A stretch of 64,000 nt of DNA, taken from positions 1-64,000 of the forward strand of contig NZ_SMLB01000001.1 of the NCBI RefSeq assembly GCF_004349105.1. The letters are read 5' to 3'. Source of the DNA: Jiangella aurantiaca. GTDB taxonomy: Bacteria > Actinomycetota > Actinomycetes > Jiangellales > Jiangellaceae. The stretch's first letter is position 1. The number at the start of each line of letters is the position of its first letter. Made by a program: the position numbers and the translations under genes. The notes beneath the pieces were generated by a model that did no database searches, was not told the origin of the DNA, and was given only the letters and a program-made list of their open reading frames with translations. This document shows, one piece after another, positions 1-64,000 of the stretch.

Positions 1-1173
1 CCAATCGCCTCCGCCGTCGAAGCCGCCGCCCCAGTCGCCGCCGCCGCTGTCACCGCCCCAGCCGCCGTCGCCGCCGCCGTCGACGTAGACCGGGGTCGAC
101 ATTGCGGAACCCAGCATCGTGCCCATCAGCATGCCGGGCAGCAGTCCGCCGAAGTAGCCGCCGGCCCACCCGCCGTACGCCGGCCCGGCGTCGTAGTACG
201 GACGCCGCTCACCCTCGCCGACCGGAACCATACGTATGGCGGGATCGGCGCCGTTCTTGATCCGTAGCGCGTCGGCGGCGCACGCCGGCACCGTGCGCGG
301 GACACCTCCCGGCGGTGCCCACTCGATGTCCTCGGCCGACGGGCCGTGCCCCGGATCGAAGAAGCAGGGGAGACGACGATCCGGAAGCGGCTCGCCCTTC
401 ATCCTGGCGTCGACGGTGGCCAACAGCCAGCGGCCCTCCTCGAGGGCGTTGGTCACCGGCTTCATGTCGCCCGGTCGCTCGGCGCGCTCGGCGTAGACCT
501 TCGCGTTCTCGTAGAGGTCGAGGGCGCGGCTGTACTCGTTGCGCGCCTCGATCGGGACCTTGGAGTCCTGTCGGAGGTCCAGGTCCAGCTCCGACAGCCG
601 CTCACCGTACATGGTGATGTCCTCGTCGAGGGCGCCGCGGACCTGCTCGAGCTGGGCGCGCTCCTTGCTGCGCTTGTTGCGGCGGTAGAGCAGGAAACCA
701 CCGCCGCCGGCTGCGACGAGAATCGCCAGCGGAAGCAGGCCGCCACCACCGCCGTCACCGGACGACGCCGAGTCGTTGCCGGAGTCGGATCCACCGCCGC
801 CCGCGGCGAGGTCGTTGACCCGGCTGACGAGACCGTCGACGAAGCTGGACATGTCCGCGGCGTTGTCCGCGACGCTGATCACGACGTCGTTCGCGTCGCG
901 GATGACATCGGAGGCGCCGTTCACCATCCCGTTGGGCGCCAGCACCACGACGTAGGTGCCGCTCTGGTCGACCTTGGCGGCGAGGTCGGCGCCGGTGATG
1001 TCGGAGTCGCGCGGCAGCACGGCCACGCGAATGGGCGTGCCTGAGCCCCGCAGCTGTTCGCGGGCTGCGGACTGTGCGCTACCGTCGAACTCCAACTCCG
1101 CCGCTGCGTCCAGGTCGACGTAGAGCGGGTCGTTTCGGAGGGCGGCGGCGACGTCGTCCAAGCTGCTCGACAT
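1..1173 (-). CDS. Membrane protein with Gly-rich tail (3' end outside window)
   Basis: The frame is open from an ATG at 1173 to the window edge, giving 391 codons without a stop. Residues 1-125 look like a soluble alpha/beta domain. A Gly/Ser linker follows, then one membrane segment at about residues 146-163 ending in a basic YRRNKR stop-transfer, then a helical part with many charged residues. The last visible part is very rich in Gly, Trp and Asp. This architecture recalls TPM-domain and other envelope-anchored proteins of actinobacteria, but I do not recognise the family firmly. An in-frame GTG lies five codons upstream. The gene diverges from the winged-helix gene about 50 bp away. Function unknown. 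Confidence 0.7.
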   Translation of the reverse strand, partial: MSSSLDDVAAALRNDPLYVDLDAAAELEFDGSAQSAAREQLRGSGTPIRVAVLPRDSDITGADLAAKVDQSGTYVVVLAPNGMVNGASDVIRDANDVVISVADNAADMSSFVDGLVSRVNDLAAGGGGSDSGNDSASSGDGGGGGLLPLAILVAAGGGGFLLYRRNKRSKERAQLEQVRGALDEDITMYGERLSELDLDLRQDSKVPIEARNEYSRALDLYENAKVYAERAERPGDMKPVTNALEEGRWLLATVDARMKGEPLPDRRLPCFFDPGHGPSAEDIEWAPPGGVPRTVPACAADALRIKNGADPAIRMVPVGEGERRPYYDAGPAYGGWAGGYFGGLLPGMLMGTMLGSAMSTPVYVDGGGDGGWGGDSGGGDWGGGFDGGGDW

Positions 1174-1225
1174 ATACCCATCATCCACGGTCTGGCGCGT
1201 CGTGCCACGAGGAGGTCCGGCCGTC

Positions 1226-2410
1226 ATGATCGCGACAGACGCGACCCCTGTCGGGGGCAGGTGGTTCGATGGACGCGTGGAGAAGGTCACCTGGGGCCAG
1301 GTGCTCGCCCGCCGGCTGCGGCGCCTGCACGTCACCGACCCGTCCGCCGACCTCGTCGGCACGGCGGCGCGGCTGGTCGGGCTGCACGCTCAAGTGGCGT
1401 CGTCCGCGGAGCTCATCGCGGCCGTCCGCACCCCGGCCTACGAACGAGGCGACATCGCGACCGCGTTGTGGACCGACCGCACGCTCGTCAAGACGTGGGG
1501 GATGAGGGGCACGCTGCACCTGTTCCCAGCCGCCGAGCTGCCGCAGCTGGTCGCGGCGTGGGCGCAGCGCCAGTGGCCCAAGGTCAACGCCGCCTGGGAG
1601 CGCTACCACGGCGTCAACCTCGCCGTCCTGCGGCAGGTCACCGAGATCATCGGCGAGGTGCTCCCGGGCAAGGTGCTCACTCGCGAGGAGCTGTTGGCCG
1701 AGATCGCCCGCGAGGTCCGCGCACCTGGCATCGAGGCCGCGGTGAGGTCGGGCTGGGGCCAGATGTTCAAGCCGGCCGCTGCCGGCGGCCTGCTCTGCTC
1801 CGGTCCCGAACGCGACCGCAACGTCACCTTCACCAGCCCGCGCACCTGGCTGCCCGACGTGCCCTGGGACGAGCAGCCCGACGAGCACACCGCCATGGCC
1901 GCCGTCATCGAGCGGTTCCTCGACGTCTACGGGCCCGCCACGCACGAGGACTTCGGCCGCTGGTGGGGCACCGACGCCGCGAAGGCACGCCGGCTGTTCA
2001 AGGAGCACGCCGCGGTCATGGTCCAGGTCGACATCGACGGCGCCACCTGCTGGTCCACGCCGGCCGCCCTCGCCGACCTCCAGCAGAACAAGCAGAACGA
2101 CGACGCCGTCGGCGTGCACCTGCTACCGGGGTTCGACCCGTACGTCATCGCGCCGCTCGGGCACCGTGCGTACACGGTGCCCGAGGGCTTCATCGACCGG
2201 GTGTCGCGGGCCGCGGGCTGGATCTCACCGGTGCTGCTGGTCGACGGCGTCGTGCGCGGCGTGTGGAGCCACGAGCTGAAGAACGGCACCCTCACCGTCG
2301 CCGTCGAGCCGTCCGCGAAGGTCACCGCCGCCACCAAGAAGGCGGCGACGGCCGCCGCCGGGCGTTACGGCGAGCTGTTCGACTCCGACGTCCGGCTCAC
2401 CTGGGGGTAG
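1226..2410 (+). CDS. Winged-helix DNA-binding domain protein (HTH_42/AlkZ-like)
   Basis: This is a 394-residue protein of the winged-helix HTH_42 family (formerly DUF1006), to which the AlkZ-type DNA glycosylases for crosslinks belong. Visible family marks are the LHAQVASS stretch, the KTWGMRGTLHL block near residue 90 (the family's R-T-L-H type motif) and the C-terminal beta-rich part with LLPGFDPYV. I chose the ATG at 1226 because AGGAGG lies about 11 nt upstream; GTG codons at 1202 and 1277 are alternatives. Whether it repairs DNA or only binds it cannot be told from sequence. It converges with the flavin/F420 oxidoreductase gene, with one base between the stops. Confidence 0.8.
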   Translation: MIATDATPVGGRWFDGRVEKVTWGQVLARRLRRLHVTDPSADLVGTAARLVGLHAQVASSAELIAAVRTPAYERGDIATALWTDRTLVKTWGMRGTLHLFPAAELPQLVAAWAQRQWPKVNAAWERYHGVNLAVLRQVTEIIGEVLPGKVLTREELLAEIAREVRAPGIEAAVRSGWGQMFKPAAAGGLLCSGPERDRNVTFTSPRTWLPDVPWDEQPDEHTAMAAVIERFLDVYGPATHEDFGRWWGTDAAKARRLFKEHAAVMVQVDIDGATCWSTPAALADLQQNKQNDDAVGVHLLPGFDPYVIAPLGHRAYTVPEGFIDRVSRAAGWISPVLLVDGVVRGVWSHELKNGTLTVAVEPSAKVTAATKKAATAAAGRYGELFDSDVRLTWG

Positions 2411-2411
2411 C

Positions 2412-2807
2412 TCAGGCGGCCTCTCCGCGCACATGGTCGACGGCGACCCGCACCGTCACCCGCTGCTCGCCCTTCTTGCGGTACGGGTAGCTGTCGGCGT
2501 CGAGGTACTTCTTCGCCAGCCGGTCGATCACCTCGTCGCCGTCCTCGGTGCTCAGCGTGGCGCGGCCGGTCACGCTGGCCCACCGCCACGCGTTCTCGGG
2601 GTCGAGCACGCTGACCGAGACGACGTCGTTCTCGCGGAGCCGCCGCTCCTTCACGCGGCCGGCGGCGGTGTTGAAGATCACGCCGTCGCCGTCGACGTCC
2701 ACCCAGACGATCGAGTTGTGCGGGCGGCCGTCGGCGTCGATCACGGTCGCCCAGGCCGGGATCGGGCGGGAGAACAGGTCACGGGCGGTGTCCGGCAGAG
2801 CGGGCAT
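2412..2807 (-). CDS. PPOX-class F420/FMN-dependent oxidoreductase
   Basis: A small split-barrel protein of the pyridoxamine-5'-phosphate oxidase-like superfamily. About 131 residues from the chosen ATG is usual for actinobacterial F420-dependent members such as Rv1155. The pattern is typical: an opening helix, then WATVIDADGRPHNSIVWVD, the GVIFNTAAGRVKERRLREN strand-turn that contacts the cofactor phosphate, and WRWASVTGRATL. The real substrate and cofactor (F420 or FMN) cannot be decided by eye. In-frame starts further upstream (up to 2843) exist; 2807 fits the family length and has GAAGGG about 12 nt before it. Confidence 0.8.
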   Translation of the reverse strand: MPALPDTARDLFSRPIPAWATVIDADGRPHNSIVWVDVDGDGVIFNTAAGRVKERRLRENDVVSVSVLDPENAWRWASVTGRATLSTEDGDEVIDRLAKKYLDADSYPYRKKGEQRVTVRVAVDHVRGEAA

Positions 2808-2897
2808 ACGGGGGTGCATCCCTTCATAAGGTTGACGTGTCAAGCGTTGCCATGAACGACAACGCCGGACGCACCCGTAGAGCTTCCCGATCCGGCG

Positions 2898-4709
2898 TCA
2901 GCCTTCGATCGTGCAGATGACGGCGCCGTTGGCGATCGTCGCGCCGACCTCGGCGGTCAGCCCGCTGACCGTGCCGGCCTTGTGCGCCGTGATCGGCTGC
3001 TCCATCTTCATCGCCTCCATGACGACGACGACGTCGCCCTCGGCGACGGTCTGGCCGTCCTCGGCGACCACCTTGATGATCGTGCCCTGCATCGGCGAGG
3101 TGAGCGCGTCGCCGCTGGCGGCGGCCGCACCGGACCGGCCCGCGCTGCGGCGGGCCGGCCGCCGGGCCGCACCAGCGCCCGCGCCCGCACCCGTGCCCGC
3201 GCCACTGGACAGGCCGGCCGACGCGCCCAGGCCGGCAGGCAGCACGACCTCCAGCCGCTTCCCGCCGACCTCGACGGTGATCCGCTCGCGGCCGTCGTCA
3301 CCGCCCTCGGCGCCGCCGGCGGTCCCGTCGAACGGCGTGAACGGGTTCTCCCACTCGGTCTCGATCCAGCGGGTGTGCACGGCGAACGGCTCGTCGTCGG
3401 CGGCCGGGACGAACGCGGCGTCGTCGAGTACCGCCCGGTGGAACGGGATGACCGTGGCCAGCCCGCCGACCTCGAACTCGGCCAGCGCCCGCCGGGCCCG
3501 CTCGACCGCCTGCCGCCGCGAGGCGCCGGTGACGACCACCTTGGCCAGCAGCGAGTCGAAGTTCTGCCCGACGACACTGCCCGGGTCGACGCCGGCGTCG
3601 ACCCGCACGCCCGGCCCGGACGGCGGCCGGAACGTCGTGACGGTGCCCGGGGTGGGCAGGAAGTTGCGGCCGGGGTCCTCGCCGTTGATGCGGAACTCGA
3701 TGGAGTGGCCGCGGATGACGGGGTCGTCGAAGCCCAGTTCTTCTCCCTCGGCGATGCGGAACATCTCGCGGACGAGGTCGAGGCCGGTGACCTCCTCGGT
3801 GACCGGGTGCTCGACCTGCAGCCGGGTGTTGACCTCGAGGAACGAGACGGTGCCGTCGATGCCGACGAGGAACTCGCAGGTGCCGGCGCCGACGTAGCCG
3901 GCCTCGCGCAGGATCGCCTTGGACGCACGGTACAGCTCGGCGTTCTGCTCGTCGGTGAGGAACGGGGCGGGGGCCTCCTCCACCAGCTTCTGGTGCCGCC
4001 GCTGCAGCGAGCAGTCGCGCGTCGACACCACGATGACGTTGCCGTGGCGGTCGGCCAGGCACTGGGTCTCGACGTGTCGCGGCCGGTCGAGGTAGCGCTC
4101 GACGAAGCACTCGCCGCGGCCGAACGCCGCCACGGCCTCACGCACCGCGGACTCGTAGAGGTGGGGGATCTCCTCCAGCGTGCGGGCCACTTTGAGGCCG
4201 CGTCCGCCGCCGCCGTAGGCCGCCTTGATCGCCACCGGCAGGCCGTGCTCCTCGGCGAACGCGACGACCTCGCCGGCGCTGGTGACGGGGTCGGGGGTGC
4301 CGGCGACCAGCGGCGCACCGGCGCGTGCGGCGATGTGCCGGGCGCTGACCTTGTCACCCAGCGCGGTGATGGCGGCCGGCGGTGGGCCGATCCAGACCAG
4401 CCCGGCGTCGAGGACGGCCTGCGCGAACTCGGCGTTCTCGGCCAGGAAGCCGTAGCCGGGGTGGACGGCGTCGGCGCCGGCCCGCTCGGCGACGTCGAGC
4501 AGCTTCGCGATGACCAGGTAGGTCTCGGCGGCGGTCTCGCCGCCCAGCGCGTAGGCCTCGTCGGCGAGCCGGGCGTGCGGCGCGTCGCGGTCGCCGTCGG
4601 CGTAGACGGCGACGCTGGTCAGGCCGGCATCGCGGCAGGCGCGGATCACCCGCACCGCGATCTCGCCGCGGTTGGCCACGAGAACCTTGCTGATCCGGCG
4701 GTACTCCAC
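2898..4709 (-). CDS. accA3: Acyl-CoA carboxylase alpha subunit (biotin carboxylase + BCCP)
   Basis: This 603-residue protein carboxylates its own biotin with ATP and bicarbonate and passes the carboxyl group to a beta subunit. The biotin carboxylase part fills residues 1-450: [16 protein letters not shown] at the start, the ATP-grasp glycine loop [10 protein letters not shown] and the catalytic [15 protein letters not shown]. An Ala/Gly/Arg-rich linker follows, then the biotinyl domain with [10 protein letters not shown], whose Lys568 is the biotin site. The GTG start at 4709 has GGGAGGAG seven nt upstream. Size and layout match mycobacterial AccA3 and streptomycete AccA2, shared alpha subunits for several beta subunits, two of which lie nearby (8137-9666 and 14232-15833). 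Confidence 0.93.
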
Positions 4710-4852
4710 GCTGACTCCTCCCAGAACTGGTGGCGAGTCTAGGGGACCGCCGGATGAACGCCGTCTGACGCACGATGCATTGAGGCAACCCGGCGGGCCG
4801 CTCATGCGTGTACAGCAGCGACGAGGGTTCACCACACGAGGGCGGGGTCGTG

Positions 4853-5416
4853 ATGCTTATACAGTCCCCAGACGAGGAAGACGCGGCCGCGAGCGCGACG
4901 GTGACGGCTGATCGTTCCGAGCTGGACGAGGCGACGATGGATTTCGAGGAGTTCGTCCGGGCGAGCCTGCCCGGGCTGCTGCGCTACGGTCACGCGCTGA
5001 CCGGGTCGCCGCACGACGCTGCCGACCTCGTGCAGACCGCCCTGGAGAAGGTCGGGTCGCGCTGGACCAAGATCATGCGGCAGAACGCCGACCCGCAGGC
5101 CTACGTCCGGCGGTCGATGGCGAACGCTCACGTCAGCCGGTGGCGGCGGCGCCGCCGTGAGGTGCTCGTCGACGAGTTTCCCGAGCACGCGGCGTTCCAG
5201 CCGGATCGGCTCGACGGCGAGCCGATGTGGAAGGCGCTGGCCGAGCTGCCGCCACGGCAGCGGGCGGTGCTGGTGCTGCGCTACTACGAGGACCTGTCCG
5301 AGGCGGAGATCGCCGCGGCGTTGGGCATCAGTCAGGGCACGGTCAAGAGCCAGGCGAGCAAGGCACTGGTGAAGTTGCGGGCGAGCGTGTCCGCGGTGGA
5401 GGGACGAGATCGATGA
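4853..5416 (+). CDS. SigE-family ECF RNA polymerase sigma factor
   Basis: An extracytoplasmic-function sigma factor. Region 2 is seen as [20 protein letters not shown]...[13 protein letters not shown] followed by [17 protein letters not shown]. Region 4 is [40 protein letters not shown], a clear helix-turn-helix for the -35 element. The body matches the actinobacterial SigE-type ECF family of about 170 residues. The start is uncertain: ATG 4853 gives 187 residues, while ATG 4937 begins at MDFEEF. The stop overlaps the next ATG (ATGA), so it is translationally coupled to a membrane protein likely to be its anti-sigma factor or sensor. It diverges from the accA3 gene 143 bp away. Confidence 0.9.
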
Positions 5417-6405
5417 ACGACTTCGACGACGAACTGCGCCGGATCCTCGGCGACGACCGGCTGTCGCTCACCGCGCGCGCCGACGCCGTCGGGCGGATCG
5501 TCAAGGGCGCACAGCGGCGGCACACCACACGGGTCGTGGCCTCGGCCGTCGGATCGGTCGGGCTGGTGGCCGCGGTGGCGGTCGGTTCGGTCGCGGTGAC
5601 CGGTCAGTTCACCGCCGCGCCCGACGTCAACCCGGCGGGCACGCCGACGACACTTGAGACGCCCGAGACGCCGACGATCGAGGAAACCCCCGCGCCGCCG
5701 ACCCTGCAGCCGTCCGAGACACCGGCGACCGAGGAGACGGGCGAACCGCCGGTGAACACCGAGACCCCGGACCCGCCGCCGGACGAGGACACCACCGAGG
5801 CGCCGCCGGTATCCGAGACCGGTGACGAGACCGGCAGCGACACCGGAACCGAGACCGGCGAGGATCCGGCCACCGACGACCCGGCGGCGAACGCGATCGT
5901 GATCTACCCCAACGAGGGAATCGACGGCTTCACCGTCGGCACACCGCTCACCGAGCTGGAGGGCATCGACGGCGTCGAGATCACACCGTACGAGCCCGGC
6001 TCGGGCTACCACGAGGCCTGCTACGGCGAGTACCGCAGCGCGAACGCACACGGCGTCATCTCGGTGCGCGGCAGTTGGGGCGAGTACCCGGACGACCTGC
6101 GGCCGCACTACGAGGTCGCGACGATGCACTTCTACACCCCGGTGTCGACGCCGGAGGGCATCGCGGCCGGCTCGACGGAGAGCGACATGCTGGCGGCCTA
6201 CCCTCAGGCGTGGGTCATGGGTGACGGCAACTACCGCGCGGAGTTCCACGGCGAGGACGTCATCGTCCGGGCCTGGCACTTCCTGATGTCCGCCGGTGAA
6301 GTCGCCGAGGTCGTCATGGACGGAGCCGCCCGATGCGAAAAGCAGCCCATCGTCGACCCGCCGGCGGAGGGCGGGGAGCAGGCCGCCGGGACCGAGACCG
6401 GCTAA
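5413..6405 (+). CDS. Sigma-operon membrane protein, probable anti-sigma factor/sensor
   Basis: A 330-residue protein coupled to the sigma gene through an ATGA overlap. Residues 1-37 are cytoplasmic and charged ([19 protein letters not shown]...), followed by a single membrane helix at about residues 40-62 (VVASAVGSVGLVAAVAVGSVAV). Residues 70-160 form a long Pro/Thr/Glu-rich low-complexity stalk with repeated ETPET/PTIEETP units. An external globular domain of about 160 residues with two cysteines follows. This is the usual build of ECF partners that sense the envelope. No classical zinc-binding anti-sigma motif (HxxxCxxC) is present, so the anti-sigma role rests on position and topology only. 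Confidence 0.7.
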   Translation: MNDFDDELRRILGDDRLSLTARADAVGRIVKGAQRRHTTRVVASAVGSVGLVAAVAVGSVAVTGQFTAAPDVNPAGTPTTLETPETPTIEETPAPPTLQPSETPATEETGEPPVNTETPDPPPDEDTTEAPPVSETGDETGSDTGTETGEDPATDDPAANAIVIYPNEGIDGFTVGTPLTELEGIDGVEITPYEPGSGYHEACYGEYRSANAHGVISVRGSWGEYPDDLRPHYEVATMHFYTPVSTPEGIAAGSTESDMLAAYPQAWVMGDGNYRAEFHGEDVIVRAWHFLMSAGEVAEVVMDGAARCEKQPIVDPPAEGGEQAAGTETG

Positions 6406-6788
6406 CCCGCGAGCCGCTCCAGGTCGGCGCGACATCGGCGCTCCAGTTCGGCGAGGTCGGACAGGGTGGCGTCGATGTCGCGCCGGCGCTGTTCCAGTTC
6501 CGAGCGCCGGTGCTCGATCTGGTCGAGCAGGTAGCGCAGCTGGCCGACCTCGCCGGGCTCGGCGTCGTACATGCCGATGATCTTCTTGATCTCGTCCAGC
6601 GGGAAGCCCAGCCGCTTTCCGCGCAGCACCAGGCCCAGCCGCACCTTGTCGCCGTCGTGGAAGATGCGGCGGGTGCCGTCGCGGGCCGGCGTCAGCAGCC
6701 CCTGCTCCTCGTAGAACCGGATCGTGCGCAGGGTGACGCCGTACTCGTCGGCCAGTTCGGCGATGCTCCACGTCCGCTCGTCGGCCAC
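6402..6788 (-). CDS. MerR-family transcriptional regulator (LiuR-like)
   Basis: A 128-residue regulator. The winged helix is at residues 6-70 (WSIAELADEYGVTLRTIRFY, EEQGLLTPARDGTRRIF, the usual MerR recognition helix and wing). A long dimerisation coiled coil fills the C-terminus (LLDQIEHRRSELEQRRRDID). No metal-binding cysteine cluster is present, so it is not a metal sensor of the MerR/CueR kind. GTG 6788 is preceded by GGAGGA at a 6-nt distance. It diverges from an acyl-CoA dehydrogenase, the standard arrangement of LiuR-type regulators of leucine/branched-chain catabolism; a perfect 14-bp palindrome lies between them at 6839-6852. It converges with the sigma-operon membrane gene, the stops overlapping. 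Confidence 0.85.
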   Translation of the reverse strand: MADERTWSIAELADEYGVTLRTIRFYEEQGLLTPARDGTRRIFHDGDKVRLGLVLRGKRLGFPLDEIKKIIGMYDAEPGEVGQLRYLLDQIEHRRSELEQRRRDIDATLSDLAELERRCRADLERLAG

Positions 6789-6838
6789 GCCGGCTCCTCC
6801 GTTCCCGTCCGCTCGAACCCCTGGTTTCGGGCCTGAAC

Positions 6839-6852
6839 TTACGTTAACGTAA
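6839..6852. promoter_or_regulatory. Perfect palindrome, probable MerR operator
   Basis: TTACGTTAACGTAA is its own reverse complement and lies in the 100-bp gap between the divergent MerR and acyl-CoA dehydrogenase genes. AT-rich palindromes with ACGT cores are typical of sites for MerR regulators of acyl-CoA catabolism. I infer that the adjacent MerR protein binds here and controls both genes; no second copy was noticed upstream of the other branched-chain genes in the window. Confidence 0.65.
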
Positions 6853-6888
6853 ACGTCAAGTACCGGTGCACTACGGAAAGCGGGAACG

Positions 6889-8058
6889 ATGATGTTCGAG
6901 CTCTCCGCGGAACACGAGGAGTTCCGCACGGTCGTCCGCGACTTCGCCCGGGAGCGGATCGCGCCGCACGCGGCGGAGTGGGACCGCAAGCACGAGTTCC
7001 CGGTCGGCGTCGTGCGGGCCATGGGCGAGCTGGGGCTGTTCGGCCTGACCGCGCCCGAGGAGTACGGCGGCGCCGGCGGCGACCTCACCAGCCTTTGCGT
7101 GGCGATCGAGGAGGTCGGCCGGGTCGACCAGTCGCTGGGCATCACGGTGGAGGCCGCCGTCGGGCTGGGCATCACGCCGATCCTGACCTATGGAACCGAC
7201 GAGCAGAAGGCCCGCTGGCTGCCCGACCTCGTCGCCGGGCGGGCGCTGGCCGGGTTCGGCCTCACCGAGCCGGGCTCCGGGTCCGACGCGGCGGCGACGG
7301 CGACCCGCGCGGTGCTCGACGGCGACGAATGGGTCATCGACGGCGCCAAGCAGTTCATCACCAACTCCGGCTCGGAGCTGACCAGCTGCGTCACCATCAC
7401 CGCGCGGACCGGCGAACGGCCGGACGGCGGCGCGGAGATCTCCGCGATCATCGTCCCGGCCGGCACGCCCGGCTTCGTCGTCGAGCCGGCCTACGACAAG
7501 CTCGGCTGGCACGCGTCCGACACCCACCCGCTGACGTTCGACGGCGCGCGGGTGCCGGCCGACCACCTGCTCGGCGAGCGCGGCCAGGGGTTCGCCCAGT
7601 TCCTGGCGACGCTCGACGACGGCCGCATCGCGATCGCGGCGCTGGCGGTCGGCTGCATCCAGGCGATGCTCGACGCGTCGGTCGGCTACGCGCACGAGCG
7701 GACGTCGTTCGGCGTGCCCATCGGCGCCAAGCAGGCGGTCGCCTTCCAGATCGCCGACCTGCACGTCATGGCGCAGGCCGCCCGGCTGCTGACGTACAGG
7801 GCAGCGGCCCTGCGCGACGCCGGCGCTCCGGCCGAGCAGGTCAAGCAGGCGGCGGCGTCGGCCAAGCTCTACGCGACGGAGTCCGCCGTCACCGCCACCC
7901 GCGTCGCCACCCAGGTGCACGGCGGCTACGGGTTCATGGAGGAGTACCCGGTGGCCCGCTTCTACCGCGACGCCAAGATCCTCGAGATCGGCGAGGGGAC
8001 CAGCGAGATCCAGCGGCTCGTCCTCGCGCGTGGGCTCGGCCTGCCCGTTCAGTCGTGA
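6889..8058 (+). CDS. Acyl-CoA dehydrogenase (short/branched-chain type)
   Basis: A 389-residue FAD enzyme that introduces the 2,3-double bond into acyl-CoA and gives electrons to ETF. Visible marks are GFGLTEPGSGSDA (flavin/substrate loop), the WVIDGAKQFITN strand, GVPIGAKQAVAFQIAD, the VHGGYGFMEEYPVARFYRDAK segment and the final EGTSEIQR. The catalytic base is Glu369 in EGTSEIQ, as in short- and medium-chain enzymes. True isovaleryl-CoA dehydrogenases usually carry Gly/Ala there and use a Glu near residue 254, so a 2-methylbutyryl/isobutyryl or short-chain substrate is likelier despite the LiuR-like neighbour. A second ATG (6892) follows the first. The carboxylase beta gene follows after 78 bp. 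Confidence 0.9.
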   Translation: MMFELSAEHEEFRTVVRDFARERIAPHAAEWDRKHEFPVGVVRAMGELGLFGLTAPEEYGGAGGDLTSLCVAIEEVGRVDQSLGITVEAAVGLGITPILTYGTDEQKARWLPDLVAGRALAGFGLTEPGSGSDAAATATRAVLDGDEWVIDGAKQFITNSGSELTSCVTITARTGERPDGGAEISAIIVPAGTPGFVVEPAYDKLGWHASDTHPLTFDGARVPADHLLGERGQGFAQFLATLDDGRIAIAALAVGCIQAMLDASVGYAHERTSFGVPIGAKQAVAFQIADLHVMAQAARLLTYRAAALRDAGAPAEQVKQAAASAKLYATESAVTATRVATQVHGGYGFMEEYPVARFYRDAKILEIGEGTSEIQRLVLARGLGLPVQS

Positions 8059-8136
8059 AGGGGTTCAGTGCCGCAGTCTCATGCAGGATCAGGGTGACCA
8101 CGCGATGATGGCAGGGGTGTGACGGAAGGGGGCGCT

Positions 8137-9666
8137 GTGGGGCACGACCACTACGCCGAGGTCGACGCGGCCAGGAAGGCCACCGAGGTCCCGTCGGACT
8201 CCGGCGCCGCCAAGCTCGCCGCGCAGGGCAAGCTCTACGTCCGCGACCGCATCGACCTGCTGTTCGACGCCGGCACCTTCGTCGAGGACGGCCAGCTGGC
8301 CAACGCCATGGCCACGAACCTGCCGGCCGACGGCGTCGTCACCGGCCGCGGGCTGGTCGAGGGCCGGCCGGCTCTCGTCGTCGCCAACGACCCCACCGTC
8401 AAGGCCGGGTCCTGGGGCGCCCGGACCGTCGAGAAGATCGTCCGCGTCACCGAGACCGCACTGCGCGACGAGCTGCCGGTGTTCTGGTTCATCGACTCCG
8501 CCGGCGCGCGCATCACCGACCAGGTCGAGCTGTTCCCGGGCCGCCGCGGCGCCGGGCGCATCTTCCACAACCAGATCGCGCTGTCCGGCAAGGTGCCGCA
8601 GATCTGCTGCCTCTTCGGGCCCAGCGCGGCCGGCGGCGCCTACATCCCGTCGTTCTGCGACGTCGTGATCATGGTCGAGGGCAACGCCTCGATGTACCTG
8701 GGCTCGCCGCGGATGGCCGAGATGGTGGTCGGCGAGAAGGTGACGCTGGAGGAGATGGGCGGCGCTCGCATGCACGCGACGGTGTCCGGCTGTGGCGACA
8801 ACCTCGCCGCCGACGACGCCGAGGCGATCGAGCAGGCGAAGGCGTTCTTCTCCTACCTGCCCGGGTCGTGGCGGCAGGCGCCGCCGTCGTACACCGCCGG
8901 TGGTGCCGCCCGCGAGTTCACCCGCGACCTCGTCCCCGCCGAGGAGTCCCTCGGCTACGACATCCACCACGTCATCGACGCGATCGTCGACGACAGCTCG
9001 TTCCTCGAGGTCAAGCCGCTGTTCGCGGCCGAGCTGGTGACCGGGTTCGGGCTGCTGGAGGGCCAGCCGGTCGGCATCGTCGCGAACCAGCCGGCGGTCA
9101 AGGGCGGCGTGCTGTTCACCGACTCCGCGGACAAGGCGGCCCGGTTCATCTGGCTGTGCGACGCGTTCAACGTGCCGCTGATCTACCTGGCCGACGTGCC
9201 CGGCTTCATGATCGGCTCCGAGGTCGAGCGGCAGGGCATCATCCGGCACGGCGCCAAGATGATCACCGCGGTCGCCGAGGCGACGGTGCCGACGGTGTCG
9301 GTGATCATCCGCAAGGCCTACGGGGCCGGCCTCTACGCGATGTGCGGTCCCGGCTTCGGACCCGACGCGTGCCTCGCGCTGCCGACGGCGAAGATCGCCG
9401 TCATGGGCCCGGAGGCCGCCGTCAACGCCGTCTACTTCAACAAGATCGCCGCCATCGCCGACGACGAGGAGCGCGCCGCGTACGTCGCCGGGCTGCGGCT
9501 GGAGTACGAGGCCGACATCGACATCCTGCGGCTGGCGTCCGACCTCGTCATCGACGCGATCGTGGAGCCGGAGGAGCTACGGGGCCAACTGGTCGCCCGC
9601 CTGGCGGCCGCGGCCGGCAAGGACCGCCGGTTCTCCGAGCGCCGGCACGGCGTGCCGCCGGTCTGA
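8137..9666 (+). CDS. Acyl-CoA carboxylase beta (carboxyltransferase) subunit
   Basis: A carboxyltransferase of about 509 residues that moves CO2 from biotin onto an acyl-CoA. Both crotonase-like halves are present: the N-half with FIDSAGARITDQVELFPG, AGRIFHNQ and GPSAAGGAYIPSF, and the C-half with DVPGFMIGSEVERQGIIRHGAK and RKAYGAGLYAMCGPGF. The C-half oxyanion region reads GAGLYAM rather than the GGAYDVM of the PccB in this window, so its substrate differs; a methylcrotonyl-like or other branched acyl-CoA is plausible next to the acyl-CoA dehydrogenase. GTG 8137 follows GGAAGGGGG; GTG 8119 is an alternative. The alpha subunit at 2898-4709 is the natural partner. Confidence 0.85.
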   Translation: MGHDHYAEVDAARKATEVPSDSGAAKLAAQGKLYVRDRIDLLFDAGTFVEDGQLANAMATNLPADGVVTGRGLVEGRPALVVANDPTVKAGSWGARTVEKIVRVTETALRDELPVFWFIDSAGARITDQVELFPGRRGAGRIFHNQIALSGKVPQICCLFGPSAAGGAYIPSFCDVVIMVEGNASMYLGSPRMAEMVVGEKVTLEEMGGARMHATVSGCGDNLAADDAEAIEQAKAFFSYLPGSWRQAPPSYTAGGAAREFTRDLVPAEESLGYDIHHVIDAIVDDSSFLEVKPLFAAELVTGFGLLEGQPVGIVANQPAVKGGVLFTDSADKAARFIWLCDAFNVPLIYLADVPGFMIGSEVERQGIIRHGAKMITAVAEATVPTVSVIIRKAYGAGLYAMCGPGFGPDACLALPTAKIAVMGPEAAVNAVYFNKIAAIADDEERAAYVAGLRLEYEADIDILRLASDLVIDAIVEPEELRGQLVARLAAAAGKDRRFSERRHGVPPV

Positions 9667-9672
9667 GCGCCG

Positions 9673-10350
9673 TCAGCGGGCCGCGCGGCGGGCGCGGCGG
9701 CGGACCGGCTCGTGGTCGGGGTCGGTGCGCCACAGCTCGGTGATCGAGACGCCGAGCCGGCCCAGCAGGGTCCGCAGCAGCGGCAGCGACAGCCCGACGA
9801 CCGCGTGGTGGTCGCCGTCGATGGCGGTGACGAACGGGCCGCCGAGGCCGTCGATGGTGAACGCGCCGGCCACCCGCAGCGGCTCGCCGGTGGCGACGTA
9901 GGCGCGGATCTCGGCGTCGGAGAGGTCGGCGAAGTGCACCGTCGTGCTGGCGGTGTCGCCGATGGCCCGGCCGGTGCCGCCGTCCTCGGGCTCGCGCAGG
10001 TCGATCAGCCAATGGCCGGTGTGCAGCACACCGGACCGGCCGCGCATGCGCTGCCAGCGGCGCACCGCGTCGACGGAGTCGGCCGGCTTGCCGTGGATCT
10101 CGCCGTCGAGCTCGAGCACGGAGTCGCAGCCGAGGACGATCATGCCGGTGAACGTCTTGCCGGCGACCTGTTCCGCCTTGGCGCGGCCGAGCAGCAGTGG
10201 GACGTCGTGCGGCGGGAGCGGCCCGCGCGCCCGGGCGTCGGCCAGGACGGCGTCCTCGTCGACGCCGGAGACCTGGACCACGGGTTCGATGCCGGCCGAG
10301 CGCAGGGTCGCCAGCCGGGCGGGGGACTGGGAAGCGAGCAGCAGGCGCAC
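9673..10350 (-). CDS. maf: Maf nucleoside-triphosphate pyrophosphatase
   Basis: A 225-residue Maf/HAM1-fold enzyme that hydrolyses non-canonical or bulk NTPs (dTTP/UTP/m5UTP types) to the monophosphate. It opens with LLLASQSPARLATLRSAGIEP, the family signature (S-x-S-x-x-R), and carries the catalytic Asp in VLGCDSVLELDG and the GKP turn. Compared with E. coli Maf it has an insert near residue 125 (EPEDGGTGRA), common in actinobacteria. GTG 10350 has GAGG six nt upstream; two more GTGs precede it. The gene keeps its conserved place between accA3 and accE-pccB. Confidence 0.9.
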   Translation of the reverse strand: MRLLLASQSPARLATLRSAGIEPVVQVSGVDEDAVLADARARGPLPPHDVPLLLGRAKAEQVAGKTFTGMIVLGCDSVLELDGEIHGKPADSVDAVRRWQRMRGRSGVLHTGHWLIDLREPEDGGTGRAIGDTASTTVHFADLSDAEIRAYVATGEPLRVAGAFTIDGLGGPFVTAIDGDHHAVVGLSLPLLRTLLGRLGVSITELWRTDPDHEPVRRRARRAAR

Positions 10351-10372
10351 CACGGACCTCACGTTACCGAAA

Positions 10373-10431
10373 ATGATCATCGGCGGTCGATGCCTGAAAC
10401 GGATCGGCCGCCGCCGATATCGGGTGATCAT
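10373..10431. repeat. Hairpin in the maf upstream gap
   Basis: A nested inverted repeat: the outer arms are ATGATCA (10373-10379) and TGATCAT (10425-10431), and the inner arms ATCGGCGG (10379-10386) and CCGCCGAT (10411-10418). It lies between the maf start and the 3' end of the symporter gene and could end symporter transcription. It shares only the short TGATCA ends with the palindromes at 43711, 49605 and 50661 and is not counted with them. Confidence 0.4.
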
Positions 10432-10544
10432 GGTCATGGAGAGGCTAACCCGCGGTCGGCCGCTTTGTCTCGGCCTTGCCCGGGACCCGGCCCGGCCGCT
10501 GGAGGGCCGCCGTCACATCCGACAGCAGCCCTCCAGCGCGGCGA

Positions 10545-11966
10545 TCAGGCCGTCGCCAGGCTCCCCGGCCGGGTCGCGGCCTCGTCGGCCTCCGGCGCGG
10601 GCCGGTCCTCGCCGCCGTCGGCGAACACGTCACCGCGCCGGTCGGAGTTGTAGACCGCCACGTCCAGCAGACCCTCGCGCTTGGCGACGATGGTCGGGAC
10701 CAGCGCCTGCCCGGCGACGTTGACCGCCGTCCGGCCCATGTCGAGGATCGGGTCGACGGCCAGCAGCAGGCCCACGCCGGCCAGCGGCAGGCCCAGCGTC
10801 GACAGCGTCAGCGTGAGCATGACGGTGGCGCCCGTCGTGCCGGCGGTCGCGGCCGAGCCGACGACGGAGACCAGCACGATCAGCAGGTAGTCGGACACCG
10901 ACAGGTCCAGGCCGAAGAACTGCGCGACGAAGATCGCGGCGATCGCCGGGTAGATCGCGGCGCAACCGTCCATCTTCGTCGTCGCGCCGAACGGCACCGC
11001 GAACGACGCGTACGACCGCGAGACGCCGAGGTTGCGCTCGGTGACCTGCTCGGTGACCGGCAGCGTGCCGACCGACGAGCGCGACACGAACGCCAGCTGG
11101 ATGGCCGGCCAGGCGCCGGTGAAGAACTTGACCGGGTTCAGGCCGTGCGAGCGCAGCAGGATCGGGTAGACGGCGAACAGCACCAGCGCCAGGCCGATGT
11201 AGATGGCCAGCGTGAACCGGCCGAGCGAGCCGATGGCGTCCCAGCCGTAGTCGGCGACGGCGTAGCCCAGCAGGCCGATGGTGCCGATCGGGGCCAGCCG
11301 GATGATCCACCAGAGCACCTTCTGCACGATCGACAGCGCGGCCCGGTTGAACGCGAGGAACGGCTCGGCCTTCTCGCCGTGCTTCAGGGCGGCGATGCCG
11401 ATGGCCGCCGACACGACCACGAACTGCAGCACGTTGAAGCTGAGGCTGGTGGTCGCCGCGCCGGTCTCGGGGTCGAGCGACGTGTCCGCCGTCAGGGCGA
11501 GGAAGTTGGTCGGGACCAGGCTGGTGAGGAACGCCCACCAGTCGCCGGTGCGGCCCGGCTCGGCGGCCTGGTCCTGCGTGACGGACGTGTGCTCGCCCGG
11601 CTGCAGGATCAGGCCGAGCGCGATCCCGATGGCGACCGCGATCAAGGCGGTGATCGCGAACCACAGCAGCGTCTGCCCGGCCAGCCGGGCCGCGTTGGTG
11701 ACGTTGCGCAGGTTCGCGATGCTCGCGACGATCGCGGTGAAGATCAGCGGGATGACGGCCGCGCGCAGCAGGTCGACGAAGAGCCCGCCGACGGTGTCGA
11801 GAGTGCTGGTCAGCCAGTTGGGGTTGCCGTCGGCGGCCGGGCCCAGCTCGCGGGCCACGAGGCCGAGGACGATTCCGAGCGCCAGGCCGATCAGGACCTG
11901 GACGGAGAACGAGGGCAGGCGCAGCCGGCGGGACGCGGGCGCGCCTGCGGTCGCGGTTTCGGACAT
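10545..11966 (-). CDS. DAACS-family cation symporter, possibly for cystine
   Basis: A 473-residue sodium/proton-coupled symporter of the dicarboxylate/amino acid:cation family. The fold's re-entrant loops are visible: the serine-rich SRSSVGTLPV near residue 300, TTKMDGCAAIYP in helix 7, and the substrate-contacting DMGRTAVNVAG in helix 8. About eight membrane segments flank these, and a charged cytoplasmic tail ends the protein. ATG 11966 has GGAAGG seven nt upstream. The family includes glutamate, dicarboxylate and cystine (TcyP) carriers. A cysteine-type leader peptide 111 bp upstream argues for cystine; substrate assignment is inference. Confidence 0.85.
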   Translation of the reverse strand: MSETATAGAPASRRLRLPSFSVQVLIGLALGIVLGLVARELGPAADGNPNWLTSTLDTVGGLFVDLLRAAVIPLIFTAIVASIANLRNVTNAARLAGQTLLWFAITALIAVAIGIALGLILQPGEHTSVTQDQAAEPGRTGDWWAFLTSLVPTNFLALTADTSLDPETGAATTSLSFNVLQFVVVSAAIGIAALKHGEKAEPFLAFNRAALSIVQKVLWWIIRLAPIGTIGLLGYAVADYGWDAIGSLGRFTLAIYIGLALVLFAVYPILLRSHGLNPVKFFTGAWPAIQLAFVSRSSVGTLPVTEQVTERNLGVSRSYASFAVPFGATTKMDGCAAIYPAIAAIFVAQFFGLDLSVSDYLLIVLVSVVGSAATAGTTGATVMLTLTLSTLGLPLAGVGLLLAVDPILDMGRTAVNVAGQALVPTIVAKREGLLDVAVYNSDRRGDVFADGGEDRPAPEADEAATRPGSLATA

Positions 11967-12010
11967 GCGAAGACCTTCCGGAACGGGGAGGGGACGGGGT
12001 GAGGCGGGGA

Positions 12011-12067
12011 CCGCGCGCGGGCAGACGGCGCCGATCGAGGGCAGGGCTCCGCCCGGGGCGCGCGCGG
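12011..12067 (-). promoter_or_regulatory. Inverted repeat in the symporter leader, possible attenuator stem
   Basis: Perfect 9-bp arms CCGCGCGCG (12011-12019) and CGCGCGCGG (12059-12067) lie between the leader peptide stop (12078) and the symporter ATG (11966). In the transcript they can form a strong GC stem enclosing a GC-rich loop with further pairing options. Such a stem could terminate transcription or hide the ribosome site depending on where the leader-translating ribosome stands. The mechanism is inferred. Confidence 0.45.
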
Positions 12068-12077
12068 ATGCGGCTAG

Positions 12078-12155
12078 CTAGGCCGGACAGGCAGAGCTGG
12101 CCTGCCGTCGCAGATCGACGTGCAGGCGCTGAGTGAGACCCCAGATGTTCACCAT
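12078..12155 (-). CDS. Cysteine-type regulatory leader peptide
   Basis: A 25-codon reading frame too short for routine gene calling. It starts at ATG 12155, with GAGG about eight nt upstream, and ends at TAG. Its C-terminal part reads LTQRLHVDLRRQASSACPA. This matches the actinobacterial putative leader peptide pattern (R-x-H-x-D-L-x-R-x-x-S-x-x-C near the C-terminus), found before sulfur-acquisition genes and known in mycobacteria for cysteine-responsive attenuation. The single Cys codon stands three codons before the stop, where a stalled ribosome would affect the following stem. The next gene on the strand is the DAACS symporter. Recognition is by motif memory, not by search. Confidence 0.75.
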   Translation of the reverse strand: MVNIWGLTQRLHVDLRRQASSACPA

Positions 12156-12272
12156 GTCAGCGTCCTCAACGACCCGGGTTGACGTGGGTATTCCCGATTT
12201 CCGCCAGTATTTCGCGGCCAGTGGCGAATGACGTAGGTCACACCCGTGGTCCCGGCCGACCGGAACGGCACG

Positions 12273-13937
12273 TCAGAGGCGGGCCAGCGCCTCGCGCAGC
12301 GGGTCGAGGCCGAGCGAGCCGAGGTCGAGCGCCGCGCGGTGGAACTCGCGCAGGTCGAACGCGTCGCCCTTGCGCCGCTGTGCGTCGTCGCGGGCGGCCA
12401 GCCAGATCCGCTCGCCGATCTTGTATGACGGCGCCTGCCCGGGCCAGCCGAGGTAGCGGTCCAGTTCGAAGCGGAGGAACTCTTCGGGCAGGCGGCAGTG
12501 GGCGCGCAGGAACGCGTACGCCGACTCCGGCGTCCACACGCCGGCCGGCAGCTCGTCGGCCGCCACCACCGACGCCGGGATCTGCTTGCCGAGGTGGACG
12601 CCGATGTCGACGACGACCCGGGCGGCGCGGAACGCCTGGCTGTCGAGCATGCCGAGGCGGTCGCCGGGGTCGTCGAGGAAGCCGAGGTCGGCCATCAGCC
12701 GCTCGGCGTAGAGCGCCCAGCCCTCGCCGTGGCCGGACACCCAGCACAGCAGCCGCTGCCAGCGGTTGAGCACCTCGCGGCGGTAGATGACCTGGGCGAC
12801 CTGCAGGTGGTGGCCGGGCACGCCCTCGTGGAAGACCGTCGTGGTCTCGCGCCAGGTCGAGAACTCCTCGACGCCCTCGGGCACCGACCACCACATGCGG
12901 CCGGGGCGGGTGAAGTCCTCGCTCGGGCTGGTGTAGTAGATGCCGCCCTCCTTGGTGGGCGCGATGCGGCACTCCAGCCGGCGGATCGGCTCCGGGATGT
13001 CGAAGTGCACGCCGCTCATCGCCTCGATGGTGCGGTCGGACAGCTTCTGCATCCACTCCTGCAGCGCGTCGGTTCCGGCGATCTTGCGGGCGGGGTCGGC
13101 GTCGAGGGCGGCGACGGCGTCGTCGACGGTGCCGCCGGGGACGATGTCCTGCGCGACCTCGGCCAGCTCGGTCTCGATGCGGGCCAGCTCGGCGACGCCC
13201 CACTCGTAGGTCTCGTCGAGGTCGACGGTGGCACCGAGGAAGTAGCGGGAGGCGACGGCGTAGGCGTCGCGGCCGACGGCGTCCTGCTCGCGCGCCACCG
13301 GGGCCACCGTCTCGGCGAGGTAGCCGCCGAACGACCGGAACGCCTCGGACGCCGCCGCGGCGGCCGCGTCGAGGTAGGCGCGCAGCGCCTCCGGACCGCC
13401 CGCGGCCAGGCCGGTGAAGAACGTGTTCGCGACCCGGCCGGCCTGCTCGGCGACGGCGAGCACCTGACGGCGGGCCGGCGGGAGGCCCGCGGCGACGTCG
13501 GCGTCCATCGTCCGCCGGTACTGATCCAGCGCCGTGGGCACGGCGCGCATGCGGGCGGCGATGTTCGCCCACTGCTCGTCGGTGTCGGTCGGCATCAGGT
13601 CGAACGTCTCGCGGGCCCAGTGCATCGGGCTCTCGATGACGTTGAGGTTGCGGTTCAGCCCGACGTCGTCCAGCTCGACGTCGAGCGACAGCCGCTCGCG
13701 CATCGCCTTGCCCGCGACCCGCTCCCGCTCGTCGGCCGCTGTGGCCGTCTCGAGTGCGGCAAGAGTCCGCTCCGCGAGCGCCCGGCGCTGCGCGAACCCG
13801 TCCGGCGACAGGTCCGTGCTCTGGGCGTCGTAGCCGCTCAGGCCGGCGTAGGTGGCGGTGTAGGGGTCGAGGGCAGCGTACTCGTCGACGTAGGCGTCAG
13901 CGATCTCGTCGACGGACGGCGGCTGCGGAGTCGTCAC
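12273..13937 (-). CDS. DUF885 family putative zinc peptidase
   Basis: A 554-residue, mainly helical, soluble protein of the DUF885 family. The likely metal site is HEGVPGHH (HExxxH-like, near residue 370) with a downstream GHGEGWALYAERL segment holding the conserved Glu. Related proteins resemble M3/M32-type metallopeptidases, and some members cleave small peptides, but the physiological substrate is unknown. There is no signal peptide (MTTPQPPSVDEIADAYVDEY), so it is cytoplasmic. The start is GTG 13937. It lies 60 bp downstream of accE on the same strand and may be read with it. Confidence 0.85.
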   Translation of the reverse strand: MTTPQPPSVDEIADAYVDEYAALDPYTATYAGLSGYDAQSTDLSPDGFAQRRALAERTLAALETATAADERERVAGKAMRERLSLDVELDDVGLNRNLNVIESPMHWARETFDLMPTDTDEQWANIAARMRAVPTALDQYRRTMDADVAAGLPPARRQVLAVAEQAGRVANTFFTGLAAGGPEALRAYLDAAAAAASEAFRSFGGYLAETVAPVAREQDAVGRDAYAVASRYFLGATVDLDETYEWGVAELARIETELAEVAQDIVPGGTVDDAVAALDADPARKIAGTDALQEWMQKLSDRTIEAMSGVHFDIPEPIRRLECRIAPTKEGGIYYTSPSEDFTRPGRMWWSVPEGVEEFSTWRETTTVFHEGVPGHHLQVAQVIYRREVLNRWQRLLCWVSGHGEGWALYAERLMADLGFLDDPGDRLGMLDSQAFRAARVVVDIGVHLGKQIPASVVAADELPAGVWTPESAYAFLRAHCRLPEEFLRFELDRYLGWPGQAPSYKIGERIWLAARDDAQRRKGDAFDLREFHRAALDLGSLGLDPLREALARL

Positions 13938-13997
13938 GCTGCGACCCTATCCGGGCGATCCTTGCGGCGAGAAGGACGATCGACGGGCAGATCCTCG

Positions 13998-14207
13998 TCA
14001 ATGCGGCAGCGCGCTGGCCCGCCATGCGCCGGCGCCCGGGGTGAGCGGCGCCCGTCGCCTCGTCCAGTACGACGCCCACGCCGACCGCGGCGGGCTCGCC
14101 GACGCGCGTCCGGCCGCGGCCTTCGCCGTCAGTACCACGACGAGCGCGACCAGCTCCTCGTCGGTCGGGTTTCCCCGGACCACCCGCAGCAGCGGCGTCT
14201 CGCTCAC
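13998..14207 (-). CDS. accE: Acyl-CoA carboxylase epsilon subunit
   Basis: A 69-residue protein directly downstream of pccB. Actinobacterial epsilon subunits (AccE/PccE) are short, poorly conserved and share a start of the type LLRVVRGNPTDEELVALVVVLTA, which is seen here, followed by a Trp-containing basic tail. It stabilises and raises the activity of the alpha-beta carboxylase complex. GTG 14207 has AGGG eight nt upstream; GTG 14216 would add three residues. The gap to pccB is 24 bp, consistent with one transcript. Confidence 0.88.
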   Translation of the reverse strand: MSETPLLRVVRGNPTDEELVALVVVLTAKAAAGRASASPPRSAWASYWTRRRAPLTPGAGAWRASALPH

Positions 14208-14231
14208 GCCGTCCACCCTAATGGCCGCCGC

Positions 14232-15833
<1,602 letters not shown>

Positions 15834-15938
15834 GTCGTGGCCTCCGTGATCGGTGGAGCCCTAGCAGGGTAGAGCACGTCCGTCTCGCACTGTGGGGCAC
15901 GGCCGCGGCGTTCCACGTCGGCTGTCTACGCTGGGCGC

Positions 15939-18595
<2,657 letters not shown>

Positions 18596-18596
<1 letters not shown>

Positions 18597-19336
18597 TGTG
18601 GTCGGTGCACCGGGTCGCGACCACGGGGTCGACCAACGCCGACGTCGCCGCGGCGGCCCGCTCCGGTGCCGCTGAGGGCTACGCCGTCGTCGCCGACCAC
18701 CAGAGCGCGGGCCGCGGCCGGCTGGATCGCCGCTGGGAGGCTCCGCCCGGCACGGCGCTGGCGATGTCGTTCCTGCTCCGGCCCGATGGCGTCCCGGCGA
18801 CCCGGTGGTCGTGGCTGCCGTTGCTGGCCGGGGTCGCCGTCGTCGACGCGGTCGCGGCGGCGGCCGGGGCGTCCGCCGTCCTCAAGTGGCCGAACGACGT
18901 GCTGCTGGACGGCGGCAAGCTGTCCGGCATCCTCGCCGAGCGGGTCGAGACGCCGTCCGGGCCGGCCGCCGTCCTCGGCATCGGGCTCAACGTCGCGCAG
19001 ACGCCGGACCAGCTGCCACCCGGAGGGGCGTCGCTCGCACCGTACGGCGCCGCGGCCGACGCCGTGCTCGACGCCGTCGTGGACGGGCTGGCGGTGCGGT
19101 ATTCGGATTGGCGGGCGGCCGCCGGCGACCCGTACGCGTCCGGGCTGGCCGCCGACTACGCCCGCCGCTGCGACACGATCGGCCGCCACGTCCGGGCCGA
19201 GCTGCCCGGGGGCGAGGCCGTCGTGGGCCGGGCGACGCGCGTCGACGACGCCGGGCGGCTGGTGCTGCGGGTCGACGGCACCGGCGACGAGGTCGCGGTC
19301 GGCGCCGGCGATGTCGTCCACCTGCGGCCGCAGTGA
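18596..19336 (+). CDS. birA: Biotin--[acetyl-CoA-carboxylase] ligase
   Basis: A 246-residue monofunctional biotin protein ligase that makes biotinyl-AMP and attaches biotin to the AMKM lysine of the carboxylase alpha subunit. Motifs are TGSTNAD, the adenylate-binding AGRGRLDRRW and KWPNDVLLDGGKLSGILAE, plus GIGLNV. It begins directly with the catalytic domain, lacking the N-terminal helix-turn-helix of E. coli BirA, so it should not be a repressor. ATG 18596 overlaps the ppc stop. The position beside accE-pccB is conserved in actinobacteria. Confidence 0.93.
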
Positions 19337-19382
19337 GAGCGCCTGTTCTCGCCTGCGGGTCCGACGTGCCAGGATTCACGAC

Positions 19383-19892
19383 ATGGGGTTTTCCGACAAG
19401 CACCTCAGCGACGACGAGCAGGTGATCTACCACCTGCACACGCACGTCAAGGCGCTGATCGTGCCGGTGCTGGTGTTGTTGCTGCTGGCGGCAGGCGTCG
19501 GCTTCGGCCTGGGCGCGCTGCCCGACGACGAGCTGGTCGGCACGGTGGGCCGCTGGGCCATCGTCATCGTCGGCATCGTGGCGCTGTGCGCGTGGGTCAT
19601 CTGGCCGTTCCTCACCTGGCTGACCACGACGTACACCATCACCAGCGAGCGACTGGTCACGCGGCGCGGCATCATCACCCGCACCGGCCGTGACATCCCG
19701 CTGCGGGTCATCAACGACGTCGCCTACGAGATGCAGCTCAACGACCGCATCCTGCGCTGCGGCACGCTGGTGGTGTCGGCCGCCAGCGAGCAGGGCCAGG
19801 TGCGGCTCCACGACGTGCCGCGGGTGCAGCAGGTGCAGTTGCGGCTCAGCGAGCTCGTGCGCGAGGCGCACGACGAGGACGAGCGCGCGTGA
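19383..19892 (+). CDS. PH-domain (bPH2) membrane protein
   Basis: A 169-residue inner-membrane protein. Two membrane helices (about residues 25-48 and 58-80) are followed by a bacterial PH-like domain starting TTTYTITSERLVTRRGIITRTGRDIPLRVINDV, the DUF304/bPH2 signature, and ending in a charged tail. Its role is unknown. The corresponding mycobacterial gene (Rv3278c type) has the same place beside birA. The stop overlaps the cyclase start (GTGA), suggesting coupled translation with a signalling enzyme. Confidence 0.85.
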   Translation: MGFSDKHLSDDEQVIYHLHTHVKALIVPVLVLLLLAAGVGFGLGALPDDELVGTVGRWAIVIVGIVALCAWVIWPFLTWLTTTYTITSERLVTRRGIITRTGRDIPLRVINDVAYEMQLNDRILRCGTLVVSAASEQGQVRLHDVPRVQQVQLRLSELVREAHDEDERA

Positions 19893-20911
19893 CCCTGCCG
19901 CCCGAACCGCCGCGGAAACCGACCCCCGACGAGCTCGAACGGCTGCTGCTCGGTGCGTCCCGCCGCTACACGCGGGAGCAGATCGCCGAGGGCGCCGGGC
20001 TCACCGTCGACGAGGTGACGCGGTACTGGCGGGCGCTGGGGTTCCCCGACGTCGGCGAGGAGCAGGCGTTCACCGTCTGGGACATGGAGGCGCTACGCGG
20101 CGTCACCGAGCTGGTGCGCGACGAGGTGGTCGACGAGGCCACCGCGGTGCAGATGGTGCGGGCGCTGGGCCGGATGACCGGCCGCCTGGCGGAGTGGCAC
20201 GTCGAGACGCTCGCCGAGATCATCGAGGACAACGAGGCCGCCGGGCACGGCACCGGCAGCCGGCTGACGTCGGCGTACCTGGTGGCGCAGAAGCTGTTGC
20301 CGGAGTTCGAGCGGCTGCTCATCTACGCGTGGCGGCGCAAGCTGGCCGCGTCCGTCAACCGGCTGGTCGCCATCGGCCGCATCGGCGACGCGCCGCTGCT
20401 GGCGGCACCCGCGTCCGTCGGGTTCGCCGACCTCGTCTCGTTCACCCGGCTCTCCCGCGGCCTGAGCGTCGACGAGCTCGGCCAGCTGGTCGAGCGGTTC
20501 GAGGCCACCACGAACGACGTCATCTTCGGCACCGGCGGGCGGGTGATCAAGACGCTCGGCGACGAGGTCGTGTTCACGGCCGACGACCCCGAGACCGCAG
20601 CGCTGATCGGCTGCCGGCTGGTCGAGGAGATCGGCGAGAACGCCGACCTGCCCGACATCCGGGTCGGCATCGCGACCGGCCCGGTGGTGGCCCGGCTCGG
20701 CGACGTGTTCGGCACCCCGACGAACCTCGCCGCCCGCCTGACCGCGCTGGCAGAGCGGAACACCGTACTGATCGACGACGTGACGGCGAAGGAGCTGGCC
20801 GACGCGCCCGCCTTCGCGCTGCGCGCGCTGCCGCCGACGACGGTGCGCGGCCTCGGCGTCGTCAACGCGTTCACCGTCACCCCGCGCCGCGAACCCCCGG
20901 CGCCGGCATGA
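19889..20911 (+). CDS. cya: Class III adenylate cyclase
   Basis: A 340-residue soluble cyclase. Residues 1-165 are a helical regulatory domain beginning with a helix-turn-helix-like stretch (RYTREQIAEGAGLTVDEVTRYWRA), like the autoinhibitory, pH-sensing half of Mycobacterium Rv1264. The catalytic domain follows: metal aspartates Asp181 (VGFADLVSFT) and Asp225 (KTLGDEVVF), and TNLAARL with the transition-state Asn and Arg. Position next to birA and the PH-domain gene agrees with the single-copy Cya of Streptomyces, a regulator of spore germination and secondary metabolism; orthology by synteny is inferred. GTG 19889 overlaps the previous stop. Confidence 0.88.
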   Translation: MTLPPEPPRKPTPDELERLLLGASRRYTREQIAEGAGLTVDEVTRYWRALGFPDVGEEQAFTVWDMEALRGVTELVRDEVVDEATAVQMVRALGRMTGRLAEWHVETLAEIIEDNEAAGHGTGSRLTSAYLVAQKLLPEFERLLIYAWRRKLAASVNRLVAIGRIGDAPLLAAPASVGFADLVSFTRLSRGLSVDELGQLVERFEATTNDVIFGTGGRVIKTLGDEVVFTADDPETAALIGCRLVEEIGENADLPDIRVGIATGPVVARLGDVFGTPTNLAARLTALAERNTVLIDDVTAKELADAPAFALRALPPTTVRGLGVVNAFTVTPRREPPAPA

Positions 20912-21306
20912 CGGTCGAGCACCGGGTCGCCGCCGCGGTGCTGGTGCGCGACTCGCACGTCCTGTTGTGCCATCGTCGCGCCGATCGCGCGTGGTACCCG
21001 GACGTGTGGGACTTTCCGGGCGGGCACGTCGAGGACGGCGAGACCGTGGTCGACACGGTGCGCCGCGAGTGCCGCGAAGAGCTCGGCATCGCTGCGGCCG
21101 CGGCACATCGCGAGCTGGCGCGCTGGGTCGAGGCTGACGAGGACATCACGTTCGTCCAGCTGCTGCGCTGGGACGGCACGCCGCGCAACCTCGCGCCGGA
21201 GGAGCACGACGACGTGCGCTGGTTCGCCCTCGCGGAGGCGGTGGACCTGACGCTGCCCGATCCCCGCTATCCCGGCCTCCTGCGGCGGGTGTTGCCCGCC
21301 GAGTGA
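20908..21306 (+). CDS. NUDIX hydrolase (MutT-like)
   Basis: A 132-residue NUDIX enzyme. The box GGHVEDGETVVDTVRRECREELGI fits the GX5EX7REUXEEXGU rule exactly and is preceded by WDFPGG, as in MutT-type enzymes that clean oxidised nucleotides. The substrate cannot be fixed from sequence. ATG 20908 overlaps the cyclase stop (ATGA), so PH-domain protein, cyclase and this hydrolase look like one coupled operon. Confidence 0.88.
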   Translation: MTVEHRVAAAVLVRDSHVLLCHRRADRAWYPDVWDFPGGHVEDGETVVDTVRRECREELGIAAAAAHRELARWVEADEDITFVQLLRWDGTPRNLAPEEHDDVRWFALAEAVDLTLPDPRYPGLLRRVLPAE

Positions 21307-21370
21307 CGGGCGGCCGGCTCGCGGTCACCAGAGCCTTGCCGATGCGTCACCATGAGCGGGTAGGGTCCGC

Positions 21371-21410
21371 GGCATGACGAGCGGAGCGACGGCATGACGA
21401 GTGCGGCGAC
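21371..21410 (+). repeat. 20-bp tandem duplication at a start codon
   Basis: Two adjoining 20-bp units, 21371-21390 and 21391-21410, differ at three positions and each contain GGCATGACGAG. The first ATG (21374) opens a seven-codon frame whose TGA overlaps the second ATG (21394), the true start of the nucleotidyltransferase. The duplication thus made a miniature upstream frame coupled to the gene. Confidence 0.7.
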
Positions 21411-22116
21411 GGTGCGCCAGGCCGTGATCCTCGCCGGTGGGCAGGGGTCGCGGCTCAAGCCGTACACCGACACCGTGCCGAAGGTGATGATCGAGATCGC
21501 GGGCCGGTGCATCATCGACCACCAGCTGGACTGGCTGGCCGAGGCCGGCGTCACTGACGTCGTCGTGTCGGCCGGGCACCTCAGCGAGGTCCTGCTGGCC
21601 CACCTCGACTCCCGCGAGCTGCCGGTGCGGGTGCGCACGGTCGTCGAGGAGCAGCCGCTGGGCCGCGGCGGCGGGCTGAAGTACGCCGGCAAGCAGCTGC
21701 CCGCGCCCGACGAGGGCTGGTACGCGCTCAACGGCGACATCTGGACCCGCTTCGACCTGCGCGGCATGGCGGCCTACCACGTCGAGCGGCAGGCCGTCGC
21801 CACCATCGCGCTGGCCCGGCCGCGGATGCCGTGGGGCGTCGTCGAGCTGGACGAGCTGGGCCGGGTCACCGACTTCGTCGAGTCGCCGCCGTCGCCGTAC
21901 CCGATCAACGGTGGGGTGTACGTGTTCTCGCCGCAGATCCTCGACCTGCTGCCCGACGTCGGCGACCACGAGCGCACGACGTTCCCGTCACTGGCCAAGG
22001 AGCGGCTGCTGGCCGGGTATCCGATCGAGACGTACTGGCGGGCCATCGACACCGCGAAGGACCTCGCCGAGGCCGCGAAGGAGCTCGCGGCGCTCCGGCA
22101 GACACTCGGGGAGTGA
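21394..22116 (+). CDS. NDP-sugar nucleotidyltransferase
   Basis: A 240-residue protein of the sugar-1-phosphate nucleotidylyltransferase fold. It has the nucleotide-binding QAVILAGGQGSRLKPYTDTVPKVM at the N-terminus, the metal Asp in LNGDIW, and NGGVYVFSP later. It lacks the C-terminal left-handed helix of GlmU or bifunctional mannose enzymes, so it is the short RmlA/HddC-like type that activates a sugar phosphate with NTP. No glycan genes are adjacent, so the sugar is unknown. ATG 21394 is the second of a duplicated start. Confidence 0.85.
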   Translation: MTSAATVRQAVILAGGQGSRLKPYTDTVPKVMIEIAGRCIIDHQLDWLAEAGVTDVVVSAGHLSEVLLAHLDSRELPVRVRTVVEEQPLGRGGGLKYAGKQLPAPDEGWYALNGDIWTRFDLRGMAAYHVERQAVATIALARPRMPWGVVELDELGRVTDFVESPPSPYPINGGVYVFSPQILDLLPDVGDHERTTFPSLAKERLLAGYPIETYWRAIDTAKDLAEAAKELAALRQTLGE

Positions 22117-22143
22117 CCGCCGCGCCCCGGTAGTGTTCGAGGC

Positions 22144-22929
22144 ATGGGAAGTGTGACGATCAACCGGCTCGATGGCGTGCCGGGTGTCATAGAGCTGGTC
22201 CTGGACCGGCCCGAGGCGCACAACGCGCTCTCCACCGACCACGCGCGGCAGCTCGCCGCGGCGACGGCGGAGGTCGCCGCCGACCCGGCCGCTCGCGCCG
22301 TCGTGCTGTCGTCGTCGGCGCCGAAGGCGTTCTGCGTCGGCGCCGACCTCAAGGAGCGCAACACCATCGACGACGACGGCCTGCGTGCGCAGCGAGTCGT
22401 GTTCCGCGCGATGTTCACCGGCCTGGTGGAGCTGCCGGTGCCCACCGTCGCGGCCGTGCACGGGTACGCGCTCGGCGGCGGCCTGGAGCTGGCGCTGTCC
22501 TGCGACCTCATCGTCGCCGACGAGACCGCCGTCGTCGGGCTGCCGGAGGTGTCCGTCGGCGTCATCCCGGGCGGCGGCGGCACGCAGCTGCTCACCCGTC
22601 GCCTGGGCTGGAGCCGGGCCGCCGACCTGATCTTCACCGCCCGCCGGCTCGACGCCGACGAGGCGTACCGGCTCGGGCTGGCCGACCGGCTGGTCCCGGC
22701 CGGGTCCGCGCGCGCCGCCGCGCTGGAGCTGGCTGCCGCCGTCGCCGCGAATTCGCCGGTGGGGATCCGCAACGCGAAGCGGGCCATGCGGCACGGATTC
22801 GACGCCCCGCTCGCGGCCGGCCTGGACATCGAGGACGCCGCCTGGCGCGCCACCGCCTTCAGCGGGGATAGAAAGGAAGGTGTGGCGGCGTTCAACGAGA
22901 AACGGCGTCCGGATTGGCCAGGTGAGTGA
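22144..22929 (+). CDS. Enoyl-CoA hydratase/isomerase
   Basis: A 261-residue crotonase. The oxyanion-hole loops are AFCVGADLKE and AVHGYALGGGLELALSCD; the active-site glutamates are expected in GLPEVSVGVIPGGGGTQLL, where both typical Glu positions can be judged (one Glu is clearly seen, the second is a Gly). Loss of one Glu is common in methylglutaconyl-CoA hydratases (LiuC/AUH), which fits the HMG-CoA lyase gene that follows almost without a gap. The leucine pathway (acyl-CoA dehydrogenase, carboxylase beta, this hydratase, lyase) is therefore present but split over 16 kb. Confidence 0.85.
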   Translation: MGSVTINRLDGVPGVIELVLDRPEAHNALSTDHARQLAAATAEVAADPAARAVVLSSSAPKAFCVGADLKERNTIDDDGLRAQRVVFRAMFTGLVELPVPTVAAVHGYALGGGLELALSCDLIVADETAVVGLPEVSVGVIPGGGGTQLLTRRLGWSRAADLIFTARRLDADEAYRLGLADRLVPAGSARAAALELAAAVAANSPVGIRNAKRAMRHGFDAPLAAGLDIEDAAWRATAFSGDRKEGVAAFNEKRRPDWPGE

Positions 22930-22930
22930 C

Positions 22931-23830
22931 GTGGCGTTCCCAACGAAGGTGAGCGTGCGCGAGGTAGGCCCGCGCGACGGCCTGCAGAACGAGGACCCGA
23001 TCCCGACGGCCGCCAAGGTCGAGCTGATCGACGCGCTGGCGATGACCGGCGTCCGGCGCATCGAGGCGGTGTCGTTCGTCCACCCCAAAGCGATCCCGCA
23101 GATGGCCGACGCCGACGAGGTGTGGTCGCGGGTCCGGCGCGACCCCCGCATCCGCTACTCCGCGCTGGTGCCGAACCTGCGCGGCGCCGAGCGGGCGCTC
23201 GCCGCCGGGTTCACCGAGCTGGAAGTCGTGGTGTCGGCGTCTGACACGCACAACCAGCGCAACATCAACCGGACGACGGAGGAGTCACTGGCGGAACTGC
23301 CCGCGCTGGTCTCGCTCGTCCATGAGGCCGGCGGGACGCTGCAGCTCATCGTGTCGACGTCGTGGGGCTGCCCGTACGAGGGCGACGTGCCGGTCGAGCG
23401 GGTGCTGTGGGTGGCCGGCCGCGGCGTCGAGGCCGGTGTGGACAGCCTGGTCTACGGCGACACCACCGGGATGGCGACGCCGCCGCGGGTGACGCGGCTG
23501 GTCGGCGCAACGCGCACCGCGCACCCCGGTCTGCCGCTGGGCCTGCACTTCCACAACACTCGCGGGACCGGGCTGGCCAACGTCTACGCCGCCCTGGAAC
23601 TCGGCGTCGACGACTTCGACGCCTCGGTCGGCGGCCTGGGCGGCTGCCCGTACGCGCCCGGAGCGTCCGGCAACATCGCCACCGAAGAACTCGTCTACCT
23701 GCTCGAGGACATGGGCATCGACACCGGCATCGACCTGCCGGCGCTCATCGGGGTCGCCGGGCTGGCCGAGCGGCTGGTCGGCCACAAGCTCGACTCGCAG
23801 GTGCTGCGGGCCGGCCCAGCCGTGCGCTGA
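22931..23830 (+). CDS. Hydroxymethylglutaryl-CoA lyase
   Basis: A 299-residue TIM-barrel lyase splitting HMG-CoA into acetoacetate and acetyl-CoA, the last step of leucine breakdown. It shows REVGPRDGLQNE (catalytic Arg-Asp), the metal-binding HFHNTRGTGLANV and the signature GGLGGCPYAPGASGN with the reactive Cys. GTG 22931 has AGGTGA five nt upstream, a site inside the end of the hydratase gene; GTG 22922 is possible. It is co-transcribed with the hydratase. Confidence 0.92.
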   Translation: MAFPTKVSVREVGPRDGLQNEDPIPTAAKVELIDALAMTGVRRIEAVSFVHPKAIPQMADADEVWSRVRRDPRIRYSALVPNLRGAERALAAGFTELEVVVSASDTHNQRNINRTTEESLAELPALVSLVHEAGGTLQLIVSTSWGCPYEGDVPVERVLWVAGRGVEAGVDSLVYGDTTGMATPPRVTRLVGATRTAHPGLPLGLHFHNTRGTGLANVYAALELGVDDFDASVGGLGGCPYAPGASGNIATEELVYLLEDMGIDTGIDLPALIGVAGLAERLVGHKLDSQVLRAGPAVR

Positions 23831-23837
23831 GCCGGTT

Positions 23838-24362
23838 CTACGTCGTCTGTTCCTGGACTTGGACCCGGTGCGCCGGGAACACCCAGGTGCGGTACGACCA
23901 GAACCGGAACAGCGTGCCCAGCAGCAGCCCGACCACGTTGGCGGCGACGTTGTCGGCCAGCGGGCCGGAGAGCCCCAGCACGTAGCGGGAGAACCCGAGG
24001 CAGGCCAGCGCGATGCCCAGCCCGATGCCGTTGAGCACGAAGAACAGCGTGTACTCGCGGGCGAGGCCGGTGCGGGCGCGGTGCCGGAACGTCCACAGCC
24101 GGTTGCCGGTGTAGGTGACCGTGGTGGCGCCGACGACGGCGATGGTCTTGGCCCACAGCGGGGAGTCGTGCAGCGGGCCGATGCCGTTCTCGCCCCAGAA
24201 CAGCAGGGCGTTGAAGATCGCAAGGTCGAAGACGAAGCCGACGCCACCGACGGTCGCGAACTTGGCGGCCTCGCGGATCAGGTGGTGCAGGCCGTACCAG
24301 ACACGAGACACCGCACCTGGCAGACGCGAGGTGCGGTGTTGCGGTGGCGCGGTATCGAGCAC
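23838..24362 (-). CDS. GtrA-family membrane protein
   Basis: A polytopic protein of about 174 residues with four membrane helices. KFATVGGVGFVFDLAIFNAL is the first and carries the GtrA signature; TVTYTGNRLWTFRHR between helices 2 and 3 is the family's N-R-x-W-T-F mark, and FRFWSYRTWVFP closes the last. GtrA proteins are thought to flip or help transfer lipid-linked sugars. Starts are uncertain (GTG 24362, or GTG 24311 giving 157 residues). The place beside purK is conserved (Rv3277 in M. tuberculosis). The stop is seven bases from the lyase stop on the other strand. Confidence 0.85.
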   Translation of the reverse strand: MLDTAPPQHRTSRLPGAVSRVWYGLHHLIREAAKFATVGGVGFVFDLAIFNALLFWGENGIGPLHDSPLWAKTIAVVGATTVTYTGNRLWTFRHRARTGLAREYTLFFVLNGIGLGIALACLGFSRYVLGLSGPLADNVAANVVGLLLGTLFRFWSYRTWVFPAHRVQVQEQTT

Positions 24363-24480
24363 CCGCCAAGGGTAAGGCACAACGCCCGGATCCGGACATC
24401 CCGCATGGTTTGCGCAGGTCAGGCGCTGATCGTTTGTCTCACGAGCCCAGTCCGCCGGCCGTGCCGTACGCTCGTGGCCT

Positions 24481-25638
24481 GTGGGTGATGATGCGACGTG
24501 GCCCGTGGTGGGCATGGTTGGCGGGGGCCAGCTGGCCCGGATGACCCAGCCGGCGGCGGTGGCGCTCGGCGTGCGGCTGAAGGTGCTGGCCGCGGGGCCG
24601 GACGAGTCGGCGGCGCAGGTGGTCCACGATCCGGTGATCGCCGACGAGAAGGCGCTGGCCGACCTGCGCGCGTTCGCCGCCGGGTGCGACGTCCTGACGT
24701 TCGACCACGAGCACGTGCCGCCCGCTCACCTGGAGGCGCTGGAGGCCGACGGCGTGCTGGTGCGGCCGGGGTCGGCGGCGCTGCTGCACGCCCAGGACAA
24801 GGGTGTGATGCGGTCGCGGCTGACGTCGCTGGGGATTCCGTGCCCGCGGTGGACCGTGGTGTCCGGGCCGGATGAGGTGGCGTCGTTCGCCGCGTCCCTC
24901 GGGGGAGACGTCGTGCTGAAGACCACGCGCGGCGGTTACGACGGCAAGGGCGTCTGGCTGGTGACGTCGTCCACCCCGGCCGAGGTCGTCGCGGAGCCGT
25001 TCCGCGCCGGTGTCCCGGTGCTGGCGGAGGAGCGTGTCGACTACGCGCGCGAGCTGTCCGCCGTCGTCGCCCGCTCGCCGCACGGCCAGGCCGTCGCGTA
25101 CCCCGTCGTCGAGTCGGTGCAGCGCGACGGCATCTGCGTCGAGGTGGTCGCGCCGGCGCCCGGGCTGTCGTCGGACCTGGCGGTGGAGGCGCAGCGGCTG
25201 GCGTTGACGATCGCGTCGGCGCTGGACGTCGTGGGGGTGCTGGCGGTGGAGCTGTTCGAGACCGTCGATGGGCGGCTGCTGGTCAACGAGCTGGCGATGC
25301 GGCCGCACAACTCCGGGCACTGGTCCATCGACGGCGCCGTCACTAGCCAATTCGAGAACCACCTGCGGGCGGTGCTAAACCTGCCGCTGGGCTCGCCGGT
25401 CGCGCGGGCGCCGTACACCGTCATGGTGAACCTGCTGGGCGGCGACCTGCCCGACGTCTACCCGGCCTATCGGCACGTCATGGCCCGCGACCCCGAGCTG
25501 AAGGTGCACTGGTACGGCAAGGGCGTGCGGCCGGGCCGGAAGGTCGGCCACGTGACGGCGTACGGTTCGGACCTCGCGGACCTGCGCTCGCGGGCCTGGC
25601 ACGCGGCGGACTACATCCGGGGGGACATCGATGAGTGA
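24481..25638 (+). CDS. purK: N5-carboxyaminoimidazole ribonucleotide synthase
   Basis: A 385-residue ATP-grasp enzyme joining AIR, bicarbonate and ATP in purine synthesis. [13 protein letters not shown] is the N-terminal Rossmann-like signature, [18 protein letters not shown] the ATP-grasp loop and [17 protein letters not shown] the metal/substrate region. GTG 24481 starts it. The end overlaps purE by 8 bp (GATGAGTGA), so the product is handed to the mutase from the same transcript. Confidence 0.95.
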
Positions 25639-26176
25639 CGTTTCCGACCTGGTGACGGCTCGAGGTGCGGGCGCGCCGCTGGTCGGCATCGTCATGGGCT
25701 CGGACTCCGACTGGCCGGTGATGTCGGCGGCCGCTTCGGCGCTCGACGAGCTGGCCGTGCCGTACGAGGTCGGCGTCGTGTCGGCGCACCGGATGCCGCA
25801 GGCGATGCTCGCGTACGGGGAGGCGGCGGCCGGGCGCGGGCTGCGGGTGCTGATCGCCGGCGCCGGTGGGGCCGCGCACCTGCCGGGCATGCTGGCCTCG
25901 GTGACGTCGCTACCCGTGATAGGGGTCCCGGTGCCGCTGAAGTACCTGGACGGTCTCGACTCGCTGCTGTCGATCGTCCAGATGCCGGCCGGCGTCCCCG
26001 TCGCGACGGTGTCGGTGGGCGGCGCCCGGAACGCCGGACTGCTGGCGGCCCGGATCCTCGGCTCGTCCGACGCCGCCCTGCGTTCACGCTTGGACGACTT
26101 CCGTTCGTCACTCGAGGCGGCGGCGACGGACAAGGGCGTCGCCCTCCGCGCTCGGCTGGCGTCCGAGGAGGCCTGA
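25631..26176 (+). CDS. purE: N5-carboxyaminoimidazole ribonucleotide mutase
   Basis: A 181-residue class I PurE that moves the carboxyl group of N5-CAIR to C4. The motifs [14 protein letters not shown], the catalytic-His [21 protein letters not shown] and [17 protein letters not shown] are all present. It has about 15 extra residues before the core. It overlaps purK. Confidence 0.95.
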
Positions 26177-26290
26177 GCCAACCCCCCCGGCGCTCGTACC
26201 TCGCCCCACGGGCGCTCGCCCTCGCCCCCGCGCTCGCCCAGGCGCGCCCGCACCTCGCCCGCGTCTGTGGCGCCTCGCGCGCTGACGGAG
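26177..26290. other. Low-complexity spacer after purE
   Basis: No gene is supported here. From about 26190 to 26265 short blocks of GCGCTCG and CCTCGCCC recur irregularly, a degenerate purine/pyrimidine-skewed spacer. It runs directly into the 70-nt palindrome that starts at 26291. Confidence 0.5.
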
Positions 26291-26360
26291 CACTTCACTC
26301 GGCTGGGGACCGCATCCGCGCCAGAAACGGCGCTCATGCGGTCCCCAGACGAGCGAGGTG
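26291..26360. repeat. 70-nt palindromic repeat, family 1, copy 1
   Basis: A long hairpin. Outer arms start CACTTCACTCG (26291-26301) and end CGAGCGAGGTG (26350-26360). The perfect inner arms CTGGGGACCGCAT and ATGCGGTCCCCAG are followed inward by GCGCC/GGCGC around a six-base loop. A second copy of the same length is at 34930-34999 and a diverged one at 27562-27626. Copies 1 and 3 bracket the DUF559-type gene. Confidence 0.8.
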
Positions 26361-26473
26361 TACCTCGGCCGAGCGAGGACGGGGATATCCACAGGCCGGC
26401 ATGGTTCCGGCGGTTGTCCACAGATCGACCGCCGGCCCTGGTGCGCCACCGCTGCGACGACGACGCTGGGCCG

Positions 26474-27535
26474 GTGCCTGGACGACCCCGCCGGATTCCC
26501 GACGACATCGCCGAGCTCATCGAACGTGAGCACGGCGTGGTCGCGGTCGGCGTCGCCCGGGCCGCCGGCGTCGACCCGCGCCGGCTGCGGCGATTGCGCG
26601 ACGCCGGGCTGCTCACGGTGCTGCTTCCCGGCTGTTTCGCCGCCACGACCTCGTTCGATGACGAGTGGGAGGTGTTCCGTCTCGGCGCCCGTGCGTTCGC
26701 CGCTCACTGCGGACCGGCGGCACTCCTGACCGGCTGGTCCGCGGTGGTCACGTGGCGGCTCCCGGCGATCGGACGACCGCCGGCACGACACACCGCCGTG
26801 CGTCACGTCGCGGATGGTCACTCCGTACGGAACACGCCGTTCGGCGACCTGCGCGCCGTCACCCTCGCTCCGAACCACGCCCGCCGGACCAGCGGCGTGA
26901 ACGTGGTGAGCCGGGCCTGGGCGGTGGCCGATCTCGCGCGCACTGGGCCGATCCTGCCGGCGCTCGTCGCCGCGGACGCCGCCGCCGCGTTGGGGGCGGA
27001 CCTCGCCGACGCGCTGCGGTACATGTCGCATTGGCCAGGAGTCGGGCGGGCGCGGTGGGTGGCGGAGCACGCCGACCCAGGGGCGGAGTCGCCGCTGGAG
27101 ACGCTCGGGCGGTTCACGTGTCTGCAGTTCGACCTGCCGCTGCCGGTGTGCAACGCGTGGGTCGGCGAGGGCGGGCCCGAGTACCGGGTCGACGGTCTGT
27201 GGCCGTTCCACGGGGTGGTGTTCGAGGCCGATGGTGCGCTGAAGTACGACAACCGGCCCGATGCGTCGCGGATCGTGGCGCGGCAGGGTGAACGCGAGTG
27301 GCGGCTGCGGCGTCTGGGTCTCGACGTCGTCCGTTTCGGGTGGGACCTCGCCTGGCGGAACCGGGCGGAGCTGGCGGCGCGGTTCGCCGGGCTGCTGCGC
27401 GAGCACGCCGGGCGCGAGCGGCCGGTGCGCTGGTGGAAGCACGTACCAGGCGCCGGCGCCGTCGATCCCGAGCCGGCGGACTGGCCGTCGCCGAGTCCGA
27501 GCGGCATCGTCCTCCCGGCCGGCTGGGACCGGTGA
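26474..27535 (+). CDS. AbiEi-like winged-helix + DUF559-type nuclease-like protein
   Basis: A 353-residue protein with an N-terminal helix-turn-helix of the AbiEi-antitoxin-like type (EREHGVVAVGVARAAGVDPRRLRRLRDAG ... VLLPGCFAA), a middle part, and a C-terminal Vsr/DUF559-like fold at about residues 230-310. There VDGLWPFHGVVFEADG and the following RRLGLDVVRFGW show the D-x(n)-E-x-D arrangement of PD-(D/E)XK enzymes. The family is multi-copy in many actinobacteria and its function is unknown; no partner toxin gene is adjacent. GTG 26474 starts the conserved part, but in-frame starts lie upstream. Palindromes of one family sit on both sides. A second member is at 49631. Confidence 0.7.
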   Translation: MPGRPRRIPDDIAELIEREHGVVAVGVARAAGVDPRRLRRLRDAGLLTVLLPGCFAATTSFDDEWEVFRLGARAFAAHCGPAALLTGWSAVVTWRLPAIGRPPARHTAVRHVADGHSVRNTPFGDLRAVTLAPNHARRTSGVNVVSRAWAVADLARTGPILPALVAADAAAALGADLADALRYMSHWPGVGRARWVAEHADPGAESPLETLGRFTCLQFDLPLPVCNAWVGEGGPEYRVDGLWPFHGVVFEADGALKYDNRPDASRIVARQGEREWRLRRLGLDVVRFGWDLAWRNRAELAARFAGLLREHAGRERPVRWWKHVPGAGAVDPEPADWPSPSPSGIVLPAGWDR

Positions 27536-27905
27536 AGCGGCTGGCTCACGCGCCGTGACGACACGTCACCCGCCTGAGGACCGCATGCGGCCGCTTTGCG
27601 GCGTCCATGCGCCCTCGGCGCGGGTGGGGAGCGCGGCGGGCGGGTGAGGAGCGCGGCGGGCGACGGCCGCCGGTCCGGCCGGAAATTCGGTTGCGCGGGC
27701 GGGCGCCGAACCGGTTGGCTGGCCTCGCACACAGGAGCCGGAGTCGTGGAGACGTCCGGCGGAGGCGAAGGGAGGCGTGTCCGATGGCTGCCCACTCGAG
27801 GCGGCGCGCTGTCGCTTGCGCGCCATACCGCCCTCACTTCGCCGTTCCCACCGCCTGACGCCGAAACACACGCGGTGGGGACCTCCTCGTCAGGAGACCA
27901 CCGCA
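27536..27905. other. 370-bp repeat-rich gap before the RIO kinase
   Basis: No gene is supported. The gap holds the third family-1 palindrome (27562-27626) and a 20-bp tandem duplication with one mismatch (27621-27640 and 27641-27660). Near its end are small inverted repeats (CCACCGC/GCGGTGG and CCTGACG/CGTCAGG around 27850-27895) just before the kinase ribosome site. The frames here differ in codon use from neighbouring genes. Confidence 0.55.
27562..27626. repeat. Palindromic repeat, family 1, diverged copy 3
   Basis: The left arm (CACGTCACCCGCCTGAGGAC then CGCATGCG) matches copy 1 in all but about five of 28 positions. The right arm is degraded and shorter, keeping CATGCG and a final GCGGGTG that pairs with CACCCGC. 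It lies 26 bp after the DUF559-type stop codon. Confidence 0.6.
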
Positions 27906-28853
27906 GTGCCGAACCATCACGAGTTCCAACCCATGCGCACCCGTGGGCGGGCCCGCACCCGCGAGGACCGCGCCGACGTCGCCGGGCGCAGCCTCGATGA
28001 CACCTTCGCCTACTACGCCGCGAAGTACGGCCTCACCGCCCCCGGCGAGGAGGCGGTCACGGACGACCCGCCGTACGGCGACCGCTGGACCACCTGGGAC
28101 GACTCGACCGCGGGTCAGCGCGGCCCGCGGCCGTACCCGGACTGGGTCGTCACCGAGCTCGGCGCAGTCGACACCGAGCTCGGCATCCTGAAGACCGGCA
28201 AGGAGGCCGACGTCTTCCTGGTGGAGCGCTCGGTCCCCGGCACCGACCGCCGCACGCTGATGGCGGCCAAGCGCTACCGCGACCCGAAGCATCGCATGTT
28301 CCACCGCGACGTCGGCTATCGCGAGGGCCGCCGCGACAAGGAATCACGGATCAACCGGGCCATCGCCAAGGGCAGCGCGTTCGGCCGCGAGGCGGTCGCC
28401 GGGCAGTGGGCGCACGCCGAGTTCGCCGCGCTGACCGCGCTGTGGAGCGCCGGCGTCGCCGTACCGTACCCGGTGCAGATCCTCGGCACCGAGCTGCTCA
28501 TGGAGTTCATCGGCGACGACGACGGCAACGCGGCGCCGCGGCTGGCGCAGCTGCGGCCCGACCCCGTCGAACTCGATGACCTGTGGGAGCAGCTTGCGCA
28601 CAACCTGTCGCTGCTGGCGCTGGCCGGTTACGCGCACGGCGATCTGTCCGCGTACAACCTGCTGGTGCACGACGGCCGGCTGGTGGTCATCGACGTGCCG
28701 CAGATCGTCGACGTCGTCGGGAACCCGCACGGCCGCGAGTTCCTCGACCGCGACGTCCGCAACGTCGGCGGCTGGTTCATCGCCCGCGGCCTCGACCCGG
28801 ACCGCGTCGACCGGCTCGGCCGGGACCTGGCCGCCGACGCCCGCCTCACCTGA
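27906..28853 (+). CDS. RIO-type serine/threonine protein kinase
   Basis: A 315-residue RIO1-like kinase. The nucleotide loop region is GILKTGKEADVFLVER, the ATP lysine sits in MAAKRYRDPKHRMF, the catalytic loop is AHGDLSAYNLLV (Asp as base, Asn for metal) and VVIDVPQIVD carries the metal Asp in place of DFG. There is no activation loop, as usual for RIO kinases. Bacterial members are soluble; their substrates are unknown, although archaeal and eukaryal ones act on ribosome maturation. GTG 27906 follows AGGAGA at 8 nt. It converges with the subtilase gene over a terminator. Confidence 0.88.
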   Translation: MPNHHEFQPMRTRGRARTREDRADVAGRSLDDTFAYYAAKYGLTAPGEEAVTDDPPYGDRWTTWDDSTAGQRGPRPYPDWVVTELGAVDTELGILKTGKEADVFLVERSVPGTDRRTLMAAKRYRDPKHRMFHRDVGYREGRRDKESRINRAIAKGSAFGREAVAGQWAHAEFAALTALWSAGVAVPYPVQILGTELLMEFIGDDDGNAAPRLAQLRPDPVELDDLWEQLAHNLSLLALAGYAHGDLSAYNLLVHDGRLVVIDVPQIVDVVGNPHGREFLDRDVRNVGGWFIARGLDPDRVDRLGRDLAADARLT

Positions 28854-28863
28854 CCACGAAACG

Positions 28864-28901
28864 CCGGCGCGGCGAGCCCCTGAAGGAGCCCGCCGCGCCG
28901 G
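28864..28901. terminator. Bidirectional GC-rich terminator hairpin
   Basis: Arms CCGGCGCGGCG (28864-28874) and CGCCGCGCCGG (28891-28901) pair perfectly over 11 bp with a 16-nt loop. The stem lies between the convergent kinase (stop 28853) and subtilase (stop 28913) genes. No T-run follows, as is common in high-GC actinobacteria. Confidence 0.75.
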
Positions 28902-28912
28902 TCCTACTCAGA

Positions 28913-33340
<4,428 letters not shown>

Positions 33341-33559
33341 GCGGGCTCCTTCAACGACGAACCCGCCGGCCACTCCGGGGTGTGGTGGCGACGGGTCGGT
33401 AGTACGCGCGAACGTGCTGGCGGGATGGAAACGTGGCACCGGTGTCCGCGCGGTGGCGTCGGCATCACCGGCCTCCTCAGGAGCGAGGTTCCTGGCAGCT
33501 GGCGTGCTGCTATGCACATTGCCATGAGCTGCTCGGTAACGGGTGAAACTAGACGAAGC

Positions 33560-33584
33560 CTGTCACCACTGTCAATGGTGACAG
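33560..33584. promoter_or_regulatory. Inverted repeat operator before the TrmB-type gene
   Basis: CTGTCACCA (33560-33568) and TGGTGACAG (33576-33584) form perfect 9-bp arms with a 7-bp spacer, ending 15 bp before the regulator ATG. Its place overlaps the expected promoter of that gene, suggesting autoregulation. The 260-bp gap it sits in also holds the promoter of the divergent subtilase. Confidence 0.65.
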
Positions 33585-33599
33585 ACTAGGGTGAAGCGC

Positions 33600-34406
33600 A
33601 TGGACACGTCCGCGAACGTCGCTGGCCTGGTCGACCTCGGCCTGACCAGCTACGAGGCGCGGGCGTACGTCGCGCTCGTCGGCCGCCGCGACGCCACCCC
33701 GGCGGAGATCTCGAGGATGGCGTCCATCCCGCGGCAGCGCGCCTACGACGTGCTGGCGACGCTGTCCGAGCGTGGGCTGGTCGTGCAAGTGCCGGGCCAT
33801 GTGGTGCGCTACCGCGCGCAGCCGCCGGACCACGTCGCCGAGCTGCTGCTCGCGGTGCGCCGGCGCGAGCTGGACCGGCTGACGCAGATCAGCGCGGACG
33901 TCGCGGGCGAGCTGCGTTCGCTGTTCCAGCGCGGCCAGGACCACGGCAACCCGTTCGACTACGTCGAGGTGCTGCGCGACCGCGAACACGCCGTCGAACG
34001 CGTGCAGCAGCTGTGGACCGACGCCCGGCACGAGGTGCTGACGTTCGTCCACCCGCCCTATCTCGGCGCGTCGACGCCGTCGACGGACGCGGTGCCGGCG
34101 GGCATCGTGCAGCGCTCCATCTACGAGACGTCCATCCTCGACGACCCGCGGATGGCCGAGCGGGTGCGGACGTGGGCAGCGCTGGGCGAGCAGATCCGGC
34201 TGGCCACCGAGCTGCCGCTGAAGCTGACCATCGTCGACGGCCGGTCGGTGGCGTTCAACATGCCCGACCCCGCCGAGGGCGACGGCTCGGTGACGACGCT
34301 GGTCGTCCAGCACGAGGCGTTGGCGGCGACGCTGAAGATCGCGTTCGAGAGCCTGTGGGCGCAGGCGCGGACGCTGGACGACGTGGCCGCGGCGCGGTCG
34401 TACTGA
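33600..34406 (+). CDS. TrmB-family transcriptional regulator
   Basis: A 268-residue regulator with an N-terminal winged helix (GLVDLGLTSYEARAYVALVG ... TPAEISRMASIPRQRAYDVLATLSERGLV), a helical linker, and a C-terminal phospholipase-D-like effector domain (from VQQLWTDARHEVLTFVHPPYL). Archaeal TrmB proteins sense sugars; bacterial ones are little studied. ATG 33600 is preceded by AGGGTGA. The gene diverges from the large subtilase, and a clear inverted repeat lies in its own leader, so I infer it controls itself and perhaps protease production. Confidence 0.8.
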   Translation: MDTSANVAGLVDLGLTSYEARAYVALVGRRDATPAEISRMASIPRQRAYDVLATLSERGLVVQVPGHVVRYRAQPPDHVAELLLAVRRRELDRLTQISADVAGELRSLFQRGQDHGNPFDYVEVLRDREHAVERVQQLWTDARHEVLTFVHPPYLGASTPSTDAVPAGIVQRSIYETSILDDPRMAERVRTWAALGEQIRLATELPLKLTIVDGRSVAFNMPDPAEGDGSVTTLVVQHEALAATLKIAFESLWAQARTLDDVAAARSY

Positions 34407-34410
34407 CCGT

Positions 34411-34842
34411 TCAGAGCCCGAGCCGGGGCGCCTCGATGGCGGGGCAGGTGTCCATGACGACGTCCAGCCCGGCGGCCTTGGCCCGCTCAGCCGCCTCCTC
34501 GTCGATGACGCCCAGCTGCAGCCAGACGGCCCTGATGCCCAGCCGCTCCTTCTCCGCGATCGCGTCGTCGACCACCTCGCCGACCCGCCGGCTGTTCACG
34601 AAGCAGTCCACGACGTCCACCGGCCCCGGCACGTCGGCCAGCTTCTTGTAGCCGATCGCGCCGAGGGTGTCCTCGCCGCGCGGGTTCACCGGCACGATCG
34701 TCATGCCGAGGCGGTCGCCGAGGAACTGCGCGACCCCGTACGCGGCGCGCGCCGTGTTCTGCGACAACCCGACGACGGCCCAGGTGGCGGGGGTGGCAAG
34801 CAGCCGGCGGACGGTCTCGGGATCGTTCACGTGCGTGCTCAC
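34411..34842 (-). CDS. CoA-binding Rossmann protein (YccU-like)
   Basis: A 143-residue single-domain protein of the CoA_binding_2 family. WAVVGLSQNTARAAYGVAQFL is the nucleotide loop, IVPVNPRG the second strand, then VDVVDCFVNSRRVGEVVDDA, AVWLQLGVIDEEAAERAKAAGL and the terminal MDTCPAIE. The family binds CoA and in some species is linked to redox or CoA-thiol protection; no reaction is assigned. GTG 34842 was chosen; 34851 and 34830 are alternatives. The stop is five bases from the TrmB-type stop on the other strand. Confidence 0.83.
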   Translation of the reverse strand: MSTHVNDPETVRRLLATPATWAVVGLSQNTARAAYGVAQFLGDRLGMTIVPVNPRGEDTLGAIGYKKLADVPGPVDVVDCFVNSRRVGEVVDDAIAEKERLGIRAVWLQLGVIDEEAAERAKAAGLDVVMDTCPAIEAPRLGL

Positions 34843-34929
34843 TCCCTCCACCCTACGTCGGGTCTAGGATCGCCCGCATGGGCCGCCGTCCCTCGACGAA
34901 CACCGTGGTTTCTTCACTCGCTTCGTGGG

Positions 34930-34999
34930 CACTTCACCCGCCGGAGGACCGGATACCGCGCCGTTCCGGCCCTGGTGTGGTCTCGAAACGAGTGAGGTG
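34930..34999. repeat. 70-nt palindromic repeat, family 1, copy 2
   Basis: The same length and ends as copy 1: CACTTCACCCG at 34930-34940 pairs with CGAGTGAGGTG at 34989-34999, and GGACC/GGTC and ATACC/GGTGT pairings lie inside. The interior has diverged more than the ends. It lies 28 bp after the SMC-like gene's stop codon (in transcription direction), so it may also end that operon's transcript. No DUF559-type gene is beside this copy. Confidence 0.7.
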
Positions 35000-35026
35000 C
35001 ACACCGCCCGGGTGACAACGCCCGGT

Positions 35027-38000
35027 TCAGGCCGTGCCGGTCGACTCGACGTCGAGGGTGCCGGGGCGGTAGGAGGACATCCACGAGTGCAGCAGCTCGA
35101 CGCGGTCGGTGTTGGCGTCGTTGCCGACGACGACCGGCTCCTCGTTGTAGGCCATGGTGTCCGACCGGCGCCGCAGCTTGATGTAGAGGCCGGACGCCTC
35201 GATGGCGTAGCGCTCCATGTCGTCCTGCAGCGCGCCGACGACGGTGATGTTGTGGTCGTTGCCGATCCGCTCGAACAGGGCGACGGCCTCGCGGCGGTGC
35301 TGCTTGCCGAGGTTGCGGCCGAGCTCGTCGAGGATGAGCAGTAGCGGCCGGTCGCCGCCGCGGGCCAGCGCCGCGGCGCAGACCAGCTTGACCGCCTTCT
35401 CGTCCATCTGGGCGGTGTTGCTGCGCAGCGTGTAGGCGGACATCCGCTGGCCCTCGGCGCGGCGCCACTTCGGGCTGACCGTCCACCGCCACGGCTTGTC
35501 CGGCTCCGACGGCGGCTCGGGCTCGGGGTAGTCCAGGCCGGCGCCGTAGCCGCCGTACTCCTGGTCGAGCCGGTCGAACTCCGCGGCTACCTTACGAAGC
35601 ATCGTCTTGATGCCGGCGGCGAGCGACGTCCGGTGGGCGCGCACCGTCTGCTCGGCCTCGCTGTACCCGAGCCGGGCGGCGTCGAGGTCGGCGGTGCGGC
35701 GGGCCCGCTGCTCGGCGATCTGCTTGAGCTGGTGCCGGTCGTGGTCCTCGTGGTCGCGCAGGTGGGTGTCCAGCGCCCGCAGCAGCGCCGCGACCAGCGA
35801 GACCCGCGTCTCCAGGGCCGCGCCGGACCAGTTCGGCGTGACCAGCAGCTCGCGCAGCTCCGCGGTCAGCTCCTCCGGTGGGGTGCCGGGCGGGAAGCAG
35901 CGGACGGCGACCTCGTCGGTGAGGCGGGTGGCGTCCTCGTCCCAGGCCGTAGTGGTGCGGGTTTGCAGGTCGGCCTGGAGCTCGACGAGGTGCCGGCGGG
36001 CGGCGTCGGGGGAATCGCCCCAGGCCTTCTCGCGGTCGAGCAGGGCGAGGCGGTCGCGCTCCTCGGTCAGCGCGAACCGGTCGGCCTCCTTCTCGCGCAG
36101 CGTCTGCGTGAGCCGCTTGCGGGTGTCGCGGAGGCTGGTGATCCGCTCCTCGCGGGAGTTGTGCACACCCAGCTCGTGGGCGTAGGCGGCCTCGGCCTCG
36201 GTCAGCCCGGGGGCGAGCGCATCGCGGTGCTCCTGGCGCTCCGCGTTGGCCGCGCGCAGCTCGCCGATCTCGTCCTGCAACGCCTCGGCGCGCTCCGCGG
36301 CCTCGGCCGCCTTCGCCCGCGTCTCGGCGCGCGACAGCGCCGTCCGGGCCTGCTCGACCACCGCGGCCGCCGCGTCGAGGGACGCGGTCAGCTCGCGGTG
36401 CGCCTCCTGGGCGGCGGCGACGCGGGCCGGCTGGCCGGTGATCGGCTCGGCGAACCCGCCGATGGCCAGCACCCCGGCGGCTTCGTCGACGACGGCGCCC
36501 TTGCCGGCCCGCGCGGCGACGGCGTCGAGGAACGTCGACAGATCGAAGCCACCGGCAGCGACATTTCGGGGGTCGGCCAGCACCAGCAGCGACCCGGGCA
36601 GCCCGGCCAGCGCCTTCGCCGCCTTCGTCGCGTCCTTCCGGCCGACCACCACGGCCTCGCGGTACGGCGACAGCCGCGGCTCCCACGCGTCCCGCTCGGC
36701 GGGGTCGACGGCGACGACGTCGACCAGCGCCGCGGCGCCGAGACCGGCCGCGCGCAGCCGTTCCACCTGCTCCGCGGCGACGTCGTCGCCGGACTCGGCC
36801 GCCGCCATCCGGCGGGCCGCCTCGTTCGCCGCGGCCCGGGCCACCGCCTGCGCCGCGATCGCGTCCTCCAGCGCGGTCCGCGCCTCGGCCAGCTCCGCCG
36901 CGGCGACGTCCGGGGTGCGGCCGTCTGCGGCGCGTGCCTCGTCGGAGAGCTGGCGCTGCGTCGTCGTCAGGCGGTCGAGGTGCTGGGTGGCGGCCAGCTG
37001 GGCGGCCTCCAGCTCGCGGTCGCGGGCGATCAGTTCGTTGCGCTTGCGCTGGGCCGCCTCGAACCGGCGCGCGGACTCGTCGTCGTCGGTCAGCGCGGCC
37101 AGCCGGTCCTCGACCGCCTCGAGCTCCTGGCGCAGCGCCGCCTCGGTGTCGTCCAGCTCGGCCAGCGCCTGACGCAGCTCCGCCGCGCGCTCGACGCCGT
37201 CCAGCAGGTGCCGGGCGCAGCGCGACCGCCACGCCGTCCGCGCCTCGCCGAGCAGCTCCCTGGCCGCGAGCCGGCGGGCGATGCCGGCTTCGATGACCGC
37301 GACCTCGCTCTCCCACTCGGCGATCTGCCGCTCGGTCTCCTCGACCTCGCTGCGGTGCCGGTGCTCGGCCGAGCGGAGCACCTGCTCGTGCTCCAGCTCG
37401 CGGTCCAGTCCGGTGAGCGTGGCGATCGCGTCGAAGATCCGGTGCGGCGGGAGGTCGTTCAGAGGCTGGGCCAGCAGGTTCGCCGCCTGGCTGGACCGCA
37501 CCGACGTCGAGAGGAACGACACGCAGCGCGCGTTCTGCCCGAACAACACCCGCGACAGCTGACCGGCGTGGAAGTCGGTGCGGCCGTTGCTGCGCGGCAG
37601 TTGCCCCCACAGCTCGTCGACTCGCGCGGCCCGCTCGGACTCCGTCGCCCCATAGGGCACGTGCAGCCCACTGGTCCAGCGCAGGTCGAGGTAGGGCGCC
37701 TTGCGGTTGATCCGGAGCCAGACCGTGACGGCGTCGTCCTGCGGCGCGCTGCCGGGCGGCGCGAAGACGCCGATGACGTAGCCGCGGTCGACGTTGGACC
37801 AGCGGCCCTCCTGCGCGGCCAGCTCGGCGGTGAACAGCAGCTCGGCCGCGCCGGCGGCGCCGCTGGCCAGCTTCCACTGCTCGTCGGCATGCAGCAGGCT
37901 CAGCGCGGCGATGAACGAGGACTTCCCGGCGCCGTTGGAGTCCTTCGGCCCCTGCCCGGCGACGGTGACCAGGCCCTGGCCGATCATCGGGACCGGGTGG

Positions 38001-38089
38001 GTGGACAGCCGGGAGATGTCGACGACCTGGACGCCGACGAGCACCCGCTCGCCGACGACGTCGAAGGCGCCCGGTGCGGCAGCGCTCAC
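35027..38089 (-). CDS. SMC/MukB-like ATPase of a condensin-type operon
   Basis: A 1020-residue ABC-type SMC-like protein. Walker A is GPKDSNGAGKSSFI with Lys56; Walker B is LLLILDELG with Asp921 and catalytic Glu922. Between them lie two long charged heptad stretches (residues about 150-450 and 565-830) separated by a globular hinge-like segment near 455-560 containing VDPAERDAWEPRLSPYREAV. Size and head sequence are closest to MksB/JetC. In place of a canonical LSGGE signature the segment before Walker B reads NTAQMDEKAVKLVC. GTG 38089 overlaps the upstream stop (GTGA). It is the last gene of a four-gene operon and no nuclease follows. Confidence 0.8.
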   Translation of the reverse strand: MSAAAPGAFDVVGERVLVGVQVVDISRLSTHPVPMIGQGLVTVAGQGPKDSNGAGKSSFIAALSLLHADEQWKLASGAAGAAELLFTAELAAQEGRWSNVDRGYVIGVFAPPGSAPQDDAVTVWLRINRKAPYLDLRWTSGLHVPYGATESERAARVDELWGQLPRSNGRTDFHAGQLSRVLFGQNARCVSFLSTSVRSSQAANLLAQPLNDLPPHRIFDAIATLTGLDRELEHEQVLRSAEHRHRSEVEETERQIAEWESEVAVIEAGIARRLAARELLGEARTAWRSRCARHLLDGVERAAELRQALAELDDTEAALRQELEAVEDRLAALTDDDESARRFEAAQRKRNELIARDRELEAAQLAATQHLDRLTTTQRQLSDEARAADGRTPDVAAAELAEARTALEDAIAAQAVARAAANEAARRMAAAESGDDVAAEQVERLRAAGLGAAALVDVVAVDPAERDAWEPRLSPYREAVVVGRKDATKAAKALAGLPGSLLVLADPRNVAAGGFDLSTFLDAVAARAGKGAVVDEAAGVLAIGGFAEPITGQPARVAAAQEAHRELTASLDAAAAVVEQARTALSRAETRAKAAEAAERAEALQDEIGELRAANAERQEHRDALAPGLTEAEAAYAHELGVHNSREERITSLRDTRKRLTQTLREKEADRFALTEERDRLALLDREKAWGDSPDAARRHLVELQADLQTRTTTAWDEDATRLTDEVAVRCFPPGTPPEELTAELRELLVTPNWSGAALETRVSLVAALLRALDTHLRDHEDHDRHQLKQIAEQRARRTADLDAARLGYSEAEQTVRAHRTSLAAGIKTMLRKVAAEFDRLDQEYGGYGAGLDYPEPEPPSEPDKPWRWTVSPKWRRAEGQRMSAYTLRSNTAQMDEKAVKLVCAAALARGGDRPLLLILDELGRNLGKQHRREAVALFERIGNDHNITVVGALQDDMERYAIEASGLYIKLRRRSDTMAYNEEPVVVGNDANTDRVELLHSWMSSYRPGTLDVESTGTA

Positions 38090-38796
38090 GTGTCCTCGTT
38101 CCTCTCGGTGGTGCTCGTCGCCGGGTCGGCCGCGGCCGCGACCGGGGCGGGGGCCGCCGCCGGACGGCGGGCGCGGATCGCCGCGGCCAGCGGGCTGTCC
38201 GGCGCGGCGGCCAGGATCAGCTCGTGCTCCAGCCGCTCCCGGGCCGCCTTGGTGAGCCGGTGCAGCGCGGGTCCGGGCAGGTAGGCGGGGCCGTCGGTGA
38301 CCGCGGACCGGCCGCGCGGCGGGGCGATCTGCACCAGCCCAGCGGCCCGCAGCCGCTGCAGCGCCGGCCGGATCTCGCCGCGTGGCAACTGGGTGTACCG
38401 CGTCAGCTCGTCGACCGAGGTCGGATGGGCCGACGTCCACGAGTCGCCGCTGACCAGCCCTTGACTTCGCGGGATCGCGACCGAGTGGACCAGCACCAGC
38501 ACCAGGACCGCGCGGTCGATGCGCGACTGGGCCGTGGCGCCCTCGGCGGCCAGCCGCGCCACGACGTCGTCGCGGAACCCCGACGTCCAGTGCGTGCTGC
38601 CGACCCGGACCAGCGTGCGGCCGAGCCGGTACAGCAGCCGTTGCAGGTCGCGGCGGACGGTCGCGTCGCGCAGCGCCAGCAGCTGCGCCTCGGGGACCGG
38701 CTCGCGGCCGTGCTCCAGCGCGGCGAACGCGGCCAGCACCTCGTCGCGGTGGCGCTCGTTCAGCTCGGCGAGGGCACTGTCGAAGACCGCGCTCAT
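38086..38796 (-). CDS. Winged-helix subunit of condensin-like operon (MukE/JetB-like?)
   Basis: A 236-residue protein: an N-terminal helical half (ALAELNERHRDEVLAAFAAL ... RRDLQRLLYRLGRTLVRVG), a winged helix in the middle (SVDELTRYTQLPRGEIRPALQRLRAAGLVQIAPPRG), and a disordered Ala/Pro tail. Small winged-helix proteins between a kleisin and an SMC are the mark of MukE/JetB/ScpB (kite) subunits. I know no family name for it. ATG 38796 overlaps the previous stop by ATGA, and its own stop overlaps the SMC start, so all are made in fixed ratio. Confidence 0.6.
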   Translation of the reverse strand: MSAVFDSALAELNERHRDEVLAAFAALEHGREPVPEAQLLALRDATVRRDLQRLLYRLGRTLVRVGSTHWTSGFRDDVVARLAAEGATAQSRIDRAVLVLVLVHSVAIPRSQGLVSGDSWTSAHPTSVDELTRYTQLPRGEIRPALQRLRAAGLVQIAPPRGRSAVTDGPAYLPGPALHRLTKAARERLEHELILAAAPDSPLAAAIRARRPAAAPAPVAAAADPATSTTERNEDT

Positions 38797-39326
38797 GCGC
38801 CGCCCGCCGGTGGGGCGGGCAGCGAGCGCCACAGCTCGCGCAGCGTGCTCAGCTCCGCGGCGCTCCACGACGCGACCCGCGGGCCGAGCCGGACGACGCG
38901 GGTGTCCTCGTCGAACAGCACCCAGCCGGCACCGGCCAGCCGGCGCACCGCGCCCATCGCGGCGGCGTGCAGCGCGCGCTCGTCGCGGCTGCCGGTGATG
39001 GCCCGGAACACGCCGATGACGTGGTCGAACGGCGCCGGCACGGCAGGCCAGACCGGGCCGGTGGGCTCGTTCCAGCAGCAGCGCAGGCAGGCCGCCAGCA
39101 CGCGCGCGGTGTCGTTCGGCTGGTCGACGGCGATGCCCGGCAGCCCGAGCTCGTCGAGCACGTCCGGGCGGGCGTTGTCAGGCAGCTCGGGCAGCAGCCA
39201 GACGGCACTCGCGTCCGGCTCGACCAGGCGGATCATGCCGGTGGGGTGGGCGCTGGCGGGCGGGACGCGCTCGGGTCCGGCCGCGCGGTGCCGCGCCCAC
39301 CAGAGGGCGGTGTCGTCGATGCTCAT
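38793..39326 (-). CDS. Small second subunit of condensin-like operon
   Basis: A 177-residue protein that I do not recognise. The sequence is Trp-rich (ALWWARHR, CCWNEPTGPVWPAV, RVASWSAAELSTLRELWRSL) and the C-terminal 60 residues read as another winged helix (ALHAAAMGAVRRLAGAGWVLFDEDTRVV). The start is one base after the kleisin-like stop (TGACATG) and its end overlaps the next gene. A second small subunit is not part of MukBEF, MksBEF or Wadjet as usually described, unless it plays the kite role itself. Confidence 0.55.
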   Translation of the reverse strand: MSIDDTALWWARHRAAGPERVPPASAHPTGMIRLVEPDASAVWLLPELPDNARPDVLDELGLPGIAVDQPNDTARVLAACLRCCWNEPTGPVWPAVPAPFDHVIGVFRAITGSRDERALHAAAMGAVRRLAGAGWVLFDEDTRVVRLGPRVASWSAAELSTLRELWRSLPAPPAGGA

Positions 39327-39327
39327 G

Positions 39328-40548
39328 TCAGGCGGCGTCCTCGGTGCGGCCGCGGCGGAACGTCCCGTCCGACACCCAGGACGGGCTGCCGCCGGGGTCG
39401 ACGTGCAGGCCGTCGGACCAGGTCAGCTCGTACGCGAGGTCGGGATGGTGGTGGATGGCGGTGAGGTCGGCCAGCAACCGGCGGGCGGCCAGCCAGTCGC
39501 CGGCATCGTCGAGCACATCCGAGACCGCCACGGCGTCGCCGTCGCCGAGCAGCCGCTCCGCGGTCTCGCGCAGGCTCGCGGCGTCGTCGGCCGGGCGGAC
39601 GTCGTCCGGCGGTGGTGCGGCCGGGCCCTCGGGCCGGGGCGGCGGCTGCCGGACGGTGTTCGCGCCGCGGCCGCTCTCGACCGCCTCGGTGAGCAGGTTC
39701 GGCGAGAACCACGGCGCCGGCGCGTCGAAGACGAACGTGTCGAGCACCCCGGCGAGGTCGTCCTCGTTCGCCGTCCTGGCGAAGCTCAGCCAGGTCTCGA
39801 CGGACAGCAGCCCGAGCGCCCGCGTCGTCCCGGCCCGCTCGATCAGCCGCCCGGCCGCCTTCTCGACGGCGTCGCCGTACGCGGCCAGCGCGACCCGCAG
39901 CGCCGTGCACTCGCGGTCCAGCTGCGGCCAGCGGTTCAGCACGACGGTGTGGACCTCTTCGGCCTGGCTGATCAGGCCCTTGTTGCCCCAGAGCAGCTGC
40001 GCGTGGTCGCCCAGCTGCTCGGCGGTGCTGCCGGCGGCGAGGATGGCCAGCTCGTTGCCGAGGTGGCGGAAGATCCGGGTCAGCCGGCTGATCGTGGTCT
40101 GCCCGGTCTCGGGTTCGGCGTCGGGCGCGGTGACGCTGACGTGCTCGAGCGTGAGCAGCTGGTGCAGCTCGGCCTGACCGCCCTGCTCGGCCAGCCGGCG
40201 CAGGAACAGCAGCATGACATACGGCGCGAACGCGGCCCGGTGGAACCGCTCGTTGGGGCGGTCGACGACCTTGCTGATCGCGCCGTAGTCGCGGAGCACC
40301 TCGAACCGGCGGTGGATGAGGCCGGGGTCGATCGGCCGGCACGCGGCGACCGCCTGGTCGACGGTGAGCCCGTCGCGCCCGGCGTCGGCGAACGCGTCGA
40401 GGATCGCCTCGTCGACGTCGAGCAGCTCGAGATCGCTGATCATCGCGCCGGACTCGCGCGCGAGCACCGCGAAGACCTGCCGGTACAGCCGCTCGACGGC
40501 GGCGTCGCCGGCGAGCTGGTCCAGCGTCAGCTCGGGCCCGGCGGTCAT
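39328..40548 (-). CDS. Kleisin-like (MukF/JetA-like) subunit
   Basis: A 406-residue, mainly helical protein, first gene of the operon. An N-terminal winged helix (GLTVDQAVAACRPIDPGLIHRRFEVLRDYGAISKV then PNERFHRAAFAPYVMLLFLR) is followed by long helices (TISRLTRIFRHLGNELAIL ... HTVVLNRWPQLDRECTALRVALAAYGDAV), a Pro-rich linker near 305-335 and a C-terminal domain. Length, wing-then-helix order and position match MukF/JetA proteins, which bridge the SMC heads. Assignment is from architecture and context. ATG 40548 starts it; the ribosome site is weak. Confidence 0.65.
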   Translation of the reverse strand: MTAGPELTLDQLAGDAAVERLYRQVFAVLARESGAMISDLELLDVDEAILDAFADAGRDGLTVDQAVAACRPIDPGLIHRRFEVLRDYGAISKVVDRPNERFHRAAFAPYVMLLFLRRLAEQGGQAELHQLLTLEHVSVTAPDAEPETGQTTISRLTRIFRHLGNELAILAAGSTAEQLGDHAQLLWGNKGLISQAEEVHTVVLNRWPQLDRECTALRVALAAYGDAVEKAAGRLIERAGTTRALGLLSVETWLSFARTANEDDLAGVLDTFVFDAPAPWFSPNLLTEAVESGRGANTVRQPPPRPEGPAAPPPDDVRPADDAASLRETAERLLGDGDAVAVSDVLDDAGDWLAARRLLADLTAIHHHPDLAYELTWSDGLHVDPGGSPSWVSDGTFRRGRTEDAA

Positions 40549-40638
40549 CGGGACAGCATGCCATCCGGGGTGGGCCGTCTGTCCAACCGAAAGGCGTTGC
40601 AGCCGACCGCGAGGTCTGACGCAGTCGGTGAAGAAGAG

Positions 40639-41340
40639 TCAGTTCCGCTGGCCCGCCGGCCGGACGATGATCTCGTTGACGTCGACGTGCGGCGGCTGCC
40701 CGACGGCGTAGAGGACCGCGCGGGCGACGTCGTCGGGGTGGAGCCTCGGGTCGTTTGCCCGGCTCGGCGGGATCGACTCGGTGTCGACGAGTCCCGGCTG
40801 CAGCAGCGTGACCCGGATGCCGGTGCCGACGCACTCCGCGCGGATCGCCTGGGCCAGCCCGGTGACCGCCCACTTGGTCGCGGCGTACAGGTTGCCGGGA
40901 CGGACGCCGCGCCCGGCGGCCGAGCCGGTGAAGAGTAGGTGACCTCGCGTCTTCAGCAGCGCGGGGAGGGTCGCGCGCGCGGTCAGCGCCGGGCCGTAGA
41001 CGTTGGTGAGCACCAGGTCGCGCCACTCCTCGGGTGGTGCGCCGGTGGTGCCGAGGAACGACGTGACGACGCTGGCGCCGGCGTTCGCAAGGGCGACGTC
41101 GAGCCGGCCGAAGCGCTCCTCGGCCTCGGCGACGACGCTGGTCAGCGCCGTCCAGTCGGTGACATCGGCGACGCGAGCGAGCGCCCGGGACGGCCCGCCG
41201 AACTCGTCGGCCAGGGCCTCGAGCGGTGCCGCCGTCCGGCCGGTGAGGACGAGGCGATGGCCCGCGGCGGCAGCCTGCCGGGCGACGGCCGCGCCGATGC
41301 CGCGGGACGCGCCGGTGATCAGGAACACGGGGTCGGTCAT
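40639..41340 (-). CDS. Short-chain dehydrogenase/reductase
   Basis: A 233-residue classical SDR: cofactor loop TGASRGIG, the stabilising ALANAGA, the catalytic Ser (LFTGSAAG) and YAATK dyad, and PGLVDTES after the active site. An Arg in TGRTAAP after strand 2 favours NADPH. The substrate is unknown. The gene is 90 bp upstream of the condensin-like operon on the same strand but there is no overlap, so I treat it as separate. Confidence 0.88.
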   Translation of the reverse strand: MTDPVFLITGASRGIGAAVARQAAAAGHRLVLTGRTAAPLEALADEFGGPSRALARVADVTDWTALTSVVAEAEERFGRLDVALANAGASVVTSFLGTTGAPPEEWRDLVLTNVYGPALTARATLPALLKTRGHLLFTGSAAGRGVRPGNLYAATKWAVTGLAQAIRAECVGTGIRVTLLQPGLVDTESIPPSRANDPRLHPDDVARAVLYAVGQPPHVDVNEIIVRPAGQRN

Positions 41341-41360
41341 GCGCCGACCCTAGGCCGCCG

Positions 41361-42335
41361 TCAGGGCTTGTCGACCACCACCACGTCGTAGTCCGTGCCC
41401 GGCGGGACGCCGCTTCCCAGCGGTGGCGGCAGGCCGACGTCGAAGCGGGCGTTGACCACGGCCAGCCGGTTGCCGTGCTCTGCCACCGTGGTGGGGATAC
41501 GGAACAGGCCATCCACGTCGGCGTCGGTGATGACGTCGGTGATCCGGCCGCTGGACAGGTCCGGGCTCAGCGTGACGCCGACGACACGGTTGGCGAAGTT
41601 CTCCACCACCCAGAGCGTCCGGCCGTCGAGCAGGATGCCGTCGAGCGTGCCGGGCGTGAGAGCGCCGCCGGTCACCGTGATCTGCCGGCTGGCGCCGGTG
41701 GCCGGGTCGACCGTCATGATCGCGCCCAGGCCGGTGTGCGCGACGATCAGCGTGCGGCCGTTCGGCGTGGCGGTGATGCCGTTGAGGTTGAAGTCGCCCG
41801 CGATGGTGGCGGCCGGGCCGCTCAGCGGGATCGTCTCGGGCGAGCCGGCGCCGTCGGGGCCGAGCGGTATCCGGTAGAGCACCGGGTTGGCCGAGTCGGT
41901 GACGTACGCCGCCTCCCGGGTGACCGTGACGTCGTTGATGATGCCCGTTCCGGGCGGCGTGAGCTCGACGTCGGCCAGCGGGGCGCCGTCGCGGCTGTCG
42001 TAGACGAAGACCCGCCCGGTGATGCCGCCGGCGACGACGATCGTGTGGTGCCGCTCGTCCACCTTCAGGCCGACGGCCTGCCGGCCGGGCGGCGCGTCGA
42101 CGAAGACGGCGCCGGCGCCGGTGCCCAGATCGCCCCGGTAGATGTCGCCGTCGACCAGCGAGCCGACGTAGAAGGTGTCGCCGGTGCCGACGGCGATTCC
42201 CTCGGGCGAGAAGTCGTCCGGCAGCGGCACCGATTCGGGCGAGGGCCGCGCGGCGGCCGTCGTCAGCACGGCGGCTGGTATGACGAGCAACAGCGTGACG
42301 AGCTTGGACGTGCTGGACATGATGGCCTTGGACAT
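41361..42335 (-). CDS. Secreted SMP-30/NHL-type beta-propeller protein
   Basis: A 324-residue exported protein. It has a signal-type helix (SSTSKLVTLLLVIPAAVLTTAAA) and then six repeating blades of the gluconolactonase/NHL kind, e.g. SPEGIAVGTGDTFYVGSLVDGDIYR, NGITATPNGRTLIVAHTGLG, DGILLDGRTLWVVENFANRVVGV. Related proteins are lactonases or simple binding scaffolds; the metal ligands of true SMP-30 enzymes cannot be confirmed. ATG 42335 has GAGGGGG 8 nt upstream. It diverges from the ROK regulator. Confidence 0.75.
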   Translation of the reverse strand: MSKAIMSSTSKLVTLLLVIPAAVLTTAAARPSPESVPLPDDFSPEGIAVGTGDTFYVGSLVDGDIYRGDLGTGAGAVFVDAPPGRQAVGLKVDERHHTIVVAGGITGRVFVYDSRDGAPLADVELTPPGTGIINDVTVTREAAYVTDSANPVLYRIPLGPDGAGSPETIPLSGPAATIAGDFNLNGITATPNGRTLIVAHTGLGAIMTVDPATGASRQITVTGGALTPGTLDGILLDGRTLWVVENFANRVVGVTLSPDLSSGRITDVITDADVDGLFRIPTTVAEHGNRLAVVNARFDVGLPPPLGSGVPPGTDYDVVVVDKP

Positions 42336-42507
42336 GATGGCCGCCCCCTCGAGGCCGGGTCCGATGCGCTTGTTCCGGTATAGCCGTCGTCGCCCGCGAC
42401 GTCCAGCGCTGTGGACGCCGATCCTCGCCGGGTCCGGGGGCCGGTTGTACCGTGTCGGCAAGAATTCTTTTCACAAGAGTGTTTCCAGATGCCGGATCGG
42501 AGATCAC

Positions 42508-43695
42508 GTGTCGCAACGACCTGGCACCCCGAGCCTGCTGCGGGCGATCAACGACCGCAGCGCGCTCGAGCTGCTGCTCACCGCTGGACCGCTGACCCGC
42601 GTCGACCTCGGCCGCATGACCGGGCTGTCCAAGGTGACGGCGTCGCAGCTCCTCGCGCGGCTGCAGGAGCGCGACCTCGTCGAGGTCGTCGGCACCCGGT
42701 CGGCCGGCCGCGGTCCCAACGCCGAGCTGTACGCCGTCCGGGCCGGCTGCTCGTACTCCATCGGCGTCGAGCTGAACCCGGACGTCGCCGAGGCCGCCGT
42801 CGCCGACGTCACCGGCACGGTCATCGGCTCGGTGACGGCCCCGGTCGCGGCCGAGATCTCCGCGGCCGGCGGGCCCGACTCGCGCCGGCTCGTCCACGAC
42901 ATCGCGCTGGCCGCGACCGCCGACGCCGGTATCGTCCTGGCCGACGTCGACGACGTCGTCATCGGCATGCCTGGAGTCGTCGACCCGTCGACCGGCGACA
43001 TCGAGCTCTCCTTCGACCTGCCCGGCTGGCACCGCGGCATGCGCGACCTGCTCGCCGACGACCTCGGCTGCGACGTGACGTTCGAGAACGACGTCAACCT
43101 CGCCGCCGTCGCCGAACGGGCCGAGGGCGCCGGCCGCGACGTCGACGACATGGTGCTGCTGTGGATCGGCCGCGGCGTCGGTCTCGCGGTCGTGCTCAGC
43201 GGTCACCTGCACCGCGGCGCGACCGGTGCGGCCGGCGAGATCGGCTACTTGCCGATGCCCGGCGTTCCATCTCCGGCCAGCGTGGAGCGCCCGGCGAAGG
43301 GTGCGTTCCAGGCGCTGGTCGGTGCCGGCGCCGTGGACGAACTGGCTGGTGAGTACGGCATCGTGGCCAATGGTGCGGCCGCGGCGGTCCGGGCGGCGCT
43401 GGCCGGTGGCGGTGCCGCGGCGGACGGGTTCCTGCAGGCGTTCTCGCATCGACTGGCGCTGGGGGTCGCGTCGGTGTGCACGGTCGTCGACCCGGCACTG
43501 GTGGTCGTGGCCGGGGAGGTCGGGGCGGCGGGCGGGGACCGGCTGTGCGACATGGTCGGCGAGGACGTCCGGCGCATCGCTCCGGTCAACCCCCGCGTCG
43601 TCCCGACGACGGTCCCCGGCGCCCCGGTTCTCCGCGGCGCCGTCCTCACGGCCGTCGACCACGCCCGGCAGACCCTCTTCGCCTCGACGGAGTAG
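42508..43695 (+). CDS. ROK-family transcriptional regulator
   Basis: A 395-residue NagC/XylR-type regulator. The winged helix is at residues 10-65 (AINDRSALELLLTAGPLTRVDLGRMTGLSKVTASQLLARL). The sugar-kinase-like ROK domain has SIGVELNPD, VVIGMPGVVD and ENDVNLAAVAE. The usual ROK zinc cluster (CxCGxxGC) is missing: the matching stretch reads GATGAAGEIGYLPMPG followed by VERP. GTG 42508 has GGAG five nt upstream, and a palindrome AAGAATTCTT lies at 42460-42469. It precedes a chitobiose-like ABC operon and is its likely regulator. Confidence 0.87.
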   Translation: MSQRPGTPSLLRAINDRSALELLLTAGPLTRVDLGRMTGLSKVTASQLLARLQERDLVEVVGTRSAGRGPNAELYAVRAGCSYSIGVELNPDVAEAAVADVTGTVIGSVTAPVAAEISAAGGPDSRRLVHDIALAATADAGIVLADVDDVVIGMPGVVDPSTGDIELSFDLPGWHRGMRDLLADDLGCDVTFENDVNLAAVAERAEGAGRDVDDMVLLWIGRGVGLAVVLSGHLHRGATGAAGEIGYLPMPGVPSPASVERPAKGAFQALVGAGAVDELAGEYGIVANGAAAAVRAALAGGGAAADGFLQAFSHRLALGVASVCTVVDPALVVVAGEVGAAGGDRLCDMVGEDVRRIAPVNPRVVPTTVPGAPVLRGAVLTAVDHARQTLFASTE

Positions 43696-43710
43696 CCGGA
43701 CGGCCCGTTC

Positions 43711-43764
43711 CATGATCATCAAGGATTCGACACCCTATGGTGTGGTGGATACTTGATGATCATG
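43711..43764. repeat. 54-nt palindromic repeat, family 2, copy 1
   Basis: Arms CATGATCATCAAG (43711-43723) and CTTGATGATCATG (43752-43764) pair perfectly, with an ACACC/GGTGT inner stem. Two near-identical relatives are at 49605-49662 and 50661-50715. This copy stands alone between the ROK regulator and the ABC operon. Confidence 0.8.
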
Positions 43765-43865
43765 GGGCGGCGGATGGGCGGCTGCCCGGCACTTCTCGCC
43801 CAGCGCCAACCAGCCCCGATTCGGTAGCGGGTGTTACGGAAACGTGACTGCCGAGACTGGCAAGA

Positions 43866-43897
43866 AACCTTACAGTAGGCAGAATTACTGGAAGGTT
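43866..43897. promoter_or_regulatory. Inverted repeat upstream of the sugar ABC operon
   Basis: AACCTTACAGT (43866-43876) and ACTGGAAGGTT (43887-43897) are 11-bp arms with one mismatch and a 10-bp spacer, 56 bp before the binding-protein start. It sits where an operator would be. It is not the 16-bp DasR site ACTGGTCTAGACCAGT, but the half ACTGG is shared; I infer a site for the ROK protein or another sugar regulator. Confidence 0.5.
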
Positions 43898-43952
43898 AGC
43901 TTTCAGTTCACCCGTCCCGCGCCCTGCTCGGGCCGAATCGGAGGAATCCGCC

Positions 43953-45248
43953 GTGAACAGAGCACTTCGTCTCACCGCCGGCCTGGCCGCCGCGGCGCTC
44001 GCCCTCTCCGCATGCGGCGGCGACGGCGACGACAGCACCGAACCCGCCGCCGATGCCGAGAACGGCGGCACGCCGGAGCCGGCGGACATCCGCCTCTGGC
44101 TCAACGGTCCCGACACGCCCCAGTCGATGCGCGACTGGCTGGTCGCCGAGTTCGAGCAGCAGAACCCCGGCTCGACGCTGACCATCGAGGAGCAGCAGTG
44201 GGAGGGCCTGGTCGACCGCCTGACGACGTCACTGGGCAGCGAGTCCGAGACCCCGGATGTCGTCGAGGTCGGCAACACGCAGGCGCCGACGTTCACCACG
44301 ATCGGGGCGTTCACCGACATCACCGACCTCGTGCCTGAGCTCGGCGGGGACGACCTGCTGCAGGGCTTCGTCGAGGCGGGGAGCGCGGACGACAAGACGT
44401 ACGCCGTCCCGCTGTACGCCGGCTCGTCCTACGTCTTCTACCGCAAGGACCTGTTCGCGGCGTCGGGCATCGAGGTCCCGACGACGATGCAGGAGTTCGT
44501 CGACGCGGCGGTCAAGCTGAAGCAGGACAACGCCAGTGTCCCGAACTTCTCCGGCTTCTGGCTGCCCGGCCAGGACTGGCGTGACGGCGCCGCCTTCCTG
44601 TGGGACGCCGGCGGCGAGTTCGCCGTCGAGGAGAACGGCGAATGGACCGGCGCGCTGTCGGCGCCGGAGTCGCAGGAGGGCCTGCAGCTCGTGCAGCGGC
44701 TGTTCACCGAGGCCTCCGGCGCGCCGAAGGACGGTAACGAGGCCGACGGTCACGTCCCGTTCTGCGCTGGTGAGGTCGGCATGATGCTGCGGCCGGGCTG
44801 GCTGCGCGGCAGCCTCGAGGACCCGGAGATCGGCTGCCCGGACATGATGCCGAACGTCGGCGTCTTCGCCCTCCCGGGCAGCGACGGCGAGCCGGCCCCC
44901 GTCCTGCTCGGCGGCTCGAACATCGCCATCTCCGCGAAGTCGCCGAACCAGGAGCTGGCCGCGAACCTGCTGCGCATCATCATGAGCGACGAGTTTCAGA
45001 GCCAGTACGCCGAGAACGGCCTCACTCCGGCGAAGGTCTCGCTGGCCGACGGCCTGGGCACGGACGAGTTCGCCGCCGCCACCGTCGAGGCGGTCACGAA
45101 CGCGAAGCTGACCCCCGCCGCAGCCAACTGGGCCACCGTCGAGGGCTCCCGGGTGCTCGAGGACCTCTTCGTCGCCATCGCCAACGGCGGCGACGTGCAG
45201 CAGCTGGCTGAGGACGCCGATGCCGCCATCGCCGACCAGCTGGGATAG
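43953..45248 (+). CDS. Sugar ABC transporter substrate-binding lipoprotein
   Basis: A 431-residue family-1 binding protein. A lipoprotein signal ends in LALSACGG (lipid-modified Cys about residue 20), followed by an acidic linker and the bilobed domain: IRLWLNGPDTPQSM, VEVGNTQAPTFTTIGAFTDI, KTYAVPLYAGSSYVFYRKDLF. This resembles DasA/NgcE/CebE-type proteins for chito- or cello-oligosaccharides. GTG 43953 has GGAGG upstream. With two permeases and a GH3 hexosaminidase after it, N,N'-diacetylchitobiose or a related amino sugar is the likely ligand. No ATPase gene is present; such systems share MsiK. Confidence 0.88.
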   Translation: MNRALRLTAGLAAAALALSACGGDGDDSTEPAADAENGGTPEPADIRLWLNGPDTPQSMRDWLVAEFEQQNPGSTLTIEEQQWEGLVDRLTTSLGSESETPDVVEVGNTQAPTFTTIGAFTDITDLVPELGGDDLLQGFVEAGSADDKTYAVPLYAGSSYVFYRKDLFAASGIEVPTTMQEFVDAAVKLKQDNASVPNFSGFWLPGQDWRDGAAFLWDAGGEFAVEENGEWTGALSAPESQEGLQLVQRLFTEASGAPKDGNEADGHVPFCAGEVGMMLRPGWLRGSLEDPEIGCPDMMPNVGVFALPGSDGEPAPVLLGGSNIAISAKSPNQELAANLLRIIMSDEFQSQYAENGLTPAKVSLADGLGTDEFAAATVEAVTNAKLTPAAANWATVEGSRVLEDLFVAIANGGDVQQLAEDADAAIADQLG

Positions 45249-45279
45249 GCGACGGCCGGCCGCCAAGGCCCAGGCTGTC

Positions 45280-46320
45280 GTGAGTCCCGCAGGGGAAAAG
45301 GGGAATCGCCGAGCGGCGGGGCGGACCGGCCGGGACCAGGGACCCGGCCGGTCGGTCCCCGCGCCGCCGCCGCACGACCCACGGGCCGACCGGGGGACGG
45401 CGGGTGACATCGCACCCCGCCGGCCACGACGGCCTCGACGTTCGCTGCTGCCGTACGTGCTCCTGCTGCCGGCGCTGGCGATCCTGGTCGCCGCGCTGGG
45501 CTACCCGCTGTACCGCCAGGCGGTGATGTCGTTCCAGGAGTACGGCCTGGCGCAGCAGTTCGGACAGCCGCCGGAGTGGGTCGGCCTGGACAACTACGTC
45601 ACGCTGGTCACCGACTCCTACCTGTGGACGGTCATCGTCCGGTCGGTGCTGTTCTGCTTCGCCAACGCCGCCATCACGATGGTGATCGGGGTCGCACTGG
45701 CGGTCCTGATGACGCTGGTCGGCCGCGGCCCGCGGCTGATGCTGCAGATCGGCCTGCTACTCGCCTGGGCGATGCCGCACCTGGCGTCGCTGACGGTGTG
45801 GCAGTGGCTGTTCGACTCGCAGTACGGAGTCATCAACTGGCTGCTGCTGAACCTCGGTTTCGAGCAGTTCGCCGGGCACTCATGGCTGATCGACCAGCTC
45901 TCGTTCTTCGTCGTCGCGACGGTGATCGTCGTCTGGATGAGCGTGCCGTTCGTCGCGTTCGCGGTCTACGCGGGCCTGACGCAGGTGCCGGGTGAGCTGT
46001 ACGAGGCGGCGCAGATCGACGGCGCGTCGGCGTGGGCGCGGTTCCGCACCGTGACCGTCCCGCTGGTGAGACCGGTGCTGCTGATCGTCATGCTGCTGCA
46101 GATCATTTGGGACCTGAAGGTGTTCACCCAGATCTTCGTGCTGCAGGACGCCGGCGGCATCACCGCGCAGACGAACCTGATCGGGACGTACATCTACCGG
46201 CTCGGGCTGGGCGAGGGCGAGTTCGGGCTGGCGGCGGCCGCGTCGTGGTTCGTGCTGCTGCTGACCGTCGTGCTGAGCCTTTACTACGTCCGGGTCCTGA
46301 TCCGCGAGGAGGAGCTGTGA
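45280..46320 (+). CDS. Sugar ABC transporter permease (MalF/DasB type)
   Basis: A 346-residue inner-membrane permease with six helices after a basic Pro/Arg-rich N-tail of about 50 residues. The first helix is LLPYVLLLPALAILVAALGY. The ATPase-contacting EAA loop reads ELYEAAQIDGASAWARFRTVTVPLV. GTG 45280 gives a long tail; no internal start fits better. The stop overlaps the next gene (GTGA). Confidence 0.88.
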   Translation: MSPAGEKGNRRAAGRTGRDQGPGRSVPAPPPHDPRADRGTAGDIAPRRPRRPRRSLLPYVLLLPALAILVAALGYPLYRQAVMSFQEYGLAQQFGQPPEWVGLDNYVTLVTDSYLWTVIVRSVLFCFANAAITMVIGVALAVLMTLVGRGPRLMLQIGLLLAWAMPHLASLTVWQWLFDSQYGVINWLLLNLGFEQFAGHSWLIDQLSFFVVATVIVVWMSVPFVAFAVYAGLTQVPGELYEAAQIDGASAWARFRTVTVPLVRPVLLIVMLLQIIWDLKVFTQIFVLQDAGGITAQTNLIGTYIYRLGLGEGEFGLAAAASWFVLLLTVVLSLYYVRVLIREEEL

Positions 46321-47144
46321 GAACCCGCACCCGGCAGCGGACGTTCGGCGCGCTGGCCGTCGTCATCGCGCTGATCTGGATGTTCCCGGTCTACTGGATG
46401 CTGAACAGCTCCTTCCTGCCGTACAACCGCATTCGCGCCGCCGAGCCGACCTTCCTGCCGCTGAACGGGACGCTGTCCGCGTACGGCCGCGTGTTCGACA
46501 GCAACTTCTTCGACACGCTGCGGATCAGCGCGATGGTCACCGGGATCACCGTCGTCGCGGCGTTGCTGTTCGCTTTCCTGGCCGCGCTGGCGCTGTCGCG
46601 GTTCCGGTTCAGAGGCCGGCGCAGCTTCATCCTGGCGGTGCTGATCATCCAGATGATCCCGGCCGAGGGCCTGTTCATCTCGCAGTTCAAGCTCCTGGAG
46701 GGCTGGCAGCTGCTGAACAGCGTCGTCGGGCTGTCGCTGCTCTACATCGCTGCGGTCGTGCCGTTCACCATCTGGATGCTGCGCGGGTTCGTCAACGGCG
46801 TGCCGCGTGAGCTGGAGGAGGCGGCGCTGGTCGACGGCTGCAGCCGGCTGCAGGCCTTCTTCCGCATCACGTTCCCCCTGCTGGCACCCGGGTTGGTTGC
46901 CAGTGGCGTGTACGCGTTCCTGCAGGCCTGGAACGAATTCACCCTGTCCCTAGTGATCATGACGAGACCGGAGAACATGACTCTTCCACTGTGGCTGCGC
47001 TCGTTCACGGAGGCGAATCGCGTCAGTGACTGGGCCGGTATCATGGCCGGATCCGTCCTCGTGGCGGTGCCGGTGATGATCTTCTTCCTGCTCGTCCAGC
47101 ACCGCATGACCTCGGGTCTGGTGTCCGGGGCGGTGAAGGGCTGA
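46317..47144 (+). CDS. Sugar ABC transporter permease (MalG/DasC type)
   Basis: A 275-residue permease with six helices. It starts GALAVVIALIWMFPVYWMLNSSFLP, a MalG-type opening, and has the EAA loop ELEEAALVDGCSRLQAFFRITFPLLAPG. GTG 46317 is preceded by GAGGAGGAG inside the previous gene and overlaps its stop. It pairs with the upstream permease and the lipoprotein. Confidence 0.9.
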   Translation: MRTRTRQRTFGALAVVIALIWMFPVYWMLNSSFLPYNRIRAAEPTFLPLNGTLSAYGRVFDSNFFDTLRISAMVTGITVVAALLFAFLAALALSRFRFRGRRSFILAVLIIQMIPAEGLFISQFKLLEGWQLLNSVVGLSLLYIAAVVPFTIWMLRGFVNGVPRELEEAALVDGCSRLQAFFRITFPLLAPGLVASGVYAFLQAWNEFTLSLVIMTRPENMTLPLWLRSFTEANRVSDWAGIMAGSVLVAVPVMIFFLLVQHRMTSGLVSGAVKG

Positions 47145-47145
47145 C

Positions 47146-48627
47146 ATGAACGCCAGTGACCTGCGAGGTCTCGCCCTCGCCACGATCTTCCCCGGCTTCC
47201 TGGGCGCCCACGCCGTCCCGCCGTGGCTGACCGCGCTAGCCGCCGAAGGACTGGGCGGCGTCGTGCTGTTCGGTCGCAACGTCGACCCCGACCGCGGTGA
47301 TGCCGGCGTGGCCGCGCTCACTGGCGCGCTGCACGCCGTCAACCCCGACCTGCTGGTCGGCATCGACGAGGAGGGCGGCGACGTCACCCGGCTCGACGTC
47401 GCGGCCGGGTCCATGCTGCCTGGCAACTCCGCGCTCGGCGCGCTGGACGACCCCGCCGCGACCGAGCGGGTGGCGGCCGAGGTGGGCGCCCGGCTGCGCG
47501 CCTGCGGCATCGACCTCAACTTCGCGCCCGTCGCCGACGTCGACTCCAACCCGCTGAACCCGGTCATCGGGGTCCGCTCGTTCGGTTTCGACCCCGACCT
47601 CGTCGCGCGGCACGTCGCGGCGTTCGTCGCCGGTCAGCAGGCGCAGGGCGTCGCCGCCACGGCCAAGCACTTCCCCGGCCACGGCGGCACCAGCGAGGAC
47701 AGCCACCTCACCGTGCCGTCCATCGACGACCCGCTGGACGTCATCCAGGCCCGCGACCTGCCGCCGTTCCGGGCGGCGGTGAAGGCCGACGTCAAGATCG
47801 TCATGACGGCGCACATCCGGTTCCCCGCGCTCGACGGCGACCGCCCGGCCACGCTGTCGCGGCCGGTCGTCACCGGCGTGCTCCGCGACGAACTCGGCTA
47901 CGACGGCCTGGTCATGACCGACGGCATGGACATGCACGCCATCAGCCACACCGTCGGGCACCCCGAGGGCGCGGTGCTGGCGCTGCAGGCCGGCGTCGAC
48001 GCGCTGTGCGTCGGCGGCGACACCGTCGGCCCCCAGACCCTCGAGGCGATGGTGGCGGCGCTCGTCGACGCTGTGCGGACCGGCCGGCTGCCGGAGGAGC
48101 GGCTGGCCGAGGCGGCGGGACGGGTCCAGGCGCTGCGCCGCTGGCTGCGCGACGTGTCGCCGTCGCCCGTGGTGCACGGATCGGCGGCCGACGCCGCGCG
48201 GGGCGCCGTCACCGTCCACGGCGACGTCACGCTCACCGCGCCGCCGCTGGTGGTCGAGCTCGACGACGACCCGTCCATTGCCGCCGGCCCGATCCCGTGG
48301 GGCATCGGCCGGCACCTGGTCGACCGTCTGCCCGGCACGGTCCTGGCGCGCGTGACGGAGTCGACCGCGGACCTGTCCGCGGTGCTCGCCGCGCTGCCGT
48401 CGCGGCGCCTGGTGATCGGTGTGCGTGGCGTCCGACGGCGTCCGTGGCAGGTCGCGGTCGTCGAGGCCGCCCGGGCCGCCCGGCCGGACCTCATCGTCGT
48501 CGACCACGACGTCAACCCGCTGCCCGAAGTGCTCGGCGACCATTACGTGTTGACCCACGGCGCCGCCCGGGTGACGGCGGAGGCGGCGGCCGACCGGCTG
48601 GCGGCCGGGCTAGCTCCACAGGGGTAG
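47146..48627 (+). CDS. GH3 beta-N-acetylhexosaminidase
   Basis: A 493-residue glycoside hydrolase family 3 enzyme, without a signal peptide and hence cytoplasmic. KHFPGHGGTSEDSH is the NagZ-type loop whose His-Asp dyad replaces the acid/base Glu of other GH3 enzymes; the nucleophile is Asp259 in VMTDGMDM. It begins one base after the permease stop. In Streptomyces dasD, a GH3 hexosaminidase, follows dasABC in the same way, so this enzyme probably splits imported chitobiose to GlcNAc. The C-terminal 150 residues form an extra domain beyond the barrel. Confidence 0.9.
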   Translation: MNASDLRGLALATIFPGFLGAHAVPPWLTALAAEGLGGVVLFGRNVDPDRGDAGVAALTGALHAVNPDLLVGIDEEGGDVTRLDVAAGSMLPGNSALGALDDPAATERVAAEVGARLRACGIDLNFAPVADVDSNPLNPVIGVRSFGFDPDLVARHVAAFVAGQQAQGVAATAKHFPGHGGTSEDSHLTVPSIDDPLDVIQARDLPPFRAAVKADVKIVMTAHIRFPALDGDRPATLSRPVVTGVLRDELGYDGLVMTDGMDMHAISHTVGHPEGAVLALQAGVDALCVGGDTVGPQTLEAMVAALVDAVRTGRLPEERLAEAAGRVQALRRWLRDVSPSPVVHGSAADAARGAVTVHGDVTLTAPPLVVELDDDPSIAAGPIPWGIGRHLVDRLPGTVLARVTESTADLSAVLAALPSRRLVIGVRGVRRRPWQVAVVEAARAARPDLIVVDHDVNPLPEVLGDHYVLTHGAARVTAEAAADRLAAGLAPQG

Positions 48628-48693
48628 CCGGCACGGCTCACTCCCTCGCTCGGGGGAGGCCGAGCACGGGTCCGGACCGGAAGCATCGTCGGC

Positions 48694-49611
48694 ATGACGA
48701 CTGTGCGCACTCGGTCCGGGCCGGTCCGGCCTCGTCAGCTGGCCGGCGACGTGCTGGCGATCGGCCGGCCGTGGTTCTGGTTCGTCTCGCTCGTGCCGTA
48801 CTACCTGGGCGTCGTCCTGGCGACCCGTCGGGTGGTCCCGCCGGCGGCGGACTGGCCGGTGCTGGCGCTCGGCGCGGCGGTGATCGGCCCGCTGATGTGG
48901 ATCTCGGTGCTGGCCGTCAACGACGCGCACGACCTGCGCGGCGACCGGCTCAATCCGCGCAAGGCCGGATCGCCGCTGGTCGGCGGCCGGTTGACGCCGT
49001 TCGCGGCGCAGGTCGTGGCGCTGCTGGCCGGGGTGCTGGCGGTGGCCGCGGCACTGTTCGCCGGGCCGCTGTTCGCGCTCGGGACGGCGATCGTGCTCCT
49101 GGTCGGCTGGGCGTACAGCGCGCCGCCGCTGCGGCTGAAAGCGCGGCCGGGCTTCGACGTCACGGTCAACGCGCTGGCCATCGGGGCCGCCGGCCAGTTG
49201 GCCGGGTGGTCGTTGCTGCGGCCGCTCGCGGAGTTCCCGTGGCCGATGGCGGTGCTCGGGACGCTGGTGGGCGCCGCGCTGTACGTCCCAACGACGCTGG
49301 CCGACCTCGAGGCGGACCGGAGCAGCGGCTACACGACCGTGGCCGTGCGACTCGGCCCGCGGCGGGCGTACCTGCTCGGGCTCGGGCTGTGGCTGGCGGC
49401 CGGGACGTTGTCGCTGGTCATGTCGGCCGCGGACGTGGTGATCCCGCGGTCGATGCTGCCGATGGAGATCGTCCTGGTGCCGCTGCTGGTGCTCGCGTAC
49501 CGGCGGCTGGTCCGGGCCGAGCGCAGCTTCCGCGGGATCATCGCGGTCGCCGTCCTGTTCATGGTGCCGAGCCTGACGTTCGTCCTCACCTACACCGGCA
49601 CGCTCCCGTGA
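48694..49611 (+). CDS. UbiA-family prenyltransferase
   Basis: A 305-residue membrane protein with about eight helices. The first Asp-rich motif is NDAHDLRGDRLNPRK and the second DLEADRSSGYTT, which hold magnesium and the prenyl diphosphate. Both are complete, so it should be active. The aromatic or lipid acceptor is unknown and no quinone or terpenoid gene is adjacent. Its TGA (49609-49611) lies inside the left arm of a palindrome. Confidence 0.88.
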   Translation: MTTVRTRSGPVRPRQLAGDVLAIGRPWFWFVSLVPYYLGVVLATRRVVPPAADWPVLALGAAVIGPLMWISVLAVNDAHDLRGDRLNPRKAGSPLVGGRLTPFAAQVVALLAGVLAVAAALFAGPLFALGTAIVLLVGWAYSAPPLRLKARPGFDVTVNALAIGAAGQLAGWSLLRPLAEFPWPMAVLGTLVGAALYVPTTLADLEADRSSGYTTVAVRLGPRRAYLLGLGLWLAAGTLSLVMSAADVVIPRSMLPMEIVLVPLLVLAYRRLVRAERSFRGIIAVAVLFMVPSLTFVLTYTGTLP

Positions 49612-49662
49612 TCATCAAGGATCGACCACGTCATGATGGGATCGATCCTTGATGATCACGGG
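49605..49662. repeat. 58-nt palindromic repeat, family 2, copy 2
   Basis: Perfect 21-bp arms, 49605-49625 and 49642-49662 (core GTGATCATCAAGGATCGA and its complement), enclose a 16-nt loop. The stop codons of UbiA (in the left arm) and of the DUF559-type gene (in the loop) both fall within it. It may serve as a bidirectional terminator. Confidence 0.85.
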
Positions 49663-50596
49663 ACGGGTGGGGGCAGGACGGGCCGCACGACCGCGGGCGC
49701 CGGGTCCAGCCGCGGGCTCGGAGGACGCGGGCCTGTTCGGCGGCGACGCCGCACGGGTCGCCGAAGACGTCGGCGTGGCCGTAGCGCAGCGTGGCATGGC
49801 CGTCGACGGTGGCGCGGTTGTCGCGGTGTCGGTCGCGGAAGCGTCCTTCGCCGGTGTGGCCGATGCGGCCGTCCAGCTCGACTCGTAGGCGGTATTCGGG
49901 GTAGTCGACGTCGATCCAGATGACGCGGTTGCCGGCGATGCGGCGTTGCCGGTGGCCGGTGGGAAGCCCGTGGGCGCGTTCGACCCGGCGCAGGTGGCGT
50001 AGTTCCAGCGGCGACTGGGCCCCGTCGGCGACGTCGGCGAGCATCGCTTCGACCATCGCGCGCCAGCGGATCTTCTTCCGCCGGCCCAGCGCGTCAGCGA
50101 GTCGCTCGGGAGTGGTCAGGCGGCGTTGGCAGGCGGCGGTCACCCAGGTCTCGGCCTCGCGTGGGCGCGGTGCGACGTCGACGAGGTCGAGCACGGTCTC
50201 TTCCACCCGGGTCCGTGGTGGTGTCGCGGCGGGGTGCCGGGTCCGCGCCAGTCGGTGCGCGAAATGGACCCGGACTCCGTCGATGCGAGGCTCCACGTAC
50301 CGGTCGGCGGGCACGGTCACGTGGATGACCGGGCCGGGATCGTCGCACAGACCGTCGAGGTAGGCGGCGGTGCGGTGACTTGCCACGGAGCCTGGGCCGG
50401 CGCGCAGGATCGCCGCCCACACCCACGCGAGATAGGGCAGCGGGCCGGAGAACGTGGCGTACACGCCGAGGTGAACGCGCTGCCAGCGGCCGGACGAGAC
50501 CAGCCACTCCAACCGGCGATCCGTCAGGCGGCAGGCGTGCGCCTGAGCACGGCTGATCACGCCCTGCTGCGATGCCAGGAGGTCGTCGAGATCCAC
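49631..50596 (-). CDS. AbiEi-like winged-helix + DUF559-type nuclease-like protein (second member)
   Basis: A 321-residue relative of the protein at 26474. The N-terminal part is LLASQQGVISRAQAHACRLTDRRLEWLVSSGRWQRVHLGVYA, an AbiEi-like winged helix. The C-terminal Vsr/DUF559 fold has VIWIDVDYPEYRLRVELDGRIGH, with Asp and Glu-x-Asp as expected for a PD-(D/E)XK site, then RDRHRDNRATVDG. The last residues (SRDHQGSIPS) are encoded by the palindrome at 49605-49662. GTG 50596 starts it; no clear ribosome site is seen. A second copy of the palindrome is upstream. Function unknown; no toxin partner is adjacent. Confidence 0.7.
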   Translation of the reverse strand: MDLDDLLASQQGVISRAQAHACRLTDRRLEWLVSSGRWQRVHLGVYATFSGPLPYLAWVWAAILRAGPGSVASHRTAAYLDGLCDDPGPVIHVTVPADRYVEPRIDGVRVHFAHRLARTRHPAATPPRTRVEETVLDLVDVAPRPREAETWVTAACQRRLTTPERLADALGRRKKIRWRAMVEAMLADVADGAQSPLELRHLRRVERAHGLPTGHRQRRIAGNRVIWIDVDYPEYRLRVELDGRIGHTGEGRFRDRHRDNRATVDGHATLRYGHADVFGDPCGVAAEQARVLRARGWTRRPRSCGPSCPHPSRDHQGSIPS

Positions 50597-50660
50597 GCAT
50601 GTCAGCGTGCGTGAGTCGGCGCCGTCGCGCCAGGCCCGGTTCGCCACCTGTGGATAAACC

Positions 50661-50715
50661 ATGATCATCAAGGATCGACCACGTCATGACGGGGTCAATC
50701 CTTGATGATCACGGG
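50661..50715. repeat. Palindromic repeat, family 2, copy 3
   Basis: Nearly identical to copy 2, in the same orientation, with two mismatches between its arms (ATGATCATCAAGGATCGA against TCAATCCTTGATGATCAC). It lies 65 bp upstream of the DUF559-type start and 39 bp after the stop of the garR-like gene. Confidence 0.82.
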
Positions 50716-50753
50716 AGATCTCGGCGTTCGCACGCTCCAGCTGCGCTCTACCG

Positions 50754-51671
50754 CTACTTCCCGTCCCGCGCTGATCGCTCCGCGGGGGATCGGCCGGAGA
50801 GCTGTTCCACCTGGAGCAGCAGGGCGGTGTGGTCGAGGTCGCCGTGGCCCTGGGCGCGTAGCGCACCCATGAGCGTCGCCACGAGGGAGCCGGCCGGGAG
50901 GGCGACGCCGGCGTCGCGGGCGGCGGCGGTGACGATGCCGAGGTCCTTGTGGTGCAGGTCGACCCGGAAGCCGGGCTGGAAGTTCCGGTCCAGCATGTCC
51001 GGCGCCTTGCGGTCGAGTACGGCGCTGCCGGCCAGGCCGCCGGCCAGCACGTCCACCGCCCGGGACCGGTCGACGCCGTGGGCGTCGAGGAAGACCAGCG
51101 CCTCGGCGACCAGCTGCAGGGTGCCGCCGACGATCAGCTGGTTGGCCGCCTTGACGGTCTGACCGGCGCCGGGCGGGCCGACATGGACCACGGTGCGGCC
51201 GAGCGCGTCGAGCACCGGCCGGGCCGCGGCGAACGTCTCGGCGTCGCCGCCCACCATGATCGAGAGCGTGGCGTCGACGGCGCCCTGCTCGCCGCCGCTG
51301 ACCGGGGCGTCCAGCACCCGCACGCCGCGCGACGCGCCGGCCGCGGTCAGCGACCGGGCGACGTCGGGGCGGATGGTGCTCATGTCGACGACGATCGTCC
51401 CGGGCGCCAGCCGGTCCAGCACGCCGTCGTCGTCGCCGTCGCCCAGCAGCACTGCCTCCACGTCGGGGGAGTCGGGCAGCATCGTGATGACGACGTCGGC
51501 GCCCTCGGCGGCCGCCGCAGCCGATGCAGCGCCGCGTCCGCCGGCCTCGACCAGCCGCTGGACCTTCGCCGGGCTGCGGTTGAACCCGGTCACCTCGAAC
51601 CCGGCCTTGACCAGGTTCGCCGCCATCGGCCCGCCCATGACGCCCAGCCCGATGAAGCCGATGGCCGTCAT
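50754..51671 (-). CDS. garR: 2-hydroxy-3-oxopropionate reductase-type dehydrogenase
   Basis: A 305-residue beta-hydroxyacid dehydrogenase. IGFIGLGVMGGPMAANLVKAG is the dinucleotide fold, DAPVSGGEQGAVDATLSIMVGG the substrate loop, and GAGQTVKAANQLIVGG carries the catalytic Lys and Asn. GGAGGGAG precedes ATG 51671. The gene overlaps the hydroxypyruvate isomerase gene (ATGA). Together they convert hydroxypyruvate/tartronate semialdehyde to glycerate in glyoxylate or allantoin use. The glyoxylate carboligase is not in the window. Confidence 0.85.
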   Translation of the reverse strand: MTAIGFIGLGVMGGPMAANLVKAGFEVTGFNRSPAKVQRLVEAGGRGAASAAAAAEGADVVITMLPDSPDVEAVLLGDGDDDGVLDRLAPGTIVVDMSTIRPDVARSLTAAGASRGVRVLDAPVSGGEQGAVDATLSIMVGGDAETFAAARPVLDALGRTVVHVGPPGAGQTVKAANQLIVGGTLQLVAEALVFLDAHGVDRSRAVDVLAGGLAGSAVLDRKAPDMLDRNFQPGFRVDLHHKDLGIVTAAARDAGVALPAGSLVATLMGALRAQGHGDLDHTALLLQVEQLSGRSPAERSARDGK

Positions 51672-52492
51672 CGCCGGCTCCCTCCAGTCCGCCACGCCGC
51701 GCGCCACGCGAACGGGTCCGCGTCGTCGCTCACGTGTTCCAGTGCCATCCACCCGTCGTACCCGCCCGCGACGAGGTCGTCCACCCAGGCGCGCAACGGC
51801 AGCGTCCCGGTGCCGGGCGCGCCCCGGCCGGGCGCGTCGGCCAGCTGGACGTGCGCGATGCGGTCGCGGAACCGCTCGATCGCGCCCGCGACGTCGTCGC
51901 CGTTGACCGCGAGGTGATAGACGTCGAGCAGCAGGCCCAGGTTCGTTTGTCCCGACGACTCCGCGACTTGGTCGGCCACGGCGACCACCTGCTCCGCGGT
52001 ACGTAGCGGGTAGGCGTCGATGCCGCTGACCGGCTCGAGCAGCACCGTCCCGCCGATGGCGGCCAGCCCGGCGGCCGCGGCGGCGAGGTTCCCGGCGGCG
52101 ACGGCGTCCTGCTCGGCCGGGTCGCGGCCTGGCAGGCGGTTGCCGTACAGCGCGTTGAAGTTGCGGCAGCCCAGCTCTGCCCCGACGTGCGCCGCCACCT
52201 GCACGCTGGCCAGCAGCTCGTCCTCGCGGCCGGGCCAGGACACGACGCCGCGCTCGCCCGCGGGCAGGTCGCCGGCGAACAGGTTCAGCCCGGCCAGCCG
52301 CAGCCCGGACGCCCGGATCGCGTCGACGAACGCCTCGACCTCGGCGTCACCGGGCGTCGCGGTGGGGAACGGCCACCAGAACTCGGCCGCCTCGAACCCC
52401 GCCGCACGGACGGCGTCGAGCCGCTCGCGCAGCGGCAGCCGGGTCAGGAGGATCGAGCAGCTGACGGCGAATCGCGGCTCAGGCATCGACAT
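51668..52492 (-). CDS. hyi: Hydroxypyruvate isomerase-like TIM barrel
   Basis: A 274-residue xylose-isomerase-like barrel. It shows FAVSCSILLTRLPLRERLDAV at the start, AAEFWWPF, the NALYGNR loop typical of hydroxypyruvate isomerases, LLEPVSGIDAYPL, LLLDVYHLAVNGDD with the metal Asp and His, and HVQLADAPGRGAPGTG. It interconverts hydroxypyruvate and tartronate semialdehyde, matching the reductase it overlaps. The start is ATG 52492 or 52486. Confidence 0.85.
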   Translation of the reverse strand: MSMPEPRFAVSCSILLTRLPLRERLDAVRAAGFEAAEFWWPFPTATPGDAEVEAFVDAIRASGLRLAGLNLFAGDLPAGERGVVSWPGREDELLASVQVAAHVGAELGCRNFNALYGNRLPGRDPAEQDAVAAGNLAAAAAGLAAIGGTVLLEPVSGIDAYPLRTAEQVVAVADQVAESSGQTNLGLLLDVYHLAVNGDDVAGAIERFRDRIAHVQLADAPGRGAPGTGTLPLRAWVDDLVAGGYDGWMALEHVSDDADPFAWRAAWRTGGSRR

Positions 52493-52596
52493 CCCGTCGT
52501 TGATTGGTCTGACCACCCATCCGATACCGACCATAGAAGCACCGCGACGGCACTATAGCCGGGGTTCCGGCGCTGTCGAGCGGGCGGCCGGTGCGG

Positions 52597-53046
52597 TCAG
52601 GTGGTCGCGTAGAGGCCGCTCAGCGCGTCGACCAGCGGCTTCAGCTCGGGCGACTCGGCGGCCTCGTCGAGCGCCGCGCGCAGCGCCTGGTCGTGCGTCG
52701 ACCGCGCCTCGGCCAGCAGCGCGCAGCCGGCCTCCGTGACCTCGGTGTAGATGCCGCGCCGGTCGGTGTCGCACAGGTAGCGGCCGAGGTAGTCCTGGTT
52801 CTCCAGCCGCGTCACCAGCCGCGTGGTGGCGCTCTGGCTCATCACGACGGCGTCGGCCAGCTGCTGCATGCGCATGTGCCAGCCGTCCTGGCGGCTGAGC
52901 ACGTCGAGCACGGTGTACTCGCTCACGCTCAGGCCGTGCGCCTCCTGCAGTGCACGCTCGATGCGTGACTCCAGGCGCCCATGCAGCGCGGCCAATACCC
53001 GCCAGCCCTGCGCCCGCGCTTCCACGGCGTCGTCGGCGAGGAACAT
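52597..53046 (-). CDS. MarR-family transcriptional regulator
   Basis: A 149-residue regulator with a winged helix: SEYTVLDVLSRQDGWHMRMQQLADAVVMSQSATTRLVTRLENQDYLGR, then the DTDRRGIYTEVTEAG wing. GAAGGAGG precedes ATG 53046. It diverges from an MFS exporter gene, the usual layout for MarR control of drug efflux; a TGCAA-centred inverted repeat lies in the gap. Confidence 0.9.
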   Translation of the reverse strand: MFLADDAVEARAQGWRVLAALHGRLESRIERALQEAHGLSVSEYTVLDVLSRQDGWHMRMQQLADAVVMSQSATTRLVTRLENQDYLGRYLCDTDRRGIYTEVTEAGCALLAEARSTHDQALRAALDEAAESPELKPLVDALSGLYATT

Positions 53047-53121
53047 CGCGGCACCTCCTTCGGTCCGTTCATGCCAGTTTACCTGTCCGAGAGGGTAGCC
53101 CGCTTCTGTAGATAGAGCGCG

Positions 53122-53139
53122 TGTGCAATTATTTGCAAC
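53122..53139. promoter_or_regulatory. Probable MarR operator
   Basis: TGCAATTATTTGCA (53124-53137) is a near-perfect inverted repeat within the 125-bp divergent region between the MarR and MFS genes, and the most AT-rich stretch there. Binding by the neighbouring MarR protein is inferred. Confidence 0.6.
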
Positions 53140-53171
53140 GCCCGGTAATTCGCTCGACTCCAGGGACCTTC

Positions 53172-54368
53172 ATGCCTCTCGCTCTGCTCGCACTGGCCAT
53201 CGGCGCCTTCGGCATCGGCACGACGGAGTTCGTCATCGCCGGTCTGCTCCCGGAGGTGGCCGCCGATTTCGGCGTCTCCATCCCGACGGCCGGCTGGCTG
53301 ATCTCCGGCTACGCCCTCGGGGTGGCGGCCGGTGCGGTGCCGATGACGGTGCTCGGCTCACGGATGCGTCGCAAGCACCTGCTCTTGCTCCTCATGGTGG
53401 TCTTCATCGCCGGGAACGCGATCTCCGCGCTGGCCCCGTCGTACGCGGTGATGATGACCGGCCGGATCGTCGCGGCGTTCTGCCACGGCGCGTTCTTCGG
53501 CATCGGCTCGGTCGTCGCGGCCGACCTCGTCGCGCCGACCAAGCGGGCCAGCGCCATTGCGTTCATGTTCACCGGGCTGACGCTGGCCAACGTGCTGGGC
53601 GTGCCGATGGGCACGTTCCTCGGGCAGGAGTTCGGCTGGCGGTCGACGTTCTGGGCGGTCGTGGCGCTCGGCGTGATCGGGTTCGCCGGCATCGCCGTCC
53701 TGGTCCCGGACCTGCCGCGGGCCGCGTCGGGCGGCGTGCTGCAGGAGCTGCGGGTGCTGCGCAGCGGACGGGTCTGGCTGGCGGTCTCGATGACCGTGCT
53801 CGGCTTCGGCGGCGTGTTCGCATCGTTCACCTACGTCGCGCCGATGATGACCGAGGAGGCGGGGTTCTCCGAGGGCGCGGTGAGCTGGCTGCTCGTGCTG
53901 TTCGGCGCCGGCCTGGTGCTCGGCAACCTGCTCGGCGGCCGGTTCGCCGACCGGCGGCTGATGCTCAGCCTCTACCTGCTGCTCGGTGGGCTCGCGGTCG
54001 TGCTGGCGGTGTTCACGCTGACGGCGACCGCACCGGTGCCGGCGGCGGTCACGCTCTTTTTGCTCGGCGCCTTCGGGTTCGCGACCGTCCCGCCGCTGCA
54101 GATGCGCGTGCTCGACAGCGCGGCGGCGGCGCCCACGATCGCGTCGGCGGTCAACATCGGCGCGTTCAACGTCGGCAACGCGCTGGCTGCCTGGCTCGGC
54201 GGGCTGGTGATCTCCGCCGGGCTCGGCTACACGGCGCCGAACTGGGTGGGGGCGCTGATGGCGCTCGGCGCGCTGCTGCTCGCCGTCGTCGCCGGGCGGC
54301 TGGACCGCGTTCCGGCCGCCGAGGCGACGGGTGCCGCCGTGCCGGTACGGGTGGCGACGCCCTGCTGA
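53172..54368 (+). CDS. MFS transporter (DHA1/AraJ-like)
   Basis: A 398-residue 12-helix exporter. The opening LALLALAIGAFGIGTTEFVIAGLLPEVAADF is typical of AraJ/YdhP-type drug or sugar exporters, with motif A as GSRMRRKHLLLL between helices 2 and 3 and GRIVAAFCHGAFFGIG in helix 4. ATG 53172 was taken over 53121, which would cover the operator. MarR control suggests export of a small toxic compound. Confidence 0.88.
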   Translation: MPLALLALAIGAFGIGTTEFVIAGLLPEVAADFGVSIPTAGWLISGYALGVAAGAVPMTVLGSRMRRKHLLLLLMVVFIAGNAISALAPSYAVMMTGRIVAAFCHGAFFGIGSVVAADLVAPTKRASAIAFMFTGLTLANVLGVPMGTFLGQEFGWRSTFWAVVALGVIGFAGIAVLVPDLPRAASGGVLQELRVLRSGRVWLAVSMTVLGFGGVFASFTYVAPMMTEEAGFSEGAVSWLLVLFGAGLVLGNLLGGRFADRRLMLSLYLLLGGLAVVLAVFTLTATAPVPAAVTLFLLGAFGFATVPPLQMRVLDSAAAAPTIASAVNIGAFNVGNALAAWLGGLVISAGLGYTAPNWVGALMALGALLLAVVAGRLDRVPAAEATGAAVPVRVATPC

Positions 54369-54536
54369 CGACGGGGTCAGGCGGCGATCGGCGTCGGCGT
54401 CTCCTGCGAGCGGAACTGCTCCGGCCTTCTGGGCGCGTTGATCATCGAGAAGGTGGGCGTCCGCCTGCCCCGGAACGCCGACTTCTCCGTGATCAACAGT
54501 GTCGCCGACGAGCCGGCGCTGGTGGTTGCGGGCTGA
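54369..54536 (+). pseudogene. Possible remnant reading frame after the MFS gene
   Basis: In the same frame as the MFS gene, after its stop, an open stretch ends at TGA 54534-54536 and reads EKVGVRLPRNADFSVINSV then ADEPALVVAG. The end resembles the C-terminal tails of ECF41/SigJ-like sigma factors (VNGEPALVV type), but there is no start or other sigma motif. It could be the tail of a deleted gene or chance. Confidence 0.25.
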
Positions 54537-54566
54537 ACGGTCACGATTGGACGCTGACCTCGCGGC

Positions 54567-54983
54567 TCAGGCGTCGAGGCCGGTCCGAACGGTGTCGAGC
54601 AGGTCGGCGGGCTTGCAGCGGTCCGCCACCTGCTCGACCGGCACCCACTCGGAGAGGGTGTGCTCGGCGCTGAGCTTCACGGGCGTGCCCCACGGCACCT
54701 CGAGCCGGTAGATCCCCACCTCGTCGGATTCGTCGACGCGGACGGGCTCCGGAGCGGCCACGATCCCGGTCTCCTCGCGCAGTTCGCGAGCGGCGCAGTC
54801 GGCGATCTTCTCGCCCGGTTGCCTGACGCCGCCCGGCGGCACCCAGGACCAATCGCCGTCCAGGATCTCGATGTCGGCCGGGTGCAGGAGCAGCACGTGC
54901 GGCCCTTTCGGTCCCCGGCTGGTCACGACGATGGTGGCGACGAACGGTCCCGTGTCGAGCGCCTCGCTGGTGGGGTCGGTCAT
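54567..54983 (-). CDS. NUDIX hydrolase
   Basis: A 138-residue NUDIX protein. The box GGVRQPGEKIADCAARELREETGI is complete and follows WSWVPPGG. The N-terminal strand FVATIVVTSRGPKGPHVLLLHP is usual. The substrate is unknown. ATG 54983 was preferred to the TTG nine bases upstream. It stands alone between the MFS gene and the FAD oxidoreductase. Confidence 0.87.
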   Translation of the reverse strand: MTDPTSEALDTGPFVATIVVTSRGPKGPHVLLLHPADIEILDGDWSWVPPGGVRQPGEKIADCAARELREETGIVAAPEPVRVDESDEVGIYRLEVPWGTPVKLSAEHTLSEWVPVEQVADRCKPADLLDTVRTGLDA

Positions 54984-55073
54984 GGCGGACAAGTGTGACG
55001 CAAGAGGCGGCCGAATGCGGGCGGATCGCCGGGATGTCGCCTCGGCGCGCCCGATCCGACCACGAGACGTCCG

Positions 55074-57383
55074 TCATGACCGACTCGACCAGCCGGCCGG
55101 GTGGATCGCGGGGGCATAGGCGCGGACCTCGAAGACGGCGGCCGGGGCATCGCCGTGGGTGGCGAGGATGTCGATGGTCAGCCGGTCGGTCTCCAGCGGC
55201 GGGTCGAACGCGAGGGTGTTGCGGGTGTGGTGGTTGCCGGTGCGTTCGGCGACGACGGTGTCGCCGGCCCGGACGCGGTAGTCGCGTACGCAGAACGGCA
55301 TCGCCCGCTCCGGATGCCCCCACAGCACCGTCTCCATGGCGTGGTCGAAGTCCGTGTCGAACGCGAGGTCCAGGCGGGCGATCCGTCGCGGCGCCGGCCA
55401 GCGGACCGTGACGGAGGGCGCGTCGTCGCCGGCGGCGGCCACCCAGGCGTTCGGCTGCGCGGTGGGCCGGGCGAAGCCGTTGGCCAGGTTCTCGACCTTC
55501 CAGGCCGTGATCGGCGGGTCGAGGGTGAGCGCCAGGTTGTGGCCGCCCGGCCGGCGCTCCGGCGTCCAGAACTCGACCCGCGGACGGCCGATCCCGGGCT
55601 CGGACTCCTGTGTTCCGGTGTGCCGGACGGAGACCAGGCCGCTGATCCGGGTCTGCGTCGTGTGGACGGCGACGTCGTCGTTGGCCATCAGGGCCACGAA
55701 CACGTAGCGAGGTTCGTCGATCTCGACGTCGAGGTCGATCTTCACCTGTTGATCCGGGCCGGCCTCGAGGTCGAATTCGCGGGTGCCGAGCACGACGTCG
55801 GGGGTGTAGTCGTCGGGCCTGGCGCCAGAACGCAGCTCCACCCGCAGAGTCGTCGGCGTGGCGACGTCGACCGAGAGGGCGAGTTGCGGCAGCCGCCCGG
55901 CAGGCACCGGCAGGAGCTGGGCCAGCGACGTGTCCAGGGCGACGGCCGGGCCGTCGTCGGGCAACGACGACAGCACGAACGAGCTGGACGCCGACAGCTC
56001 GGCGTGCCGGACGAGGTCGTCCGGGTCGTCCAGCCGCAGTCGTGGGATGTGCTGGCCGGTCCGCAGCAGTTCGCGCTGCAGCTCGCTCATCCGGGCCGGC
56101 TCGACGAGGTCCGCGGGAGCCACGCCCTGCCGCGTGCACAACGCGGCGGCCATGCCGATGGCCTGGGCGATCTGCCCACAGGTGGCCATCACCCGGGTCG
56201 AGGCGAACGCGACGTGCGAGACGCTGATGATCCGCCCGGCCAGGAACAGGTTGCCGATGTCACGGCTGACCAGTGACCGGTACGGCACCTGGTAGACGCC
56301 GCGCGCGTGCAGGTGGTGGCTGCCCGGGTGCTCGCTGAACACGCCGTCGGCCGGATGGAGGTCGATCGACCAGCCACCGGAGGCGATGGCGTCGTGGTGC
56401 TCGCGCTGCTCGACGAGGTCCTGCTGGCGCAGCATGTACAGGCCCTCGAACCGGCGGCTCTCGCGCTTGCCCGGGATCAGGCCGACCCACTCCAGCGTCA
56501 GCGTCTCCGCCTCCGGGAACTGCCCGGAGTTCTTGAGGTGGTTCCAGACGCCGTAGACGACCTTCCACAGCTCCCACTTGATCGTCTCGGTGTCGTGCAC
56601 GGTGTCGAGGCGCCCGCCGTACTCGATCCACCACAGCCGGCAGCCTTGCACCTTCGTGGTGAAGCTGCGCCACCGCGGGATCGTCGTGATGTCGGCCAGC
56701 GCGTAGTCCGGCGGCGTGAACTCGACCGGCGCACCGACGTCCTTGCTGTAGAAGTAGATCGACTGGCCGAGCAGGCTGCCGTACGACTCCTCGGGTGCGA
56801 ACAGCTCGCCGAACTCGTCCGTGCTCTCCGCGCCCATCCGGAACGCCGCGCCGGCCAGGAAGCCGAGGACGCCGTCGCCGGACGCGTCGCAGAACAATGG
56901 GGCGGAGAGTTCGTAGCGGGTCGAGTTCTGGCTGTTGAACGCCGTCACGGAGGCGATGTCGCCGTCGCCGTCCTTCGTGACACTGATCGCCGCGGTGTTC
57001 AGCAGCAGGGTGATGTTGGGCTCGGCCATGACCTTGTCGAGGAGAACGGTGTCGACCAGGACGGCATTGCCCTCCGGGTTGCGATAGACGTTCTCGACCA
57101 TGATCTCGTCCATGACCCCGCCCTCGCGGGACCAGCGGTTGTTGTTGAACATGTGCGCGGTCGCGCCGAGCGCCCACAGCCGCACCTCGCTGGATGCGTT
57201 GCCACCCAGCACCGGCCGGTCCTGGACGAGGACGACCCGGATGCCGGCACGTGCGGCCGTGATAGCGGCGCAGGTGCCGGCCAGTCCGCCGCCGACGACG
57301 ACGAGGTCGGCCCCGTGCTGCTCGGTGCGGAACTCACGGTGGTCTGTGGCGGGGGCGGCGACCAGACGGTCACGGACGTTCAC
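55074..57383 (-). CDS. FAD-dependent oxidoreductase with C-terminal beta domain
   Basis: A 769-residue protein. The FAD fold is at residues 25-60 (ADLVVVGGGLAGTCAAITAARAG, then VLVQDRPVLGGNASSEVR), a family hallmark of FAD_oxidored proteins found in polysaccharide loci. LFCDASGDGVLGFLAGA and LFLAGRIISVSHVAFASTRVM complete the cofactor site near residue 400. From about 570 there is a discoidin-like beta sandwich (ITAWKVENLANGF ... VTVRWPAPRRIARLDLAFD), suggesting sugar binding. No signal peptide is seen. GTG 57383 has GAGGAG upstream. It is last in the minus-strand operon; the reaction is unknown. Confidence 0.83.
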   Translation of the reverse strand: MNVRDRLVAAPATDHREFRTEQHGADLVVVGGGLAGTCAAITAARAGIRVVLVQDRPVLGGNASSEVRLWALGATAHMFNNNRWSREGGVMDEIMVENVYRNPEGNAVLVDTVLLDKVMAEPNITLLLNTAAISVTKDGDGDIASVTAFNSQNSTRYELSAPLFCDASGDGVLGFLAGAAFRMGAESTDEFGELFAPEESYGSLLGQSIYFYSKDVGAPVEFTPPDYALADITTIPRWRSFTTKVQGCRLWWIEYGGRLDTVHDTETIKWELWKVVYGVWNHLKNSGQFPEAETLTLEWVGLIPGKRESRRFEGLYMLRQQDLVEQREHHDAIASGGWSIDLHPADGVFSEHPGSHHLHARGVYQVPYRSLVSRDIGNLFLAGRIISVSHVAFASTRVMATCGQIAQAIGMAAALCTRQGVAPADLVEPARMSELQRELLRTGQHIPRLRLDDPDDLVRHAELSASSSFVLSSLPDDGPAVALDTSLAQLLPVPAGRLPQLALSVDVATPTTLRVELRSGARPDDYTPDVVLGTREFDLEAGPDQQVKIDLDVEIDEPRYVFVALMANDDVAVHTTQTRISGLVSVRHTGTQESEPGIGRPRVEFWTPERRPGGHNLALTLDPPITAWKVENLANGFARPTAQPNAWVAAAGDDAPSVTVRWPAPRRIARLDLAFDTDFDHAMETVLWGHPERAMPFCVRDYRVRAGDTVVAERTGNHHTRNTLAFDPPLETDRLTIDILATHGDAPAAVFEVRAYAPAIHPAGWSSRS

Positions 57384-57392
57384 GAGACTCCT

Positions 57393-58823
57393 CTACAGGG
57401 CCGGAAGACGGACATCGTCGGCGGGGAACTCGACGAACGGGACCTCTCGGTGCAGCCGTTCCTCCAGGCCGACGACGCGGTCGACGAGCATCGCCCGGAG
57501 CTCGTCGCGTATGGCGGCGCAGTCCGGGTCGTCGTAGCGGTTGATCGTCTCGCCGGGATCGCTCACGAGGTGGTAGAGCTCGCCGTACGCCTTGGCCCGG
57601 TAGTGCACCAGCTTCCATTCGCGGGTACGGATCATCCGCTGGTCGACGGCCTCGGCATACACGGCCGTCCGGGCGCGGGACGAGTCACCGGACAGCAGCG
57701 GGAGCAGATCGTCGCCCTGCATTCCGTCGTGTGGTTCGAGGCCGGCAAGTCGGAGCATCGTGACCGGCAGGTCGATCTCCTCGACGAAGTCGTCCACCAC
57801 GCGTGGGCCCCAGAGGGCGGGAGCGGAGACGATGAGCGGTACGCGCAGCAGATCGTCGTAGCAGAAGGCGTTCTTGAACAGCAGGTCGTGATGACCGGCG
57901 AAGTCGCCGTGATCGGTCGTCACGATGACGACCGTGTTGCCCGCGTCGCCGAGTTCGGCCAGCTGCCCGAGGATCTGGCCGATGAACTCGTCGATCATGC
58001 TGATCTTGCCCCAGTAGTGGGCAAGTAGTCGTCTCAACCTCGTCGGATCGCGGGTGATGTGCCGGTAGTCGCCGAAGCCGTTGCCGCGGCTCGTGTTGCG
58101 CTGGAACGCGCGCTGTTCGGGCGGCTTCGTGTCGAGTTCGTCCGCACTCGGATCGGGCATCGGAATGTCGGCCGGGTCGTACAAGGTGTCCCACGGCGTG
58201 GCCGGGTCGAGCGGCAGATGCGGGCCGTGGAAGGACGTCCAGCAGAAGAACGGCTTGTCCCGATCGCGGTCGCGCAGGAACCGCATCGCCGTGTCCGCGA
58301 CGAAACCGTCGACATGGGCCTTCGCGGGGAGCGGGGACGCCACCGCGCCGTAGGTCGGGCCGTAGGCCGAGTGCGACGTCACCGGCGGCACGTCCGCCGA
58401 GCCGATGGACTGGAGATACTCGCGATACGTCGGTCCGGCGCCGCCCGCGGAGACGCCCCCGTCGTCGAGCACGTTGACGAAGTCCAGCCCGAAGTCGGCG
58501 GTCGTGTCGCCCCAGTGCATCTTGCCGATGGCGGCCGTCTGGTAGCCGGCATCCCGTAGGCGACGGGTGATGGTCGTTTCGTGCGCGGCCAGGCCGCCCG
58601 CGTTCCAGCGAACCCCGTGTGCGCTCGGCACCTTGCCCGTGAACAGCGACGCCCGGGACGGCATGCAGACGGGGTTGTTGACGAACGCGTTCGTGAAGCG
58701 CACACCGGACGCGGCCAGCGCATCGAGGTGCGGTGTCGCGATGTGGGTGTTGCCGTTGCAGCCGAGGGTGTCGTAGCGCTGCATGTCGGTGGTGATGAAC
58801 AGGATGTTCGGTGGCGCAGGCAT
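57393..58823 (-). CDS. Sulfatase (formylglycine-dependent, S1 family)
   Basis: A 476-residue arylsulfatase-fold enzyme. Cys53 in VCMPSRASLFTGKVPS is the CxPSR cysteine that must be oxidised to formylglycine. Metal ligands are in ITTDMQRYD and VTTDHGDFAGHH, and HGPHLPLDP holds another active-site His. No signal peptide is visible, so it may act on imported sulfated sugar inside the cell. It starts 14 bp after the propeller-like gene and ends 10 bp before the oxidoreductase gene. No formylglycine-generating enzyme is encoded in the window. Confidence 0.92.
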   Translation of the reverse strand: MPAPPNILFITTDMQRYDTLGCNGNTHIATPHLDALAASGVRFTNAFVNNPVCMPSRASLFTGKVPSAHGVRWNAGGLAAHETTITRRLRDAGYQTAAIGKMHWGDTTADFGLDFVNVLDDGGVSAGGAGPTYREYLQSIGSADVPPVTSHSAYGPTYGAVASPLPAKAHVDGFVADTAMRFLRDRDRDKPFFCWTSFHGPHLPLDPATPWDTLYDPADIPMPDPSADELDTKPPEQRAFQRNTSRGNGFGDYRHITRDPTRLRRLLAHYWGKISMIDEFIGQILGQLAELGDAGNTVVIVTTDHGDFAGHHDLLFKNAFCYDDLLRVPLIVSAPALWGPRVVDDFVEEIDLPVTMLRLAGLEPHDGMQGDDLLPLLSGDSSRARTAVYAEAVDQRMIRTREWKLVHYRAKAYGELYHLVSDPGETINRYDDPDCAAIRDELRAMLVDRVVGLEERLHREVPFVEFPADDVRLPAL

Positions 58824-58837
58824 GACATTCCCCCGGC

Positions 58838-60211
58838 TCACGTGTAGACGAACTGGGCGCTGGCGACGGTGTCGGTGTCGCTGACCAGGCGCGCCCAGTG
58901 CGCGCTGAACCCGGTCGGGAAGACGTGGGTGACGGTCTGCCCGGGCTCGACCATGAGGGTCTCGGCAGCGCCGAACCGGCCGTGGCCGTGGAAGTCGATC
59001 TCGATCGTGAACCGAGCCGTGGCGTCGCCGGCATTCTCGACGTGCAGGCACTTGTGCTCGAACCCCGTCATCAGATAGGGATCCGACGGCTCGCCGGCCC
59101 GCACGTCGGACAGCCACCACGGGCCGCCCCAGCCGGCCGGCTTCCCGAACGACCACAGGTCGTCGGTCTTGCCGAACCACAGACCCGACTGCGGCTCGGC
59201 GGTGGTCGAGCTCATCCCACGGCTGGGGGAGGCGTTGTCCATCCCGGCGACCAGCAGGCCCCGCCACGAGCAGAAGTCGCCGAGCACCCACAGGTGCGTC
59301 GAGACCGGGCGGACACCCCAGATCCGCCCGCCGTACGCCCACGGGGACAGCTCGTAGAACATGCCGTGGTGATCGAGCAGGAGACGCTCGTGCTCGACCT
59401 CACGGATGCGCGGCCATTCCGTCTGCCACTTGTGGTCGAACGTGTGCGACGCCTTCGGCAGCCGGTACCGGGTCCATTGCCGGTCGCGGGCGGTGTAGAC
59501 GGAAAGGATCGCCGAGGCCTGATCCCAGCCGGAGGCGAAGATCGTGTCGGCGAACTCGTGCCGCCCGCCGATCGCGGTGTACGGCTTGCGTTCGATGATC
59601 CGCCACTCCTGCCCGTCGAACTCGGCGAGCCGGCCCTCGGCCTGCTCGCCGGCCCAGTCCGGCTCGTGGTACTCGTTCGAGCACACCACGAGACGGTCGT
59701 GCGCGGTGTAGCAGTCCTTGTAGTGGACGTAGAACTCGCCGGCGGAGTCGAGCTCGTCGTTGAGATCCGCGACCTGCCGGCATTCGAGCGTGTGGACGTT
59801 CAGCTCGAACAGCTCGCCCTCCATGCACAGCACGTAGACGAGGTTCTCCGGATCGGTCAGGTGCCGCGTCGTCCCGCAGACCCGCAGCGGCTCCAGCTCG
59901 GGAACGGTGCGGATCTTGTGGTCGGCGTCGATGACGTGCGGGCCGATGATCAGCTGGTTCGACGGGAAGTGGACGAACCGGTTGGTGTACGTCCCGTCGA
60001 CGCCGGCGGTCTCGGGGACCACCTCCATGGTGAAGTCGTCGTCGATCCGCCGCAGGCTGGTGCCACTGCCGCTGGTTCCCTTGTGGGACACGTAGTTCTC
60101 GACGTACAGCTTCCCGGCCCACGGCATCAGCGCTCCGATGCCGATCTCGCTGCGCGGCGGACCGAGATCGGCGACCTGGGCCAGCTGCGGGATGACGCCG
60201 GAGATGTTCAC
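58838..60211 (-). CDS. Uncharacterised propeller-like protein of the sulfatase operon
   Basis: A 457-residue protein I cannot name. The body has repeated beta-rich segments of about 45 residues with alternating YVEN, RFVHFPSNQLIIGPHVID, LVYVLCMEGELFELNV, RLVVCSNEYHEPDW and HLWVLGDFCSWRGLLVAGMD, suggesting a beta-propeller. The last 100 residues form a small sandwich (TARFTIEIDFHGHGRF ... VEPGQTVTHVFP). There is no signal peptide. GTG 60211 overlaps the IclR stop (GTGA) and has AAGGAG upstream. Conserved His and Trp residues could bind a glycan; a lyase or epimerase role cannot be excluded. Confidence 0.65.
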   Translation of the reverse strand: MNISGVIPQLAQVADLGPPRSEIGIGALMPWAGKLYVENYVSHKGTSGSGTSLRRIDDDFTMEVVPETAGVDGTYTNRFVHFPSNQLIIGPHVIDADHKIRTVPELEPLRVCGTTRHLTDPENLVYVLCMEGELFELNVHTLECRQVADLNDELDSAGEFYVHYKDCYTAHDRLVVCSNEYHEPDWAGEQAEGRLAEFDGQEWRIIERKPYTAIGGRHEFADTIFASGWDQASAILSVYTARDRQWTRYRLPKASHTFDHKWQTEWPRIREVEHERLLLDHHGMFYELSPWAYGGRIWGVRPVSTHLWVLGDFCSWRGLLVAGMDNASPSRGMSSTTAEPQSGLWFGKTDDLWSFGKPAGWGGPWWLSDVRAGEPSDPYLMTGFEHKCLHVENAGDATARFTIEIDFHGHGRFGAAETLMVEPGQTVTHVFPTGFSAHWARLVSDTDTVASAQFVYT

Positions 60212-60951
60212 GCCTGCTCCTTGCTGTTGTCGATCTTCTGGGCAACTTCGAAGAGGGCGGTTCGGAGGGCCGGGACCACGTCGTCGCCGAACGCACCGGA
60301 GACACCGACCGCGGCGTAGGGCTGGTCGCCGACGGCCACGGCGATGGTCCGCCGGCCGGGTTCGGTGTCCACGAGTGCGTAGCCCTGCTCACGGGTGCGC
60401 TTCAAGAGCGCGAGCAGGCCGTGGTCGCCGTCGAGTTCGGGTGGCTCGGAGCTCAGCAGGAAATGCGACGGCTCCGTGGGCGCGTAGAGCTCCCGGACGT
60501 GCTCCTCGGTCTCGTGGGCGAGCAGCGCGATGCCGATACCCGACGCCGTCGCCGGGAACGGGAGGCCCTGGAGCATGTGGGCGGCCGGTTCGTCCGGACC
60601 GACGTGGTACAGGTAGCTGACCTGATCGCGCCACAGCACGCCGAGGGCCACGCTGTGGCCGAAGTCGTGGAGTCCGCGCAGGTGTCGCAGGGAAAGGTCG
60701 ATCAGCCCGGAACCGTGCAGGCTCTGGGCCGCGAGGACGTGGATGCCCGGGCCCGGACGGTACTTGCGGTGCTCGTCCTGCTCGGCGAGTCCCATCGAGG
60801 CCAGCGTGCGAAGCAGCCGGTTCACCCGGGTCGGTTCGAGCCCGAGACGCCGTGCCAGCTCACGTGTGCCCACCGGGCGTTCGCTGGTGGCCAGGGCCTG
60901 GAGACAGGCGAGCCCGTCCATCAGGGACCTGTTGGGCTGTGCGGGAAGCAT
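60208..60951 (-). CDS. IclR-family transcriptional regulator
   Basis: A 247-residue regulator. The winged helix is at residues 8-70 (LMDGLACLQALATSERPVGTRELARRLGLEPTRVNRLLRTLASMGL) and the effector domain follows (LRGLHDFGHSVALGVLWRDQVSYLYHV ... TASGIGIALLAHE). It is the first gene of the minus-strand operon. Its ATG lies inside the first of three operator-like repeats, so it probably represses itself and both arms of the locus until a sugar ligand binds. Confidence 0.9.
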   Translation of the reverse strand: MLPAQPNRSLMDGLACLQALATSERPVGTRELARRLGLEPTRVNRLLRTLASMGLAEQDEHRKYRPGPGIHVLAAQSLHGSGLIDLSLRHLRGLHDFGHSVALGVLWRDQVSYLYHVGPDEPAAHMLQGLPFPATASGIGIALLAHETEEHVRELYAPTEPSHFLLSSEPPELDGDHGLLALLKRTREQGYALVDTEPGRRTIAVAVGDQPYAAVGVSGAFGDDVVPALRTALFEVAQKIDNSKEQA

Positions 60952-61017
60952 GTTGCTTTTATAGCATTCTTTCGCCTATGTTGCTTTATCAGCATCGGAA
61001 TGTTGCTCTATGAGCAC
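60950..61017. promoter_or_regulatory. Three copies of an 18-bp operator-like repeat
   Basis: ATGTTGCTTTTATAGCAT (60950-60967), ATGTTGCTTTATCAGCAT (60978-60995) and ATGTTGCTCTATGAGCAC (61000-61017) are near-identical, each an imperfect inverted repeat. They lie in the 121-bp gap between the IclR and DUF624 genes, and the first overlaps the IclR start codon. AT-rich sites of this size are typical for IclR dimers; binding is inferred. Confidence 0.75.
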
Positions 61018-61072
61018 CGCATCGTAGCCGTGACGAAGGTCATGCACCAGGCCCAACGAAGGGAGTTCCGCC

Positions 61073-61702
61073 ATGGCGGCACGGACCCACTCGCACTGGC
61101 TGGACGGTCGCGTGTATGCCCAGGTCAAGCGGTTCTGCGACGTGATCGCACTAGGCGCGCTGTGGACGGTGGTGTCGCTTCCCCTGGTCACGCTCCTCCC
61201 GGCGAGCGCCGCGGTGTTCGGTGTGGCCCGGCAGTGGTCGCTCGGGCGAGCGCCGTCGATCTGGTCGGCGTTCTGGCGCTACTTCCGCGAGAATGGGCGC
61301 GCCGCCGTCGCGCTCGAGGCGGTATGGGTCGTGGCGGCCGCCGGGTTCGTGGCCGACCTGCGGCTGGCCGCTGCGCTCCCTCCGTCGGCGTCGGTCGTCC
61401 TGCGGGTGGCTGTCGCGTTGACGATGGTGGTGGCGGCTGCGGCGACCGTGTATGCGCTGTCGCTCATGGTCACGTACGACATGCCGCTTCGCCGGCTGGC
61501 CCGCACGTCGATGATCTTCGTGATCGGCCGGCCCGCGACGACGGCGAGGTGCCTGCTGCTGCTCGGTGCCGTCGCGGCGGTCGGCTCCGTGTTCCCGCTC
61601 GCGCCGATCCTGGCCGCCGGGCTCCTGGCCGCCGTCCTGTATCGCTGGTGCGCCCGAGTGTTCGAGCAGGTCGCGAACCAAAGCGTGGCGGCTGCGGCAT
61701 GA
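61073..61702 (+). CDS. DUF624 (YesL-like) membrane protein
   Basis: A 209-residue protein with five to six membrane helices, opening RVYAQVKRFCDVIALGALWTVVSLPLVTLLPASAAVFGV, the DUF624/YesL signature. Such proteins accompany LplB/LplC-type oligosaccharide transporters (for example rhamnogalacturonan use in Bacillus) and are of unknown function. GAAGGGAG precedes ATG 61073. The end overlaps the permease gene (ATGA). Confidence 0.85.
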   Translation: MAARTHSHWLDGRVYAQVKRFCDVIALGALWTVVSLPLVTLLPASAAVFGVARQWSLGRAPSIWSAFWRYFRENGRAAVALEAVWVVAAAGFVADLRLAAALPPSASVVLRVAVALTMVVAAAATVYALSLMVTYDMPLRRLARTSMIFVIGRPATTARCLLLLGAVAAVGSVFPLAPILAAGLLAAVLYRWCARVFEQVANQSVAAAA

Positions 61703-62697
61703 GTGCCGCGCCCGCCCCGTCGCCGCCGAGGGCCGTGACCGCGTCGGCGCCGGCGACCCATGACGCTGCCGGGCCGCCCTCGCGGTGGGTGCGGCTGCGG
61801 CGCTCGCGCTGGTGGCGGCACCGCGCTGCCTATCTGATGCTCCTGCCGGGCCTCGTGTGGTTCGCGATCTACAAGTACGCGCCGATGTACGGCGTCGTGA
61901 TCGCGTTCAAGGACTACAACCTGGGCCTCGGCATCGTCGGAAGTCCATGGGCAGACCCCTGGTACAAGTACTTCGAGCAGTTCTTCAGCTCGCCGTACTT
62001 CGTCCCGCTGCTGCGGAACACGTTCCTGATCTCGATCTACAAGATCATCTGGGGCACGATCCCGCCGTTGCTGCTCGCCCTCCTGCTGAACGAGTGCCGG
62101 CGCACGTGGTTGCGGCGGTGGGTGCAGACGCTCAGCTACATGCCGCACTTCCTGTCGTGGGTGATCGTGTTCGGCATCACCGTGGCGTTCCTGTCGCAGA
62201 GCACCGGCCTGGTGAATCGGACGCTGGAGTCACTCGGCGGGGACCCCATCGGGTTCCTGACGTCGAACGACTGGTTCCGGAGCGTTCTCGTCGGCGCTGA
62301 CGCCTGGAAGGACCTCGGCTGGGGCGCGATCATCTACCTCGCCGCGATGATCGGCATCGACCCGCAGCGGTACGAGGCGGCGCGGGTCGACGGCGCGAGC
62401 AGGCTCCAGCAGATCTGGCACGTCACGCTGCCGGGGATCCGCACCGTCGTCATCCTGCTGTTCGTTCTCCGACTCGGCCACATCCTCGAGGCCGGGTTCG
62501 AACAGGTCTACATCTTCTACAACGTCCAGGTGTACCCGGTGGCCGACATCATCGACACCTGGGTGTTCCGCACCGGCCTGGAGAGCCTGAACTTCTCCCT
62601 CGCCGCGGCGGTCGGACTGTTCAAAGCCATGATCGGATTGGTGCTGATCGTCGTCGCCAACCGGCTGGCCAAGCGATGGGACGGCCAGCTGTGGTGA
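61699..62697 (+). CDS. Oligosaccharide ABC permease (LplB/YtcP-partner type)
   Basis: A 332-residue permease with six helices after a 40-residue cytoplasmic tail. The start of the membrane part, YLMLLPGLVWFAIYKYAPMYGVVIAFKDYN, is typical of LplB-like proteins for complex polysaccharide fragments. The EAA loop is DPQRYEAARVDGASRLQQIWHVTLPGI. It overlaps genes on both sides (ATGA and GTGA). Confidence 0.9.
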   Translation: MSAAPAPSPPRAVTASAPATHDAAGPPSRWVRLRRSRWWRHRAAYLMLLPGLVWFAIYKYAPMYGVVIAFKDYNLGLGIVGSPWADPWYKYFEQFFSSPYFVPLLRNTFLISIYKIIWGTIPPLLLALLLNECRRTWLRRWVQTLSYMPHFLSWVIVFGITVAFLSQSTGLVNRTLESLGGDPIGFLTSNDWFRSVLVGADAWKDLGWGAIIYLAAMIGIDPQRYEAARVDGASRLQQIWHVTLPGIRTVVILLFVLRLGHILEAGFEQVYIFYNVQVYPVADIIDTWVFRTGLESLNFSLAAAVGLFKAMIGLVLIVVANRLAKRWDGQLW

Positions 62698-63548
62698 CCG
62701 GACGCGAGGACCGCATCGTCAACACGATCGTGAACACGCTGCTGGTGCTGGTGGCCGTGATGGCGGTGTTCCCCCTGCTGTTCGTCGTGTCGGCGTCGCT
62801 CACTCCCTACAGCGAGGTGCTGCGCAACGGCGGTTATGTCGTCATTCCGAGCGAGTTCACCCTCGACGCCTACCGGCAGCTGCTCGACCGCCCGGAGATC
62901 CCACGCGCGTTCGGTGTCACGGTGTTCATCACGGTCGTCGGAACGGCGGTCAACATGGTCCTCACCACGCTGTTGGCCTATCCGCTGTCCCGCAAGGACC
63001 TGCCTGGCCGGTCGGTGGTGCTGTTCGCGCTGCTGTTCACCATGATGTTCGGGGCCGGCCTGATCCCGACGTATCTGATCGTGAAGTCGACCGGGCTGCT
63101 CGACACGATCTGGGCGATGATCATCCCCAACGCGATCTGGGTGTTCAACGTCCTGATCATGAAGACGTTCTTCGAGAACCTGCCGATCGAGCTGATCGAG
63201 TCGGCCCGCATCGACGGTGCGGGGGAGTTCCGGATCCTGCTCCGCATCGTGTTGCCGCTCTCGGTTCCGGTCATGCTCACGCTCGGCCTGTTCTACGCGG
63301 TGGGGCATTGGAACGAGTTCTTCAACGCGATCATCTACATCCGCGACCAGGACCTGATGCCGTTGCAGGTCGTCGTGCGCAACCTGCTCGCGCAGTCACA
63401 GTCGATGGAGAACGTCGAGGCGGCCGTGCCCACGGTCACGGTTCAGATGGCCGCCGTCGTGGTGGCGGCCATTCCCATGATCGCCATCTATCCGTTCATT
63501 CAAAGGCACTTCCAGAAGGGTGTCCTCCTCGGCTCGGTCAAGGGCTGA
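62694..63548 (+). CDS. Oligosaccharide ABC permease (LplC type)
   Basis: A 284-residue permease. It begins RIVNTIVNTLLVLVAVMAVFPLLFVVSASLTPYSEVL, contains MMFGAGLIPTYLIVKSTGLLDTIWAMIIP, the EAA loop LIESARIDGAGEFRILLRIVLPLSVP, and ends in HFQKGVLLGSVKG, all typical of LplC/YtcP-like subunits. GTG 62694 overlaps the preceding stop. No ATPase gene is seen beside it. Confidence 0.9.
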   Translation: MTGREDRIVNTIVNTLLVLVAVMAVFPLLFVVSASLTPYSEVLRNGGYVVIPSEFTLDAYRQLLDRPEIPRAFGVTVFITVVGTAVNMVLTTLLAYPLSRKDLPGRSVVLFALLFTMMFGAGLIPTYLIVKSTGLLDTIWAMIIPNAIWVFNVLIMKTFFENLPIELIESARIDGAGEFRILLRIVLPLSVPVMLTLGLFYAVGHWNEFFNAIIYIRDQDLMPLQVVVRNLLAQSQSMENVEAAVPTVTVQMAAVVVAAIPMIAIYPFIQRHFQKGVLLGSVKG

Positions 63549-63584
63549 GGAGCACGCCGCGGACGAGTCCCAATGGAGGTTGAC

Positions 63585-64000
63585 ATGTCCACCATCACGA
63601 AGGCCACGGCGGCCGCGCTCGGCGCCGGCGCTCTGGTGCTCACCGCATGCGGCGGGTCGTCCGACGACGCGGGCGGCGACGGACCCATCGGGATCTCCGT
63701 CCACATGATCGGGTATGGGACCGCGCCGCCGGACGACGACATCATCAAGACCGAGCTCGACAAGGCTCTGGACATCGACATCGAGCTGACTGTGGCCGCC
63801 GACGAGGAGGAGTACTACAACCAGCTCGCCACGTCGCTGGCCGGGGGCGATGCTCCCGATCTGTTCGTCGTCAACCGGGCTCATCTGTCGCAGTACGTCA
63901 GCCAGGGCCTGGTCCTCGACCTCAGCGACCGACTCGACGACCTGGCGGACTACAAGAACCTCTTGGGCGACGACGACAAGCTCAGGGCCGGAACCATCGA
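63585..64000 (+). CDS. Extracellular solute-binding lipoprotein (5' part only)
   Basis: An ATG at 63585 with TGGAGG upstream opens a frame that runs off the window after 138 codons. The signal ends in LVLTACGGSS (lipobox Cys about residue 23); the mature part begins GPIGISVHMIGYGTAPPDDD, then LDIDIELTVAADEEEYYNQLATSLAGGDAPDLFVVN, as in LplA/YtcQ-type binding proteins. It is the binding partner of the two permeases and completes the uptake arm of the sulfatase locus. Confidence 0.9.
   Translation, partial: MSTITKATAAALGAGALVLTACGGSSDDAGGDGPIGISVHMIGYGTAPPDDDIIKTELDKALDIDIELTVAADEEEYYNQLATSLAGGDAPDLFVVNRAHLSQYVSQGLVLDLSDRLDDLADYKNLLGDDDKLRAGTI

Follow-up and report, generated by a model that had tools for sequence, protein, structure and literature searches.

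Palindromes paired with genes for AbiEi-like proteins carrying a predicted nuclease fold in Jiangella: a possible counterpart of the REP/RAYT systems

The Jiangella group comprises soil actinobacteria. In the 64,000 nucleotides of a Jiangella genome analysed here (the window), two paralogous genes, A and B, each lie between long palindromes, and the palindromes of the two genes belong to different families. What links these genes to the palindromes around them, and might the proteins have a part in the spread of the palindromes? In the following, G000 denotes the window's genome and G001 to G011 the related Jiangella genomes, 12 genomes of the genus in all.

Genes A and B, their palindromes and their predicted proteins

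The features of the first locus, and one family-1 palindrome at a distance from it, are as follows.

26291-26360, no strand: palindrome a (family 1), 5' of gene A, with an imperfect, gapped extension over 26273-26378
26474-27535, plus strand: gene A, 353 amino acids, between palindromes a and b
27560-27634, no strand: palindrome b (family 1), 3' of gene A, weaker and offset, matched by model R3
34926-35005, no strand: palindrome c (family 1), without an adjoining gene-A homologue, matched by model R3

Gene A is a GTG-start open reading frame (ORF), the start position of which is backed by the alignment of homologues, and its neighbours by Pfam are purE (AIR carboxylase) and a RIO-domain kinase gene. 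Palindrome a, which ranks in the window's top three ungapped hairpins by strength, is situated some 110-180 nt 5' of this start, and palindromes b and c resemble it when aligned. BLAST with palindrome a alone returned only the self-match, and an exact family-1 pattern occurred at four places, of which the one on contig C69 is not a family member by eye; the divergence of the family-1 copies called for covariance models. Palindromes a, b and c served as the training set of model R1, so that its matches at those three are circular; it was therefore replaced there by R3, built independently from 17 dispersed family-1 copies of other genomes only, none of them within a 3-kb locus containing a gene-A homologue. 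In a search space of 433,898 bases, consisting of the window and the purE regions of 11 related genomes, R3 recovered palindrome a (26287-26366, 63.3 bits, E 5e-13), palindrome b (37.6 bits, E 1.3e-6, with b outside the training set) and palindrome c (64.5 bits, E 2.6e-13), with no other match below E 0.3 in the 64-kb window. The statement of the preliminary description that gene A has family-1 palindromes on both sides is thus confirmed by a model trained elsewhere. At E<1e-3, R3 detected nine family-1 sites in 434 kb, namely a, b and c, two in G005 and one each in G008, G010 and G006 beside gene A, and one extra in G006; seven of the nine adjoin gene A, some of these seven being shared by descent.

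Rfam gave no family at the gathering threshold over the window. A reading of family 1 as RNA structure was set aside, since in the 17 dispersed copies the arms were conserved in sequence and the covariation term of 0.15 gave no support; the covariation score was 0.129 versus a shuffled mean of 0.101, with 11 of 500 shuffles as high. As judged from the alignment, this arm conservation would favour a symmetric DNA site.

The second locus, with a solo copy of its palindrome, contains the following features.

43710-43767, no strand: palindrome d (family 2), solo copy
49604-49663, no strand: palindrome e (family 2, TGATCATCAAGGATCGACC...), on the 3' side of gene B
49631-50671, minus strand: gene B, ORF, AbiEi-like and DUF559-like
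50659-50716, no strand: palindrome f (family 2), on the 5' side of gene B

The true start of gene B is probably inside the ORF, since palindrome f overlaps the first codons. Its neighbours by Pfam are UbiA and hydroxyisobutyrate dehydrogenase genes, and the bracketing palindromes, with TGATCAT ends, form a family unrelated to family 1. The pattern TGATCATN{18,56}ATGATCA occurred 24 to 136 times per genome in the 12 Jiangella genomes, and its reversed control 0 times in all 12. A whole or partial TGATCA palindrome was found near the gene in 29 of 30 B-type loci, the exception being a distant homologue (L102); many of these loci were palindromic on both sides, usually with one inner type. The earlier view of two paralogues, each with its own hairpin family, holds, and the gene B pattern recurs over 30 loci.

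At some B loci of G002 and G003 the palindromes are interrupted. Specifically, they are split mid-way by foreign sequence whose ends recur (GAGCCTGTTGC..., ...AATGCCGTTAAGTTAGGGCGG), in L082 near 1253 and 2495, in L104 near 1497 and 2501, in L096 near 1485 and in L081 near 2496; from the sequences, it looks as if the palindrome centre were targeted by an insertion sequence. Palindromes of the TGATCATGGAGAAGGTCGG form are the commonest listed TGATCAT subfamily in G002 and stood beside no B-type gene among the loci fetched.

The gene A protein is predicted to consist of a winged-HTH/AbiEi-like N-terminal half (about residues 1-200) and a nuclease fold of the Vsr/EDxHD type (about residues 205-313). 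Its AlphaFold2 model had a pLDDT of 90.7; that of the gene B protein, at 73.6, is of low confidence. The N-terminal half matched the AbiEi antitoxin 6y8q (Foldseek E 5e-7; Z 8.6) and Rv2827c (1zel). For residues 206-313 of the predicted model, the best fold was the catalytic domain of I-Bth0305I (3r3p; Z 9.7 over 97 residues, 2.4 A), followed by NGO0050 (Z 9.3) and Vsr (1cw0; Z 7.5). It is because of this predicted fold that the C-terminal half is regarded as Vsr/DUF559-like; Pfam found only AbiEi_4 in gene A (29.8 bits), and in gene B AbiEi_4 plus DUF559 below the cut-off (13.7 versus 20.6 bits). The designation of gene A as a DUF559-type gene in the preliminary description is thus apt for the predicted fold but not as a Pfam label, as gene A had no match to DUF559 (PF04480) and neither gene reached its gathering score. 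Searches of PDB sequences with a gene-A profile and of NCBIfam gave nothing at E<=1, PADLOC returned AbiEi models only, and plasmid records held no gene-A homologue at 1e-8. In the gene A family, D240, D253 and K257 were present in 19 of 19 sequences and E251 in 18 of 19; in the gene B family, D254, E265, D267 and H272 were present in all 21. From fold and conservation together, these acidic, lysine and histidine residues are probably catalytic, and in the predicted model the gene A protein joins an AbiEi-antitoxin-like half to a nuclease fold like that of Vsr and I-Bth0305I.

Given this kinship with AbiEi, autoregulation by way of the 5' palindrome is a serious competing explanation, or could be an additional role. 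The antitoxins AbiEi and Rv2827c are described as binding inverted repeats in their own promoters (PMC7319586). By analogy, the palindrome would be an operator for autorepression by the AbiEi-like protein, the scattered copies would be further operators or decoys of a regulon, and the nuclease half would do something else. The position of palindrome a upstream of gene A and the conserved, little covarying arms of the dispersed family-1 copies, as for a DNA site, agree with this, and the kinship with AbiEi is just as compatible with the upstream hairpin serving in regulation. The arrangements described below argue against it at three points, and as a full account we consider it unlikely.

Pairing of hairpin type with the recognition half

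Gene A adjoins purE in all 12 genomes of the genus and is therefore a resident gene in Jiangella; that it is fixed there and not a newcomer was absent from the preliminary description. The purE-locus gene has broken frames in G001 and the opposite orientation in G002, and in G011 it was matched only from residue 100. Gene A has thus stayed put within the genus, which counts against mobility of gene A itself.

The hairpin type at the purE locus varies between genomes. Family 1 stands beside gene A in G000, G005, G008 and G010, and a related form, CACGTCACTCG, in G006; family 3 (GGATACTCccGAAACCGGCGC and variants) lies 3' of the gene in G009, G003, G004, G001 and G007, and a CCGTCTTC form lies 5' of it in G007 and G011. 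The G002 gene has no hairpin, a point against the pairing. The family-3 hairpins are found downstream of the gene, in many cases 2-15 nt past the stop codon, a position that speaks against an operator. In the window and G005, gene A has hairpins on both flanks; for its other homologues, detection was often limited to one side. Where two hairpins were detected, the likeness between sides was clear at L209 (0.93) and L215 (0.39) and weak at L049 (0.26) and L050 (0.29), and there was none at L064 (0.11) and L074 (0.19). Tandem GCCGTCTTC units constitute a third hairpin type, 5' of gene A in G007 (L064, upstream 1294-1371) and at the G011 purE locus, so that in G007 two types surround one gene, with the GCCGTCTTC type 5' and family 3 on the 3' side. 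In all, there are well over a dozen hairpin families.

By its N-terminal half, gene A falls into clades, one of which goes with family-1 hairpins and a different one with family-3 hairpins; this holds at unrelated loci too. We compared hairpin distances with those of each protein half by Mantel tests, the p-values of which treat loci as exchangeable and ignore phylogeny. For the N-terminal half of the A proteins, the correlation was r 0.46 (p 3e-4) across the 29 genes, out of 31, that had a hairpin, r 0.58 in the 14 Jiangella genes and r 0.87 (p 7e-4) at the purE locus (n=9); for the nuclease half, the corresponding values were 0.20 (p 0.007), 0.18 (p 0.04) and 0.23 (p 0.13, not significant). 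L053 and L065 were left out, having no hairpin of score 14; the L051 hairpin was entered by hand, and the weaker 3' hairpin of L049 was kept though below the threshold. For the B family, 30 loci (29 B-type loci without L102, plus L007) gave r 0.58 for the N-terminal half and 0.24 for the nuclease half, and without the outlier L007 these values became 0.49 (p 3e-4) and 0.03 (p 0.34); arm candidates reading outward from the palindromes had been removed by rule and by hand. In addition, the nearest protein neighbour had the same palindrome type at 24 of 30 B loci, as against 13% of all pairs. Since hairpin distance tracks the N-terminal half, and the nuclease half not or much less, the palindrome follows the recognition half, and these comparisons place the pairing, as it appears, in the recognition domain rather than in the whole enzyme. 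The suggestion of co-evolving enzyme/repeat pairs is supported, as the purE locus illustrates; the covariance models and the correlation of repeat family with subclade, which had been proposed as a check, were carried out within Jiangella and revealed the pairing.

The two halves also differ in conservation. Among the 14 Jiangella A proteins, mean identity was 55% for the N-terminal half and 83% for the nuclease part, and in 90 of 91 pairs the former had the lower conservation. Gene A and a family-3 paralogue on contig C64 of the same genome (G000:C64:14369-15430, L061) have nearly identical C-terminal halves and strongly different N-terminal halves, which suggests that their nuclease halves may have been homogenised by gene conversion.

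Homologues of gene A outside Jiangella were found in Haloactinopolyspora alba, four Phytoactinopolyspora species and Hoyosella altamirensis. For these other genera, a hairpin scoring at least 17.5 was present in the scanned flanks of 10 of 11 A-type loci, the exception being a fragment. For a BLAST cross-test, a single query was assembled from nine different hairpins flanking the genes in six genomes that represent three other genera, and the six genomes gave 42, 17, 73, 34, 16 and 5 matches (187 rows); among the matches listed, all fell on the gene hairpin or hairpins of the genome itself, in six of six genomes. The association of repeat and gene proposed from the window alone thus extends to other genomes.

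These results bear on the possibility that the hairpins are terminators or general intergenic repeats lying near these genes by coincidence. Strong hairpins are common at 72% GC: 14 of 700 sampled 350-nt windows (from purE regions, some holding the elements themselves) scored at least 17.5, and within the 64-kb window 12 of 120 such sampled stretches scored at least 14. Chance would leave unexplained, however, the sequence-specific families and their coupling to one protein half, as well as the hairpins at 10 of the 11 A-type loci outside Jiangella, and the cross-test matches, among those listed, are the opposite of chance expectation; we regard coincidence as highly improbable.

Dispersal and signs of movement

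In the window's genome, R1 gave 53 family-1 strand-matches at E<=0.1 and, as palindromic sites usually match both strands, the number of places is about half of this. Palindrome c, which had been described as a free copy at 34930-34999, is thus a genuine family member but one of many. For G001 to G011, the R1 strand-matches at E<=0.1 numbered 6, 60, 17, 1, 47, 26, 19, 70, 47, 5 and 8. Model R2 for family 3 gave 29 matches in G000 at E<=0.01, and 28, 22, 44, 1, 14, 0, 44, 8, 9, 0 and 6 in G001 to G011; of the five hairpins that R2 finds at the purE locus, four belong to its training set, so that only the G004 hairpin and two places in G008 beside A fragments are independent. Family 3 had no match in G006 and G010, in which the only close A homologue belongs to clade 1, one match in G004, and 6-44 matches in the other nine genomes, where an A gene or gene fragment of clade 2, or one related to it, was seen; its copy number follows the cognate gene. 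Family 1 fits gene presence less well, being plentiful in G002 (60) and present in G007 (19), where no clade-1 gene was seen, and sparse in G010 (5 strand-matches) though a clade-1 gene is present; this is a point against spread by the protein.

Presence and absence at matching sites were observed. Palindrome c is absent from the matching place in G006, palindrome d from the corresponding place in G002, and the solo family-1 copy at G000:C13:11535 from G002 and G005, with a different hairpin at its place in G008. The whole B unit is absent from G007, G011 and G006, where 12-18 nt lie between the flanking alignments and no palindrome is left. The junctions that were read showed no recognisable target-site duplication, a point against the spread proposed below; the junctions at L162 and L163 were too diverged for a clean reading.

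At six places G002 contains composites of a family-3 copy and an adjoining family-1 copy; going by coordinates, the spacing is about 33 nt in five of the six. Three aligned composites share about 300 nt at 81-84% identity, with a sharp end at the outer family-1 edge. Neither these composites with constant spacing nor the gain and loss of B genes as a unit with palindromes on both sides would be explained by a regulon of operators.

At window positions 34842-35046, most relatives carry extra genes that the window's genome lacks, with palindrome c at the breakpoint. The c locus as the remnant of a lost DUF559 gene was ruled out, as other genomes carry different genes there, one of them proline iminopeptidase-like by eye. 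At the place of window positions 43700-43830, where the window has palindrome d, G004 and G006 carry an element of about 300 nt with long inverted ends containing TGATCA (AATGATCACGT...ACGTGATCATT; L125 and L127), which also occurs at the end of a G009 stretch (L229); by its ends, it appears to represent another family of MITE-like elements.

A second rival, homing, is suggested by the homing-endonuclease fold. Here the palindrome would be the target of a homing nuclease, and breaks at gene-free palindromes would be repaired from a gene-bearing copy, so that the gene would pass from palindrome to palindrome, the palindromes themselves arising otherwise. The full-length I-Bth0305I is reported to dimerise on a target of nearly 60 bp (PMC3943268). 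Its catalytic domain is the closest fold to the nuclease half in the predicted model of gene A, and whole palindromes of a single type bracket the B genes, both as homing would have it. Yet the three empty B sites read at the junction all lack a palindrome, gene A is always at one locus, and the spread of solo palindromes would go unexplained; homing seems to us decidedly improbable.

Comparison with known systems and a proposed mode of spread

In the published account of REP/RAYT, the RAYT gene always lies between two REPs, gene and REP co-evolve, and the abundance of the cognate REP follows the gene (PMC2817692); GTAG and CGTC tags are named for REPs (PMC3733652). The Jiangella systems resemble this in having cognate palindromes on both sides of the gene (usually in the B family; for gene A, in the window and G005), many dispersed cognate palindromes in gene-bearing genomes (with G010, G002 and G007 as exceptions for family 1) and co-evolution of gene and palindrome in the Mantel tests, and their composite arrangements recall BIMEs and REPINs. 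They differ in that no Y1/HUH (IS200/IS605-type) transposase domain was detected here, the AbiEi-like and Vsr/EDxHD folds standing in its place, and in that the palindromes measure about 50-120 nt, compared with the 20-40 bp given for REPs (PMC3733652). With three RAYT features in outline and an unrelated enzyme, the system is not RAYT but works like it. The N-terminal half also resembles the AbiE type IV toxin-antitoxin systems, in its fold (6y8q) and in Pfam AbiEi_4; in contrast to these, a nuclease domain is fused behind it, no DUF1814 nucleotidyltransferase toxin gene was found among the Pfam-tested neighbours of genes A and B, and the palindromes are dispersed. With the EDxHD homing endonuclease I-Bth0305I and with Vsr, the predicted model shares the catalytic fold and the fusion of a DNA-binding region to the nuclease, but the DNA-binding part is AbiEi-like, no intron was noticed, and the palindromes are long and dispersed. 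To our knowledge, no known palindrome-spreading system has this enzyme class or, most likely, this chemistry, the organisation being that of REP/RAYT. In literature searches covering open-licence papers, no listing showed this nuclease/palindrome system.

We consider it probable that gene A and its palindromes constitute a nuclease/palindrome pair that works like REP/RAYT, with protein-assisted spread and an unrelated enzyme. The pairing, the dispersal, the presence or absence at matching sites and the conserved residues of the nuclease fold are observations; binding, cutting and a driving role of the protein in the spread are inferred from them. On this proposal, the winged-helix/AbiEi-like N-terminal half would bind a long inverted repeat specific to its lineage, and the C-terminal Vsr/EDxHD-type nuclease would cut or nick DNA at the bound palindrome. 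Cutting at or beside the palindrome may promote its copying into further intergenic positions through repair or recombination and, in the B family, whole palindrome-gene-palindrome units may be copied likewise. The gene with its flanking palindromes would then be the autonomous form, and solo palindromes non-autonomous copies or relics. Whenever the recognition half changes, the favoured palindrome would change too, so that each lineage would come to own one repeat family. Beyond gene A, we lean slightly towards a second class of palindrome-spreading systems that is independent of REP/RAYT and employs a Vsr/EDxHD nuclease guided by an AbiEi-type domain, in which recognition half and repeat co-diversify around an unchanging nuclease half, shared between paralogues or homogenised among them.

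If this is true, REP-like palindromes go with more than one class of enzyme, and an antitoxin-type-guided nuclease has reached the same lifestyle as RAYT. The families would also provide many natural pairs of DNA-recognition domain and long palindrome for learning how winged-helix/AbiEi domains read DNA, and would suggest a function for the AbiEi/DUF559-like proteins, of which these actinobacteria have several paralogues per genome.

Follow-up and report, generated by a model that had tools for sequence, protein, structure and literature searches.

A nuclease-free, condensin-like operon of Jiangella aurantiaca as a probable divergent relative of Wadjet/MksBEF

The 64,000-nt stretch of DNA that was analysed (the window), from the soil bacterium Jiangella aurantiaca, contains a four-gene operon, KLE-WH1-WH2-SMC, which is best read as a divergent, unannotated Actinomycetota relative of Wadjet/MksBEF (Table 1). 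A preliminary description of the same sequence had reported four overlapping minus-strand genes. Their place, strand and sizes were as reported, and two of the three junctions (WH1/WH2 and WH2/SMC) are 4-nt overlaps (ATGA and GTGA), but KLE and WH1 do not overlap and lie 1 nt apart. The neighbours, an SDR enzyme and a CoA-binding protein, had been named correctly. For KLE, WH1, WH2 and SMC no Pfam or NCBIfam model gave a match above cut-off and the PADLOC matches were weak, which agrees with the earlier view that the genes diverge from the named types; they appear to form a branch of SMC machines overlooked by annotation libraries. The literature searched held no description of the KLE-WH1-WH2-SMC family, and an earlier description is possible.

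Table 1. Features of the operon in the window and of effector-slot genes and gene fusions in related loci (L numbers).
Feature	Coordinates	Strand	Remarks
KLE, kleisin-like subunit	39328..40548	minus	406 aa ORF, predicted MukF/JetA-like
WH1	38793..39326	minus	177 aa, one C-terminal winged helix, probable second KITE-like partner
WH2	38086..38796	minus	236 aa, predicted tandem winged-helix KITE subunit
SMC	35027..38089	minus	1020 aa coiled-coil ABC ATPase, GTG start
Walker A of SMC, GPKDSNGAGKSS, residues 47-58	37916..37951	minus	mostly invariant or nearly so in alignment
ABC signature position of SMC, residues 891-898	35396..35419	minus	unusual NTAQMDEK, aligned with JetC NSGGEQEK
Walker B of SMC, LLLILDE, residues 916-922	35324..35344	minus	from alignment
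Empty effector slot	34852..35026	minus	175-nt intergenic gap; jetD or kinase fusion there in relatives
JetD-N/kinase fusion genes	L045:7778-9157, L073:11120-12496		
342-349 aa gene after kinase fusion	L045:9230-10279, L073:12540-13568		common to these two loci only
WH1-WH2 fusion loci	L145, L146, L147, L149, L150, L152-L155, L157		single ORF

The SMC gene was present as one copy each in 12/12 Jiangella genomes and in 2/2 genomes of one sister genus, and in none of the genomes examined from other sister genera. All four proteins were found in the 11 other Jiangella genomes and the 2 genomes of the sister genus, at 71-96% identity and in unchanged order. Given this retention and dN/dS values of 0.08-0.38 for the four genes across Jiangellaceae (neighbouring genes were in a similar range), the four are genuine genes, not ORFs that arose by chance. 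The translational coupling is preserved across the Jiangella relatives and the operon is syntenic in the genus, with ROK/SDR on one side and the CoA-binding gene on the other. The Jiangella operon is a vertically inherited unit under purifying selection, and its pattern looks like that of housekeeping genes. That it could be the canonical Smc-ScpA-ScpB of the cell was ruled out, since contig C60 of the J. aurantiaca genome carries an ScpA gene of its own. A subtilisin-like ORF of 1534 aa (window 28913-33517) is kept beside the operon in most Jiangella.

The condensin-like identity proposed in the preliminary description was borne out by fold searches and by comparison of the SMC heads with the JetC profile. 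The AlphaFold model of KLE (pLDDT 62, modest) has an N-terminal winged helix (residues ~40-105) followed by a helical middle, a disordered Pro-rich linker (residues ~293-318) with a conserved PPPRP, and a C-terminal winged helix (residues ~323-399). When this model was compared with 350,542 PDB chains using Foldseek, ranks 1 and 2 were MukF (9gm7_C and 3euh_B) and JetA was found at ranks 12 (E. coli JetA) and 26; the E-values were 0.005-0.3, none being <=0.001, and many MarR and Fur chains followed further down the list. PADLOC models and profile comparison gave no match between KLE and JetA. The fold ranking would make KLE a MukF/JetA-like kleisin. The predicted structure of WH2 (pLDDT 83) has tandem winged helices, and its Foldseek matches comprised ScpB (ranks 1, 2, 4, 6 and 7), MukE (ranks 8, 9 and 11), JetB (8as8_C, rank 18) and also cryo-EM Smc5/6 chains. 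Given that ScpB, MukE and JetB are among its best fold matches, WH2 is predicted to be a JetB-like KITE protein of the ScpB/MukE/JetB kind.

For WH1 the C-terminal part showed a weak profile match to the second winged helix of JetB (P = 0.029, reversed control 0.36) and hhalign gave no clear relationship between WH1 and WH2. The best evidence for its role beside WH2 is the fusion of the two into one ORF, which was seen in 10/13 Streptosporangiaceae-like loci holding both, and WH1 is a probable KITE-like partner of WH2. In several fusion loci, and also in L043 and L060, SbcC/SbcD-like genes were observed within about 8 kb. Single-protein and profile sequence searches against the PDB yielded no informative kleisin or KITE match.

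In restricted profile comparisons with reversed controls, the N-head of SMC matched JetC at P = 0.0004 (reversed 0.61) and the C-head at P = 0.009 (reversed 0.43), with the head profiles aligned in register, which points to a JetC-like SMC ATPase at the level of sequence. The Walker motifs and heads are nearly invariant among the relatives. PADLOC JetC models matched some family members at up to 3.5e-6, partly via the coiled coil, and the matches of SMC to mad8 and to PbeC (PbeABCD is a phosphorothioation-based system) were judged to be coiled-coil or ATPase background.

A scan of GTDB genomes gave 58 related loci, all in Actinomycetota (Jiangella, Haloactinopolyspora, Kribbella, Kineosporia, Micromonospora, Actinoplanes and other genera). 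The order KLE-WH1-WH2-SMC on one strand was found in 54/58 loci and the other four were partial or broken. In a sample of the class, 28/394 genomes matched, 13 of the 28 being from one family, f17, which is probably Streptosporangiaceae given that a Nonomuraea sequence groups with it; sampling of f17 gave matches in 40/101 genomes, a large additional branch. The most distant member, in genome G187 of another class, has all four genes, likewise in this order, and JetD. No relative of the operon was found in viral contigs and no clear relative in the plasmid collection, in which the sole match was an 11.85 Mb chromosome-sized record.

Several loci were unusual in context or structure. The Kribbella loci are all near contig ends; a subtelomeric location was rejected, since two of these ends carry 5S rRNA, which suggests that assemblies broke at rRNA operons. 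Two Kribbella loci have an insertion between WH2 and SMC, which was discarded as an effector because it encodes a minus-strand, probably secreted protein. In Fodinicola feengrottensis (L076:5644-7920) parts of KLE, WH1 and WH2 are in one ORF with frameshifted pieces nearby, reflecting either a triple fusion or assembly errors. The locus of Antribacter gilvus (L046:7983-12370) has kept SMC and JetD, has lost KLE, WH1 and WH2, carries a resolvase-like gene upstream and looks like a broken copy of the operon.

The slot 3' of smc is occupied in 14 loci, by JetD in 12 and by a JetD-N/protein-kinase fusion in two. JetD directly after smc was thus found in 12/54 four-gene loci, and in addition in three partial loci; it is a divergent protein of 420-440 aa with a conserved toprim signature (E, DADLGG), matched by Pfam DUF2399/JetD_C and by PADLOC JetD models at up to 6e-11. 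The two fusions (one from Saccharothrix sp. NRRL B-16348, the other from a MAG of Dactylosporangium) retain the N-terminal domain of JetD, and a protein kinase replaces the toprim half (Pkinase E-values 6e-27 and 2.5e-27, with HRDIKPAN and the catalytic lysine preserved). A protein kinase gene that follows smc in two genomes of a single f17 genus is separate and lacks the JetD N-domain, and was excluded from this count. In Actinoplanes sp. KI2 (L065:131-5495) a pPIWI_RE gene and a gene for a 927 aa unknown protein are directly upstream of the five-gene JetD form, surroundings that suggest a defence island.

Nothing recognisable was found in the slot of about 40 four-gene loci and of the 12 full Streptosporangiaceae-like loci checked. 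The slot is empty in Jiangella, Kribbella, Kineosporia and the Streptosporangiaceae-like loci, the last having no conserved gene after smc, and this indicated a lineage-level state and not a private loss in J. aurantiaca. A JetD profile search of 26 empty-slot genomes, including complete single-contig genomes of Jiangella, gave no match while the control genome G187 was matched, and the Pfam JetD model had no match in the J. aurantiaca genome, with JetD neither near the operon nor elsewhere. A jetD remnant was sought in the gap after smc in J. aurantiaca and other Jiangella species and no trace was seen. In most Jiangella the space from smc to the CoA-binding gene is taken up by an ordinary proline-iminopeptidase-like gene (L023:10637-12283, with equivalents in L024-L031), which is absent in the window. 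Empty slots group by lineage on the SMC tree, where 5-6 changes are required to account for them; given that the distant member in G187 has JetD, we infer that JetD was repeatedly lost in the family, on a tree whose root is not secure.

These results confirmed the absence of a nuclease that the preliminary description had noted, both at the operon and, by JetD profile and Pfam model, in the rest of the genome. Its concern that homologues might nearly always have JetD adjacent was half borne out: JetD is adjacent in 12/54 four-gene loci and missing from the about 40 four-gene and 12 Streptosporangiaceae-like loci. The idea that a second small subunit had taken the place of the nuclease was rejected, since relatives carry WH1, WH2 and JetD together, and an effector encoded elsewhere, in the form of JetD, was found neither in this genome nor in the 26 empty-slot genomes.

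Wadjet and MksBEFG carry JetD/MksG, a toprim nuclease that cuts plasmids, and MukBEF is a complex of three subunits that replaces Smc-ScpAB. The Jiangella operon resembles Wadjet (JetABCD), MksBEFG and EptABCD in combining an SMC ATPase, a predicted MukF-like kleisin and a predicted KITE protein in one operon, and several of its relatives have JetD (CAP-toprim) right after smc. It is unlike them in having two distinct small winged-helix subunits, against one in those systems, and no nuclease, in having no Pfam or NCBIfam match to the A, B or C subunits, and in the length of smc (about 1020 aa, versus 1118-1142 aa in reference Wadjet loci). Given that it departs from Wadjet in two defining features, the absent nuclease and the two small subunits, the operon was not classed as a Wadjet member. 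MksBEF without MksG (Pseudomonas type) is likewise a nuclease-free MukBEF-like complex beside Smc-ScpAB, whereas the Jiangella family has four subunits, is a different and very divergent one and has so far been found in Actinomycetota only. The likeness to MukBEF lies in MukF as the best Foldseek match of KLE and in the match of WH2 to MukE, but the Jiangella operon has a fourth subunit and ScpA is still present in the cell. Apart from the subunit number, the predicted anatomy agrees with that of MksBEF/MukBEF. If WH1 is a KITE protein, the asymmetric pair would be like the Nse1-Nse3 heterodimer of Smc5/6, which is eukaryotic and has additional subunits, whereas the pair of the Jiangella family can be one fused chain. 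Lamassu (LmuABC) was rejected, with one weak PADLOC LmuB match to one stretch of SMC (E 0.0004) and no LmuA-like match among the four proteins. Through loop extrusion, JetABC detects small circular DNA and then triggers JetD, in which a CAP domain is ahead of the toprim domain (PMC10586767). The MksBEFG of C. glutamicum acts on plasmids only, whereas a chromosomal role is assumed for the MksBEF complex of P. aeruginosa (PMC7083940).

Computation showed which genes are present, how they are ordered and conserved, what KLE and WH2 are at the level of fold, and that JetD is absent; beyond this, we lean towards an effector-free, Wadjet-related SMC complex of the KITE type that would serve as an auxiliary loop extruder on chromosomal DNA. 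A dimer of the SMC ATPase would be bridged by KLE as the MukF/JetA-like kleisin, on which WH1 and WH2 would sit together as an asymmetric pair of KITE proteins. Driven by ATP, the complex would extrude loops on chromosomal DNA without cutting it, an auxiliary condensin alongside Smc-ScpAB. Across the family, the slot after smc can be occupied by the toprim nuclease JetD or by the JetD-N/kinase fusion, or be empty. Given that the operon is conserved, selected, nuclease-free and accompanied by ScpA, and by analogy with the MksBEF of P. aeruginosa, the empty-slot complex in Jiangella most likely works like a nuclease-free MksBEF on chromosomal DNA.

A role in defence against plasmids or phages, with an effector encoded elsewhere or with circular DNA silenced by compaction, is in our judgement unlikely, though it has points in its favour. 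Smc5/6 silences episomes by compaction without cutting. The JetD-bearing family members are Wadjet-like, some adjoin defence-type genes such as pPIWI_RE, GmrSD and SbcCD, and the two members with a kinase in place of the nuclease imply that effectors are replaceable and perhaps difficult to spot. The patchy presence outside Jiangella (40/101 genomes in f17 and none in the other sister genera) fits a defence-type history as well as housekeeping. However, JetD was found nowhere in the 26 empty-slot genomes, no conserved gene follows smc in the Streptosporangiaceae-like loci, and in Jiangella the operon is universal, syntenic and single-copy, unlike a typical patchy defence system; the lack of a relative in viral contigs, and a plasmid-collection match limited to the chromosome-sized record of 11.85 Mb, also speak against it.

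The intact state of the four genes, with dN/dS of 0.08-0.38 across Jiangellaceae, nearly invariant Walker motifs and heads and no jetD remnant in the slot, has already largely refuted the idea of a Wadjet that lost its nuclease and is now decaying without function. We regard such decay as very improbable, even though it takes several (5-6) changes on the SMC tree to explain the absence of JetD, and the presence of JetD in the distant relative suggests that the nuclease is ancestral. Only slightly less improbable is that SMC is a coiled-coil ATPase of the Rad50/RecN or Lamassu kind, accompanied by unrelated regulators with winged helices, and not part of an SMC-kleisin-KITE complex. The weak match of the PADLOC LmuB model to SMC (E 0.0004) would fit this, as would the frequent occurrence of winged helices in regulators and the numerous MarR and Fur chains at lower Foldseek ranks for KLE. 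Against it, KLE found MukF at ranks 1 and 2 and JetA as well, WH2 found ScpB, MukE and JetB high among the 350,542 chains, and relatives have JetD-type partners within the same operon.

Plasmid-cutting Wadjet and chromosome-folding MukBEF/MksBEF have a motor in common, and the family bears on how one becomes the other. Closely related members with a nuclease, a kinase or no effector make the effector switch accessible by comparison, removal or swap. A kinase in the position of JetD would suggest a loop-extruding DNA sensor that triggers signalling instead of cutting. If the KITE pair is asymmetric or fused, bacteria would have a counterpart of Nse1-Nse3. We see an even chance that the family is an undescribed class of bacterial SMC complexes, in which the KITE pair is asymmetric and sometimes fused and the effector slot can be filled by JetD, by the kinase fusion with its partner gene, or by nothing; its empty-slot forms would be auxiliary condensins of the core genome.
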